NCBI RefSeq assembly: GCF_016894385.1 | Contig: NZ_CP069812.1 | Location: 3,538,501-3,602,500, forward strand | Direction of reading: 5' to 3' | DNA from: Cupriavidus oxalaticus | Lineage (GTDB): Bacteria > Pseudomonadota > Gammaproteobacteria > Burkholderiales > Burkholderiaceae | Length of the DNA: 64,000 bases | Part shown: positions 1 to 64,000 of the stretch, one piece after another | Position numbering within the stretch: the stretch's first letter is position 1 | Layout: each line of letters starts with the position of its first letter | The notes under the pieces: generated by a model | What the model was told of the DNA's origin: nothing | What the model saw: the letters and a program-made list of their open reading frames with translations, nothing else | Databases searched by the model: none | Translations under genes and position numbers: made by a program

Positions 1-1
1 C

Positions 2-2104
2 GTGATGAAAAAGGCCGTCCTGGCGATCGAGGACGACCGCTTCTACGAACACGGCGGCGTGGACTTCGTCGGCGTGATGCGCGCGGGGCTGGCCAACCTG
101 CGCGGGGGCCTGTCGCAAGGTGCGTCGACCATCACCATGCAGGTGGCGCGCAACTTCTTCCTGTCGAGCGAGAAGACCTACACCCGCAAGATCTACGAGA
201 TGCTGCTGGCGTACAAGATCGAGGCCAACCTGAACAAGGACCAGATCCTCGAGCTGTACATGAACCAGATCTACCTGGGCCAGCGCGCATATGGCTTCGA
301 CAGCGCCGCGCGCGTGTACTTCGGCAAGTCGGTGCGCGACGTGACGCCGGCCGAGGCCGCGATGCTGGCCGGCCTGCCCAAGGCGCCGTCGGCGTACAAC
401 CCGGTGGTGAACCCGCGCCGCGCCAAGGTGCGCCAGGAATACATCCTGCAGCGCATGCGCGACCTGCGCTACATCACGCCCGAGCAATATGACGCAGCGG
501 TGCACGAGGAACTGAAGGTGCGCACCGAGGGCAACGAGTTCTCGACCCACGCCGAGTACGTCGCCGAAATCGTGCGCCAGCTGATGTACGCGCAGTACCG
601 CGAAGAAACCTATACGCGCGGCCTGACGGTCTACACCACGCTGACCAAGCCCGACCAGGATGCGGCGTACGAAGCCGTGCGCACCGGCATCATGAACTAC
701 GAGCGCAAGCACGGCTACCGCGGCCCCGAAGCCTTTATCGACCTGCCTTCCGATCCGGCCGAGCGCGAGCAGGCGATCGACGATGCGCTGGTCGAGCACC
801 CGGGCAGCGGCGACCTGCGCTCGGCCGTGGTCACCAGCGTGTCGTCCAAGCAGGTCAAGGCCACGCTGCTGTCGGGCGAGGTGGCGACCATCGAAGGCTC
901 GGCGCTGCGCTTTATCTCGCCGTCGATGTCGGCCAATGCCCAGCCCAAGATGAAGATGCGTCCCGGCGCGATCATCCGCGTGACGCAGGATGACAAGGGC
1001 AACTGGTCGGTCACGCAGCTGCCGGAAGTGGCCGCCGCGTTCGTGTCGCTGAGCCCGCAGGACGGCGAGATCCGTGCGATGGTGGGCGGCTTCGACTTCA
1101 ACCGCAACAAGTTCAACCGCGTGACGCAGGCCTGGCGCCAGCCGGGTTCGAGCTTCAAGCCGTTCATCTATTCGGCGGCGCTGGAGAAGGGTTTCTCGCC
1201 GGCCACGGTAATCAATGACGCGCCGCTGACGATCGGCCCCGATACCGGCGGCCAGGTGTGGGAGCCGAAGAACTACGACGGCCGCTTCGAAGGCCCGATG
1301 ACCATGCGCCGCGCGCTGGCCAAGTCCAAGAACCTGGTTTCGGTGCGGATCCTGCGCGCGATCGGCACGCAGTATGCGCAGGACTACATCACCCGCTTCG
1401 GCTTCGAGGCCGACAAGCATCCCGCCTATCTGCCGATGGCGCTGGGCTCCGGCGCCGTGACGCCGCTGCAGATGGCGGGCGCGTACTCGGTATTCGCCAA
1501 CGGCGGCTACCGCGTCAACCCGTACCTGATCCAGAAGGTGGTGGATGCGCGCGGCAACGTGATCTCCGAAACCCATCCGCAACGCGCCGGCACCGATGCC
1601 GTGCGCGTGCTCGACGCACGCACCGCCTTTATCGCCGACACCATGCTGCGCGACGTGGTCCGCTACGGTACCGCCAGCAGCGCCAAGCAGCGCCTGGGCC
1701 GCAACGACCTGGCCGGCAAGACCGGTACCACCAACGACGCGGTCGATGCCTGGTTCGCCGGCTACACGCCCAACCTGGTGGCAATCGCCTGGATGGGCTA
1801 CGACCAGCCCAAGAGCCTGGGCGTGCGCGAGACCGGTGGCGGGCTGGCGCTGCCGATCTGGGTCGGCTACATGAGCAAGGCGCTCAAGGGCGTGCCCGAG
1901 TCGCCGGAACGGCCGGCGCCCGAAGGCGTGCTGATGGTGGGCGGCGACTGGACCTTCGAGGAGAACGCGGGCGGTGCCGGCGTGGCCTCGGTGGGCCTGG
2001 GCGATCCGTGGCCGGGCAAGCCGGAGGAATCCACGACGACGACACCGTCGCCGGATACCGAGCAGGAGAAGCGCAAGATCCTGGAAATGTTCGGCGGGGC
2101 TTGA
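2..2104 (+). CDS. mrcA: Penicillin-binding protein 1A, 5'-truncated by window edge
   Basis: Bifunctional murein synthase that polymerises glycan strands and cross-links peptides at the outer face of the inner membrane. The visible 700 residues begin inside the glycosyltransferase domain, with the EDDRFYEHGG motif near the left edge, so the cytoplasmic tail, membrane anchor and true start lie outside the window. The transpeptidase domain follows, with the SxxK box SSFK at visible residues 383-386 and KTGT at 573-576. The C-terminus is a low-complexity Thr/Pro/Glu tail. It converges on cyaY across a hairpin at about 2185-2207. The family call is firm; the 1A subtype rests on overall similarity. 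Confidence 0.95.
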   Translation: MMKKAVLAIEDDRFYEHGGVDFVGVMRAGLANLRGGLSQGASTITMQVARNFFLSSEKTYTRKIYEMLLAYKIEANLNKDQILELYMNQIYLGQRAYGFDSAARVYFGKSVRDVTPAEAAMLAGLPKAPSAYNPVVNPRRAKVRQEYILQRMRDLRYITPEQYDAAVHEELKVRTEGNEFSTHAEYVAEIVRQLMYAQYREETYTRGLTVYTTLTKPDQDAAYEAVRTGIMNYERKHGYRGPEAFIDLPSDPAEREQAIDDALVEHPGSGDLRSAVVTSVSSKQVKATLLSGEVATIEGSALRFISPSMSANAQPKMKMRPGAIIRVTQDDKGNWSVTQLPEVAAAFVSLSPQDGEIRAMVGGFDFNRNKFNRVTQAWRQPGSSFKPFIYSAALEKGFSPATVINDAPLTIGPDTGGQVWEPKNYDGRFEGPMTMRRALAKSKNLVSVRILRAIGTQYAQDYITRFGFEADKHPAYLPMALGSGAVTPLQMAGAYSVFANGGYRVNPYLIQKVVDARGNVISETHPQRAGTDAVRVLDARTAFIADTMLRDVVRYGTASSAKQRLGRNDLAGKTGTTNDAVDAWFAGYTPNLVAIAWMGYDQPKSLGVRETGGGLALPIWVGYMSKALKGVPESPERPAPEGVLMVGGDWTFEENAGGAGVASVGLGDPWPGKPEESTTTTPSPDTEQEKRKILEMFGGA

Positions 2105-2184
2105 GCTTCAAAGGCTGAGGGTGGTGGGTTAAAACCGTTGGCCCTGCTTGTTGTGATTCCTGGCTAGACCACCCCTCACCCCAA

Positions 2185-2207
2185 CCCTCTCCCCTGATGG
2201 GAGAGGG
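2185..2207. terminator. Hairpin between convergent mrcA and cyaY
   Basis: A perfect 9-bp inverted repeat (CCCTCTCCC / GGGAGAGGG, 5-nt loop CTGAT) lies between the converging genes. There is no clear U-tract on either side. It resembles the dispersed CTCTCCC-type palindromes common in these genomes (compare 38594-38625), so it may be a repeat element acting as a terminator. Confidence 0.5.
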
Positions 2208-2262
2208 AGAACACCTTGCTGAGGCCAGTTCGGGCGGCTCTGGTGCACCCAAACCCGTCGCC

Positions 2263-2598
2263 TTAGCTTAGCTTCAGCGTCGTTCCTGCCTGCTCGCTCA
2301 CATAGCCCGACAGCGCCGCGTACAGCTCGCCGCCGTTGCGCGTGTCGATCCAGCGCTCGCCTTCGCGGCGGAAGTGGAAGCCGCCGGAGCGCGCCGCGAC
2401 CCACAGTTCCTGCATTGGCGCCTGGCTGTTGATGATGATCTTGGAGCCGTTCTCGAACTCCAGCTCCATCACGTTGCCGGTGCGGCTGATTTCCACATCG
2501 GCATCGGCCGCGTCGGCAGCCGCTTCGACCGCGGCTTCGATGCGGTCCAGCTCCTGCGTGGCCAGGGCGAGGAACTCGCTTTCGCTCAAGGGGGGCAT
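2263..2598 (-). CDS. cyaY: Frataxin-like iron-binding protein CyaY
   Basis: A 111-residue bacterial frataxin, thought to bind iron and modulate the IscS-based Fe-S assembly machinery in the cytoplasm. The N-terminal helix is acidic (ESEFLALATQELDRIEAAVE), followed by the beta-sheet core containing NGSKIIINSQ and FHFRREGERWIDTRNG, both typical of CyaY. Length matches the family (about 105-110 aa). It diverges from the lptM-lysA pair, as in other proteobacteria where cyaY neighbours an LptM-like lipoprotein gene. Confidence 0.95.
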   Translation of the reverse strand: MPPLSESEFLALATQELDRIEAAVEAAADAADADVEISRTGNVMELEFENGSKIIINSQAPMQELWVAARSGGFHFRREGERWIDTRNGGELYAALSGYVSEQAGTTLKLS

Positions 2599-2713
2599 GC
2601 TAAACTCCGAGACCGCCGTTGCCGCCGCTGCCCGAACCGGGCGTACGTGGCGCGAACGGCGTTTTTTGTTGAGAATTCATGTAGCGCAGTGCCTGGACGA
2701 CCCGGCCCGCAAT

Positions 2714-2743
2714 GCGTCATTGCGCGTCATTGCGCGTCATTGC
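2714..2743. repeat. Three tandem copies of a 10-bp unit
   Basis: The unit GCGTCATTGC occurs three times head to tail without mismatch in the divergent cyaY/lptM region, ending 44 bp before the lptM start. One unit is about one helical turn, so all copies face the same side of the DNA. Function unknown; it could be replication slippage or a protein-binding array. Confidence 0.8.
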
Positions 2744-2787
2744 GCCGGATCTCGCCAACGTCATGCCAACAGCCTAAAGGACGACCG

Positions 2788-3039
2788 ATGGGACAACCGA
2801 TGCTGCGTCGTGTTGCGATTGTATCGGCGTTTGCCGCCACCCTTGCGATGCCCCTGCTGGCCGGATGCGGCATCCGCGGGCCGCTGACCATGCCCAAGGT
2901 ACCGCCCGAGCCGACTGCGCCCACCGTGGCCGATCCCGGCCTGGGCCGCACCGATGCGGTGCCCCTTCCTACGCCTGCTCCGGCACCGGCTCCGGCCGAC
3001 CAGCCGGCATCGTCGCCCGCCGCCCCCACTACCCGATAA
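2788..3039 (+). CDS. lptM: Small LptM/YifL-like lipoprotein
   Basis: An 83-residue predicted lipoprotein. The signal peptide starts with MGQPMLRR, has a hydrophobic core and ends in the lipobox LLAGC (Cys27). The following GIRGPL matches the conserved GC-G-x-x-GPL start of the YifL/LptM family, which in E. coli helps mature the LptD outer-membrane translocon. The rest is a Pro/Ala-rich disordered tail. The start is set by AAGGA seven bases upstream of ATG 2788; longer upstream frames lack this. lysA begins 2 nt after the stop, so the two are co-transcribed. Confidence 0.85.
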   Translation: MGQPMLRRVAIVSAFAATLAMPLLAGCGIRGPLTMPKVPPEPTAPTVADPGLGRTDAVPLPTPAPAPAPADQPASSPAAPTTR

Positions 3040-3041
3040 CC

Positions 3042-4301
3042 ATGACCGCTTTCTTCCATCGCCAGGACGGTGCGCTTGCCGTCGAGCAGGTACCGCTGGC
3101 GCAGATCGCCGCTGAATTCGGCACGCCCACCTATGTCTATTCGCGCGCGGCGCTGACCGCTGCGTACCAGGCCTACGCCGCCGCCTGCCAAGGCCGCAAG
3201 GCGCAGGTCCAGTACGCCATGAAGGCCAATTCCAACCTGGCGGTGCTGCAGGTGTTCGCCAAACTGGGGGCGGGCTTCGACATTGTCTCGGGCGGCGAAC
3301 TCAAGCGCGTGCTGGCCGCCGGCGGCGATGCGCGCAAGGTGGTGTTCTCGGGCGTGGGCAAGAGCGCGGCGGAGATGGAACTGGCGCTGGCGCACGACGT
3401 GCGCTGCTTCAATGTCGAGTCGATCCCCGAGCTGGACCGATTGAACGAGGTTGCCGGCCGGCTCGGCAAGCGCGCGCGCGTGTCGCTGCGCATCAACCCG
3501 GATGTCGACGCCAGGACCCATCCGTATATTTCCACCGGCCTGAAGGGCAACAAGTTCGGCATTGCCTTCGAGGACGTGCTGCCGACCTACCGCGCCGCGG
3601 CGGCGCTGCCGCACCTGGAAGTGACCGGCATCGACTGCCATATCGGCTCGCAGATCACTGAGGTCGAGCCCTACCTGGAAGCGCTGGACAAGGTGCTGGA
3701 CGTGGTCGAGGCACTTGAGCGCGAGGGCATCAACCTCGAGCACATCGACGTGGGCGGCGGCCTGGGCATCACCTACACCGACGAGACCCCGCCCGACATC
3801 ACCGGCTTTGCCACCACGCTGCTCGAACGCGTGGCCGCGCGTGGCCATGGCCACCGCGAGGTGCTGTTCGAGCCGGGCCGTTCGCTGGTGGGCAATGCCG
3901 GCGTGCTGCTGACGCAGGTGGAATTCCTCAAGCCCGGCGAAGCCCGGAATTTCTGCATCGTGGATGCAGCCATGAACGACCTGGCCCGACCGGCAATGTA
4001 CGAGGCGTACCACCGCATCGAGCCGGTGGCGCTGCGCGCTGCTGCGCCGGTGACCTACGACATCGTCGGCCCGGTATGCGAGTCGGGCGACTGGCTTGGC
4101 CGCGACCGCGCGCTGGCGGTGCAGCCGGGCGACCTGCTGGCGGTGATGTCCGCCGGCGCGTACGGCTTCACCATGAGCTCGAACTACAACACCCGCCCGC
4201 GCGCCGCCGAAGTGATGGTGGACGGCGCCCGCGTGCACCTGGTGCGCGAGCGCGAGCTGGTCGAAGACCTGTTCCGCGACGAGCGCCTGCTGCAGGACTG
4301 A
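3042..4301 (+). CDS. lysA: Diaminopimelate decarboxylase
   Basis: PLP-dependent decarboxylation of meso-diaminopimelate to L-lysine, the last step of lysine biosynthesis. The 419-residue protein has the fold-type III barrel: YAMKANSNLAVL carries the PLP lysine, HIGSQI and the glycine-rich VGGGLGI bind the phosphate, and EPGRSLVGNAG plus the C-terminal CESGDWL and YGFTMSSNYN complete the active site. Start ATG 3042 directly follows the lipoprotein stop and gives the normal family N-terminus (FFHRQDGAL). It converges on msrQ. Confidence 0.97.
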   Translation: MTAFFHRQDGALAVEQVPLAQIAAEFGTPTYVYSRAALTAAYQAYAAACQGRKAQVQYAMKANSNLAVLQVFAKLGAGFDIVSGGELKRVLAAGGDARKVVFSGVGKSAAEMELALAHDVRCFNVESIPELDRLNEVAGRLGKRARVSLRINPDVDARTHPYISTGLKGNKFGIAFEDVLPTYRAAAALPHLEVTGIDCHIGSQITEVEPYLEALDKVLDVVEALEREGINLEHIDVGGGLGITYTDETPPDITGFATTLLERVAARGHGHREVLFEPGRSLVGNAGVLLTQVEFLKPGEARNFCIVDAAMNDLARPAMYEAYHRIEPVALRAAAPVTYDIVGPVCESGDWLGRDRALAVQPGDLLAVMSAGAYGFTMSSNYNTRPRAAEVMVDGARVHLVRERELVEDLFRDERLLQD

Positions 4302-4305
4302 TCTG

Positions 4306-4343
4306 CGCAGCGCAGCCGGCTATGGGGCCGGCTGCGGCGCTGC
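4306..4343. terminator. Hairpin between convergent lysA and msrQ
   Basis: A 10-bp perfect stem (CGCAGCCGGC / GCCGGCTGCG, loop TATGGG at 4321-4326), extended outward by GCAGCG/CGCTGC-type pairing with a small bulge. It fills the 48-bp gap between the converging stops and lacks a U-run, so efficiency is uncertain. Confidence 0.5.
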
Positions 4344-4349
4344 AGTTCA

Positions 4350-5060
4350 TCAGGCAGCCCTGCCCTTGCGCGCCCACCACCAGACCCGCATCCCCAGCAG
4401 CACGAATACCACCGCGGCATAGATCGAGACTTCGCCGAAGTCGTTCTTGCCCGCCTTGTGCCACCAGTAGTGCAGGATCGCCAGCACCGCGGTCGCATAG
4501 ACCAGCTTGTGCAGCGCCTGCCAGCGCTTGCCGCCCAGGCGGCGCACCATGCCGTTGGTCGACGTCAGCGCCAGCGGCACCATCAGCACGAACGCCGTGA
4601 ACCCCACCGTGATGAAGGGACGCTTGTACACGTCCTTGATCATGTAGGCCAGGTCGAAGCCGCGATCCACGCCGATCCACAGCAGGAAGTGCTGCAGCCC
4701 ATAGAAGAACGCAAACAAACCCAGCATGCGGCGCAGCCTGATCAGCCAGTTCCAGCCGGTCAGCCGGCGCAGCGGCGTGATCGCCAGCGTCAGGCACAGC
4801 ATCACCAGGGTCCAGGTGCCGGTGGAGCGGGTGACGAATTCCAGCGGGTTGGCGCCGTATTGCCCGGTTGCGCCAAGGTAAAGCAGCCGGACGAACGGCA
4901 GCAGCGCCAGCAGCCACAAGGCGATCTTGATGGCGCGCACGCGCTGCGGCGACAGCGCTGCCAGGCCGGCCGGCTGCTTGCGCGCCACGCCGCCCGCGGC
5001 GGTCGCGGCGGTCGCGGCGGTCGCGGCGTTGGTAGTGGAAGCCATGCGTTCGCCTGCCAT
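4350..5060 (-). CDS. msrQ: Protein-methionine-sulfoxide reductase haem-binding subunit MsrQ
   Basis: Membrane b-haem protein that passes electrons from the quinone pool to periplasmic MsrP. It is about 236 residues with a cluster of hydrophobic helices; conserved histidines sit in FYGLQHFLLW and in HKLVYATAVLAILHYWW, as expected for bis-His haem ligation in the ferric-reductase-like domain. ATG 5060 overlaps the msrP stop (TGATG), indicating translational coupling; ATG 5045 is an alternative. The N-terminal tail carries an Ala-Ala-Thr repeat encoded by a 9-bp tandem DNA repeat at about 4999-5035. Confidence 0.93.
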   Translation of the reverse strand: MAGERMASTTNAATAATAATAAGGVARKQPAGLAALSPQRVRAIKIALWLLALLPFVRLLYLGATGQYGANPLEFVTRSTGTWTLVMLCLTLAITPLRRLTGWNWLIRLRRMLGLFAFFYGLQHFLLWIGVDRGFDLAYMIKDVYKRPFITVGFTAFVLMVPLALTSTNGMVRRLGGKRWQALHKLVYATAVLAILHYWWHKAGKNDFGEVSIYAAVVFVLLGMRVWWWARKGRAA

Positions 5061-6055
5061 CAGAAGTTCTTCTTCAGGTCCATGCCCTGGTACAGCGCTG
5101 CCACCTGCTGGCCGTAGCCGTTGAACGGCAGCGTCTTGCGCTTGGGCGCGAACAGCGCGCCGAAACCGCCGCCGCGCTCCTCGCCGATGCGGCGTTCGGT
5201 CGCCTGGCTCCAGCGCGGGTGGTCGACGTCGGGGTTCACGTTGGAATAGAAACCGTATTCCTGCGGCGCCGCCAGGTTCCAGCTGGTGGGCGGCTGCTTG
5301 TCGACAAAGCGGATCCTGACGATCGACTTGGCGCTCTTGAAGCCGTATTTCCACGGCACCACCATGCGCACCGGCGCACCGTTCTGGTTGGGCAGCACCT
5401 CGCCATACAGGCCGAAGGTCAGCAGCGCCAGCGGGTGCATCGCCTCGTCCATGCGCAGGCCTTCGCTGTAGGGCCAGTCGAGCACGCTGCTGCTGACGCC
5501 AGGCATCTGCTTCTTGTCGGCGAGCGTGATGAACTGCACGTATTTCGCGCCGGGTTGCGGCTCGACGCGCCTGATCAGCTCGGCCAGCGGATAGCCGATC
5601 CAGGGGATCACCATCGACCAGCCTTCGACGCAGCGCAGGCGGTAGACGCGCTCTTCCATCGCCGCGACTTTCATCAGTTCATCGAGATCGTAGACCCTGG
5701 GCGTTTTCACCAGCCCTTCCACCGACACCTGCCATGGGCGCGGGCGCAGCGTGCCGGCGTTGCGGGCCGGGTCGGACTTGTCGGTACCGAACTCGTAGAA
5801 ATTGTTGTAGGTGGTCACGTCCTGGTAGGGCGTACGCTTCTCGGTCACGACATAAGCATTGTTGGGCGTGGCCGCCAGCTTCGGGCCGTGCTGCGCCCAG
5901 GCGTTGCGGGCAAACCATGGCGCCAGCGTGGCGCCGGCGGCACCTGCGGCGGCCAGCGCGAGCATGCGGCGGCGCGACTCGAAGACATCGCGGGGGGTGA
6001 TCTCGTCGGCGGCGATATCGCCGCCGCGCAGCCATTTGGGGGAAGGAATCAACAT
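5060..6055 (-). CDS. msrP: Protein-methionine-sulfoxide reductase catalytic subunit MsrP
   Basis: Periplasmic molybdopterin enzyme (331 aa) that reduces methionine sulfoxide in oxidised envelope proteins, partnered by MsrQ. The N-terminus has a Tat-type signal ([19 protein letters not shown]). The sulfite-oxidase fold is seen in [15 protein letters not shown], whose Cys should ligate molybdenum, and in [12 protein letters not shown] near the C-terminus. It lies 109 bp downstream of the anti-sigma gene and is coupled to msrQ. Confidence 0.95.
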
Positions 6056-6164
6056 GGTTTTCCTCGTTGCCGGGCGCTTGCAGGATTGGACTCAGGGCTT
6101 GGTCGTGGCGTGCGGGCCAGTCCTGACAAATTTTTTCGGTGCGGCGCAGGCGCCACACCGGCGG

Positions 6165-7013
6165 CTAGCCGCCCTGGTATTGCTGGTAGACCGCCTGCGC
6201 CAGCGTCAGCAGCCGGGCACGCTCCAGCGGCCCGGCCAGCGCAAAGCCGAGGTCGCGGTCGATCCAGTAGAACGCCATCGGCGCCGGCCCTGTAGCCGGC
6301 CTGGCAGCCGGCCGCCGTGCGCCTTCGCGCGGCATGCGCTCGACGCGGAAGCCGGTGTCGGGCGTGCCCTGCGCCATGCGCCGCAACTGCAGCGACAGGC
6401 GCGTGCCGTCGTCCGCTTCGTACATCAGGATGGCGGACGGGCCGCCTTCGGCCACGCCCAGCCGTCCGCCGATCAGGTGGAAGCCCTGCGCGCGCAGGTC
6501 GGGCACTTGCAGCGCCATGCCGAGGCGCTTGGACAACCACGCGATCAGGTGCGCCTCGTCGCTGGCGGCGACTTCCACCGGGTGGCGCATTTCCGGCGCG
6601 TAAACCACATGCGTGGCGAGCGCCTCGCGAGCGAAGCGCTCGCCGGGTGCCATCGCTACGGTGGTGCTGCCGATGCGATCGTGGGCCATCCAGCCGAGCG
6701 CGCCGCCGAGCGCCAGCAATGCCACCGAGGCGCAGCCCGCGGCCAGCGCCATGGTCCAGCGCGGCGCGCGCCGGCGCCCGGCCTGGCGCGGCTCGCCATG
6801 CAGGGCGGGCGGCAGCGCGGCCAATGGCACCGGTTCGTTCAATACGGGATCCAGCATGCCGTGCAGCGCATCGGCCTGGCGGCGCCACGCGGCGACCTGC
6901 GCTGCTGCGCCGGGGTGCTGCGCCAGGTACGCCTCCACCGCGGCGCGGCGCGCGCCGGACAGCTGGCCGTCGGCGTAGGCATGAAGATCGGCTTCGTGGA
7001 TCGCGGACATCAT
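6165..7013 (-). CDS. Putative transmembrane anti-sigma factor
   Basis: A 282-residue protein with the start layout of RsiW/ChrR-like anti-sigma factors: a short cytoplasmic domain (HEADLHAYADGQLSGARR), then one membrane helix around residues 85-110 (MALAAGCASVALLALGG), then a periplasmic domain of about 170 residues. The usual HxxxCxxC zinc site is absent; only the histidine remains. ATG 7013 overlaps the sigma-gene stop by 4 nt (ATGA); an in-frame ATG at 7010 is equally usable. Inferred role: sequesters the adjacent ECF sigma factor at the membrane until a periplasmic signal. Confidence 0.8.
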   Translation of the reverse strand: MMSAIHEADLHAYADGQLSGARRAAVEAYLAQHPGAAAQVAAWRRQADALHGMLDPVLNEPVPLAALPPALHGEPRQAGRRRAPRWTMALAAGCASVALLALGGALGWMAHDRIGSTTVAMAPGERFAREALATHVVYAPEMRHPVEVAASDEAHLIAWLSKRLGMALQVPDLRAQGFHLIGGRLGVAEGGPSAILMYEADDGTRLSLQLRRMAQGTPDTGFRVERMPREGARRPAARPATGPAPMAFYWIDRDLGFALAGPLERARLLTLAQAVYQQYQGG

Positions 7014-7549
7014 TTCACCCGCTGCAGTGAACTGGCGGCAGGCACCGGCTGGCCGGGAGCACCGCCGTCGAGCAAGCGCCGCATCTGCTCGCGCGCACGC
7101 GCCAGGCGCGACATCACCGTGCCTTGCGGGATGTCGAGCACGCGCGCCGCCTCGGCATAGGTCAGTTGCTCCAGGCTGACCAGCAGCAGCACCGCGCGCT
7201 GGGCTTCGGGCAGCTGCGCCAGCGCCTGCAGCAGGTCGCGGCGCAGGCCGGGGTCGGCCGCGGGCGCGCTGACCTCGGGCAGGGTGTCGGTGGCCACCAC
7301 CAGGTCCTTGCGCCGCAAGCTGTTCAGGCGCAGCCGGTGCATCAGGGTCAGCAGCCACGGCAACAGGCCGTCGGCGCCGTCGCCCCACCAGGCGCCGGGG
7401 CGCAGGCGGAAGCGCCAGCGGTAGCGCAGCGCGCGCTCGAGCGTGTCCTGCACCAGGTCGTCGGCCTGTGCCGCGTCGCCGGTGAGACCGCGCGCGTGGC
7501 GCCGCAGCCGCGGCGCCAGCGCTACGAGCTGGCCTTCAAAGCCGTCCAT
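7010..7549 (-). CDS. ECF-family RNA polymerase sigma factor
   Basis: A 179-residue sigma-70 family protein with region 2 (DDLVQDTLERALRYRWRF, including the core-binding DxVQDT pattern) and region 4 (YAEAARVLDIPQGTVMSRLA, the helix-turn-helix for the -35 element). There is no region 3, as in extracytoplasmic-function sigmas. It is translationally coupled to a membrane anti-sigma gene and is followed by msrP-msrQ, so periplasmic oxidative damage is a plausible signal (inference). Confidence 0.9.
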   Translation of the reverse strand: MDGFEGQLVALAPRLRRHARGLTGDAAQADDLVQDTLERALRYRWRFRLRPGAWWGDGADGLLPWLLTLMHRLRLNSLRRKDLVVATDTLPEVSAPAADPGLRRDLLQALAQLPEAQRAVLLLVSLEQLTYAEAARVLDIPQGTVMSRLARAREQMRRLLDGGAPGQPVPAASSLQRVK

Positions 7550-7587
7550 GCCGTGGCGTGCTTCAGGACGTCCAGGGCGTCAGCCCG

Positions 7588-8025
7588 TCAGGGCTTGGCG
7601 ACGTGCCAGACGTTGTTGAGATTGTCACCGGTCTTGTCGCCAGGCTTGGCGTCCTTGGCAAAGCGGTACAGCGGCATGCCGCGGTAGGCCCACTGCTTGC
7701 CGCCATCATCGCGCGTGATGATGGTGTATTGGCCCGACGCGTTCGAACCCGGCGCGGCCATCAGCGGCGGCCAGTTGGTGGCACAGGGGCCGTTGCAAGC
7801 GCTCTTGCCGCTGTTGGCGGTGTCGCGGTCGAAGGTGTACAGCGTCAGGCCCTGCGGATCGGTCAGCACGCCACTGGTCACCTTCACCGTGGGCGGCATG
7901 TTGCCGGTACTGCTGCCGCCCATGCCCATGCCGGAGCAGCCGGCGAGCAGGACAGCCGCGCAGCCGAGCGCCAGCGCGGCGGGACGAACGAGGGATGCTG
8001 CAGAGGTAAGACGCACACGTGCCAT
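7588..8025 (-). CDS. Putative lipoprotein with two Yx(F/W/Y)xxD-type repeats
   Basis: A small secreted lipoprotein (145 aa from ATG 8025; 150 aa from ATG 8040). The signal peptide ends in lipobox VLLAGC. The mature part has two related repeats, LTLYTFDRD and MPLYRFAKD, with a CNGPCATNWPP loop between. This matches the COG4315 family of predicted lipoproteins, of unknown function and often beside stress sigma factors. ATG 8025 is preferred because GGAG lies nine bases upstream. It ends 38 bp before the sigma gene and may be in its operon. The paired Cys suggests a disulfide. Confidence 0.8.
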   Translation of the reverse strand: MARVRLTSAASLVRPAALALGCAAVLLAGCSGMGMGGSSTGNMPPTVKVTSGVLTDPQGLTLYTFDRDTANSGKSACNGPCATNWPPLMAAPGSNASGQYTIITRDDGGKQWAYRGMPLYRFAKDAKPGDKTGDNLNNVWHVAKP

Positions 8026-8124
8026 GATCTTGTTCTCCATGCTAACCGATGCCGCCAGCCGGCACCGCTCCTCCAGTAAACACCCGATGTGATGCCTTTA
8101 TTCCGTCACGTTGCAAAAAAGTCG

Positions 8125-8150
8125 AAAAAAAACCTGCCGGGAGGCAGGTT
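8125..8150 (-). terminator. Intrinsic terminator of the resB-ccsB unit
   Basis: A perfect 8-bp stem (AACCTGCC / GGCAGGTT, 4-nt loop) followed on the minus strand by eight T residues, 36 bp beyond the ccsB stop. Confidence 0.9.
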
Positions 8151-8185
8151 CTTTGCATCGCACCATGGCGCGTCGCATGCGACGG

Positions 8186-9379
8186 TCAGAGCTCCCCGTA
8201 GCTGTGCAGGCCGGACAGGAACATATTGACGCCGAGAAAGGCAAAGGTCGTCACCAGCAGTCCGACCAGCGCCCACCACGCAGCCACCGTGCCGCGCAGG
8301 CCCTTCATCAGCCGCATGTGCAGCCATGCCGCATAGTTCAGCCACACGATCAGTGCCCAGGTCTCCTTCGGGTCCCAGCTCCAGTAACCGCCCCAGGCTT
8401 CGGCCGCCCACAGCGCGCCCAGGATGGTGGCGATGGTGAAGAAGGCAAACCCGACCGCGATGGCCTTGTACATCACGTCATCGAGCAGCTCCAGCGACGG
8501 CAGCCGCTCGGCGAGAATGCCGCGCTGCTTGAGCAGGTACGCGACCGACACCATCGCCGCCAGCGCAAAGGTGCCGTAGCCGATAAAGTTGGCCGGCACG
8601 TGGATCTTCATCCACCAGCTCTGCAGCGCCGGCACCAGCGGCTGGATTTCCTGCGCGTTGCGGCTGACCGTGTACCACAGCAGGAAGCCCACCGCGGCCG
8701 ACACCACCAGCATCACGAACGGCCCCAGCGCGCGCGTGGCGTAGCGGCCTTCGTAGTACAGGTAGAACAGCGACGTGACCAGCGTGAACAGCACGAACAC
8801 TTCGTACAGGTTCGAGACGGGAATATGGCCGACGTCATGGCCGATCAGGTACGACTCGTACCACCGCACCAGCATGCCGGTGAAACCCAGCACGATCGCG
8901 CCCCAGCACAGCTTGCTGCCGATGCTGTAGCCGGTGTCCGAGCGCGTGGCCAGCCCGACCCAGTAGAACAGCGTGGACAGGAACACCAGCGCGCTCATCC
9001 ACAGGATGGCCGACTGGCTCGACAGGAGGTACTTGAGGAAGAAGACCTGGTCCGCGCGCGCGAGCTGGCCCTGATAGAGCTGGATCGCGAACAGCGACAG
9101 CACCGTCAGCCCCAGCATCAGCGGACGTACCGGCTTCCAGTGCCAGCCGAGCAGTGCAAAGGCAGGCACGGCGCCGATCAGCACGGCCTTGTCGTAGCCA
9201 TCCATCCATTGCGCATATTGCGACAGCGCAATGCCGGCGCCGACGGCCAAGGCCAGCGCGAACAGCCAGTCCACCCACGTCAGCCGGCGCAGGAAGGAAG
9301 GTTCGAGATAAGCCTCATCGCCGGCACCCCCGTGGGCGGGCGTGGCGCGCGTGGCTTGCGTGGTCACGTTTGAAGACAT
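8186..9379 (-). CDS. ccsB: Cytochrome c biogenesis protein CcsB (CcsA/ResC type)
   Basis: Polytopic inner-membrane component of System II cytochrome c maturation. With ResB it moves haem to the outer face and ligates it to CXXCH apocytochromes. The 397-residue protein has about eight hydrophobic helices and the haem-handling tryptophan-rich WWD-type signature WGGYWSWDPKETWALIVWL near residue 330, flanked by conserved histidines (KIHVPANFIGYG, AAWLHMR). It lies 15 bp after resB in one unit and ends at a clear terminator. Confidence 0.95.
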   Translation of the reverse strand: MSSNVTTQATRATPAHGGAGDEAYLEPSFLRRLTWVDWLFALALAVGAGIALSQYAQWMDGYDKAVLIGAVPAFALLGWHWKPVRPLMLGLTVLSLFAIQLYQGQLARADQVFFLKYLLSSQSAILWMSALVFLSTLFYWVGLATRSDTGYSIGSKLCWGAIVLGFTGMLVRWYESYLIGHDVGHIPVSNLYEVFVLFTLVTSLFYLYYEGRYATRALGPFVMLVVSAAVGFLLWYTVSRNAQEIQPLVPALQSWWMKIHVPANFIGYGTFALAAMVSVAYLLKQRGILAERLPSLELLDDVMYKAIAVGFAFFTIATILGALWAAEAWGGYWSWDPKETWALIVWLNYAAWLHMRLMKGLRGTVAAWWALVGLLVTTFAFLGVNMFLSGLHSYGEL

Positions 9380-9394
9380 AGCGTACCTGCTTGT

Positions 9395-11584
9395 TTAATG
9401 GCTGCCGCCTTGATGTGGCGCTTCAGCGGGGATCCCGCCGGCGGCACGGCCGACGTCGTCGCGCAGTGCCGTGAATTCCTTTTCGAAGTCCATCGTGCGG
9501 CGCTGGGTCGACATCGCCATCAGCACTTGGCTGCCGGGCGTCGCGGCCTCTCCCTCGGCGGGCTTGTCCTTGATCCAGATCCAGACGCGGCGCTCGCGGA
9601 TATAGAACATCGCGAACACGCCCAGCGTCAGCAGCAGACAACCAAGATACACGATGTTCTTGCCCGGCGCACGGGTCATCTGGAACACGCTGGCCTTGAT
9701 TTCCTTGAACTCGTCGAGCTGCAGGAACACCGGTGCGCCGTAGAAGAAACTGTCCGACAGCGTATTGATCGCCTGTTGCAGGAAGGTGCCGCTTTGGGCG
9801 CTGTTGGGCACCACCGGCAGCTTGTCCTGGGCGCGTGCCAGCTGCCACAGCTCCCACATCGAGCCATTCAGGATCTTCAGCAGCACGTCGGCGGCCTTCT
9901 GCTGCTCGGCCTGCGGCACTGACTTTTCCAGGAATGCCGCGATCGCGGTGAAGCCGCCCGGCGGCGAGTCCGGGGTCGGTCGCGTGGCGCCGGCAAACAG
10001 GTCGAGCGCGCGCAGCGCGCTTTCGGCAAGCTGGCGGCGCAGGTCGGCCTTGTCGTCTCCCGGCATCGAGGCCAGCGCAAAGCGGCGCGCGGCCTCGCCG
10101 CGCAGCGCGCGGTCCTGCAGCGCGGCGCGCAGGCGCATCCAGTCGGCAACGCTGCCCTGGTCGTCGGCGGGAATGCGCAGGTAGCGGAACTGCTCGCTCG
10201 GCGATTCGCGCATGCCGGCCAGGAACACCGACTGCCCGTCTATCTGCACGGGCACCATGTAGTTGTTGTACTCGCGCGCCTGCCCGGTGCGATCGCGCAG
10301 CTTGTACTGCACCGAGGGGCCGACATTGCGCAGCGTCTTGGCCCGGTCGGCGCTGGCCGCGGCACCCAGGTGCTTCTCCAGCGTCTCGTTCAGCGATTTG
10401 CGCGCGACGCCGCGCGCATCGGGCTTGCCCGAGGCATCGGTGACGTTCTCGATATTCATCAGCCGGAAGTCGCTGAATTCGACCGTCACGCCTTCGCTGT
10501 CCGCGACGGTGCCGGTGTCCTTCAGCGGCGCCTTGCCGCCCACGGCACCGTCGATGGCAAAGGTGCCGCGCGCGGTGCCCTGCATCGGGTAGCCGACGAA
10601 CTTCAGGCGCGAGCCGCCGTCCTCGAAGCTGGACTGGTAGATGGCGATACCGTCGACGATCAGCGGCTCGTTCACCTTGATGGTGGCCTCGGTCTGCTTG
10701 CCGGTGACGCGGTCGGTGACGATCACATCGGAGGCGAACAGCTTGGGCATGCCGGTCTCGTAGAAGTCGATCGAGAACTTCTTGAGCGTGAGCGCGAAGG
10801 GCAGGTCCTGCACGAGTGCGCCGTCGGCGACGTTCAGGATGGCCGTGGACACGGTTTGCCCCTCGGGCACGTAGGCATTGCCGCGAAAGCCGGGGTTGGT
10901 CGCCGGCAGCCGGTGCTGCGACGGGATCTCGCTGATCACCGCGTTGCCGCTGATCGGGGTCTTGCCACCCAGCCACATCTGCGCGCGGATCAGCATGTCG
11001 CCGTCGAGCAGGCCGCCTATGCAGATCACCACGATGGCGGTATGCGCCAGGATATAGCCGACCTTGTTGGCCGCCCCCGCCTTGCCCGCCAGCAGCGTGG
11101 CACCGTCATGCTCGACGGCCTTGATGCGGTAGCCGCGGTTGCGCAGCAGCGCCGACAGCCTGCCGACAGCCTCGGCGCGCGCGCGTGCGCCGTCGAACTC
11201 GCCGCGATGGTGGAAGGCACGCAGGCTGCGCTCGCGCACATGGTCCTTCCATGAGCGCATGTCCGCAATCATCTTTGGCGTGTTGCGCACCAGGCAGAGC
11301 GTGGTGGACGCCACCAGGAAGGCCAGGATCAGCAGGAACCACCACGAGCCGTAGACCTTCTGCAGCGACAGCGTATGGAAGACATCGGCCCAGAACGGCC
11401 CGAACTGGTTGACGTAGTTCGGATACGGCTCGTTCTGCTTGAGCACGGTGCCGATCACGCTGGCGATGGAGATCACGGTCAGCAGCGCGATCGCGAAGCG
11501 CATCGAGGACAACAATTCGACCGCGTCGCGCAACACGCGGTGAGGGGTCTTCAGGTGCAGCCCTGAAGTGGAAGCGGTCGACAT
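9395..11584 (-). CDS. resB: Cytochrome c biogenesis protein ResB
   Basis: Large System II partner of CcsB (729 aa). Membrane helices lie near the N-terminus (LLSSMRFAIALLTVISIASVIGTVL, split by loops) and around residue 80, with another near 175 and one near the C-terminus (YLGCLLLTLGVFAMFYI). A long periplasmic region of about 450 residues between them is thought to present the apocytochrome. The motif GTVLKQNEPYPNYVNQFGPFW is typical. It is encoded upstream of ccsB and downstream of the cytochrome c4 gene, a likely client. Confidence 0.95.
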   Translation of the reverse strand: MSTASTSGLHLKTPHRVLRDAVELLSSMRFAIALLTVISIASVIGTVLKQNEPYPNYVNQFGPFWADVFHTLSLQKVYGSWWFLLILAFLVASTTLCLVRNTPKMIADMRSWKDHVRERSLRAFHHRGEFDGARARAEAVGRLSALLRNRGYRIKAVEHDGATLLAGKAGAANKVGYILAHTAIVVICIGGLLDGDMLIRAQMWLGGKTPISGNAVISEIPSQHRLPATNPGFRGNAYVPEGQTVSTAILNVADGALVQDLPFALTLKKFSIDFYETGMPKLFASDVIVTDRVTGKQTEATIKVNEPLIVDGIAIYQSSFEDGGSRLKFVGYPMQGTARGTFAIDGAVGGKAPLKDTGTVADSEGVTVEFSDFRLMNIENVTDASGKPDARGVARKSLNETLEKHLGAAASADRAKTLRNVGPSVQYKLRDRTGQAREYNNYMVPVQIDGQSVFLAGMRESPSEQFRYLRIPADDQGSVADWMRLRAALQDRALRGEAARRFALASMPGDDKADLRRQLAESALRALDLFAGATRPTPDSPPGGFTAIAAFLEKSVPQAEQQKAADVLLKILNGSMWELWQLARAQDKLPVVPNSAQSGTFLQQAINTLSDSFFYGAPVFLQLDEFKEIKASVFQMTRAPGKNIVYLGCLLLTLGVFAMFYIRERRVWIWIKDKPAEGEAATPGSQVLMAMSTQRRTMDFEKEFTALRDDVGRAAGGIPAEAPHQGGSH

Positions 11585-11620
11585 GTGCAGTGAAACCTAA
11601 GACAAACGTGCTGCTTTGAA

Positions 11621-11660
11621 ATAAAAAAGGGTGGCCTTGCTTGGACGAGCAGGCCACCCC
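11621..11660 (-). terminator. Intrinsic terminator after cytochrome c4
   Basis: The stem GGGTGGCC (11629-11636) pairs with GGCCACCC (11652-11659) and is extended inside by TGC/GCA. On the minus strand it is followed by a T-run (11621-11628). It lies about 95 bp past the cytochrome stop and separates it from resB. Confidence 0.85.
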
Positions 11661-11754
11661 TTTCGATTGTGACAGGCGCGTTCGGTTGCATGCCACGCGG
11701 GCTGCATGCCGAAGCACCGGCGCCTGGCGGCGCCAGCGTACTGCGCTAGCGTCG

Positions 11755-12414
11755 TTACCGGACGCCGGCGACGTAGTCCGCCACCGCCTTGATCTCGGCA
11801 TCCGACATCTTGGCGGCGATGGTCGTCATGACCGAATTGTTCTTGCGGGTGCCCTGGCGGAACGCCACCAGCTGTGCCTCGGTGTATTCCGACCACTGTC
11901 CGCCAATACGCGGATACTGGGCCGGGATGCCGGCGCCGGAGGGACCATGGCAGGCGGCACAGGCCGGCACGCCCTTGGCGGCGATGCCGCCACGGTAGAT
12001 CTTCTGGCCTTCCTCGATCGTGTCCTTGTTCTTGGCGGTGGCCGGCTTGATCGGCTGCTTGGCCAGGTAGGCGCCAATGTTGCGCATTTCCTCGTCGGTC
12101 AGCACCGATGCCATCGGCACCATGATCGCATTGTTGCGCGCCTTGGACTTGAAGTCGGCCAGCTGCTTGTGGACGTATTCCGGATGCTGGGCGGCCAGCT
12201 TGGGGTTGGCGGCGGCCGCGCTGTTGCCGGCTGCGCCGTGGCAGCTCAGGCAGGCGGGCACATTGCGATCGGGGGCACCTTGCGTGTACAGCGTCTCACC
12301 CTTGGCCGGGTCGGCCTTTGCGGCGGCCTGCTCTGCGGCAGATGCCAGTCCGGAAAGGGCGGCTGCAGGAACGGCCAGTGCCAGGACACCCAGAATCTTC
12401 GCAATGCGGTTCAT
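11755..12414 (-). CDS. Dihaem cytochrome c4
   Basis: A 219-residue periplasmic dihaem cytochrome c. The Sec signal peptide ends near AASA-like LASAAEQA at about residue 27. Two class I haem domains carry CLSCH (Cys55-His59) and CAACH (Cys152-His156), each followed by a Met-containing segment (NNAIMVPMASVL, NNSVMTTIAAKM) for axial ligation. Such proteins feed electrons to cbb3 or other terminal oxidases. ATG 12414 gives a standard signal peptide; longer frames do not. Its neighbours resB/ccsB mature this class of protein. Confidence 0.93.
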   Translation of the reverse strand: MNRIAKILGVLALAVPAAALSGLASAAEQAAAKADPAKGETLYTQGAPDRNVPACLSCHGAAGNSAAAANPKLAAQHPEYVHKQLADFKSKARNNAIMVPMASVLTDEEMRNIGAYLAKQPIKPATAKNKDTIEEGQKIYRGGIAAKGVPACAACHGPSGAGIPAQYPRIGGQWSEYTEAQLVAFRQGTRKNNSVMTTIAAKMSDAEIKAVADYVAGVR

Positions 12415-12920
12415 TCGCACACCTTCTCTGAATTGTTTTGGATACCGTGATGCATGCCGGCCGGCACTCTGCCGGCGGTGAGGACGCGCCGGGGCAAAGG
12501 CCTGACATCGTGGCGACCCGAGCGGATGACCGATCCGCTGCGGTTTGCCTGGCGGCAGACCCCCGCCAGCCCCTGATCCGCCGCTGCGGCACCTGAGGTG
12601 CAACGCATGATGCGAAACAAGGCCGTGCCCACGATAGGACGACACAACGAGGCTTCCCGTCCGGACAACGGCAGCCGAGCCACGCGGCAAAGGATGTCGC
12701 GCGTCACCCGATCAGGAGACCGTAAACCGGCGTATTGTACAATAAGTTATGTGCCGGATTGATGCCTTGCGCCCTGCTGTGCCGTGTTGAAACGGTCTCG
12801 CGCTGCGCCAGATCAAACCCGGCGAGCGGCCCCGCCGCAGCCCTCCCCACCCTGGCGGTAACCCGGCCACGGCCAGCGCCAGTTGCGCCGCCGCGGCGCC
12901 CCGCCCTACCGCTATCGCGC
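12415..12920. other. Divergent intergenic region, cytochrome c4 / engB
   Basis: 506 bp without a supportable gene. It contains a 10-bp palindrome ATTGTACAAT at 12734-12743 flanked by CCGGC/GCCGG, and a GCACCTGAGGTGC palindrome near 12590. No sigma-70 promoter with two good hexamers was found on either strand by eye. Confidence 0.6.
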
Positions 12921-13631
12921 ATGTCCCTCCTTCACCAGGCCCGCTTCTTCATTACCGTCAACCACCTGCGCGACCTGCCCGCCACGGCCGTGCCCGAGGT
13001 GGCATTCGCCGGCCGCTCCAATGCCGGCAAGTCCACCGCCATCAACATCCTGTGCAACCAGAAGCGGCTGGCGTTTTCCTCGCGCACGCCCGGACGCACG
13101 CAGCACATCAACTATTTCACGGTGGCTCCCGTCAAGGCGCCGGAACCGCAGGCGTTCCTGGTCGACCTCCCCGGCTATGGCTACGCAGAGGTGTCGGGCT
13201 CGGCCAAGTACCACTGGCAGGGCCTGCTGAGCGACTACGTGCAGACGCGGCCGCAACTGTCGGGGCTGATCCTGATGATGGATGCGCGCCGGCCGTTCAC
13301 CGATCTCGATTGCCAGATGGTCGAGTGGTTCCTGCCCACCGGCAAACCGATCCACGTGCTGCTGACCAAGGCCGACAAGCTCACCAACAGCGAGAACGCC
13401 AAGGCGCTGCGCGAGACGCGCAAGATGCTGCAGGGCTATGCAGAGCAGCTGGAAACGCCGGTGCCGCTGACGGCACAGCTGTTTTCGAGTCTCAAGCGCC
13501 GCGGCATCGAAGAAGCGCAGGGTGTGATCGCCGGCTGGCTCAACCTGCCGGAAGCGCAGAAGAACGCCGCGCAGGACGCCGCGGCACCGACGGCGGCTGT
13601 TCCTCCCGCTTCCACAGGCCCTGCGGCATAA
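12921..13631 (+). CDS. engB: Ribosome biogenesis GTP-binding protein YihA/EngB
   Basis: Small GTPase (236 aa) needed for late 50S assembly. G1 is [10 protein letters not shown]3 is DLPGYGY and G4 is TKADKL, in normal order and spacing. The N-terminus [17 protein letters not shown] matches the family, which favours ATG 12921; the frame stays open upstream to 12735 but that extension is Pro/Arg-rich and unlike the family. The C-terminus ends in an Ala/Pro-rich tail that probably is disordered. Confidence 0.93.
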
Positions 13632-13639
13632 CGCCGCAG
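13621..13639 (+). terminator. Hairpin overlapping the engB stop codon
   Basis: A 7-bp perfect stem CTGCGGC / GCCGCAG with a 5-nt loop spans the engB stop. There is no U-tract, so termination is uncertain. Confidence 0.35.
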
Positions 13640-13653
13640 TGTAGTCAGCGCGC

Positions 13654-13681
13654 AAAAAAAGCCCCGCTGCAAGCAACGGGG
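13654..13681 (-). terminator. Terminator-like hairpin oriented for minus-strand transcription
   Basis: CCCCG (13662-13666) pairs with CGGGG (13677-13681), with further inner TGC/GCA pairing, and is followed on the minus strand by seven T residues. No minus-strand gene ends here; it could stop antisense transcripts entering engB. Confidence 0.4.
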
Positions 13682-13728
13682 ACGAACTTTCCCGCCGCTG
13701 GGGCGGGTACCCGCTCAGGGAGGAGTAG

Positions 13729-14892
<1,164 letters not shown>

Positions 14893-14923
14893 CCGGCATC
14901 ACCCTGTCGGAAACCAAGCGCCT

Positions 14924-16141
14924 ATGGAACTGCTCGGCTTCTCGGCCAGCCAGGTACACCCGCTCGCCTCGCTCGCCGCAGCGGGCAGCTTCCTCGGCGG
15001 CAATGCCGCCGCGCTGTTCGTCTGGGCGGACTTTTCCACCGAGGAAGTCACCGCTGCCCCGGATGCCTGGCGCGAGAACGTGCGCCAGCTCGCGGGCGCT
15101 TCGATCCTCGACCTGCACCTGGCCGACGCCACCAATGCCGCGCATCCATCGTATTTCGACACGACCAACGCGTATGACATGGTGATCTTCCGCAAGCTGA
15201 CCTTCGAGACCAGCCGCGCGATCGCCGAGGCCGAGCCGCCGGAGGCAACGCCGGCCAATGCGCCCAGGACGTCTGGCGATGCGACGACGGCACGTGCGCG
15301 CCGATATCCGCCCGGCTTCCTGCCCGCACTGGCCAAAATCGACACGCAGCCGGTCACGTTCTTCGTCTTCGATACGCTGCTGGTCACGGTACGCAACGGC
15401 CCGTCGCGCACCGTCGACCAGGTGCGCCAGCGCCTGCTCGAGCTCTGCCAGGCACCGCGGCCGCAGGCGTCGCCCGCGCGCGGCAACGGCCAGACCTTGC
15501 TGCACGGCGTGCGTCCGCCGAACCGGCCCGAGGACCTGATGCTGCGCCTGCTCAATGCGATGGTGGACCGCTACCTCGAACTGCGCGCCCCGCTGACACG
15601 CCAGCTCGACCGCTGGCAGCGCGCGCTGCTGAACTCGCGCCGCAGTTTTTCCAGCTGGGAAGGTCTTCTCGACGCGCGCATCCAGCTGCGCAAGCTGGAG
15701 CACCTGAGCGAGGAGCAGCGCGATGCGCTGCAGGAATTCCGCGACAGCTTGCTGGAAAACCGCTACAGCAGCGACCAGCACGGCACCCCGGTGGATACCA
15801 CGGGGCGCGACGAAGTGTTGCTGGTGCGCATCAACGATGTGATGGAGCATATCCAGCGCGTGCTCGCGCATGCGCGCCGGCTGGAGGATTCCATCGAGTC
15901 GGCGGTGCAGATCCACTTTTCGGCGGTGGCCCACCGCACCAACCGCACCATGCGCATGCTGACGCTGATCACGGCGCTGTTCATGCCGCTGACGCTGATC
16001 ACCGGCATCTTCGGCATGAACTTCGAGCGCATGCCCTGGCTGCAGGCGCCGGAGGGATTCTGGTGGTCGATCAGCCTGATGGGGGCGGTGGTAGTGGTGC
16101 TGGGCGCGCTGTGGGCCGTGGCGCGGCAGCTGGAACACTAG
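14924..16141 (+). CDS. corA: CorA-family magnesium/divalent-cation transporter
   Basis: A 405-residue pentameric channel-type transporter. The N-terminal 300 residues form the soluble funnel domain, including a long helix (RLEDSIESAVQIHFSAVAHR). Two C-terminal membrane helices follow, with the selectivity signature GMNFERMPW at the end of the first. ATG 14924 lies 31 bp after hemB, so co-transcription is likely. It is longer than E. coli CorA (316 aa) because of an insertion with an Ala/Pro-rich stretch around residue 105-120. Confidence 0.88.
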   Translation: MELLGFSASQVHPLASLAAAGSFLGGNAAALFVWADFSTEEVTAAPDAWRENVRQLAGASILDLHLADATNAAHPSYFDTTNAYDMVIFRKLTFETSRAIAEAEPPEATPANAPRTSGDATTARARRYPPGFLPALAKIDTQPVTFFVFDTLLVTVRNGPSRTVDQVRQRLLELCQAPRPQASPARGNGQTLLHGVRPPNRPEDLMLRLLNAMVDRYLELRAPLTRQLDRWQRALLNSRRSFSSWEGLLDARIQLRKLEHLSEEQRDALQEFRDSLLENRYSSDQHGTPVDTTGRDEVLLVRINDVMEHIQRVLAHARRLEDSIESAVQIHFSAVAHRTNRTMRMLTLITALFMPLTLITGIFGMNFERMPWLQAPEGFWWSISLMGAVVVVLGALWAVARQLEH

Positions 16142-16159
16142 CGCAGGCGCAGGTACGCC

Positions 16160-18070
16160 TCAGGTGCTGGTACGCTTGCCGAAGGCGCGCTCCAGGCTCT
16201 CCAGGAACCGGTTGGCCGACTGGTAGCCGATCACCCGCACCGGGCGCTCGCGCCCATCGGGTCCGAACAGGATGATCCCCGGCGGCCCGAACAGCCCGAA
16301 ACGCTTGAGCAGCGCCTTGTCGTCGGCATTGTTGGCGGTCACGTCCGCCTGCAGCAGCACGATCTCGGAGAGCCGCGCGCGCACGCGCGGGTCGACGAAG
16401 GTCATGCGCTCCATTTCCTTGCAGCTGACGCACCAGTCGGCATAGAAATCGAGCAGCACCGGCTTGCCGGCCGCGGCGGCCTGCGCCATGCGGGCATCCA
16501 GTTCCGCGACGCTGCGCACGCGCTCGAAGCGCACCGCCTGGGCGGCGCCCGCGCTTTCCGCACCACTGCGGCCCGCGCTCAGGTGTGACAGCGGCTGCAG
16601 CGGATCGCGCCCGCCCGACGCCACGCCGATCAGCACGATGGCCGCGGCGATCGCGAACAATACGCCAAGACCCTTGCCCACGCGCACCAGGTTGCGCGGA
16701 TCGGCCCCAAGCCCGTCAAAAGCGCCGAGGAACACCGCGGCCACCAGCAGCAATGCCGCCAGCAGCAGCATCGTCGTCCATGCCGGCAGCACCGGCCCGA
16801 GCATCCACAACGCCACACCCAGCAGCAGGAAGCCGAAGAAGCGCTTGGTCACCTCCATCCAGCGGCCGGCGCGCGGCAGCAGGTTGCCCGCGCCCACGCC
16901 CACCAGCACCAGCGGCACGCCCATGCCGATCGCCATCGCAAACAGCGCCGCGCCGCCGATGACCGCATCGCGGGTCTGCGCGATATAGGCCAGCGCCCCC
17001 GCCAGCGGCGCGGTCACGCACGGTCCGACGATCAGCGCGGAGATCGCGCCCATGGCCGCTGCACCAACCACCTGGCCGCCCTGGCGGCGGTTGGACGACT
17101 CCGTCAGCCGCGCCTGCCAGCGCTGCGGCAGCTGCAGTTCGTACAGGCCGAACATCGACAGTGCCAGCGCCACCATCAGCGCGGCGAACAGGCCCAGCAC
17201 CCATGGCGTCTGCAGCGCGGCCGACAGGCCTTCGCCCAGCAGCCCGGCCGCCACGCCGACGGCGGTGTACACCACCGCCATGCCCAGTACATAGGCCAGC
17301 GACACCACCAGCGCACGGCTGCGCGTGACATGCTCGCCGACGACGATCGAGGACAGGATCGGCACCATCGGCAGCACGCACGGCGTGAAGGTCAGCAGCA
17401 GGCCCAGGCCGAAGAAGAGTGCCGCGATCAAACCCACGTTGCGGCTCGCCAGCGCCCCGGCGATGCGGTCGCTGTCATCGGCACGCAGCGTCGCAGCGGG
17501 AGCCGGCTGGGCTGGCTGAGCCTGCAGTGGGGCCGCAGCGGGCGCATCGGAGCGCCCGCGTTTGCCGAACAGGTCGGCCAGGCCGGTGCCGCCGACCTTG
17601 TAGACGCTTTCCATCGGTGGATAGCACAGGCCCTTGTCGGCACAGCCCTGCGAGGTGACAGTCAGCGTCCACTTGCCGTCCGCCGGCGCCGCCGCCACCG
17701 GCACGCGGATGGTCACGCTGTCGCGGTACGTCTCCATCTCCTTGCCGAAGGTGTCGTCGAACTTGACCTTGCCTTGCGGGAAGTCCGGCGTGCCGAGCTT
17801 CACGGCGGCAGGCTCCGTCGCAAAGGCGAATCGCTCCCGGTACATGTAGTAGCCGGGCGCGACGTCGAAACGCACCTCCACGGTGCTGTCGTCGATCTGG
17901 CGCGCGGCGAAGCGGAAGGCTTGCTCGGGCGGCAGGAAATCGTCTTCCGTTGCCGCCAGCGCTGCGCCAGCCAGGCAAAGCCAGGCCAGTACCGCGAGCA
18001 GGACTGCGGCAATATGCCGCGCGCCGACGAGTCCGCGCGCGCGCTCCGGAAGTGCCAAACCGATGTTCAT
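16160..18070 (-). CDS. dsbD: Thiol:disulfide interchange protein DsbD
   Basis: Carries reducing power from cytoplasmic thioredoxin to the periplasm, for disulfide isomerisation and cytochrome c maturation. The 636-residue protein has a signal peptide, an N-terminal domain with the Cys pair in GCADKGLCYPP, eight membrane helices with the redox cysteines in FTPCVLPM and VGPCVTAP, and a C-terminal thioredoxin domain with FYADWCVSCKEME. ATG 18070 is chosen because it begins the signal peptide. It converges on corA with an 18-bp gap. Confidence 0.95.
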   Translation of the reverse strand: MNIGLALPERARGLVGARHIAAVLLAVLAWLCLAGAALAATEDDFLPPEQAFRFAARQIDDSTVEVRFDVAPGYYMYRERFAFATEPAAVKLGTPDFPQGKVKFDDTFGKEMETYRDSVTIRVPVAAAPADGKWTLTVTSQGCADKGLCYPPMESVYKVGGTGLADLFGKRGRSDAPAAAPLQAQPAQPAPAATLRADDSDRIAGALASRNVGLIAALFFGLGLLLTFTPCVLPMVPILSSIVVGEHVTRSRALVVSLAYVLGMAVVYTAVGVAAGLLGEGLSAALQTPWVLGLFAALMVALALSMFGLYELQLPQRWQARLTESSNRRQGGQVVGAAAMGAISALIVGPCVTAPLAGALAYIAQTRDAVIGGAALFAMAIGMGVPLVLVGVGAGNLLPRAGRWMEVTKRFFGFLLLGVALWMLGPVLPAWTTMLLLAALLLVAAVFLGAFDGLGADPRNLVRVGKGLGVLFAIAAAIVLIGVASGGRDPLQPLSHLSAGRSGAESAGAAQAVRFERVRSVAELDARMAQAAAAGKPVLLDFYADWCVSCKEMERMTFVDPRVRARLSEIVLLQADVTANNADDKALLKRFGLFGPPGIILFGPDGRERPVRVIGYQSANRFLESLERAFGKRTST

Positions 18071-18144
18071 GAAGCTGTTTCCTGTCTGTCCTGGCCGATG
18101 GAATCCGCCGTACCCATCGCTGCGCGGCCGTTCCCTTTCGCCCG

Positions 18145-18510
18145 TTATCCCGCCGGCTGCGCGCCCGTACTCGTTTCGCTGCCAACCCACGCCAGGTACG
18201 GTGCAAAGCCCGTCGTCACCGGCAATGCGATGATCTCCGGCACATCATAGGGGTGATGTTGCCGGATCACGGCCTCGAGTGCAGCGTAGCGCGCGCGGGT
18301 GGTCTTGATCAGCAGCGGCCATTCCCGCGCCTGCTCCAGCACGCCTTGCCACCAGTACTCGGATTCCACCGGGGCCAGACGGTTCACGCAGGCTGCCGCG
18401 CGCGCCTCCAGCACGGCCCGGGACAGCCGCGCCGCCGTCTCGGCATCGGGGGTATTGGTGATCACCACGAGCAGCTCGGCGGGGTCGGGGGACTGGCTGG
18501 CATCGGGCAT
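18145..18510 (-). CDS. cutA: Divalent-cation tolerance protein CutA
   Basis: Small trimeric cytoplasmic protein (121 aa) linked to copper/divalent-ion tolerance; the biochemical role remains unclear in the family. Characteristic segments are ACVNRLAPVESEYWWQG, LLIKTTRARYAALEAVI and HPYDVPEIIALPV. ATG 18510 is set by AGGAG seven bases upstream; longer frames run through a tandem repeat. It lies 74 bp upstream of dsbD, a frequent cutA-dsbD pairing. Confidence 0.93.
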   Translation of the reverse strand: MPDASQSPDPAELLVVITNTPDAETAARLSRAVLEARAAACVNRLAPVESEYWWQGVLEQAREWPLLIKTTRARYAALEAVIRQHHPYDVPEIIALPVTTGFAPYLAWVGSETSTGAQPAG

Positions 18511-18527
18511 CGGCACGCTCCTGGAAC

Positions 18528-18570
18528 GGCTGGCAATGGCTGGCATTGATGGCTGGCATTGATGGCTGGC
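18528..18570. repeat. Short tandem repeat upstream of cutA
   Basis: The 13-bp unit GGCTGGCATTGAT occurs twice in tandem (18538-18563), flanked by partial copies GGCTGGCAAT and GGCTGGC. It sits between the cutA start and the rplQ terminator. Confidence 0.7.
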
Positions 18571-18573
18571 GCC

Positions 18574-18605
18574 CAAAACAAAAGAGCCAGGCGGATGCCT
18601 GGCTC
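18574..18605 (-). terminator. Intrinsic terminator of the alpha ribosomal operon
   Basis: A perfect 9-bp stem (GAGCCAGGC 18584-18592 / GCCTGGCTC 18597-18605, loop GGAT) followed on the minus strand by TTTTGTTTTGG, about 70 bp after the rplQ stop. Confidence 0.9.
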
Positions 18606-18673
18606 GATTGTAAGCGGTGTGCCCGGAACCGTCGCAAGACGGCAGCGGGCGCGGAACGCACTTAGAAACGCAC

Positions 18674-19069
18674 TTATTCCGCGGCTTCTTCAGCCGGGGC
18701 TTCGGTGATTTCCGGACGATCCACCAGCTCGACCAGCGCCATCGGCGCGTTGTCGCCCTGACGGAAGCCGAACTTCAGGATGCGGGTGTAGCCGCCCGGA
18801 CGGGTGGCGTAGCGCGGGCCCAGTTCGGTGAACAGCTTGGTGACCATGTCGCGGTCGCGCAGGCGGGCGAAAGCCAGGCGGCGGTTGGCAACGGTGTCCT
18901 TCTTGGCCAGCGTGATCAGCGGCTCGACGACCTTGCGCAGTTCCTTGGCCTTGGGCACGGTGGTCTTGATCAGCTCGTGCTGGAACAGCGAGTTGGACAT
19001 GTTGCGCAGCATCGCGAGGCGGTGCGACGAGGTGCGGTTCAGTTTCCGCAGACCATGACGGTGACGCAT
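18674..19069 (-). CDS. rplQ: 50S ribosomal protein bL17
   Basis: A 131-residue large-subunit protein near the exit-tunnel outlet. The N-terminus [17 protein letters not shown] and the central [14 protein letters not shown] are family hallmarks. An acidic Ala/Glu C-terminal tail ([11 protein letters not shown]) extends past the conserved core. It is the last gene of the rpsM-rpsK-rpsD-rpoA-rplQ operon and ends at an intrinsic terminator. Confidence 0.98.
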
Positions 19070-19147
19070 GATGATTCCTTTCAGTTAAGTGTTTGACCAG
19101 CTCTTCTATCGTCCGATGCGGCTGGACGCGGGCCGGTAGTCATACGA

Positions 19148-19197
19148 GCCCCGGCCGAAGCCAGGGCGGTTACCGCGGTGCGGGGCGCTAACGCCCC
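19148..19197 (-). other. Two hairpins in the rpoA-rplQ gap
   Basis: Hairpin one: GCCCCGGC 19148-19155 with GCCAGGGC 19160-19167, which as minus-strand RNA closes a UUCG tetraloop. Hairpin two: GGGGCG 19182-19187 with CGCCCC 19192-19197. Neither has a U-tract, so RNA processing or stability elements are more likely than terminators. Confidence 0.6.
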
Positions 19198-19207
19198 CGC
19201 GCCACAA

Positions 19208-20188
19208 TTACTTTTCCAGACCTGCGGGCGGCCAGTTCTCGAGCTTCATGCCGAGGGTCAGGCCACGCGAGGCGAGGACTTCCTTGATCTCGTTGAGCGA
19301 CTTGCGACCCAGGTTCGGGGTCTTCAGCAGCTCGTTCTCGGTACGCTGGATCAGGTCGCCGATGTAGTAGATGTTCTCGGCCTTCAGGCAGTTGGCCGAA
19401 CGCACCGTCAGCTCCAGGTCGTCGACCGGGCGCAGCAGGATCGGATCGATCTGCGGCGTGCGGCTCGAAGCAGCCTCGGCTGCCGACTCGGTACCTTCCA
19501 GCGCGGCGAACACGGACAACTGGTCGACCAGGATGCGGGCCGACTGGCGGATCGCTTCCTCGGGCGAGATCACGCCGTCGGTTTCGATGTTCATCACCAG
19601 CTTGTCCAGGTCGGTACGCTGCTCCACGCGAGCGGACTCAACGGCGTACGACACGCGGCGCACCGGCGAGAACGAAGCGTCCAGCACGATGCGGCCGATG
19701 ACCTTGCCCGACTCGTCGCCGAACTTGCGCACGTTGCCCGGCACGTAGCCACGGCCTTGCTCGACCTTGATCTGCATGTCCAGCTTGCCGCCGGCCGACA
19801 GATGGGCGATCACGTGGTTCGGGTTGATGATCTCGACGTCGTGCGGCAGCTCGATATCGGCAGCCGTGACAACGCCTTCACCATCCTTGCGCAGCGACAC
19901 CGTGACTTCATCACGGTTGTGCAGCTTGAACACCACGCCCTTCAGGTTGAGCAGCAGGTTGACGACGTCTTCCTGCACGCCGTCGATGGTGGAATACTCG
20001 TGGACCACCCCAGCGATCGTGACTTCGGTCGGGGCATAGCCGACCATCGACGACAGCAGCACGCGACGCAGGGCGTTACCGAGCGTATGGCCGTAGCCGC
20101 GCTCGAACGGCTCCATCACGACTTTGGCGTGATGGTCGCCCAGAGGCTCGACGGCGATGATTTTTGGCTTGAGGAGTGCTGTTTGCAT
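19208..20188 (-). CDS. rpoA: DNA-directed RNA polymerase subunit alpha
   Basis: A 326-residue RNA polymerase alpha subunit. The N-terminal assembly domain contains [19 protein letters not shown], which nucleates the dimer for beta and beta' binding. A linker near residue 240 ([11 protein letters not shown]) leads to the C-terminal domain, which contacts UP elements and activators ([34 protein letters not shown]). Located between rpsD and rplQ as in other proteobacteria. Confidence 0.98.
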
Positions 20189-20250
20189 TAGGTTGTCCTT
20201 TTCAATACCCTCGGCTCGTTACACCGATAAGGCTGACGTTTGGAACCTGA

Positions 20251-20305
20251 AAATACCCATCGCAACGATGGGCGAAGCCCGACCGCGCGTAGCGCGCGTC
20301 GGGCT
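20251..20305 (-). other. Tandem hairpins in the rpsD-rpoA gap
   Basis: In the 167-bp gap, a GC-rich inverted repeat at about 20276-20305 (AGCCCGAC... / ...GTCGGGCT with GCGCG inner arms) comes first in transcription. A CCCATCG / CGATGGG hairpin (20256-20272) then ends in TATTTTC on the minus strand. The second looks like a weak terminator or attenuator; the pair could tune alpha-subunit output relative to S4. Confidence 0.6.
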
Positions 20306-20355
20306 GGAAGAGAAGCTTTGCGGAGAACGCAAGCGCTGGGCCGTCCGCTCGCGGA

Positions 20356-20979
20356 TTAACGCGAGTACAGTTCGACGATCAGGCTTTCGTTGATGTCACC
20401 CGAGATATCGGCGCGATCCGGAACTTGCTTGAAGGTACCTTCGAACTTCTTGGCATCCACGGCAACCCAGGTCGGGAAGCCCGACTGCTCGGCCAGCGAC
20501 AGCGCTTCGGCGATACGGACCTGCTTCTTCGACTGCTCGCGGATGGTGATGATGTCGCCCGACTTGATCTGGGCCGACGGCACGTTCAGGGTCTGACCGT
20601 TCACCAGGATCGCCTTGTGCGAAACCAGCTGGCGCGCTTCAGCGCGGGTCGAGCCGAAGCCCATGCGGTACACCACGTTGTCCAGGCGCGATTCCAGCAG
20701 TTGCAGCAGGTTTTCGCCGGTGTTGCCCTTGCGGCGGTCGGCTTCGGCGAAGTAGCGGCGGAACTGGCGCTCGAGCACGCCGTAGATGCGCTTGACCTTC
20801 TGCTTTTCGCGCAGCTGGTTGCCGTAGTCCGAGGTGCGTGCACCCGAGGTGCGGCCATGCTGGCCCGGCTTGCTGTCCAGCTTGCACTTGTCGGCCAGCG
20901 AGCGGCGCGAGCTCTTCAGGAACAGGTCGGTGCCTTCACGGCGGGAAAGTTTGGCCTTCGGGCCGGTATAACGTGCCAC
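20356..20979 (-). CDS. rpsD: 30S ribosomal protein uS4
   Basis: A 207-residue primary 16S-binding protein, the known translational repressor of the alpha operon in E. coli. It starts [20 protein letters not shown]; the S4 RNA-binding domain includes [22 protein letters not shown] split over two helices and ends in [10 protein letters not shown]. The N-terminal zinc cysteines of some S4 proteins are absent, so it is the C-minus form. It is separated from rpsK by a 300-bp gap holding a terminator-like hairpin. Confidence 0.98.
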
Positions 20980-21279
20980 GTTGTCTTCCTTTGATCGATC
21001 GCGGCGCCTTCTTGACGCGCCGCGAGTCCGTCAACGCAGTGCCTCCCAGAGCCCTGGGAAGACCGTGACGGACGGTGGGCTTATGAAGCGCGCCCTGGCC
21101 GGAGCTGGCCGGGTACGACGCTGAAAGCATTTACAGTGCATCGACACCGGGATGTGCTTTATGCGACATTCCATCGATGCAAAACGAAAACCTGCCGCAT
21201 CAAATGCAGCAGGTCAACGCGCGATACTACCATATCCAAAACCGGCAGGTAAACCCACCGGCCTCGGACACGCCAACGC
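20980..21279 (-). other. rpsK-rpsD intergenic leader
   Basis: 300 bp, long for the interior of this operon. In transcription order it holds a weak CCGGTGGG/CCTGCCGG hairpin just after rpsK, a possible extended -10 (TGGTAGTAT, about 21225-21234), the strong hairpin at 21181-21214, and a GCATCGA/TCGATGC inverted repeat (about 21138-21180). No coding frame there is convincing. Confidence 0.6.
21181..21214 (-). terminator. Terminator-like hairpin inside the alpha operon
   Basis: ACCTGCCGCAT (21190-21200) and ATGCAGCAGGT (21204-21214) form an 11-bp stem with one wobble and a 3-nt loop. On the minus strand it is followed by TTTTCGTTTT. The shape is that of an intrinsic terminator placed between rpsK and rpsD. 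Confidence 0.75.
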
Positions 21280-21678
21280 TTAGATGCGGCGGCGCTTCGG
21301 CGGACGGCAGCCGTTGTGCGGAATCGGCGTGACGTCTTCGATGATCGCGATCTTGATGCCCAGCGCGTTCAGTGCGCGGACAGCCGACTCACGGCCAGGG
21401 CCGGGGCCCTTGATGCGCACTTCCAGGTTCTTGATACCCTGGTCTTGCGCCACGCGGCCGGCGTTCTCGGCAGCGACCTGGGCAGCGAACGGGGTCGACT
21501 TGCGCGAACCCTTGAAGCCCTGGCCACCGGCGGTCGCCCACGACAGGGCATTGCCCTGACGGTCGGTGATCGTGATGATGGTGTTGTTGAACGAGGCGTG
21601 GACGTGCGCAATGCCGTCGGCAACGTTCTTCTTGACCTTCTTACGCGCGCGAGCGGCGTTATTCGGACCTTTTGCCAT
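21280..21678 (-). CDS. rpsK: 30S ribosomal protein uS11
   Basis: A 132-residue platform protein near the 3' end of 16S rRNA and the mRNA exit. The conserved core reads [20 protein letters not shown] and the C-terminus [18 protein letters not shown]. The basic N-terminal stretch (RARKKVKKN) binds rRNA. It follows rpsM by 24 bp. Confidence 0.98.
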
Positions 21679-21702
21679 TAGTTTCTTCCTCTGCCTTCGG
21701 CT

Positions 21703-22068
21703 TTACTTCTTCAGAGCCACGCCGGCCTTGCGCGGACCCTTGCGGGTACGGGCGTTGGTACGGGTACGCTGACCGCGCATGGGCAGGCCCTTGCGGTGAC
21801 GCATGCCACGATAGCAACCAAGGTCCATCAGACGCTTGATGTTCATCGTGGTTTCACGACGCAGGTCACCCTCGACCGTGACCTTGCCCACTTCGTCACG
21901 AAGCTTTTCCAGGTCGGCGTCGGTCAGATCCTTGACCTTCTTGTCAAACGGTACACCGGTGGCCTCGCAAATCTTGCGGGCGCGCGAGCGGCCGATACCG
22001 TAAATGGCGGTCAGGCCGATTTCGGTATGCTTGTGGTTCGGGATGTTAACCCCTGCGATACGTGCCAT
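21703..22068 (-). CDS. rpsM: 30S ribosomal protein uS13
   Basis: A 121-residue head protein forming bridges to the 50S subunit. It begins [14 protein letters not shown] and carries the HhH-like [16 protein letters not shown] and the tRNA/P-site-contacting C-terminal basic tail ([14 protein letters not shown]). First gene of the classical alpha operon, 19 bp after rpmJ, so it is likely reached by spc transcripts. Confidence 0.98.
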
Positions 22069-22087
22069 TCGTCAATCCTCTTTCCGA

Positions 22088-22204
22088 TTAGCCTTGGCGT
22101 TGCTTGTGGCGGGGATCCGACGAGCAGATCACGCGCACGACACCGTTGCGCTTGATGATTTTGCAGTTGCGGCAAATGCGCTTAACAGAAGCCAGCACTT
22201 TCAT
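22088..22204 (-). CDS. rpmJ: 50S ribosomal protein bL36
   Basis: A 38-residue zinc-ribbon protein starting [15 protein letters not shown] and ending in PRHKQRQG. Cys11, Cys14, Cys27 and His33 match the zinc-binding (C-plus) paralogue. Located between infA and rpsM as in other bacteria. Confidence 0.96.
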
Positions 22205-22234
22205 AATTTTCCTCTTCCTTCAATTCCTGTTCGC

Positions 22235-22453
22235 TCACTTCGTCCGGAAGACGATTCGTGCGCGCGACAGATCATATGGGGTCAATTCGACCGTCACCTT
22301 GTCACCCGGAAGGATCCGGATGTAGTGCATTCTCATCTTGCCGGAGATATGGCCCAACACTACATGGCCATTCTCCAGCTTGACTCGGAACGTCGCATTG
22401 GGCAGGTTTTCCAGGACCTCGCCCTGCATCTGGATGACGTCGTCTTTAGCCAT
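22235..22453 (-). CDS. infA: Translation initiation factor IF-1
   Basis: A 72-residue OB-fold protein that occupies the 30S A site during initiation. It matches family length and sequence: [38 protein letters not shown] and [16 protein letters not shown]. Many betaproteobacteria carry a second infA copy elsewhere; this one lies between secY and rpmJ. Confidence 0.96.
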
Positions 22454-22476
22454 ACCTAGCCTGTACCGATCCGAAG

Positions 22477-23820
22477 TCAGCGCAAGGTCAGATTGCCCTT
22501 GAAATTCGCCTTCTTCAGCAGCGACTCATACTGCTGCGACATGACATAGGACTGAACCTGGGCCATGAAGTCCATCGTGACGACCACGATGATCAGCAGG
22601 GAGGTTCCGCCGAAATAGAACGGAACGTTCCAGCGCAGCACCAGGAATTCCGGCAACAGGCAGACCAGTGTGATGTAGATCGCACCAGCCAGCGTCAAAC
22701 GCACCAGGATCTTGTCGATATAGCGCGTCGTCTGCTCGCCCGGACGAATGCCCGGAATGAAGGCACCGCTTTTCTTCAGGTTGTCTGCCACTTCACGGCT
22801 GTTGTAGACCAGGGCCGTGTAGAAGAAGCAGAAAAATACAATCGCAGCAGCGTACAGCAGGATGTAGACCGGCTGGCCTGGCGACAGCGTGGCAGCCAGG
22901 TCCTTGATGAACCCACCCACCGAGCCGGTCGCGTCAGACGTAAACCAGCCCGCGATCGTTGCCGGGAACAGGATGATCGACGATGCAAAGATCGGCGGAA
23001 TCACCCCTGCCATGTTCAGCTTCAGCGGCAGGTGCGACGACTGGCCGCCATACACCTTGTTGCCGACCTGACGCTTGGCATAGTTCACCAGGATCTTGCG
23101 CTGGCCACGCTCGACGAACACCACGGCGAAGGTCACCCCGATCACGATCGCCACGATGAAGATCGCCGCGATGATGCTCATGGAACCCGTGCGGACCAGT
23201 TCGAACAGTCCGCCGATCGCGTTGGGCAGGCCCGCCGCGATACCGCCGAAGATGATGATCGAGATGCCGTTGCCCAGACCGCGCTCGGTGATCTGCTCAC
23301 CCAGCCACATCAGGAACATCGTGCCGGTCACCAGCGTGATCACTGCCGTGGCCCGGAACATCAGGCCAGGATCCAGCACCAGCCCGGGCTGCGACTCCAG
23401 CGCCACCGCAATCGACAGCGCCTGGAACGTGGCCAGGACCACGGTGCCGTAACGCGTGTACTGCGTGATCTTGCGCTGCCCTGCCTGCCCTTCCTTCTTC
23501 AGCGCTTCCAGGTGCGGCAGCACGATCGTCAGCAACTGCATGATGATCGACGCCGAGATGTACGGCATGATGCCGAGCGCGAAGACGGTAAAGCGCGACA
23601 GCGCCCCGCCCGAGAACAGGTTGAACATCCCGAGGATGCCACCCGACTGACTCTGGAAAAGCTTCGCAAGCTGCTCCGGATCGATACCGGGCACCGGAAT
23701 ATGAGCGCCGATGCGGTACACGATCAGGGCCAGCACCAGGAACATCAGCCGGCGCTTGAGGTCGCCGTACTTCGCCGTGTTCCTGGCTTGCGCGCTTGCA
23801 TTGGGTTTCGCCGTGGCCAA
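22477..23820 (-). CDS. secY: Preprotein translocase subunit SecY
   Basis: The 447-residue channel subunit of the SecYEG translocon, with ten membrane helices. Recognisable elements are the plug/TM2 region ([16 protein letters not shown]), [15 protein letters not shown], the cytoplasmic loop [14 protein letters not shown] and the tip loop [15 protein letters not shown] that contacts SecA and ribosome. The C-terminus ends in [17 protein letters not shown]. It is part of the spc operon, so membrane-insertion capacity is tied to ribosome synthesis. Confidence 0.98.
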
Positions 23821-23865
23821 ACGATGCTCCGACTGTAACTGCCTATGCTGCGATAAATGCCGTTA

Positions 23866-24300
23866 TCAGGCTGCGATCTGGCCGCCGGCGGCTTCGATCG
23901 CGGCCTTGGCGCCAGCGGTGGCGCCCAGACCCTTGATCGTCACCTTGCGGGTCAGCTCGCCGGCCTTGATGACCTTGGCGCTCTTGACCAGGTCGCTGAC
24001 CAGGCCAGCCTGCTTCAGGACCAGCAGGTCGACTTCGGCCGCTTCCAGGCGCTCGATGTCACGCAGCGTGACTTCGGCGGTGAACGCCTTGGTCAGCGAG
24101 GTGAAGCCGCGCTTCGGCAGGCGACGATACAGCGGCATCTGGCCGCCTTCGAAGCCCACCTTGTGGAAGCCGCCCGAACGCGACTTCTGACCCTTGTGAC
24201 CGCGACCGGCGGTCTTGCCCAGGCCGGAGCCGATACCGCGGCCGACGCGACGCTTGGCGTGCTTCGAACCGGCAGCCGGTTTCAGGTTGTTCAGTTGCAT
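23866..24300 (-). CDS. rplO: 50S ribosomal protein uL15
   Basis: A 144-residue late-assembly 50S protein. The Gly/Arg-rich N-terminal arm ([20 protein letters not shown]) threads into 23S rRNA; the C-terminal globular part ends [16 protein letters not shown] 24300 gives the family start [13 protein letters not shown]; an in-frame ATG at 24312 adds four unlikely residues. Confidence 0.97.
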
Positions 24301-24319
24301 CTTGCTCTCCAAGTCCCGA

Positions 24320-24502
24320 TCAGGCCAGAACCTTGACCAGGTACGAGACCTTGTTGATCATGCCGCGCACGGCGGGCGTGTCCTGCAGCTCCGACACCGA
24401 GTTGATGCGGCGCAGGCCCAGGCCACGCACGGTGGCGCGATGATCCTCGCGCGTGCCGATCAGGCTGCGCACGAGTTGCACTTTTACGGTTTTCTGCGAC
24501 AT
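24320..24502 (-). CDS. rpmD: 50S ribosomal protein uL30
   Basis: A 60-residue 50S protein ([47 protein letters not shown]). ATG 24502 matches family length; an upstream in-frame start would add 14 residues. It lies 10 bp after rpsE. Confidence 0.97.
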
Positions 24503-24512
24503 TGCGTTCACC

Positions 24513-25031
24513 TTAACCCAGGATGTCTTCGACCGACTTGCCACGCTTCGCGGCGATTTCGCCCGGCGTGCTCATCTTCTGAAGGCCGTCCAGCGTGGCG
24601 CGAACCATGTTGTACGGGTTGGTGGAGCCGTGCGACTTGGTCACCACGTTGGTGACACCCATCACTTCGAAGATCGCGCGCATCGGGCCGCCGGCGATCA
24701 CGCCGGTACCTTCCTTGGCGGGCATCATCAGCACCTTGGCGGCGCCGTGCTTGCCAACGACTTCGTGTTGCAGCGTGCCGTTCTTCAGCGAAACCTTGAC
24801 CATCTTGCGACGGGCTTCGTCCATTGCCTTCTGAACGGCAACCGGCACTTCCTTGGCCTTGCCCTTGCCCATGCCGATGCGGCCATCGCCGTCACCGACC
24901 ACGGTCAGCGCAGCGAAACCGAGAATCCGGCCACCCTTCACCACCTTGGTGACACGGTTGACCGAGATCATCTTCTCGCGGAGGCCGTCGTCGCGTTCGT
25001 CCTGTTGGACTTTTGCTTGCATCTTTGCCAT
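24513..25031 (-). CDS. rpsE: 30S ribosomal protein uS5
   Basis: A 172-residue 30S protein important for decoding fidelity and mRNA unwinding. The double-stranded RNA-binding-like N-domain contains [20 protein letters not shown] and [20 protein letters not shown]; the C-domain includes [17 protein letters not shown] and [16 protein letters not shown]. Sequence is normal at the positions known for ram/spectinomycin mutations as far as can be judged by eye. Confidence 0.98.
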
Positions 25032-25052
25032 GACGTATCTCTCTCTATGCGC

Positions 25053-25409
25053 TTAGAACTTCAGGCCGGCTTCGCGGGCGGCGTCTGCCAGGGCCTTCAC
25101 GCGGCCATGGAAACGGAAGCCGGCGCGATCGAACGCGACGGTTTCCACGCCGGCAGCCTTCGCCTTCTCGGCGATGCGCTTGCCAACCACGGTGGCGGCA
25201 GCGGCGGTAGCGCCCTTGCCATCCAGTTCCTTGCGCACTTCCACCTCTGCGGTCGAAGCCGAAGCCAGCACCTTGGTGCCGCACTCCGAGAAGACCTGGG
25301 CGTAAATATGCGAATTCGTACGGAACACGGTCAGACGATTGACTTTCATCTCCGCGATCTTGGCGCGGGTCTGACGTGCACGGCGCAAACGAGCGTCTTT
25401 CTTGTTCAT
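25053..25409 (-). CDS. rplR: 50S ribosomal protein uL18
   Basis: A 118-residue 5S-rRNA-binding protein that forms the central protuberance with uL5. It starts [17 protein letters not shown] and ends in [17 protein letters not shown]. Two ATG codons stand in tandem (25412 and 25409); the second has the better distance to the AAGGGG ribosome-binding site. Confidence 0.97.
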
Positions 25410-25420
25410 CATTGCACCCC

Positions 25421-25954
25421 TTACTTCTTCTTGGTTTCCTTCAGGATGACGCGCTCGTCGCTGTAACGCACACCCTTGCCCTTGTAGGGCTCGGGCGGAC
25501 GGTACGCGCGGACTTCCGCGGCAACCTGACCGACTTTCTGCTTGTCCGCACCCTTGATCAGGATTTCGGTCTGCGTCGGCGTTTCGGCCTTCACGCCTTC
25601 CGGCATCTCATGGATCACGTCGTGCGAGAAACCAAGCTGGAGCTTCAGCGCAGTGCCTTGCAGCTGGGCACGGTAGCCCACGCCAACAAGGTTCAGCTTG
25701 CGCTCGAAACCGGTGGTCACGCCCTTGACCATGTTCGCCACCAGGGCGCGCATGGTGCCTTGCAGGGCGTTTGCTTCACGCGACTCGTCAGCCGGCGAGA
25801 AGGTCAGCGTGTCGTTCTCGACATTGACCTTGACCAGGCTGTGAATCGGCTGCGACAGCGTACCCAGCGGACCCTTCACAGAGAGCACGCCAGCTGCCAC
25901 GTTCACTTCCGCGCCCTTGGGGAGCGCGATGGGAGCCTTACCTACACGGGACAT
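25421..25954 (-). CDS. rplF: 50S ribosomal protein uL6
   Basis: A 177-residue protein with two repeated RNA-binding domains near the sarcin-ricin/GTPase region. Typical segments: [62 protein letters not shown] (split across two strands) and [17 protein letters not shown]. Confidence 0.98.
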
Positions 25955-25964
25955 GGTTCTCTCC

Positions 25965-26360
25965 TTAAGCGACGTAGCAGAGAACTTCGCCGCCCACGCC
26001 AGTGGCGCGAGCCTTGCGGTCGGTCATCAGACCCTGCGGGGTCGAGATGATCGCCACACCCAGGCCGTTCATCACTTGCGGGATGTCGCTGCGGCCCTTG
26101 TACACGCGCAGGCCGGGCTTCGAGACGCGCTCGATGCGCTCGATCACCGGACGGCCGGCGTAGTACTTCAGGCCGATGCTCAGTTGTGCCTTGCCGCCAT
26201 CTTCCTGGACGGCGTAATCGTCGATGTAGCCTTCGTCCTTCAGGACCTTGGCGATTGCCACTTTCAGCTTCGACGACGGCATGACAACCGACGCCTTCTG
26301 CACGCCCTGGGCGTTGCGGATGCGCGTCAGCATATCGGCGATAGGATCGCTCATGCTCAT
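25965..26360 (-). CDS. rpsH: 30S ribosomal protein uS8
   Basis: A 131-residue primary 16S binder and, in E. coli, the translational repressor of the spc operon. Family signatures: [36 protein letters not shown] and the C-terminal [20 protein letters not shown]. It precedes rplF by 10 bp. Confidence 0.98.
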
Positions 26361-26387
26361 ACTGTTTCTCCTGTAGCCTGTGCGTAA

Positions 26388-26693
26388 TTACCAGCTGGCT
26401 TTCGTCAGACCCGGGATTTCGCCCTTGAAGGCGATTTCGCGGATCTTGTTACGCGCCAGGCCAAACTTGCGGAAGGTACCGCGGGGACGACCGGTGATCG
26501 CGCAGCGGTTACGCTGGCGAGTCGGGTTCGCGTTGCGCGGGAGCTGTTGCAGCTCGAGACGCGCCATATAACGCTCTTCTTCCGACTTCTCTTGGTCGTC
26601 GATAATGGCCTTGAGGGCAGCGCGCTTGGGGGCGAACTTCGCCGCCAGCTTGGCGCGCTTCTTCTCACGTTCAATCAGAGCCAGTTTAGCCAC
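26388..26693 (-). CDS. rpsN: 30S ribosomal protein uS14
   Basis: A 101-residue 30S head protein of the long, zinc-independent (C-minus) type: the region [20 protein letters not shown] has a single Cys instead of the CxxC...CxxC of the short form. It starts [17 protein letters not shown] and ends [11 protein letters not shown]. Confidence 0.98.
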
Positions 26694-26702
26694 GGTTACC
26701 CC

Positions 26703-27245
26703 TTAATTGCGGAACGGGAACTTGAACGCACCGAGGAGTGCCTTGGCTTCCTCGTCGTTCTTTGCCGTCGTCGTGATGCTGATGTTCAGACCACGCAGTG
26801 CGTCGATCTTGTCGTACTCGATTTCGGGGAAAATGATCTGCTCTTTCACACCGATGTTGTAGTTGCCACGACCGTCGAACGAACGGCCCGACACACCACG
26901 GAAGTCACGCACGCGCGGCAGGGCCACGGTGACGAAACGATCGAGGAATTCGAACATGCGCTCGCCGCGCAGGGTCACCATCGCACCGATGGGGTAGCCC
27001 TGGCGGATCTTGAAGCCGGCGATGGCCTTCTTGGCCTTCGTCACGACCGGCTTCTGACCGGCGATCTTGGTCAGGTCGCCGACGGCGTTTTCAATGATCT
27101 TCTTGTCATTGATCGCTTCGCCAAGGCCCATGTTCAGGGTGATCTTGGTGATGCGCGGCACTTCCATGACCGACTTGTAGCCGAACTGTTCGATCAGCTT
27201 CGGCACAACCTGTTCTTTGTAAAACTCTTGCAGACGTGCTGCCAT
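26703..27245 (-). CDS. rplE: 50S ribosomal protein uL5
   Basis: A 180-residue 5S-rRNA-binding protein contacting the P-site tRNA elbow. Hallmarks: [52 protein letters not shown] and [18 protein letters not shown] 27245 has AGGAG six bases upstream; a TTG two codons earlier is less likely. Confidence 0.98.
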
Positions 27246-27270
27246 GCTCAACTCCTAAACGTGCCCAGAA

Positions 27271-27579
27271 TCAAGCTGCCACGACGGCGCCGGTGGTCTT
27301 CAGCACGCGCACGCGCTTGCCGTCTTCCACCTTGATGCCGACGCGCGACGGCTTGCCATTGGCATCCACGAGCGCAACGTTGGAAATATGCAGCGGCATG
27401 ACCTTGTCAACCACGCCACCGGTGGTGCCCAGCATCGGGTTCGGGCGCGCGTGCTTCTTGGCGATGTTCACGCCTTGCACTGCAACCTTGTCACCGAGCA
27501 CAGCCTGCACGGTACCGCGCTTGCCCTTGTCCTTGCCGGTCAGGACGATGACTTCATCGCCTTTGCGAATCTTGTTCAT
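27271..27579 (-). CDS. rplX: 50S ribosomal protein uL24
   Basis: A 102-residue assembly-initiator protein with the KOW motif [20 protein letters not shown], then [20 protein letters not shown]. It binds the 5' domain of 23S rRNA and initiates 50S assembly. Order rplN-rplX-rplE is canonical. Confidence 0.98.
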
Positions 27580-27588
27580 GTCGGCTCC

Positions 27589-27957
27589 TTACAGCACTTC
27601 CGGAGCGAGCGACACGATCTTCATGAAGCGCTCGGTACGGAGTTCACGAGTCACCGGCCCGAAGATACGGGTGCCGATCGGCTCGAGCTTGTTGTTCAGC
27701 AGGACGGCGGCATTGCCGTCGAACTTGATCAGCGAACCGTCAGCGCGGCGCACGCCCTTGGCGGTACGCACGACGACGGCGTTGTAGATGTCGCCCTTCT
27801 TCACGCGACCGCGCGGCGCTGCGTCCTTGACGGTCACCTTGATGATGTCGCCAACGCTTGCGTAGCGGCGCTTGGAGCCACCCAGCACCTTGATGCACAG
27901 CACTTCGCGCGCACCAGTGTTATCGGCCACTTCGAGCCGGCTTTCTGTCTGAATCAT
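27589..27957 (-). CDS. rplN: 50S ribosomal protein uL14
   Basis: A 122-residue protein at the subunit interface. It begins [21 protein letters not shown], with [23 protein letters not shown] in two strands and [19 protein letters not shown] at the C-terminus. First gene of the spc operon, with its own promoter about 220 bp upstream. Confidence 0.98.
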
Positions 27958-28174
27958 GGTGTTTGTCTTCCCAACTTAATCCGCCAGGTGCGATAGCGCC
28001 CGTCGGTCAGTCTTGGTCCCGTCGGCTCCGGCCTTGCGCCAGCACCGTCTGGGTTGATCAACTTTGAAGTCGGTAGGAACCCGGCAATCCCGACAGATCG
28101 TCGAGGCCGCCTGGCCCTGGCTCGCTAAACAGGCCCGCCCGGGTGGTACTGCTAAGGCGAACGCAATAAAGCGG

Positions 28175-28208
28175 AAGTCCAGGATTATAGCTACATAATC
28201 CTGGACTT
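28175..28208. repeat. 34-bp perfect inverted repeat over the spc promoter
   Basis: AAGTCCAGGATTAT (28175-28188) and its exact reverse complement (28195-28208) are separated by 6 bp. The element overlaps the -10 hexamer and most of the spacer of the spc promoter. A 12-bp palindrome GACTTGCAAGTC (28204-28215) overlaps its right end and the -35. Confidence 0.9.
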
Positions 28209-28212
28209 GCAA
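28184..28212 (-). promoter_or_regulatory. Predicted sigma-70 promoter of the spc operon
   Basis: On the minus strand, -35 TTGCAA (28207-28212) and -10 TATAAT (28184-28189, perfect consensus) are separated by 17 bp. Transcription would start near 28177, giving a leader of about 220 nt before rplN. The preceding gene rpsQ ends at 28236. Confidence 0.8.
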
Positions 28213-28235
28213 GTCAAGCTAAGAACGTGTTGCTC

Positions 28236-28514
28236 TTAGATGACGCGTGCAGCCTCTACCAGCCGGGAAACCACCCAGGACTTGGTCCGCGACAGCGGAC
28301 GGCCTTCCTGGATTTCGACCTTGTCGCCTTCCTTGTACTGGTTGGCTTCGTCGTGTGCGTGGTACTTCTTGGAACGCAGCACGTACTTGCCGTACAGGGG
28401 ATGCTTGACGCGGTTTTCCACCAAGACCGTAACGGTCTTGTCCATCTTGTCGCTCACGACACGGCCGACCAGGGTGCGGCGAAGCGACTTTTCCGTTTGT
28501 GCAGCTTCAGTCAT
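28236..28514 (-). CDS. rpsQ: 30S ribosomal protein uS17
   Basis: A 92-residue OB-fold 16S-binding protein: [39 protein letters not shown] and [20 protein letters not shown]. Its ATG overlaps the rpmC stop by 4 nt, so translation is coupled. Last gene of the S10 group, followed by the spc promoter region. Confidence 0.98.
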
Positions 28515-28705
28515 TTCGCGTTCGCCTTTTCAGTCAGCACGGTTTGCACGCGCGCGATGTCCTTGCGAACCTTCTTCAGCTGGCTGGTGTTCTGCAGCTG
28601 TTGGGTTGCCTTTTGCATGCGCAGGCTAAATTGGGCCTTCAGCAGCTCGGAGAGCTCCTGGTTCAGGCCTGCGGCGTCCTTGCCGCGAAGTTCGGATGCT
28701 TTCAT
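28511..28705 (-). CDS. rpmC: 50S ribosomal protein uL29
   Basis: A 64-residue helical-hairpin protein at the tunnel exit, part of the docking site for SRP and trigger factor. It begins [20 protein letters not shown], with [17 protein letters not shown] and [15 protein letters not shown]. It overlaps rpsQ by 4 nt. Confidence 0.97.
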
Positions 28706-28716
28706 CCCTGCTCTCC

Positions 28717-29133
28717 TTACGTCCCGACCTGGCGCACCACGAAATTGGTGGCGATCGGCAGCTTGGCCGCTGCGAGGCGGAACGCCTCACGCGCCAGCTC
28801 TTCGCTCACGCCATCCATTTCGTACAGCATCTTGCCCGGCTGGATTTCAGCCACGTAGTATTCCGGATTGCCCTTGCCGTTACCCATACGGACTTCAGCG
28901 GGCTTCTTCGAGATCGGCTTGTCCGGGAAGATCCGGATCCAGATGCGGCCGCCACGCTTGATGTGACGGGTCATCGCACGACGTGCCGACTCGATCTGGC
29001 GAGCCGTCAGGCGGCCACGGCCCATTGCCTTCAGGCCGAATTCGCCGAAAGACACGGCGTTGCCACGGGTAGCCTTACCCGTGTTGCGGCCTTTCTGCTC
29101 CTTGCGGTATTTTCTGCGCTTAGGTTGCAGCAT
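28717..29133 (-). CDS. rplP: 50S ribosomal protein uL16
   Basis: A 138-residue protein beside the A site and peptidyl-transferase centre. Signatures: [57 protein letters not shown] and the [20 protein letters not shown] loop. It lies 2 bp downstream of rpsC. Confidence 0.98.
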
Positions 29134-29135
29134 CG

Positions 29136-29933
29136 TTATTCTCCACTCTTCCCATCTGCGCCAGGCGCAGCGCGACGACCGGCACCGGCACCGCCACGGC
29201 GGTTGCCACCCGGACGGCCTTCGCCTTCACGGCGGCGGCCTTCCGGACGACCCGGGCGACGACGACGGTCGTCTTGCGGCTCTTCCACCACCGGCGCGTC
29301 ATTGCGGCCGAGGTGATCCCCCTTGTAGACCCACACCTTGACACCGATGATGCCGTAGGTGGTTTCTGCTTCGGAGAAGCCGTAGTCGATGTCGGCGCGC
29401 AGGGTGTGCAGGGGCACACGGCCTTCGCGGTACCACTCGGTACGTGCGATTTCGATACCGTTCAGACGACCGGCGCTCATGATCTTGATGCCCTGGGCGC
29501 CCAGGCGCATCGCGTTCTGCATGGCGCGCTTCATGGCGCGGCGGAACATGATGCGGCGCTCGAGCTGCTGGGTGATCGAGTCGGCGATCAGCTGGGCATC
29601 GGTTTCCGGCTTGCGGATTTCCTCGATGTTCACGTGCACGGGCACGCCCATGCGACGCTGCAGTTCGGCCTTCAGCAGTTCGATGTCCTCACCCTTCTTG
29701 CCGATCACCACGCCCGGACGCGAGCTGTAAATGGTGATGCGGGCATTGCGGGCGGGGCGCTCGATGACGACGCGGCCAACCGATGCGTTCTTCAGCTTCT
29801 TCTTCAGGAAGTCGCGAACTTCGATGTCTTCCTTCAGCATGCCGGCGAACTTCGTGTTGCTGGCGTACCAGCGCGAAGCCCAGTTACGGCTGACAGCCAG
29901 ACGGAAGCCAGTCGGATGAATCTTCTGTCCCAT
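29136..29933 (-). CDS. rpsC: 30S ribosomal protein uS3 with extended basic tail
   Basis: A 265-residue 30S protein at the mRNA entry channel. The KH domain ([20 protein letters not shown]) and the C-domain ([33 protein letters not shown]) are standard. After about residue 215 there is a low-complexity tail of roughly 50 residues rich in Arg, Gly, Glu and Pro, longer than in E. coli uS3 (233 aa). The helicase-active Arg/Lys region is kept. Confidence 0.98.
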
Positions 29934-29942
29934 CGTGACTCC

Positions 29943-30272
29943 TTAGTTGCCGAGCGTCACAGTGATGTGACAGGTTTGTTTCTCGATGCGGTTGCCGCGG
30001 CCCTTCGCCCGTGCGGTGAAGCGCTTGAGCGAGGTCGCCTTGTCGACGTAGATCGATTTGACCTTCAGTTCGTCGATGTCGGCGCCTTCGTTGTGCTCAG
30101 CGTTGGCGATGGCCGATTCGACCACCTTCTTCACGATCCCGGCAGCCTTTTTCGGGCTGAACTGCAGGACATTGAGCGCGCGCTCGATCGGCAGACCGCG
30201 GATCTGGTCAGCGACCAGGCGCGTCTTCTGGGCGGAGATGCGGGCACCGCGATGAATCGCTTTCACTTCCAT
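29943..30272 (-). CDS. rplV: 50S ribosomal protein uL22
   Basis: A 109-residue protein whose hairpin lines the exit tunnel. Family segments: [40 protein letters not shown] and the tunnel loop [20 protein letters not shown]. It shows the wild-type loop without obvious deletion of the kind giving macrolide resistance. Confidence 0.98.
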
Positions 30273-30281
30273 GATGGCACC

Positions 30282-30557
30282 TTACCTCTTCGCTTTCTTG
30301 TCAGCCGCGTGGCCCTTGAACGTGCGGGTGATCGCAAATTCGCCGAGCTTGTGGCCAACCATGTTTTCCGTCACGTACACCGGCACGTGTTGACGGCCGT
30401 TGTGCACGGCGATCGTCAGGCCAATGAACTCCGGCAGAATGGTCGAGCGGCGCGACCACGTCTTGATGGGCTTCTTGTCCTTGCCGCTGACTGCAACTTC
30501 CACCTTCTTCAGCAGGTGGGCGTCGCAGAACGGACCCTTTTTAGCGGAACGAGTCAT
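30282..30557 (-). CDS. rpsS: 30S ribosomal protein uS19
   Basis: A 91-residue head protein forming inter-subunit bridge contacts with uS13. It starts [19 protein letters not shown] and contains [20 protein letters not shown] and [17 protein letters not shown]. Confidence 0.98.
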
Positions 30558-30579
30558 ATCTTTAGCTCCTACCTACCGA

Positions 30580-31410
30580 TTAACGCTTGTGGCGCTTCTG
30601 GACGATCATGCTGTCCGTGCGCTTGTTGCTGCGGGTACGGTAACCCTTGGCCGGGGTACCCCACGGCGAAACCGGATCACGACCAGCGGCGGTCTTGCCT
30701 TCACCACCACCGTGCGGGTGATCCACCGGGTTCATCACGACACCACGCACCGTCGGGCGGATACCGCGCCAGCGGGTCGCACCGGCCTTGCCGATGACGC
30801 GCAGGCTGTGCTCTTCGTTGCCCACTTCACCGATGGTGGCGCGGCATTCGATGTGCACGCGGCGGACTTCACCCGAGCGCAGGCGAACCTGGGCGTACAG
30901 GCCTTCACGGGCCAGCAGCACGGCGGAGCCGCCTGCAGCGCGGGCGATCTGGGCGCCCTTGCCCGGCAGCATTTCCACGTTGTTGATCGTGGTACCGACC
31001 GGAATGTTGCGGATCGGCAGGTTGTTGCCAGCCTTGATCGGCGCTTCCGAGCCATTCAGCAGCGATTGGCCGGCAACCATGCCCTTGGTGGCGATGATGT
31101 AGCGGCGCTCGCCGTCGGCGAACACGACCAGCGCGATGTTGGCGCTGCGGTTCGGATCGTATTCCAGGCGCTCGACCTTGGCGGGGATGCCGTCCTTGTC
31201 GTTGCGCTTGAAGTCGACCACGCGGTAGTGGTGCTTATGACCACCGCCCTTGTGGCGGGTGGTGATATGACCGTTGTTGTTACGGCCCGACTTCTGGAAT
31301 TGCTTTTCCAGCAGCGGAGCGTGCGGGGCGCCCTTGTGAAGGTCCTTGTTGACGACCTTCACCATCGAGCGACGACCCGGGGAAGTCGGCTTGGTCTTGA
31401 CGAGTGCCAT
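30580..31410 (-). CDS. rplB: 50S ribosomal protein uL2
   Basis: A 276-residue protein needed for subunit association and peptidyl-transferase activity. Core motifs: [40 protein letters not shown], and [20 protein letters not shown], whose His near residue 230 is functionally important. Sits between rplW and rpsS as usual. Confidence 0.98.
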
Positions 31411-31412
31411 GA

Positions 31413-31727
31413 TTACTTGGCCTCCGCTTCAAAATTGATTTCCTGACCCGGCTTCAGCGAAACGTAGGCCTTCTTCACGTGGTTGCGACGCCCCATGAAG
31501 CGACCGAAGCGCTTTTGCTTGCCCTTCTGGTTCAGGATCTGAACGGACTGCACCTCGACCTTGAACAGCAGTTCGACGGCGGCCTTCACTTCTGCCTTGT
31601 TGGCATCGCGGGCCACTTCGAACACGACTTGTTCGTTCTTGTCGGCGACCAGGGTTGCCTTTTCGGAAACCACCGGCGCGAGCAGCACCTGCATCAAACG
31701 ATGATCGTTCTTGGCTACTTGCGTCAT
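31413..31727 (-). CDS. rplW: 50S ribosomal protein uL23
   Basis: A 104-residue tunnel-exit protein that docks trigger factor and SRP. Family segments: [57 protein letters not shown]. Its ATG overlaps the rplD stop by 4 nt. Confidence 0.98.
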
Positions 31728-32344
31728 TTCAGCAACTCCTCGATCTGCGCGACGGCCGCCTTGGTCACCAGCACCTTCTTGTAGTGCACGAGCGACAGCG
31801 GATCAGCCTGGCGCGGCTCCACGACTGCCACGTGCGGCAGGTTGCGCGAAGCCAGGTAGAGGTTCTCGTCGAGGCTGTCGGTGATGATCAGCACCGAGTC
31901 CAGGCCCATGGCCTTGAACTTGTCGGCCAAGAGCTTGGTCTTGGGCGCGTCGACGGTGAAACCGTCCACCACATTGATACGACCTTCACGTGCGAGCTGC
32001 GAGTAGATCGAGCGCATGCCGGCACGGAACATCTTCTTGTTGACCTTCTGGCTGAAGTTCTCTTCCGGCGAATTCGGGAAGATACGGCCGCCCCCGCGCC
32101 ACAGCGGCGAGGAGGACATACCGGCACGAGCACGGCCCGTACCCTTCTGGCGCCACGGCTTCTTGGTCGTGTGCTTGACCTCTTCACGATCCTTCTGCTT
32201 ACGGTTACCGCTGCGAGCGTTGGCCTGGTAAGCGACGACGATCTGGTGAACGAGGGCTTCGTTGTAGTCACGGCCGAACACTTCGGGCGACGCGTCAACG
32301 CCGGCGCCGATCTGGCCATTGTCCTGGAGGAGCTTGAGTTCCAT
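31724..32344 (-). CDS. rplD: 50S ribosomal protein uL4
   Basis: A 206-residue protein whose loop lines the tunnel; in E. coli it represses its own operon. Signatures: [39 protein letters not shown] and [17 protein letters not shown]. The loop is intact with no sign of macrolide-resistance changes. Start is 12 bp after rplC. Confidence 0.98.
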
Positions 32345-32356
32345 TACATGCGCTCC

Positions 32357-33007
32357 TTAAGCTTTGGCTTTGGCCTTGACGGCCGGGGTAACGATGACCT
32401 TGCCGTTCTTGGAGCCAGGGATGGCGCCCTTGACCAGCAGCAGCTTGCGCTCTGCGTCGATCTTGGCGATCTCCAGGTTCTGCACGGTGCGGGTGACATC
32501 GCCCAGGTGACCGGTCATGCGCTTGCCCGGGAACACACGGCCCGGATCCTGCGCCATACCGATCGAGCCCGGCACGTTGTGCGAGCGCGAGTTACCGTGG
32601 GTGGCACGGCCGGAGGCGAAGTGGTAGCGCTTGATGGTACCGGCGTAGCCCTTACCGATGGTCACGCCCTGCACGTCGATCTTCTGACCGACTTCGAACA
32701 GGTCGACCGACAGCGAACCGCCAGCTTGCAGTTCGGCAGCCTTGGCTGCATCGATACGGAATTCGCGGATGATTTCGCCGGCTTCCACGCCGGCTTTGGC
32801 GAGGTGACCCGCCAGCGGCTTGGTGACGCGGCTTGCGCGTCGTGCGCCGAAGGTGACTTGAACCGCGGTGTAACCGTCGGTCTCGTCCGTCTTGATTTGC
32901 GTCACGCGGTTGTCGCCGACCTCGACCACGGTCACGGGAATCGCTTCACCGTCGTCCGTGAAAATACGGGTCATGCCAACCTTGCGACCTACAAGGCCAA
33001 GGCTCAT
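32357..33007 (-). CDS. rplC: 50S ribosomal protein uL3
   Basis: A 216-residue early-assembly protein whose arm reaches the peptidyl-transferase centre. Motifs: [40 protein letters not shown] and [20 protein letters not shown], where the Gln is the usual methylation site. ATG 33007 has GGAG six bases upstream; ATG 33019 would add MEQT. Normally rpsJ lies directly upstream; here a 5-kb cassette intervenes. Confidence 0.98.
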
Positions 33008-33154
33008 GGTTTGCTCCATTCCCAGCTGCGATTGGCCGGGGCTGATTGATACACGAAAACTGTGTTTGCGCTTGTGCGCGGATGGGCTGCGCTAAAGAGG
33101 ACTGCGCGTGGCCAAAACGGCCAACCCACTACCCGGATACACGGGTAGCCTTAC

Positions 33155-33183
33155 ACTATAACCCTTCCCTCAGGAAAGGGCAA
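33155..33183 (-). promoter_or_regulatory. Predicted sigma-70 promoter of rplC (S10 operon)
   Basis: Minus strand: -35 TTGCCC (33178-33183), 17-bp spacer, -10 TATAGT (33155-33160). The predicted start near 33148 is followed at once by a CTACCCG/CGGGTAG hairpin (33129-33148), leaving a leader of about 140 nt. The spacer itself is a near-palindrome CCCTTTCC/GGGAAGGG. Confidence 0.7.
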
Positions 33184-33298
33184 TAAGCAATTGCGATTTG
33201 CCGGTGGGTGTTGCAGGCAGGATTCACGCAGATGTGCGCAAAAGCTGGCACGAAGGCGGCGCGGCGGGCGGCCAGCGCCGCTCGCCGGTGCGCAACGG

Positions 33299-33805
33299 TC
33301 AGGCCGCCACCCGCACAAAGCCGCCGCTGTAGAAGACCAGCGGCTCGCCCTCCTCCGCCGCGATCGACTCCACCGCGCCCACGATCAGCAGGTGGTCGCC
33401 AACGGGATCGGCGCGCTCGACGCGGCATGCGAGCGTGGCGAGCGCCTCGTCAAGGTAGGGCACGCCCTGGACGCAGCGGGTGTGGCGCACGCCGGCGAAC
33501 TTGTCGGCCGCGGGGGTGGCGAAGCGGCGCGCCAGGTCGCCGTGCCCGGCGCGCAGGATGCTGACGCCGAACGGCCGACCCGGCTCGAACAGCCCCGCGT
33601 TGGGCGAGTGCGACGCCAGGCTCCACAGGATCAGCGGCGGCGCCAGCGACAGCGACGCGAACGAGTTGACGGTGATGCCGACCGGCCGCTGCTGCGCCGT
33701 GCAGGCACCGATGACCGCCACGCCGGTCGCGTAGCGGCCGCAAACCCGGCGCAGTTCGCGCGGATCGAGCGCCGGCGCGGCATGGGTGACAGTGGTGGCG
33801 TCCAT
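33299..33805 (-). CDS. Flavin reductase partner of a two-component monooxygenase
   Basis: A 168-residue flavin:NAD(P)H reductase-like protein of the HpaC/StyB class, expected to supply reduced FAD by diffusion to the adjacent oxygenase. Family segments: LRRVCGRYATGVAVIGA, PVGITVNSFASLSLAPPLIL and HLLIVGAVESIAAEEGEPLV followed by YSGGFV. It begins 1 nt after the oxygenase stop, so translation is coupled. Last gene of the cassette; no terminator is visible before the rplC promoter. Confidence 0.9.
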   Translation of the reverse strand: MDATTVTHAAPALDPRELRRVCGRYATGVAVIGACTAQQRPVGITVNSFASLSLAPPLILWSLASHSPNAGLFEPGRPFGVSILRAGHGDLARRFATPAADKFAGVRHTRCVQGVPYLDEALATLACRVERADPVGDHLLIVGAVESIAAEEGEPLVFYSGGFVRVAA

Positions 33806-33806
33806 G

Positions 33807-35048
33807 TCAGGCAGCCTGCGGCAGGTGGTGGTCGATCAGCTGGTGGCAGGCCTGCGGGTCCATCCACCACGGGAAAAAGTCCGTCGGATTGTCGAAGCCG
33901 TTGGCGATACGGGCCGCCAGCGCCGGCGATTGCCCCGCAGCGCCCAGCAGCGCCAGGATATGGGGCGGCGGCGGGGTCAGCAGCGAGTTGGTCCATGCCA
34001 CCACATCGCCGGCGTATTGCCAGTAGCGGGCGAAGGTCTGCTCCATCCAGTCGCGGTCGAACGGCCGCTCGCCCTGCGCGAGGATGGCGTCGAGGTAGAC
34101 CTTGCAGCATTTGGCGGCATTGTTGGAGCCTTGCCCGGTGATCGGGTCGTTGACCACCACGGCGTCAGCCATGCCGAATACCAGCCGGCCCGAGGGCAGC
34201 GTCAGCACCGGCTTGCGCACCGTCGGCGCGAAGCGGCCCGACAGGATGCCGTTGTCGTCGGTCAGCGCCACCTGCCCGCAACGCTCGGCCTCCCATGGCG
34301 CATAGGTCCTCAGGATGCGCAGGCTTTCCGCGAGGTGCTGTGCGGGCGTGCGCGCCTCGGCCCAGCGGTCCATCGGGCCGCCCGGGACGCCTTCGAACAC
34401 CATGATCTCGCACGGCCCCGACAGCGTCAGCGCGGGGAAGACGAAATATTCGCCGACGCCCGGGATCAGGTTGAAGCACACCCGCGAGAACGGCTCGCGC
34501 GGCACCATGCCGGTCACGTAGGTCAGCGCCAGCGCGCGCTGCGGCTTGTCGAACGGACTGCGCTGCGCATCGCGCTCGAAGCGGCTGACGATCTCACCCT
34601 TGCCGGCGGCCAGCAGCACCAGCTCGTGTTCGCGCGTCAGGTCTTCCAGCTCGTCCACGCCCACATCGACGATGCGCAGGTCGCCGCCGCGCGCGGCGAA
34701 GGCCTCCATCCACGCCGGCATCTTCAGCCGTTGGTCGACCGCCTGTGCCGCCCGGTCCAGCGGCGCGGCCCAGTCGATGACTTTCGCGCCAGGCTGCTCG
34801 GGATGCGGCACGGCCAGGCCGATGCCCTCGACCGGAGGGCATGTGTCCTCCCACCAGTTGAGGCCGAGGTCGCGCTCGGTCTGCAAGGCGCGATCGAACA
34901 TGCACTGGCTTGACATGACCTTGCCGGCACGGACCTGATCCGGCGTGCGGTTGGACAGCAGTGTGACCTGGTAGCCGGCCGCCTGCAGCCCGAGGGCCAT
35001 TTGCAGCCCGGACTGCCCGGCCCCGACGATGGCGATGCGTTGGCGCAT
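33807..35048 (-). CDS. StyA-type FAD-dependent monooxygenase (styrene/indole oxygenase class)
   Basis: A 413-residue group E flavoprotein monooxygenase, the oxygenase half of a two-component system. It has the Rossmann motif IAIVGAGQSGLQ (GxGxxG at residues 9-14) and the StyA signature VVVNDPITGQGSNNAAK (NDPITGQG at 300-307). Relatives epoxidise styrene or attack the C2-C3 bond of indole. Companion genes (SDR, hydrolase/SnoaL protein, AraC regulator) favour indole over styrene, because no isomerase or phenylacetaldehyde dehydrogenase is present. ATG 35048 is set by AGGAG eight bases upstream. Substrate is an inference. Confidence 0.88.
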   Translation of the reverse strand: MRQRIAIVGAGQSGLQMALGLQAAGYQVTLLSNRTPDQVRAGKVMSSQCMFDRALQTERDLGLNWWEDTCPPVEGIGLAVPHPEQPGAKVIDWAAPLDRAAQAVDQRLKMPAWMEAFAARGGDLRIVDVGVDELEDLTREHELVLLAAGKGEIVSRFERDAQRSPFDKPQRALALTYVTGMVPREPFSRVCFNLIPGVGEYFVFPALTLSGPCEIMVFEGVPGGPMDRWAEARTPAQHLAESLRILRTYAPWEAERCGQVALTDDNGILSGRFAPTVRKPVLTLPSGRLVFGMADAVVVNDPITGQGSNNAAKCCKVYLDAILAQGERPFDRDWMEQTFARYWQYAGDVVAWTNSLLTPPPPHILALLGAAGQSPALAARIANGFDNPTDFFPWWMDPQACHQLIDHHLPQAA

Positions 35049-35094
35049 GATGTTGTCTCCTGGTTGGATGGGGATGGCGTGTGCGGGGATGGCG

Positions 35095-35883
35095 TCAGCC
35101 GGCCAGCTTGCCGATTGCCGGGACGTTCTGCTCCGGGCCCATGGCGCTGTAGCCGCCGTCGACGGCATAATCCGCGCCGGTGACGAAGCTGGCATGGTCG
35201 GAGCACAGGAACAGCACCACCTGTGCAACCTCGTCGGGCTCGCCAACGCGGCCCAGCAGATGGAACGGCGCAGCGACGGCATCGGTACGGGCGCGGTTGC
35301 CGCCGCTGACCTCATCCATCAGCCGGCACCAGGTCCACCCCGGCGAGACCGAGTTCACGCGGATGCGGTCGGGCGCCAGGTCCATCGCCATATTCCGCGT
35401 CAGTTGTGCGATGGCGGCCTTCGAGACCGGATAGAGCCAGCGCCCGGTCTGCGCGACGTTGGCCGAGATGCTGGTGAAGTTGACGATGGCGCCGCCGCCG
35501 CGCGCGCGCATCAGCGGCTGCACCGCCTGCGCCAGCATCACGCCGGACACGACATTGACATCGAGCGCCGCCAGCCAGTCGGCACGGCTGGAGCGGAAGC
35601 CGTCGTCGAGATAGGTGCAGGCCAGGTTGACCAGGAAGTCCACGCCGCCGAAGCGCTGCGCGACCTGGCCCACGGCATCGCGGACCTGTTCGTCCTGCGT
35701 GATATCGGCCGCGATAAAAAGCGCGTCCTTGCCCAGCTCCGCGGCAACGCGCTCACCGTTGGCGGCATCGATATCGAAAATCGCCACCCGCGCGCCGGCC
35801 GCGACGAAGGCCCGCGCCACGCCCGCGCCGATCAGCGTGGCGCCGCCGGTGACGATGGCCACCTTGTCCTGCAATCCCTTCAT
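35095..35883 (-). CDS. Short-chain dehydrogenase/reductase
   Basis: A 262-residue classical SDR. The cofactor motif is TGGATLIGAG (residues 12-21), an acidic residue after beta-2 (FDID) suggests NAD, and the catalytic pair is YPVSK (Tyr151, Lys155) with Ser138/Ser140 upstream. The usual NNAG motif reads NLAC. ATG 35883 has AAGGAG six bases upstream; ATG 35904 is further and lacks one. Encoded between the hydrolase fusion and the oxygenase, it probably oxidises a dihydrodiol or hydroxy intermediate (inference). Confidence 0.88.
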   Translation of the reverse strand: MKGLQDKVAIVTGGATLIGAGVARAFVAAGARVAIFDIDAANGERVAAELGKDALFIAADITQDEQVRDAVGQVAQRFGGVDFLVNLACTYLDDGFRSSRADWLAALDVNVVSGVMLAQAVQPLMRARGGGAIVNFTSISANVAQTGRWLYPVSKAAIAQLTRNMAMDLAPDRIRVNSVSPGWTWCRLMDEVSGGNRARTDAVAAPFHLLGRVGEPDEVAQVVLFLCSDHASFVTGADYAVDGGYSAMGPEQNVPAIGKLAG

Positions 35884-35969
35884 GGTTGTCTCCTTGGTTG
35901 TCACCGGTACGGCGATAAGGATTGGGCAGGCCTCTGCGGGCCTGCTCCAGGTCGATGCCCCAACGCGCG

Positions 35970-37199
35970 TTACTTGCCCTCGCTCTCCTGCCAGCGCGCC
36001 ATCAGCGTGTTCGACGGCAGCATCTCGTCCACCAGCTTGCGCGCTGTCTCCACGCCCGCCACCGGCAGACCCGCCGGGTCGAGCTTGCCGATCTGCACCA
36101 GCACGCTGGCCTGGTCCCAGTAGATATGCTCGTGATAGAGCTTGTCGCCGCGGAACTTGACGATGGCGATCAGCGGGATCTCCACGCGCTTGCCCGTGGG
36201 CGGCACGCCCGGCAGCATCCAGTCGATCTCGCAGGTATGCGTGAAGCAGAACAGCAGCTCGTCGACGATCTGCGTGGCGCCGACCGTGCGCGACAGCGGG
36301 ATCAGCGTGGTATCGGCCGGGTTGCTGTGGACGAAGTGGTTCTGGTAGAAGCGCCGCAGCTGCGCGTAGCCGACGCCGCCGGTCATGGTCGGGATGTGGT
36401 TCACATAGGGCTGCGGCACCATCGTCGCCATGGTGGCATCGACGTCGCGCGTGGCGAATTCATACTCGCAGTGCTTGTCCCACAGCGCGGAGAAGTCATA
36501 GTGCGGACCCATCTCGCGGCGCAGCGCGGCGATCGAGCGCTGGTGCGCCATCAGCGCCGAGGGCTTGTCGAAGTGCTCGCCGCCGGCGCGCGCGAAGGCG
36601 TGGTCGACCCCCGGATAGACGTAGACGTCGATGTTGTCGCGCCCGGCGAGGGCTTCGCGGATCGCGGCCTGTGCCTGCGGCGGGCAGAAGCCGTCCTTCT
36701 CCGCGATATGCAGCACGAGGCGGCCTCGCACTTGAGCGGCTTCGCCAAGTGCGTGCTCGATGCCCACACCGTAATAGGCCACAGCACAGGCCACGTCCGG
36801 CAGCCGGCACGCCGCCAGGTAGGCCAGCTTGCCGCCCAGGCAGAAGCCGAGCACGCCAGTCAGGCCGACACATTCCGGGCGAGCGCGCAGCGCGTCCAGC
36901 GCCGCGCCCACGTCCTGCACGCCCCTGGCCTCGTCGAACTGCTGGTACAGGCCCAGCGCGCGCTGGAAATCCTCGCCGCGATCGGTCAGCTCGATGCCAG
37001 GCGCGAGGCGCCAGAACAGGTCGGGAACCAGCACCGTGTAACCCTCTTCGGCGTAATAGTCGGCGACCTGCCGCATGGTGGCATTGACGCCGAAGATCTC
37101 CTGACACAGCACGATTCCCGGACCCTTGCCTGTCGCGGGAACGGCGAGATAGCCGCTGAAACTGCCTTCGGGGGTCTGGATCTGGATGGTCTGGCCCAT
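35970..37199 (-). CDS. Dienelactone hydrolase-family protein fused to a SnoaL-like domain
   Basis: A 409-residue two-domain protein. Residues 1-230 are an alpha/beta hydrolase of the dienelactone hydrolase family with the full catalytic set: Glu34 (CQEIFG), Cys120 (GFCLGG), Asp169 (EKDGF) and His200 (GVDHAF). Residues about 235-400 resemble a SnoaL/NTF2-like fold (YDFSALWDKHCEYEFATRD, HEHIYWDQASVLVQIGKLD). It is the first gene of the operon, with AGGAG nine bases before ATG 37199. The actual substrate is unknown; possible roles are hydrolysis or dehydration of an oxidised heterocycle. Confidence 0.87.
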   Translation of the reverse strand: MGQTIQIQTPEGSFSGYLAVPATGKGPGIVLCQEIFGVNATMRQVADYYAEEGYTVLVPDLFWRLAPGIELTDRGEDFQRALGLYQQFDEARGVQDVGAALDALRARPECVGLTGVLGFCLGGKLAYLAACRLPDVACAVAYYGVGIEHALGEAAQVRGRLVLHIAEKDGFCPPQAQAAIREALAGRDNIDVYVYPGVDHAFARAGGEHFDKPSALMAHQRSIAALRREMGPHYDFSALWDKHCEYEFATRDVDATMATMVPQPYVNHIPTMTGGVGYAQLRRFYQNHFVHSNPADTTLIPLSRTVGATQIVDELLFCFTHTCEIDWMLPGVPPTGKRVEIPLIAIVKFRGDKLYHEHIYWDQASVLVQIGKLDPAGLPVAGVETARKLVDEMLPSNTLMARWQESEGK

Positions 37200-37519
37200 G
37201 GCCTGCTCTCCTTGTCGTTGTCTCTTTACGGTGTCTGGTGGGGGCTGCCGTGCTGGAATCCATCATGGCGGCTCCGCACCGCAGCAAACTAGCCGCCGGG
37301 CGCAGCGGCTATCCGATTAGTGCAGGAAACTGCCGACCCGGTCAACGCCGTGGCGCTGGCGCCGCACGGCGGCCGTGGCCCATCCGCTATAGTGGATCGC
37401 GTGGGAAACCGATTGCCGCGCGGCCTTCGACCGCCGGCCCGGACCCTGACCATGCGGTGCGCACGGCGCCAGGCCAGCCTGCCCGGCAGCACCGCGGTCC
37501 ACGCCAGAGGAGCGAGACA
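37200..37519. promoter_or_regulatory. Divergent control region of the oxygenase cassette
   Basis: 320 bp between the hydrolase-fusion gene (minus) and the AraC-family gene (plus). Two similar motifs occur in the same orientation: GGAAAC then TGCCG at 37325-37335, and again at 37404-37418 with 4 extra bases between the halves. A TATAGT lies at 37388-37393 without a matching -35. These are only candidates for regulator sites. Confidence 0.4.
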
Positions 37520-38530
37520 ATGCAGCTGCCCCCCGCCGCCACGGCCGCCGGACCGTTGGCGCGCGCCCTGCTCGGCGACCCCGCGCGGTGCGTGTTCGCC
37601 TCGACCGACGTAGCCGAGACGCGCGCCGCCGTCGGCCGCGTGTTCAAGCCGCACCGGCTGGAAGTGCGTGGTACCCGGCTGCAGGCGCGCATGCACCATG
37701 CCCCGCTGGGCGCGGTGTCGTTCAACCGGTTGGCCTACGGCGCCGATGTCACCATCGATCCCGGCCCGCTGGGCGACTTCCTGCTGGTGCAGATGCCGCT
37801 GTCGGGCCAGGCCGATATCCGCTGCGGCGACCAGCACATCCTGTCCACGCCGGACAGCGCCTCGGTGCTGACGCCGGCCGACGCGCTCGCGATGCGCTGG
37901 AGCGCGGACAGCGACCAGCTGATCGTGCGCATCGAGCGCAGCGCGCTCGACCGGATCTGCGCCGCCCACCTGGGCCGGCGTCCCGAGCGCCCGCTGCGCT
38001 TTGCGCTCGGCATGGCGTGGCGCACCGGCGCCTGGTACGAGCTGATGCGCTACCTCGCCGCGATGCTCGAGACGGCGCCGGAATCGGCCCGGCATCCCCT
38101 CACCGCCTGCCAGCTCGAGCAACTGGTGATCGGCACGCTGCTGACCGCGCAGCCGCACAGCCTGTCGGACGCGCTGCGCGAACACGGCAAGCCGCTGGCG
38201 CCGCGCCATGTGAAGGTGGTGGAGGAATACATCCATGCCAACGCCGGCGCGGAGTTGACGCCCGCCCTGCTGGCGGAGGTGGCCGGGGTCAGCGTGCGCA
38301 GCCTGTTCGCCGGGTTCCGCGAGCATCGCGGGACGGGACCGATGGCCTACCTGCGCACGGTGCGGCTGGAGCGGGTGCGGCGGGACCTGCTGAACGATGC
38401 ATCGGTGGCATCGGTCAGCGCCGCGGCATTGCGCTGGGGTTTTGCGCATCTGGGGCGCTTCAGCGCGGAATATCGGCGGGCATTCGGTGAATGTCCGGCG
38501 CAGACGCTGCGGCGGCGTGGGGCGGGTTGA
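37520..38530 (+). CDS. AraC-family transcriptional regulator of the oxygenase cassette
   Basis: A 336-residue regulator. The N-terminal ~200 residues are an AraC-binding-like (cupin-type) domain (LGAVSFNRLAYGADVTIDPG; FLLVQMPLSGQADIRCGDQ). The C-terminal ~100 residues form two helix-turn-helices (TPALLAEVAGVSVRSLFAGF; VSAAALRWGFAHLGRFSAEY) ending in the AraC consensus PAQTLRRR. ATG 37520 has AGGAG eight bases upstream. It is divergent from the four-gene operon, the usual layout for a local activator; the effector is unknown. Confidence 0.88.
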   Translation: MQLPPAATAAGPLARALLGDPARCVFASTDVAETRAAVGRVFKPHRLEVRGTRLQARMHHAPLGAVSFNRLAYGADVTIDPGPLGDFLLVQMPLSGQADIRCGDQHILSTPDSASVLTPADALAMRWSADSDQLIVRIERSALDRICAAHLGRRPERPLRFALGMAWRTGAWYELMRYLAAMLETAPESARHPLTACQLEQLVIGTLLTAQPHSLSDALREHGKPLAPRHVKVVEEYIHANAGAELTPALLAEVAGVSVRSLFAGFREHRGTGPMAYLRTVRLERVRRDLLNDASVASVSAAALRWGFAHLGRFSAEYRRAFGECPAQTLRRRGAG

Positions 38531-38593
38531 TGTCCGATCTGTACCGGCATACGTGCACCACGCGCTGAACGCAAGCCAACGCCCCTGGTAGAG

Positions 38594-38625
38594 GCTCCCC
38601 TCTCCCGCAGGCGGGAGAGGGGAGC
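38594..38625. terminator. 15-bp perfect palindromic hairpin after the AraC gene
   Basis: GCTCCCCTCTCCCGC (38594-38608) pairs exactly with 38611-38625 across a 2-nt gap. It resembles the CTCTCCC palindrome at 2185. No strong U-run follows; it may be a dispersed palindrome acting as a terminator for the AraC gene. Confidence 0.6.
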
Positions 38626-38657
38626 AAACAATCGGCAATTCAAACTTGTCAGCCAAC

Positions 38658-38689
38658 AAAAACGGCGAACCCTACGGTTCGCCGTTTTT
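38658..38689. terminator. Bidirectional intrinsic terminator after rpsJ
   Basis: A 14-bp perfect stem AAAAACGGCGAACC / GGTTCGCCGTTTTT with a 4-nt loop gives a U-tract on both strands. It ends the str-tuf-rpsJ transcript and blocks the convergent AraC transcript. Confidence 0.92.
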
Positions 38690-38724
38690 GCTGCATCAGG
38701 CCACCAACGCGGCCCAAAGCATCT

Positions 38725-39033
38725 TTACACCTTGATCTCGACGTCCACGCCGGCCGGCAGGTCGAGCTTCATCAGCGCGTCAACCGTCTTGTCGGTCGGA
38801 TCGACGATGTCCATCAGGCGCTGGTGAGTGCGGATCTCGAACTGATCGCGGCTGGTCTTGTTGACGTGCGGCGAACGCAGGATGTCGAAGCGCTGGATGC
38901 GGGTCGGCAGGGGCACCGGGCCCTTGACGATCGCGCCGGTACGCTTGGCGGTATCCACGATTTCGGCAGCCGACTGGTCGATCAGGCGATAGTCGAAAGC
39001 CTTCAGGCGGATACGGATCTTCTGGTTCTGCAT
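38725..39033 (-). CDS. rpsJ: 30S ribosomal protein uS10 / NusE
   Basis: A 102-residue 30S protein that also serves as NusE in antitermination. Motifs: [39 protein letters not shown] and [20 protein letters not shown]. Here it is joined to tufA (78 bp) and followed by a terminator, so it is transcriptionally part of the str unit and detached from rplC. Confidence 0.98.
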
Positions 39034-39111
39034 GATATTTCCTTAAAAGAGCGATTGGGCAACGTGCCCAGTTGGATGGGGACATGCCCGCGGGCATGTC
39101 CCAGGAAGTGC

Positions 39112-40302
<1,191 letters not shown>

Positions 40303-40380
40303 TTCTTAGCTCCTGATAGGAATGCAGTCTTGTTGTTTCATCGCGCCGCCGCACCGGCAGGCGCGGCGGCAAACTTCGAA

Positions 40381-42489
<2,109 letters not shown>

Positions 42490-42606
42490 TTTAATCCTCT
42501 ATTCGTCCGTGAGGCGCCGGCATCTCATGGCCCGCGCCCCTAACACAAACGGGCGAGATGTGTAAAAACACAGCCCGCCCGGCAACCAACAAACGCTATC
42601 GCGCGC

Positions 42607-43077
42607 TTAGAAGCGGAAATGCGAGAACGCCTTGTTGGCTTCGGCCATGCGGTGCACTTCGTCGCGCTTCTTCATCGCGCCGCCACGGCCTTCCGATGCT
42701 TCCAGCAGCTCACCTGCCAGGCGCAGCGCCATCGACTTCTCGCTGCGTTTCTTCGCGGCCTCGCGCAGCCAACGCATCGCCAATGCCAGACGACGCGACG
42801 GACGGACTTCGACCGGAACCTGATAGTTGGCGCCGCCCACGCGACGGCTCTTCACTTCCACCACCGGCTTCACGTTGTTGATGGCAACGGAGAACACTTC
42901 GATGGGGGCCTTGCCTGCCTTCTTTTCGATCTGGTCGAACGCGCCATAGACGATACGTTCGGCAACCGACTTCTTGCCGTCCAGCATCAGCACGTTCATG
43001 AACTTGGCAACTTCAACGTTGCCGAACTTCGGATCAGGCAGAACATCCCGCTTGGGGACTTCACGACGACGTGGCAT
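42607..43077 (-). CDS. rpsG: 30S ribosomal protein uS7
   Basis: A 156-residue head-nucleating protein, known in E. coli to repress the str operon. It starts [19 protein letters not shown] and contains [20 protein letters not shown] and [23 protein letters not shown] 43077 has AAGGA seven bases upstream; the frame remains open upstream to 43137 without family similarity. Confidence 0.98.
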
Positions 43078-43305
43078 CTTCTTTCCTTTAGATTCAGTTG
43101 AGAGCGCGGTCAGTTGTTTCCGCTCTCCGGCCACCAACTAGCTTGCATGCAATAGACAGCAAATTCGCCGGGTGACCACTTACTCGACGGCACGGTTGCC
43201 AAAAAGGCGCTCCGTTGTACCGCCGCCTGGTGACAGCACCATGACTCGCGCCACAGGCTATCGTTTGTTGCTGCTTCGGGTCTCGCAGACCCAGGCACCC
43301 TAAGC

Positions 43306-43683
43306 TTAGGCCGCCTTCGGACGCTTCGCGCCGTACTTCGAACGGGCCTGCTTGCGGTCCTTCACGCCTTGCAGATCCAGCGAGCCACGGACGATGTGGT
43401 AACGCACACCCGGCAGATCCTTCACACGGCCGCCGCGGATCAGCACGACCGAGTGTTCCTGCAGGTTGTGGCCTTCACCGCCGATGTACGAAATGACTTC
43501 GAAACCGTTGGTCAGGCGCACCTTGGCGACCTTACGCAGTGCCGAGTTCGGCTTCTTCGGCGTCGTGGTGTACACGCGGGTGCACACACCACGGCGCTGG
43601 GGGCAGTTCTCAAGCGCCGGGCTCTTGCTCTTGATGACTTCAGAGACGCGCGGCTTGCGAACCAGTTGGTTGATAGTTGGCAT
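43306..43683 (-). CDS. rpsL: 30S ribosomal protein uS12
   Basis: A 125-residue decoding-centre protein. Lys43 in [13 protein letters not shown] and Lys88 in [13 protein letters not shown] are wild type, so there is no sign of streptomycin-resistance substitutions. First gene of the str operon. A 228-bp gap with no evident gene separates it from rpsG, longer than in E. coli. Confidence 0.98.
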
Positions 43684-44051
43684 TGTTCAATCCAGCTTGG
43701 TTTTACGAAAAACGCCCCTCGCACCGGCATGCGCCAGGATGGAGAGGCAACTACGGGTTTTTGGGCGGGAGAGATGAGCGGACGCGCTCTGGAGACGGGA
43801 CTGTGCGGTAACAGCATGCCAAAGAGCGCGAGCCGGCACCCGGATCCCGCATCTGCCGCCACCGGTCCATCAAAACCGGTCCGGAAGGCTTGCCGGCAGC
43901 GGCCTGAAAGCCACATATCCGACGGGCGAGCGAAATCCAAAGCCAAAAACTCGAATCTGGCATCCTAGCAGCGGAATCGTATACCGTCAAGTTGTATACC
44001 CGTTGCGCCCCGGCGGGTCCCCGTCCCGCACAGTTCGCACAGGCAGACGGG
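43684..44051 (-). other. rpsL leader and recQ-rpsL intergenic region
   Basis: 368 bp. It contains the rpsL promoter and a predicted 5' leader of about 270 nt. Two GTATAC palindromes (43979-43984 and 43994-43999) flank the -35 hexamer. No gene is supported. Confidence 0.7.
43962..43990 (-). promoter_or_regulatory. Predicted sigma-70 promoter of the str operon (rpsL)
   Basis: Minus strand: -35 TTGACG (43985-43990), 17-bp spacer, -10 TAGGAT (43962-43967). The predicted start is near 43955. rpsL promoters from this bacterial group are known to be strong and constitutive. Confidence 0.85.
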
Positions 44052-45899
<1,848 letters not shown>

Positions 45900-46019
45900 G
45901 GACAACGGAATTGCTGGAGCCGGAAAAGCCGTAACCTTACCACTAAGGGACCCGGCCACCGCGCCTGACGGGCAAACTCTCCGACGTTTCTCACGAAAGG
46001 TCACGCCACGCGCGGATAC

Positions 46020-46051
46020 AAAAAAAGCCCGGCTGGATCAGCCGGGCTTTT
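46020..46051 (-). terminator. Intrinsic terminator of the rpoBC operon
   Basis: A 12-bp perfect stem AAAAGCCCGGCT (46023-46034) / AGCCGGGCTTTT (46040-46051) with loop GGATC. On the minus strand a run of seven T residues follows, 35 bp after the rpoC stop. Confidence 0.95.
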
Positions 46052-46085
46052 GACCGCCTTGCGGCGGGAATTCACTGCATTGAGA

Positions 46086-50333
<4,248 letters not shown>

Positions 50334-50414
50334 TGCAACTCCTTGTTTCGCCACCGGCCCGGAGTCTGTCCGGGGCGATGGCATTCATTCTGTGGGAAAT
50401 CCTGCGCTGGTGAG

Positions 50415-50434
50415 TGCCGGCCGCAGCCGGCACC
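50415..50434 (-). other. Hairpin in the rpoB-rpoC gap
   Basis: GTGCCGGC / GCCGGCAC, 8-bp perfect stem with a 4-nt loop, just after the rpoB stop. No U-tract; likely RNA stability or processing element. Confidence 0.55.
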
Positions 50435-50447
50435 CGCATCGGCTCGA

Positions 50448-54554
<4,107 letters not shown>

Positions 54555-54983
54555 GGGATCTCCGAATCATCGCAGGACGGCTGGACCTGGCCGTGCCTGA
54601 GGTGTTCAGCGACTGGGAGGGGATTTGGCGGTTGGCCGCTACCAACCTCTGGCTGACGGTGCCCGCACGCTGCGGGCGGTGTGGTCGTCGCATCAGCGCA
54701 ACGCCTGCACTCGCCCGGGGGACACCCGACCAAACTTGTCTTCTGCAGTCGGTTCAGAAGACAAACATCAGCAGCAACCACTTAGTGTGCCACTGATGTT
54801 TGGCCTCTGCTGAGTTGCCGGCAAATCAAGTGCCGTCAGGACTCGCAAACATCACTTCTCACGACTTTGCCGCTGTGCGGAGTGGTGATTAAAACACAAT
54901 CGCACAAGCGCAAAAAGGCTGGCGCCGGGAATCTTCCCTTTGCCAGCCCCATTCGCGTGCCGCAAGGGCACGCGAGCACAGCA
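54555..54983 (-). other. rplL-rpoB intergenic leader
   Basis: 429 bp without a gene. In transcription order it holds a GC hairpin (54954-54974), an attenuator (54912-54948), then an inverted repeat CAAACATCAG / CTGATGTTTG (54762-54771 and 54793-54802) about 210 bp before rpoB. Confidence 0.7.
54912..54948 (-). terminator. Attenuator between rplL and rpoB
   Basis: GGCTGGC (54942-54948 in minus sense) pairs with GCCAGCC (54917-54923), followed by five T residues. The inner AAGGGAA/TTCCC bases also pair. The position matches the partial terminator after rplL known from E. coli, which lowers RNA polymerase output relative to L12. Confidence 0.75.
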
Positions 54984-55358
54984 TTACTTGACGTCGACCT
55001 TGGCGCCGGCGTCTTCCAGCTTCTTCTTGGCATCGGCAGCAGCTGCCTTGTCCACGCCTTCCTTGACGGCCTTCGGTGCGCCATCGACCAGGTCCTTGGC
55101 TTCCTTCAGGCCCAGGCCGGTGATTTCGCGAACGGCCTTGATCACGCCAACCTTATTGGCGCCGACTTCGGCCAGGATCACGTTGAACTCGGTCTGCTCT
55201 TCAGCAGCGGCGGCACCGCCAGCGCCCGGAGCAGCAGCCACGGCCATGGCAGCAGCCGACACGCCAAACTTCTCTTCGAACGCCTTGACCAGGTCGTTCA
55301 GTTCCATCACGGACATCGCGCCAACGGCTTCCAGGATGTCGTCTTTGGTGATTGCCAT
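54984..55358 (-). CDS. rplL: 50S ribosomal protein bL12 (L7/L12)
   Basis: A 124-residue stalk protein present as dimers on uL10. The N-terminal dimerisation part ([20 protein letters not shown]), Ala/Gly-rich hinge ([14 protein letters not shown]) and C-terminal factor-binding domain ([33 protein letters not shown]) are complete. Confidence 0.98.
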
Positions 55359-55427
55359 TTGAAATACTCCTACTAGATTTGATTCGGTATCGGTAATGCG
55401 ATCTTTCGATGCGAGGCCTGGATTGCC

Positions 55428-55949
55428 TTAGGCGCCGGCGGCTTCCGCTTCCGCGGGAGCGCCTTCTTCCTTCTTGGCAGCCAGTGCAGCCAGCAGACGG
55501 GCGAAGCCCGACACCGGTGCCTGCATCACGCCCAGCAGCTGAGCAATCAGTTCGTCGCGGCTCGGGATCGAGGCCAGCGCCTTCACGGCGGCAGCGTCGA
55601 GAACCTTGCCGTCATACGACCCGGCGCGCAGGACCAGCTTGTCGTTGGTCTTGGCGAAGTCGTTCAGAACCTTGGCCGAGGTCACTGCATCTTCGGAAAT
55701 ACCGTAGATCAGCGGACCGGTCATCTGCTCAGCGAGGCCTGCGAACGGCGTACCTTCGACGGCGCGGCGAGCCAGCGTGTTCTTCAGAACACGCAGGTAC
55801 ACGCCTTGCTGGCGAGCGGTAGCACGCAGCCTGGTCAGATCGCCAACCGCAATGCCGCGATATTCGGCCACGACGATGGTCTGGGCCTTGGCGACTTGCG
55901 CCGAGACCTCAGCAACGACGGCCTTCTTATCTTCAATATTGAGTGGCAC
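55428..55949 (-). CDS. rplJ: 50S ribosomal protein uL10, GTG start
   Basis: A 173-residue stalk base. It starts [20 protein letters not shown] from GTG 55949, preceded by GGAG about seven bases away. Core: [20 protein letters not shown] and [13 protein letters not shown]. The C-terminal helix carries the L12-dimer sites. In E. coli the uL10-L12 complex represses its own leader; the 411-bp leader here could serve the same use. Confidence 0.97.
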
Positions 55950-56360
55950 GGTTAAGCTCCAAAATGACGCTGTGTCTCCGGCAACACCGGAGCTTTCACG
56001 TCAGCACAAACGAACGGCGTCCGATTGGCCCGAATCACCCGGGTCAGTGCCCGGTTGCTTCAATCCCTTCGGGTGCGCCATCTGCGCTGGCTGGCCGGAA
56101 AACGTCGCTCAGGCTTGGAAGCCTTCCCGCACGTTCCGACCGATTAAGCCCTTTCCGCATCACTGCCGCGGACAAGGACACCAGCGGTCTTTGATAACCA
56201 GCGGTGCCGGCCGATGCTTGCGCACCCGGCCGGCACCACTGCCCAAAGCCATGCTCCATCCCTTGCGGTCCGGAGACGACCCCCGCCATTGCTGGCCAGG
56301 GTCTTCAATTCTTCTTGCCGACCGGTGTTATCGGGTGCCGGTCAGCAATTTGCCGTCAGC
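55950..56360 (-). other. rplA-rplJ intergenic leader
   Basis: 411 bp. It contains a 10-bp perfect inverted repeat GGTGCCGGCC (56203-56212) / GGCCGGCACC (56228-56237), which forms a strong RNA hairpin. No gene is supported. The position corresponds to the structured L10-L12 regulatory leader of E. coli. Confidence 0.6.
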
Positions 56361-57056
56361 TCAGGCAGCCAGCGTAGCCTGGTCGACACGCACGCCGACA
56401 CCCATGGTCGACGAGACGGCGACCTTGCGCAGGTACACGCCCTTGCTGGTAGCCGGCTTGGCCTTGACCAGCGCGTCAAGCAGCGCCGACAGGTTGCTCT
56501 TCAGCGCGGCGTCTTCGAACGAACGGCGGCCGATGGTCGCGTGGATGATACCGGCCTTGTCGACACGGAACTGAACCTGACCGGCCTTGGCGTTCTTCAC
56601 GGCCTGGGCCACGTCCGGGGTCACGGTACCGACCTTCGGGTTCGGCATCAGGCCGCGCGGGCCCAGGATCTGGCCCAGCGTACCGACGATACGCATCGTG
56701 TCCGGCGAAGCGATCACGACGTCGAAGTTCAGGTTGCCGGCCTTGACTTGCTCGGCCAGGTCTTCCATGCCGACGATGTCAGCACCGGCGGCCTTGGCGG
56801 CCTCGGCCTTTTCGCCCTGGGCGAACACAGCCACGCGCACCGACTTGCCGGTACCGGCGGGCAGCACCACGGAACCACGAACCACCTGGTCCGACTTCTT
56901 GGCGTCGATGCCCAGTTGCACGGCCACGTCGATCGACTCGTCGAACTTCGCCGAGGCGCAGCCCTTCACCAGGCCCAGGGCCTCGTCGATCGGGTAGAAC
57001 TTGGTACGCTCGATCTTCGCCTTGTTGGCGGCGACGCGCTTGGAAACCTTAGCCAT
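56361..57056 (-). CDS. rplA: 50S ribosomal protein uL1
   Basis: A 231-residue mobile-stalk protein, translational repressor of rplKA in E. coli. Signatures: [60 protein letters not shown]. It starts immediately after the rplK stop. Confidence 0.98.
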
Positions 57057-57488
57057 TTACAGACCCTCCACGGTGATGCCCATCGAACGCGCCGAACCGG
57101 CGATGGTACGCACGGCGGCGTCCAGGTCGGCGGCGGTCAGGTCAGCGTTCTTGGCCTTGGCGATTTCTTCAGCCTGGGCGCGGGTGATCTTGCCAACCTT
57201 GTCGGTGTGGGGCTTCGGCGAACCCTTGGTGATACCGGCTGCCTTCTTGATCAGCACGGTCGCCGGCGGCGACTTCATCACGAAGGTGAAGCTCTTGTCG
57301 GCGAAGGCGGTAATCACCACCGGCACCGGCAGACCAGGCTCCATGCCTTGGGTCTGGGCGTTGAACGCCTTGCAGAACTCCATGATGTTCAGACCACGCT
57401 GACCCAGTGCGGGACCAACGGGCGGGGAGGGATTTGCCTTACCAGCCGGAATCTGCAGCTTGATAAAGCCAATGATCTTCTTGGCCAT
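57057..57488 (-). CDS. rplK: 50S ribosomal protein uL11
   Basis: A 143-residue protein at the GTPase-associated centre. It starts [20 protein letters not shown] and contains [20 protein letters not shown] and [12 protein letters not shown]. The Pro-rich N-terminal hinge involved in stringent response and thiostrepton binding is normal. A 162-bp gap separates it from nusG. Confidence 0.98.
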
Positions 57489-57650
57489 CTCTACTCCAAT
57501 CCGGATCGCTCCACTCGGGGAAGACGATCCTGTTGAGTCGTAACGCGCTGTCGCCGCACCGGTGGCACGGCCTCACGCTCCTCTTTGGCAACGCCCTGAG
57601 GCACTGCCATTACCGATTGCCGCCCTCTCGGCCGACAACCGGCAAATTCC

Positions 57651-58232
57651 TTAAACCTTCTCGACCTGGCCGAACTCGAGCTCGACTGGCGTGGCGCGTC
57701 CGAAGATCGTGACCGAGACGCGCAGGCGCGACTTCTCGTAGTTCACTTCTTCCACGTTGCCGTTGAAGTCGGTGAACGGGCCGTCCTTGACGCGCACCAT
57801 TTCGCCCACTTCGAACAGCGTCTTGGGACGCGGCTTCTCGACCCCTTCCTGCATCTGGGTCATGATCTTGTCGACTTCGCGCTGCGAAATCGGGCTCGGG
57901 CGGTTGCGGGCACCGCCCACGAAACCGGTGACCTTGCTGGTGTTCTTCACCAGGTGCCAGGTCTCGTCGGTCATTTCCATTTCCACCAGCACGTAGCCAG
58001 GGAAGAAACGGCGTTCGGTCACCGACTTGTGGCCGCCCTTGATTTCCACCACTTCTTCGGACGGCACCAGGATGCGGCCAAACTTGTCCTGCATCTCGGC
58101 GCGCTCGATGCGCTCCTGCAGCGCGCGCTGCACGCTCTTCTCCATGCCGGAGTAGGCATGCACGACATACCAGCGCTTCTTCGATGAAGGCGACTCCGGC
58201 GCGGTGGTTTCCTGCTGAGCGTTATCCGTCAT
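57651..58232 (-). CDS. nusG: Transcription termination/antitermination protein NusG
   Basis: A 193-residue elongation factor binding RNA polymerase via its NGN domain ([32 protein letters not shown]) and Rho or uS10 via its KOW domain ([20 protein letters not shown]). The N-terminal extension (about 17 residues) is acidic and disordered. It lies 10 bp after secE. Confidence 0.97.
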
Positions 58233-58242
58233 GTGCTACCTC

Positions 58243-58623
58243 TTATTTCCAGCCCAGTACGAGCGAAAACACGATCCACTCGATGAGCTTGTCCGCCGAC
58301 CACAGGAACAGTGCCATGATGACGACAAAGACGAAGACCAGCCCCGTCATTTGCCCGGATTCCTTGCGCGTCGGCCAGACGACCTTGCGAACTTCCCGAT
58401 ACGATTCTTTGGCGAACCCAATGAAGTCCTTGCCCGGTGCCGACACCAGTGCAACGACGACACCCAGTGCAATACCGCCGAACAGCGCAGCGCCACGTAC
58501 ATAAGACGGTTGCTGTGCGAGTGCATAGAAACCGATGACGCCGGCAACCACCAGCAGCACCGCGACGCCGAGCATCCACTTGCCGCTGTTGGCGTTCACG
58601 GTTTCAACATTGGGATTGGCCAT
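58243..58623 (-). CDS. secE: Preprotein translocase subunit SecE
   Basis: A 126-residue SecYEG component with three membrane helices (MLGVAVLLVVAGVIGFYAL, AALFGGIALGVVVALVSA, MTGLVFVFVVIMALFLWSAD) and the conserved cytoplasmic amphipathic segment FAKESYREVRKVVWPTRKE. ATG 58623 is chosen over an upstream TTG. Confidence 0.96.
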   Translation of the reverse strand: MANPNVETVNANSGKWMLGVAVLLVVAGVIGFYALAQQPSYVRGAALFGGIALGVVVALVSAPGKDFIGFAKESYREVRKVVWPTRKESGQMTGLVFVFVVIMALFLWSADKLIEWIVFSLVLGWK

Positions 58624-58682
58624 GTTTCGCAAACGAGACTAAGCCGCGTCACGATTGTTCTTCGCGACGCGGCTGATTGATT

Positions 58683-58758
58683 TGGCAGGGGCAGAGGGAA
58701 TCGAACCCCCAACCTTCGGTTTTGGAGACCGACGCTCTGCCAGTTGAGCTATACCCCT
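58683..58758 (-). tRNA. tRNA-Trp(CCA)
   Basis: A 76-nt cloverleaf on the minus strand: AGGGGTA acceptor, CTCCAAA anticodon loop with anticodon CCA, GGTTCGATT T-loop and encoded 3' CCA. It lies between tufB and secE, a conserved arrangement. Confidence 0.98.
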
Positions 58759-58842
58759 AAAACTACTGAGAGCCGGCGCTTGCGCCCACCCTCTTCTGGC
58801 AACGAACGCGGCCGGTTGGTGCCACGTTCGCTATCGAACAGC

Positions 58843-60033
<1,191 letters not shown>

Positions 60034-60079
60034 TGCGCGACTCCTGTCTCGGTAGCGATGTTGCCAGTGCGGTGGTATT

Positions 60080-60154
<75 letters not shown>

Positions 60155-60194
60155 GAAACTAGACGTACTACTTTATGACAGCAACCGCGCGACT

Positions 60195-60268
60195 TGGAGC
60201 GGGTGAAGGGAATCGAACCCTCGTCGTAAGCTTGGAAGGCTTCTGCTCTACCATTGAGCTACACCCGC
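60195..60268 (-). tRNA. tRNA-Gly(TCC)
   Basis: A 74-nt cloverleaf: GCGGGTG acceptor, anticodon loop CTTCCAA with anticodon TCC, GGTTCGATT T-arm and encoded CCA. Confidence 0.98.
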
Positions 60269-60319
60269 CCGGTTCTTTCCTGCTTCTTCACCGGCGCTGC
60301 CGGCTGCCGTCTTGCATTC

Positions 60320-60405
60320 TGGTGGAGAGGGCTGGATTCGAACCAGCGTAGGCGTAAGCCAACAGATTTACAGTCTGCCCCCTTTAGCCACTCGGGCACC
60401 TCTCC
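60320..60405 (-). tRNA. tRNA-Tyr(GTA)
   Basis: An 86-nt class II tRNA with long variable arm: GGAGAGG acceptor, anticodon GTA in ACTGTAAA, GGTTCGAAT T-arm and encoded CCA. First transcribed element of the tRNA-tufB unit. Confidence 0.98.
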
Positions 60406-60419
60406 GCAGAGAACTATCG

Positions 60420-60448
60420 ATTATGGGGCTGTTCACCTCGTCTGTCAA
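60420..60448 (-). promoter_or_regulatory. Consensus promoter of the tRNA-tufB-secE unit
   Basis: Minus strand: -35 TTGACA (60443-60448, perfect), 17-bp spacer, -10 CATAAT (60420-60425). The start near 60413 leaves only about 8 nt before tRNA-Tyr, as expected for a stable-RNA promoter. Confidence 0.9.
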
Positions 60449-60653
60449 GCACTTTCCGTTGCGGATGCTGTGCCAGGCTCAGACTCGGGAAGGCGTTCCA
60501 GCGTGGCGCCAGATGCCGCCTGATCGCTCCCACAAGCGCAGATTAGATTTCTACGTTCTCACCCTATAGGGGCTTTGCAGAGCGGCTCCTGGCGGCTCTG
60601 AGGCGGGCCTGGCGGGGGCTTCGCCCAGGTCGTGAAGGCTGGCCGCAAAAAGC
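60449..60653. other. Spacer between rrn terminator and tRNA-Tyr promoter
   Basis: About 200 bp with no supported gene. GC-rich inverted sequences near 60580-60630 (GGCGGGCCTGGCGGGGGCTTCGCCC) are present; nothing further is identified. Confidence 0.5.
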
Positions 60654-60689
60654 AAAAACCCCTCGCAGCACACGCTGTCGAGGGGTTTT
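60654..60689 (-). terminator. Intrinsic terminator of the rRNA operon
   Basis: AAAACCCCTCG (60655-60665) / CGAGGGGTTTT (60679-60689) with an inner CAGC/GCTG helix, and five T residues on the minus strand, just beyond the 5S gene. Confidence 0.93.
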
Positions 60690-60700
60690 GCACAATAAGA

Positions 60701-60815
60701 GCCTGGCGATGACCTACTTTCACACGGGAATCCGCACTATCATCGGCGCGGAGTTGTTTCACGGACCTGTTCGGGATGGGAAGGGGTGGTTCCAACTCGC
60801 TATGGTCACCAGGCA
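60701..60815 (-). rRNA. rrf: 5S ribosomal RNA
   Basis: On the minus strand it begins TGCCTGGTGACCATAGCGAG and ends in GGTCATCGCCAGGC; these ends pair as helix I. Internal segments CCCATCCCGAACAGG and GTGAAAC are 5S hallmarks. Ends are within a few bases. Confidence 0.95.
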
Positions 60816-60926
60816 TGAGGGGTTGCGGCGTTGCGCTTGCGTCAACGTCGCGAATAGGGATGTAGTCTTGGTTGTGTGTATCGTGGCACAAGGCGATCGA
60901 CTCACCAGGTGAAACACACTGGTTAT

Positions 60927-63807
<2,881 letters not shown>

Positions 63808-64000
63808 ATAACAAGTGTGTCTCAAGCTTGCGCTCAGGACACCGCTCACTACAGGTTGAGTTCTCGCATTTGTGCCGTATTCCAAGTCATCTTTCGATCA
63901 CTTAAATACATTTTGGTTGATACAATCACAACCCGGTATCGCGTTTTGTGCTACAGCGTCTCATCAACGCTCGCGCGACACCTTTACTACATCCCATATT
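63808..64000 (-). other. Partial 16S-23S internal transcribed spacer
   Basis: 193 bp upstream of 23S in transcription sense, running off the window. It contains the pre-23S processing stem (CTTGTTATAGGG). No tRNA is visible in this part; tRNA-Ile/Ala, if present, and 16S lie beyond the right edge. Confidence 0.8.

Follow-up and report, generated by a model that had tools for sequence, protein, structure and literature searches.

A putative iif-type indole-degradation gene set at the rpsJ-rplC junction of Cupriavidus and its reduction to iifA

Two described clusters, iif of Acinetobacter (iifABCDE with iifR) and ind of Cupriavidus sp. SHE, share with the locus analysed here the same five protein families, the gene order A-B-C-D, and an opposed AraC-type regulator, according to the available parts of PMC4577076 and PMC6221969. 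In the same material, P. syringae pv. actinidiae has its regulator upstream of iifA, as at this locus. Non-ribosomal genes have likewise been described in the inter-operon region of str/S10, namely bfd-bfr in Gammaproteobacteria and ilv-leu in Bacilli (PMC8046335, in part). Neither the indole pathway nor insertion at such a boundary is new; the location of an iif set between rpsJ and rplC and the surviving iifA genes were not found in the literature searched. Unlike bfd-bfr and ilv-leu, the present insert is at a boundary downstream of rpsJ, forms a putatively regulated catabolic unit, and in several lineages has been reduced to iifA. It differs from iif and ind, to which it is likened by published gene content and order, in lacking iifE and in its site between rpsJ and rplC.

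The gene set between rpsJ and rplC

In the window (the whole 64,000-nucleotide stretch of Cupriavidus oxalaticus DNA that was analysed), rpsJ and rplC are 5.7 kb apart. The complete five-gene cassette originally predicted between them is there, since open reading frames and Pfam agree on every gene. The features are the following.

39112..40302, minus strand: tuf (open reading frame and Pfam)
38725..39033, minus strand: rpsJ (S10; Pfam Ribosomal_S10), the end of the upstream unit rpsG-fusA-tuf-rpsJ
38658..38689, no strand: hairpin AAAAACGGCGAACC-loop-GGTTCGCCGTTTTT, a probable two-way terminator between the convergent rpsJ and iifR
38595..38624, no strand: REP-like palindromic repeat, multicopy in the genome and incidental
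37520..38530, plus strand: iifR-like AraC/XylS regulator, divergent from the operon (Pfam AraC_binding_2 and HTH_18)
37307..37329, minus strand: operator/promoter-like element TTTCCTGCACTAATCGGATAGCC upstream of iifA, called by conservation
35970..37199, minus strand: iifA-like DLH-SnoaL protein, 409 aa (Pfam DLH and SnoaL_2)
35095..35889, minus strand: iifB-like short-chain dehydrogenase (Pfam adh_short_C2)
33807..35048, minus strand: iifC-like indole monooxygenase, 413 aa (Pfam Smoa_sbd)
33299..33805, minus strand: iifD-like flavin reductase (Pfam Flavin_Reduct)
33155..33183, minus strand: putative rplC promoter TTGCCC-N17-TATAGT, a pattern conserved across junctions
33008..33154, minus strand: rplC leader; it contains the hairpin CTACCCG-n6-CGGGTAG and, ahead of the start codon, a conserved stretch (partly by eye)
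32357..33007, minus strand: rplC (L3; Pfam Ribosomal_L3), opening the downstream unit

The genes identified near the junction are rpsG, fusA, tuf, rpsJ, rplC, rplD, rplW, rplB, and rpsS; apart from rpsJ, tuf, and rplC, they were named by eye from translations. The interval is found once in full in the two-contig genome of the window, 3.57 Mb into a contig of 3.89 Mb. The same gene order recurs in 17 of the 18 named loci with an oxygenase identity of at least 85% (among the best 80 of 447 relatives); the sequence of the eighteenth, L022, stops within the flavin reductase gene. Because of this recurrence an assembly error is very unlikely, and we reject it. Cupriavidus sp. IDO, an indole degrader, has the junction copy (L014). 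The search for RNA families gave only sub-threshold matches (mir-598, Xoo2), taken as chance.

Judged from its protein families, the set is of the iifR-iifABCD type (iif/ind) and is predicted to lead from indole to anthranilate. The resemblance to the indole clusters of Acinetobacter and Cupriavidus, suggested in the original prediction, is borne out by the consulted portions of the two iif/ind articles. The partners iifA (DLH), iifB (SDR), and iifD (flavin reductase) agree in Pfam family with Table 2 in the accessible part of PMC4577076, and their lengths are close. No gene for iifE (a MetA-type porin) stands at the operon end, where iifD is followed by rplC. Its absence is not decisive, because, according to PMC6221969, a role for iifE was ruled out, and one published cluster, that of Thauera sp. 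K11, also lacks the counterpart. The AraC/XylS regulator is opposed to the operon as expected of iifR; its top NCBIfam match is AndR (184 bits, under the cut-off of 350).

The oxygenase scores 645 bits against PDB 7z4x_A, presumably an Acinetobacter indole monooxygenase, versus 139 bits against StyA (3ihm_A). The PDB entry 7z4x is titled putative dehydrogenase/oxygenase subunit. The NCBIfam StyA model gives the oxygenase 213.7 bits (cut-off 550) and the StyB model 103 bits (cut-off 200). On these scores a styrene pathway (StyAB) is rejected. The product of iifA is predicted to be a cofactor-independent oxygenase yielding anthranilate.

Reduced junctions and the survival of iifA

Among 60 genomes of the genus, the junction is full in 32, reduced in 9, empty in 15, and unreadable in 4. 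All or part of the cassette is thus present in 41 of the 56 readable junctions, and it is not peculiar to a single strain. In the 31 full junctions besides the window, the regulator, iifA, and iifB are intact in all 31, iifC in 30, and iifD in 28 (intact meaning a single stop-free match that covers 90% or more of the protein). In the reduced junctions, intact iifA is found in 8/9 and intact iifD in 1/9, and the regulator, iifB, and iifC are each intact in 0/9. By hand-counted parsimony, reduction left iifA intact about six times, once together with iifD. The downstream breakpoints of G020 and G032 look alike by eye, so these two probably reflect one deletion.

We hold it highly probable that iifR-iifABCD entered once and early, has its own transcription, was inherited mainly vertically with repeated loss, and that iifA was retained by selection. 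The set would have entered, most likely once and early in the genus, the short spacer that separates the rpsJ terminator from the rplC promoter, at little cost because the upstream ribosomal unit already ended, and the downstream one already started, at this point. It would be transcribed alone from the iifA promoter, under a divergent AraC-type activator predicted to respond to indole. IifC and IifD would convert indole to the 2,3-dihydrodiol, IifB would make 3-hydroxyindolin-2-one, and IifA would turn the latter into anthranilate. Since then the insert would have been passed on mainly vertically, with repeated losses and with decay of the regulator and of two or three other enzyme genes in about six lineages, where purifying selection kept iifA; there it may complete the pathway of a second cluster lacking iifA. 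In this scheme the sequence data show what kind of set it is, where it occurs, which signals flank it, a largely vertical pattern of inheritance, and the selection on iifA; we infer the transcription, the inducer, the enzyme activities, and the link between both clusters.

The surviving iifA genes are under purifying selection, with dN/dS of 0.038-0.141 in reduced junctions. The best placed of the alternatives, although unlikely, is that they are passive leftovers kept by chance and awaiting deletion. The iifA of G042 indeed reads as broken, in a genome that is 86% complete and where rplC is likewise in two pieces. Constraint may also be slightly relaxed in G020-G032, G046, and G057, because the two top dN/dS values of reduced comparisons (0.141 and 0.120) exceed that of the top full pair (0.106), and nonsynonymous changes relative to the full sister are 8 versus 0 on the G046 branch and 14.5 versus 5.2 on that of G057. 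However, chance retention fits poorly with the contrast between iifA and its four neighbors in reduced junctions, and between G020 and G032 only 14 of 44 changes in iifA are nonsynonymous, where a fraction of about 0.71 is expected without selection (p 4e-7 against 0.69).

A second cluster of iif type that lacks iifA is present in 7/9 reduced, 4/32 full, and 0/15 empty genomes (the Fisher tests take related genomes as independent). Since most genomes with only iifA have such a cluster, the retained iifA may complete this second pathway. Completion is not always needed, because the second cluster was not found in two reduced genomes (G046 and G057), and no DLH match was found near a Providencia cluster of the second kind. 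This Providencia GS cluster (cyclase, SDR, monooxygenase, flavin reductase, oxidoreductase, porin, AraC) has a make-up similar to that of the second cluster of the genus, as far as the available part of PMC9871250 describes it. Beyond the flavin reductase gene, sequence was read in one of the 11 second clusters only, L241, where the additional genes were assigned by eye; for the remaining ten the matches cover AraC, SDR, monooxygenase, and flavin reductase. There is no support for the AraC protein of the second cluster activating the surviving iifA, as no match to the operator-like element upstream of the second-cluster SDR gene beats the best shuffle (0/11).

More tentatively, and at somewhat less than even confidence, the rpsJ-rplC boundary could be a long-lived safe harbour, where selection distilled a catabolic regulon to essentially iifA in about six lineages. 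IifA would then either complete a second iif-like pathway, often on another replicon, or have the new role of clearing reactive oxindoles, doing so without the original control element in at least three genomes. From the repeated survival of iifA follows a testable prediction on the step of indole breakdown whose loss is costly, and the junctions form a replicated natural experiment on the erosion of a five-gene pathway.

Age and inheritance of the insert

In the ribosomal tree, one empty clade of six is basal, and the other empty or reduced tips are interspersed among full ones; two deep nodes are weak (0.73 and 0.72). One old insertion followed by repeated loss is the best reading. The signal is largely vertical, as most groups of the ribosomal tree recur in the iifA tree (by eye). 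Some recombination is possible, because G015, G024, and G033 shift to another group in the iifA tree and G057 pairs weakly with G021. Support for the grouping of junction copies in trees of the named loci is 0.053 for IifC and 0.825 for IifA.

A recent mobile insertion spreading among strains at a hot spot ranks just behind passive retention, and we regard it as improbable. It would account for the patchy presence of the set, for the few groups placed differently in the iifA tree and the ribosomal tree, and for the other DNA collected at the junction in G019 and G022. Yet the cassette has identical place and orientation in 32/32 full junctions, the gaps between the five genes of the window are at most about 320 bp, too short to accommodate an integrase or an insertion sequence, and the two trees agree in most groups. 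Identity to the IifC of the window reaches only 85% in full copies, which indicates that they are old. Pieces of the cassette left at a few reduced or empty junctions (G014, G037, and G059 by match, G024 by eye) point to loss.

The cassette has a G+C content of 69.7%, versus 62.3% in the flanking sequence. This is not counted as evidence of transfer, because the flanks are largely ribosomal and themselves unusual.

Boundary signals, control, and source of the set

A terminator-like hairpin after rpsJ and an rplC promoter are found in empty, reduced, and full junctions alike, and these calls rest on conservation. The hairpin (16 bp paired by RNAfold) matches the pattern in 54/57 junctions, with similar hairpins seen by eye in G027, G058, and G042; the generic terminator scan did not list 38658..38689. 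The rplC promoter box followed by CTACCC is found by pattern in 56/58 junctions. Of the exceptions, G038 has the box by eye (TATAAT) and G006 is without sequence there. In the window alone, the rplC promoter scan gave 1 match, not above shuffles (mean 0.8). In the outgroup G191, too, rpsJ is followed by a terminator and rplC has a promoter of its own. Among 20 junctions of other genera, a T-tailed terminator was not seen in most, only in G082, G088, and G160 (by eye), so the fully closed boundary is supported for this genus and part of its relatives, not for the family as a whole.

The insert thus appears to lie between complete transcription units with conserved flanks. An insertion inside one ribosomal operon, with possible ribosome-coupled expression, had been proposed; it is rejected, because insert-free members of the genus already have the hairpin and the promoter. 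The junctions provide repeated natural cases of gene addition to the most conserved cluster without harm, at a terminator-promoter boundary. The rpsJ-rplC interval is not conserved in the genus, which bears on operon models and on expression tools that use this region.

The cassette probably has its own control. The element TTTCCTGCACTAATCGGATAGCC has at most 2 mismatches in 32/32 full junctions and 8-11 mismatches in 15/15 empty ones. Outside the genus, 31 of 42 regions upstream of iifA contain a related element that scores better than any of 20 shuffles. Expression together with ribosomes is not expected, given the divergent regulator and this conserved element. A siting of the set for growth-coupled indole detoxification, expressed with the ribosomal genes, is accordingly doubtful, more so than recent mobility: the enzyme genes do share the ribosomal direction, and iifA is intact in the reduced G020, G033, and G046 despite the loss of the operator-like element, but the hairpin after rpsJ is retained in full and reduced junctions, every full junction keeps the divergent regulator with its element, and the rplC promoter is separate.

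That the cassette is ancestral to the family and lost elsewhere is highly improbable despite the wide occurrence of full sets within the genus, because the gap is short in the basal genus clade and in other genera (131-293 bp in 113/113 measurable junctions, of 178 genomes listed), as an insertion relative to the family would have it, and because neither rpsJ nor rplC was matched within 18 kb of L273, a close cluster outside the genus.

L273 has identities of 81/84/77/72% for iifA/B/C/D, and no iifR match was found within the same 18 kb. On the donor, the IifC and IifA trees (the window with up to 61 of the 80 named loci) disagree, the relevant nodes being weak. In lists of the best 120 matches, the best-placed outside Cupriavidus are Burkholderia (82%) and Paraburkholderia phenoliruptrix (81%) for iifA, and P. 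phenoliruptrix (77%) and another at 76% for iifC.

The cassette of the window

In the C. oxalaticus window, gene calls and Pfam show rpsJ and rplC to be separated by five genes, as the original prediction had claimed. From rplC towards rpsJ these code for a flavin reductase (iifD), a flavin monooxygenase (iifC), an SDR protein (iifB) and a DLH-SnoaL protein (iifA), all on the minus strand, and an AraC-type regulator (iifR), the only plus-strand gene of the five.

32357-33007, minus strand: rplC, one flank of the cassette
37520-38530, plus strand: AraC-type regulator
38725-39033, minus strand: rpsJ, the other flank

A genome search found the full interval once in the host genome (6.69 Mb, two contigs). 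A REP-like palindrome adjoins rpsJ (38595-38624) and has dozens of partial copies on both contigs.

The monooxygenase scores 645 bits against PDB 7z4x_A, which we take to be an indole monooxygenase, versus 139 bits against StyA (3ihm_A). The published set comprises iifA (DLH, 416 aa), iifB (SDR, 261 aa), iifC (412 aa), iifD (flavin reductase, 176 aa) and iifR, with AraC_binding_2 and HTH_18 (PMC4577076). The genes of the window agree with it in families and order and are near in length, but iifE, present in the published cluster, is absent from the window cassette. The guess of an indole-type iif cluster is borne out by families, gene order, similar lengths and monooxygenase bit scores. IifC and IifD are reported to convert indole to the cis-2,3-dihydrodiol, the product of IifB is 3-hydroxyindolin-2-one, and that of IifA is anthranilate (PMC6221969; PMC10934121).

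Distribution and site of the insertion

Three gene searches on the same 60 genus genomes (59 plus the window's own) found rpsJ in 56, rplC in 57, and a relative of iifC in 39. After fetching the junctions and mapping their genes, we classed 32 as full, 9 as reduced, 15 as empty or with traces only, and 4 as unreadable. The full ones include the window, G003, whose otherwise full cassette (L123) has iifC split in two pieces in different frames, and G006, where contig ends cut the junction.

Genomes (G handles) whose junctions are not full
Reduced: G014, G020, G024, G032, G033, G037, G042, G046, G057
Empty or traces only: G001, G008, G009, G011, G012, G013, G026, G029, G034, G035, G044, G048, G050, G052, G059 (last 40 codons of iifD)
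Unreadable: G022, G045, G047, G051

No close iifA was found anywhere in G022, which is therefore possibly one more loss. Past rplC its contig (L175, 850-2456), which stops short of rpsJ, has no cassette gene matches and ends with a transposase-like frame (named by eye). Between iifR and rpsJ, G019 holds an additional stretch of about 2 kb (L138, 6300-8370), in which esterase-like frames, named by eye, are broken.

Among the best 80 named loci, all 18 at at least 85% (L009-L026, partly overlapping the 60 genomes) are junction copies, with both flanking genes visible in 17; 16 are named Cupriavidus, one Ralstonia sp. and one Burkholderiaceae bacterium. The genus (g1) is called Cupriavidus here, since its junction copies fall in with the loci of that name. 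The locus recorded as Ralstonia sp. 25mfcol4.1 (L026) has a Cupriavidus-type junction and appears to bear an outdated genus name.

A family sample of 200 genomes held 22 of the genus and 178 others. Of the latter, 113 were matched across the best 150 or so hits each of rpsJ and rplC, the other 65 lying outside the count, and in all 113 the gap is 131-293 bp (median 211). Relative to the family, the cassette is an insertion, as predicted: all 113 measured gaps outside the genus are short. Inspection by eye of 20 non-genus junctions showed promoter-like boxes ahead of rplC, but a T-tailed terminator in just three (G082, G088, G160). G104, from another genus, has a DLH-SnoaL gene (L274) that shares 68% identity with iifA, and no other iif matches in 14 kb.

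In the empty junctions inspected, the rpsJ stop is followed by a GC-rich hairpin with a T-run, then by variable DNA (roughly 60-190 bp), a TTGnnn-N17-TATAGT-like box, a leader hairpin and rplC; the cassette lies between the post-rpsJ hairpin and the rplC promoter. The hairpin matched a pattern in 54 of 57 junctions (56 of the genus plus G191), and similar hairpins were seen by eye in the other three (G027, G058, G042). The rplC promoter and leader matched in 56 of 58 (G062 added), the misses being G006, without sequence there, and G038, whose TATAAT falls outside the pattern. A generic scan of the window does not list the post-rpsJ terminator, and the rplC promoter match scores no higher than shuffles; the evidence for both signals is therefore their conservation. 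Insertions between str and S10 are known from Gammaproteobacteria and from Bacilli, in a study that attributes 77 of its 115 events to inserted genes (PMC8046335). Among the open-access papers listed in searches for this site, none mentions an iif cassette at rpsJ-rplC in its title or the visible part of its abstract.

Gain, loss and the surviving iifA

The S10-region tree (8,584 columns, 57 genus genomes and three outgroups) places a six-genome empty clade at the base, with the other empty and reduced genomes scattered among full ones; the outgroup genus (g24: G191, G123, G082) may be Ralstonia. Support is weak at two deep nodes (0.73, 0.72). By a hand count on this tree, with losses taken as irreversible, the cassette would have been gained once, lost completely about five times and reduced about six times ({G020, G032}, {G024, G033, G042}, G014, G037, G046, G057). 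By eye, most groups of the iifA tree agree with it; G015, G024 and G033 are shifted, and G057 is weakly paired with G021. In trees of the named loci, junction copies form one group (support 0.053 for IifC, 0.825 for IifA). The insertion is real: old, mostly ordinary, of a known pathway and at a permissive boundary. What is unusual in its history, and worth a test, is the repeated decay to iifA.

Eight of the nine reduced junctions retain an intact iifA, and in the ninth, that of G042 (genome 86% complete), the gene is broken; iifR, iifB and iifC are intact in none of the nine, and iifD in one (G014). The dN/dS of iifA is 0.141 in the pair G020-G032, which has similar-looking downstream breakpoints, and 0.046 in G024-G033. 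In comparison with full relatives, G046 gives 0.038-0.051 and G057 0.107-0.120; the values of nine full pairs span 0.026-0.106. Nonsynonymous changes are far under the neutral expectation on six reduced branches and in one pair. Hence, iifA in reduced junctions is under purifying selection, although part of the single-branch signal may be older than the reduction, and there is a hint of slightly weaker constraint in G020-G032, G046 and G057 than in full relatives.

The region upstream of iifA contains a conserved element.

37307-37329: operator/promoter-like element TTTCCTGCACTAATCGGATAGCC, upstream of iifA

It is found with at most two mismatches in all 32 full junctions and with at most one in six of nine reduced ones, being lost in G020, G033 and G046 (9-10 mismatches); the best matches in the 15 empty junctions have 8-11. 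In other genera, the best match exceeds the best of 20 single-base shuffles in 31 of 42 iifA upstream regions (loci among L027-L088 with a placeable iifA start). Of the 11 regions that fail, eight precede the sole or principal iifA of a locus from Marinobacterium stanieri or of Burkholderia type, and among the 31 successes, too, the distance from iifA varies. The conservation of the element suggests a putative IifR operator plus promoter.

Clusters elsewhere in the genomes

More than one iif copy is described for Cupriavidus sp. IDO (PMC6221969). A second iifC-type gene (about 58-60% identical), accompanied by AraC, SDR and flavin reductase genes, occurs in 11 genus genomes, among them G039 and G042, where it is split; no DLH match was found near it in the 12-15 kb fetched from each. 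One such cluster (L241) extends into FAD oxidoreductase-like, cyclase-like and porin-like proteins, named by eye and from their resemblance to the Providencia GS cluster (PMC9871250). Second clusters accompany seven of nine reduced, four of 32 full and none of 15 empty junctions (Fisher p = 0.0004 for reduced versus full, 0.026 for iifA-bearing versus empty), p-values that overstate the association because the genomes are related. A third kind (L252, G006:C80), with StyA-type (41%), flavin reductase (42%) and SDR (61%) genes, occurs in G006 together with the junction copy.
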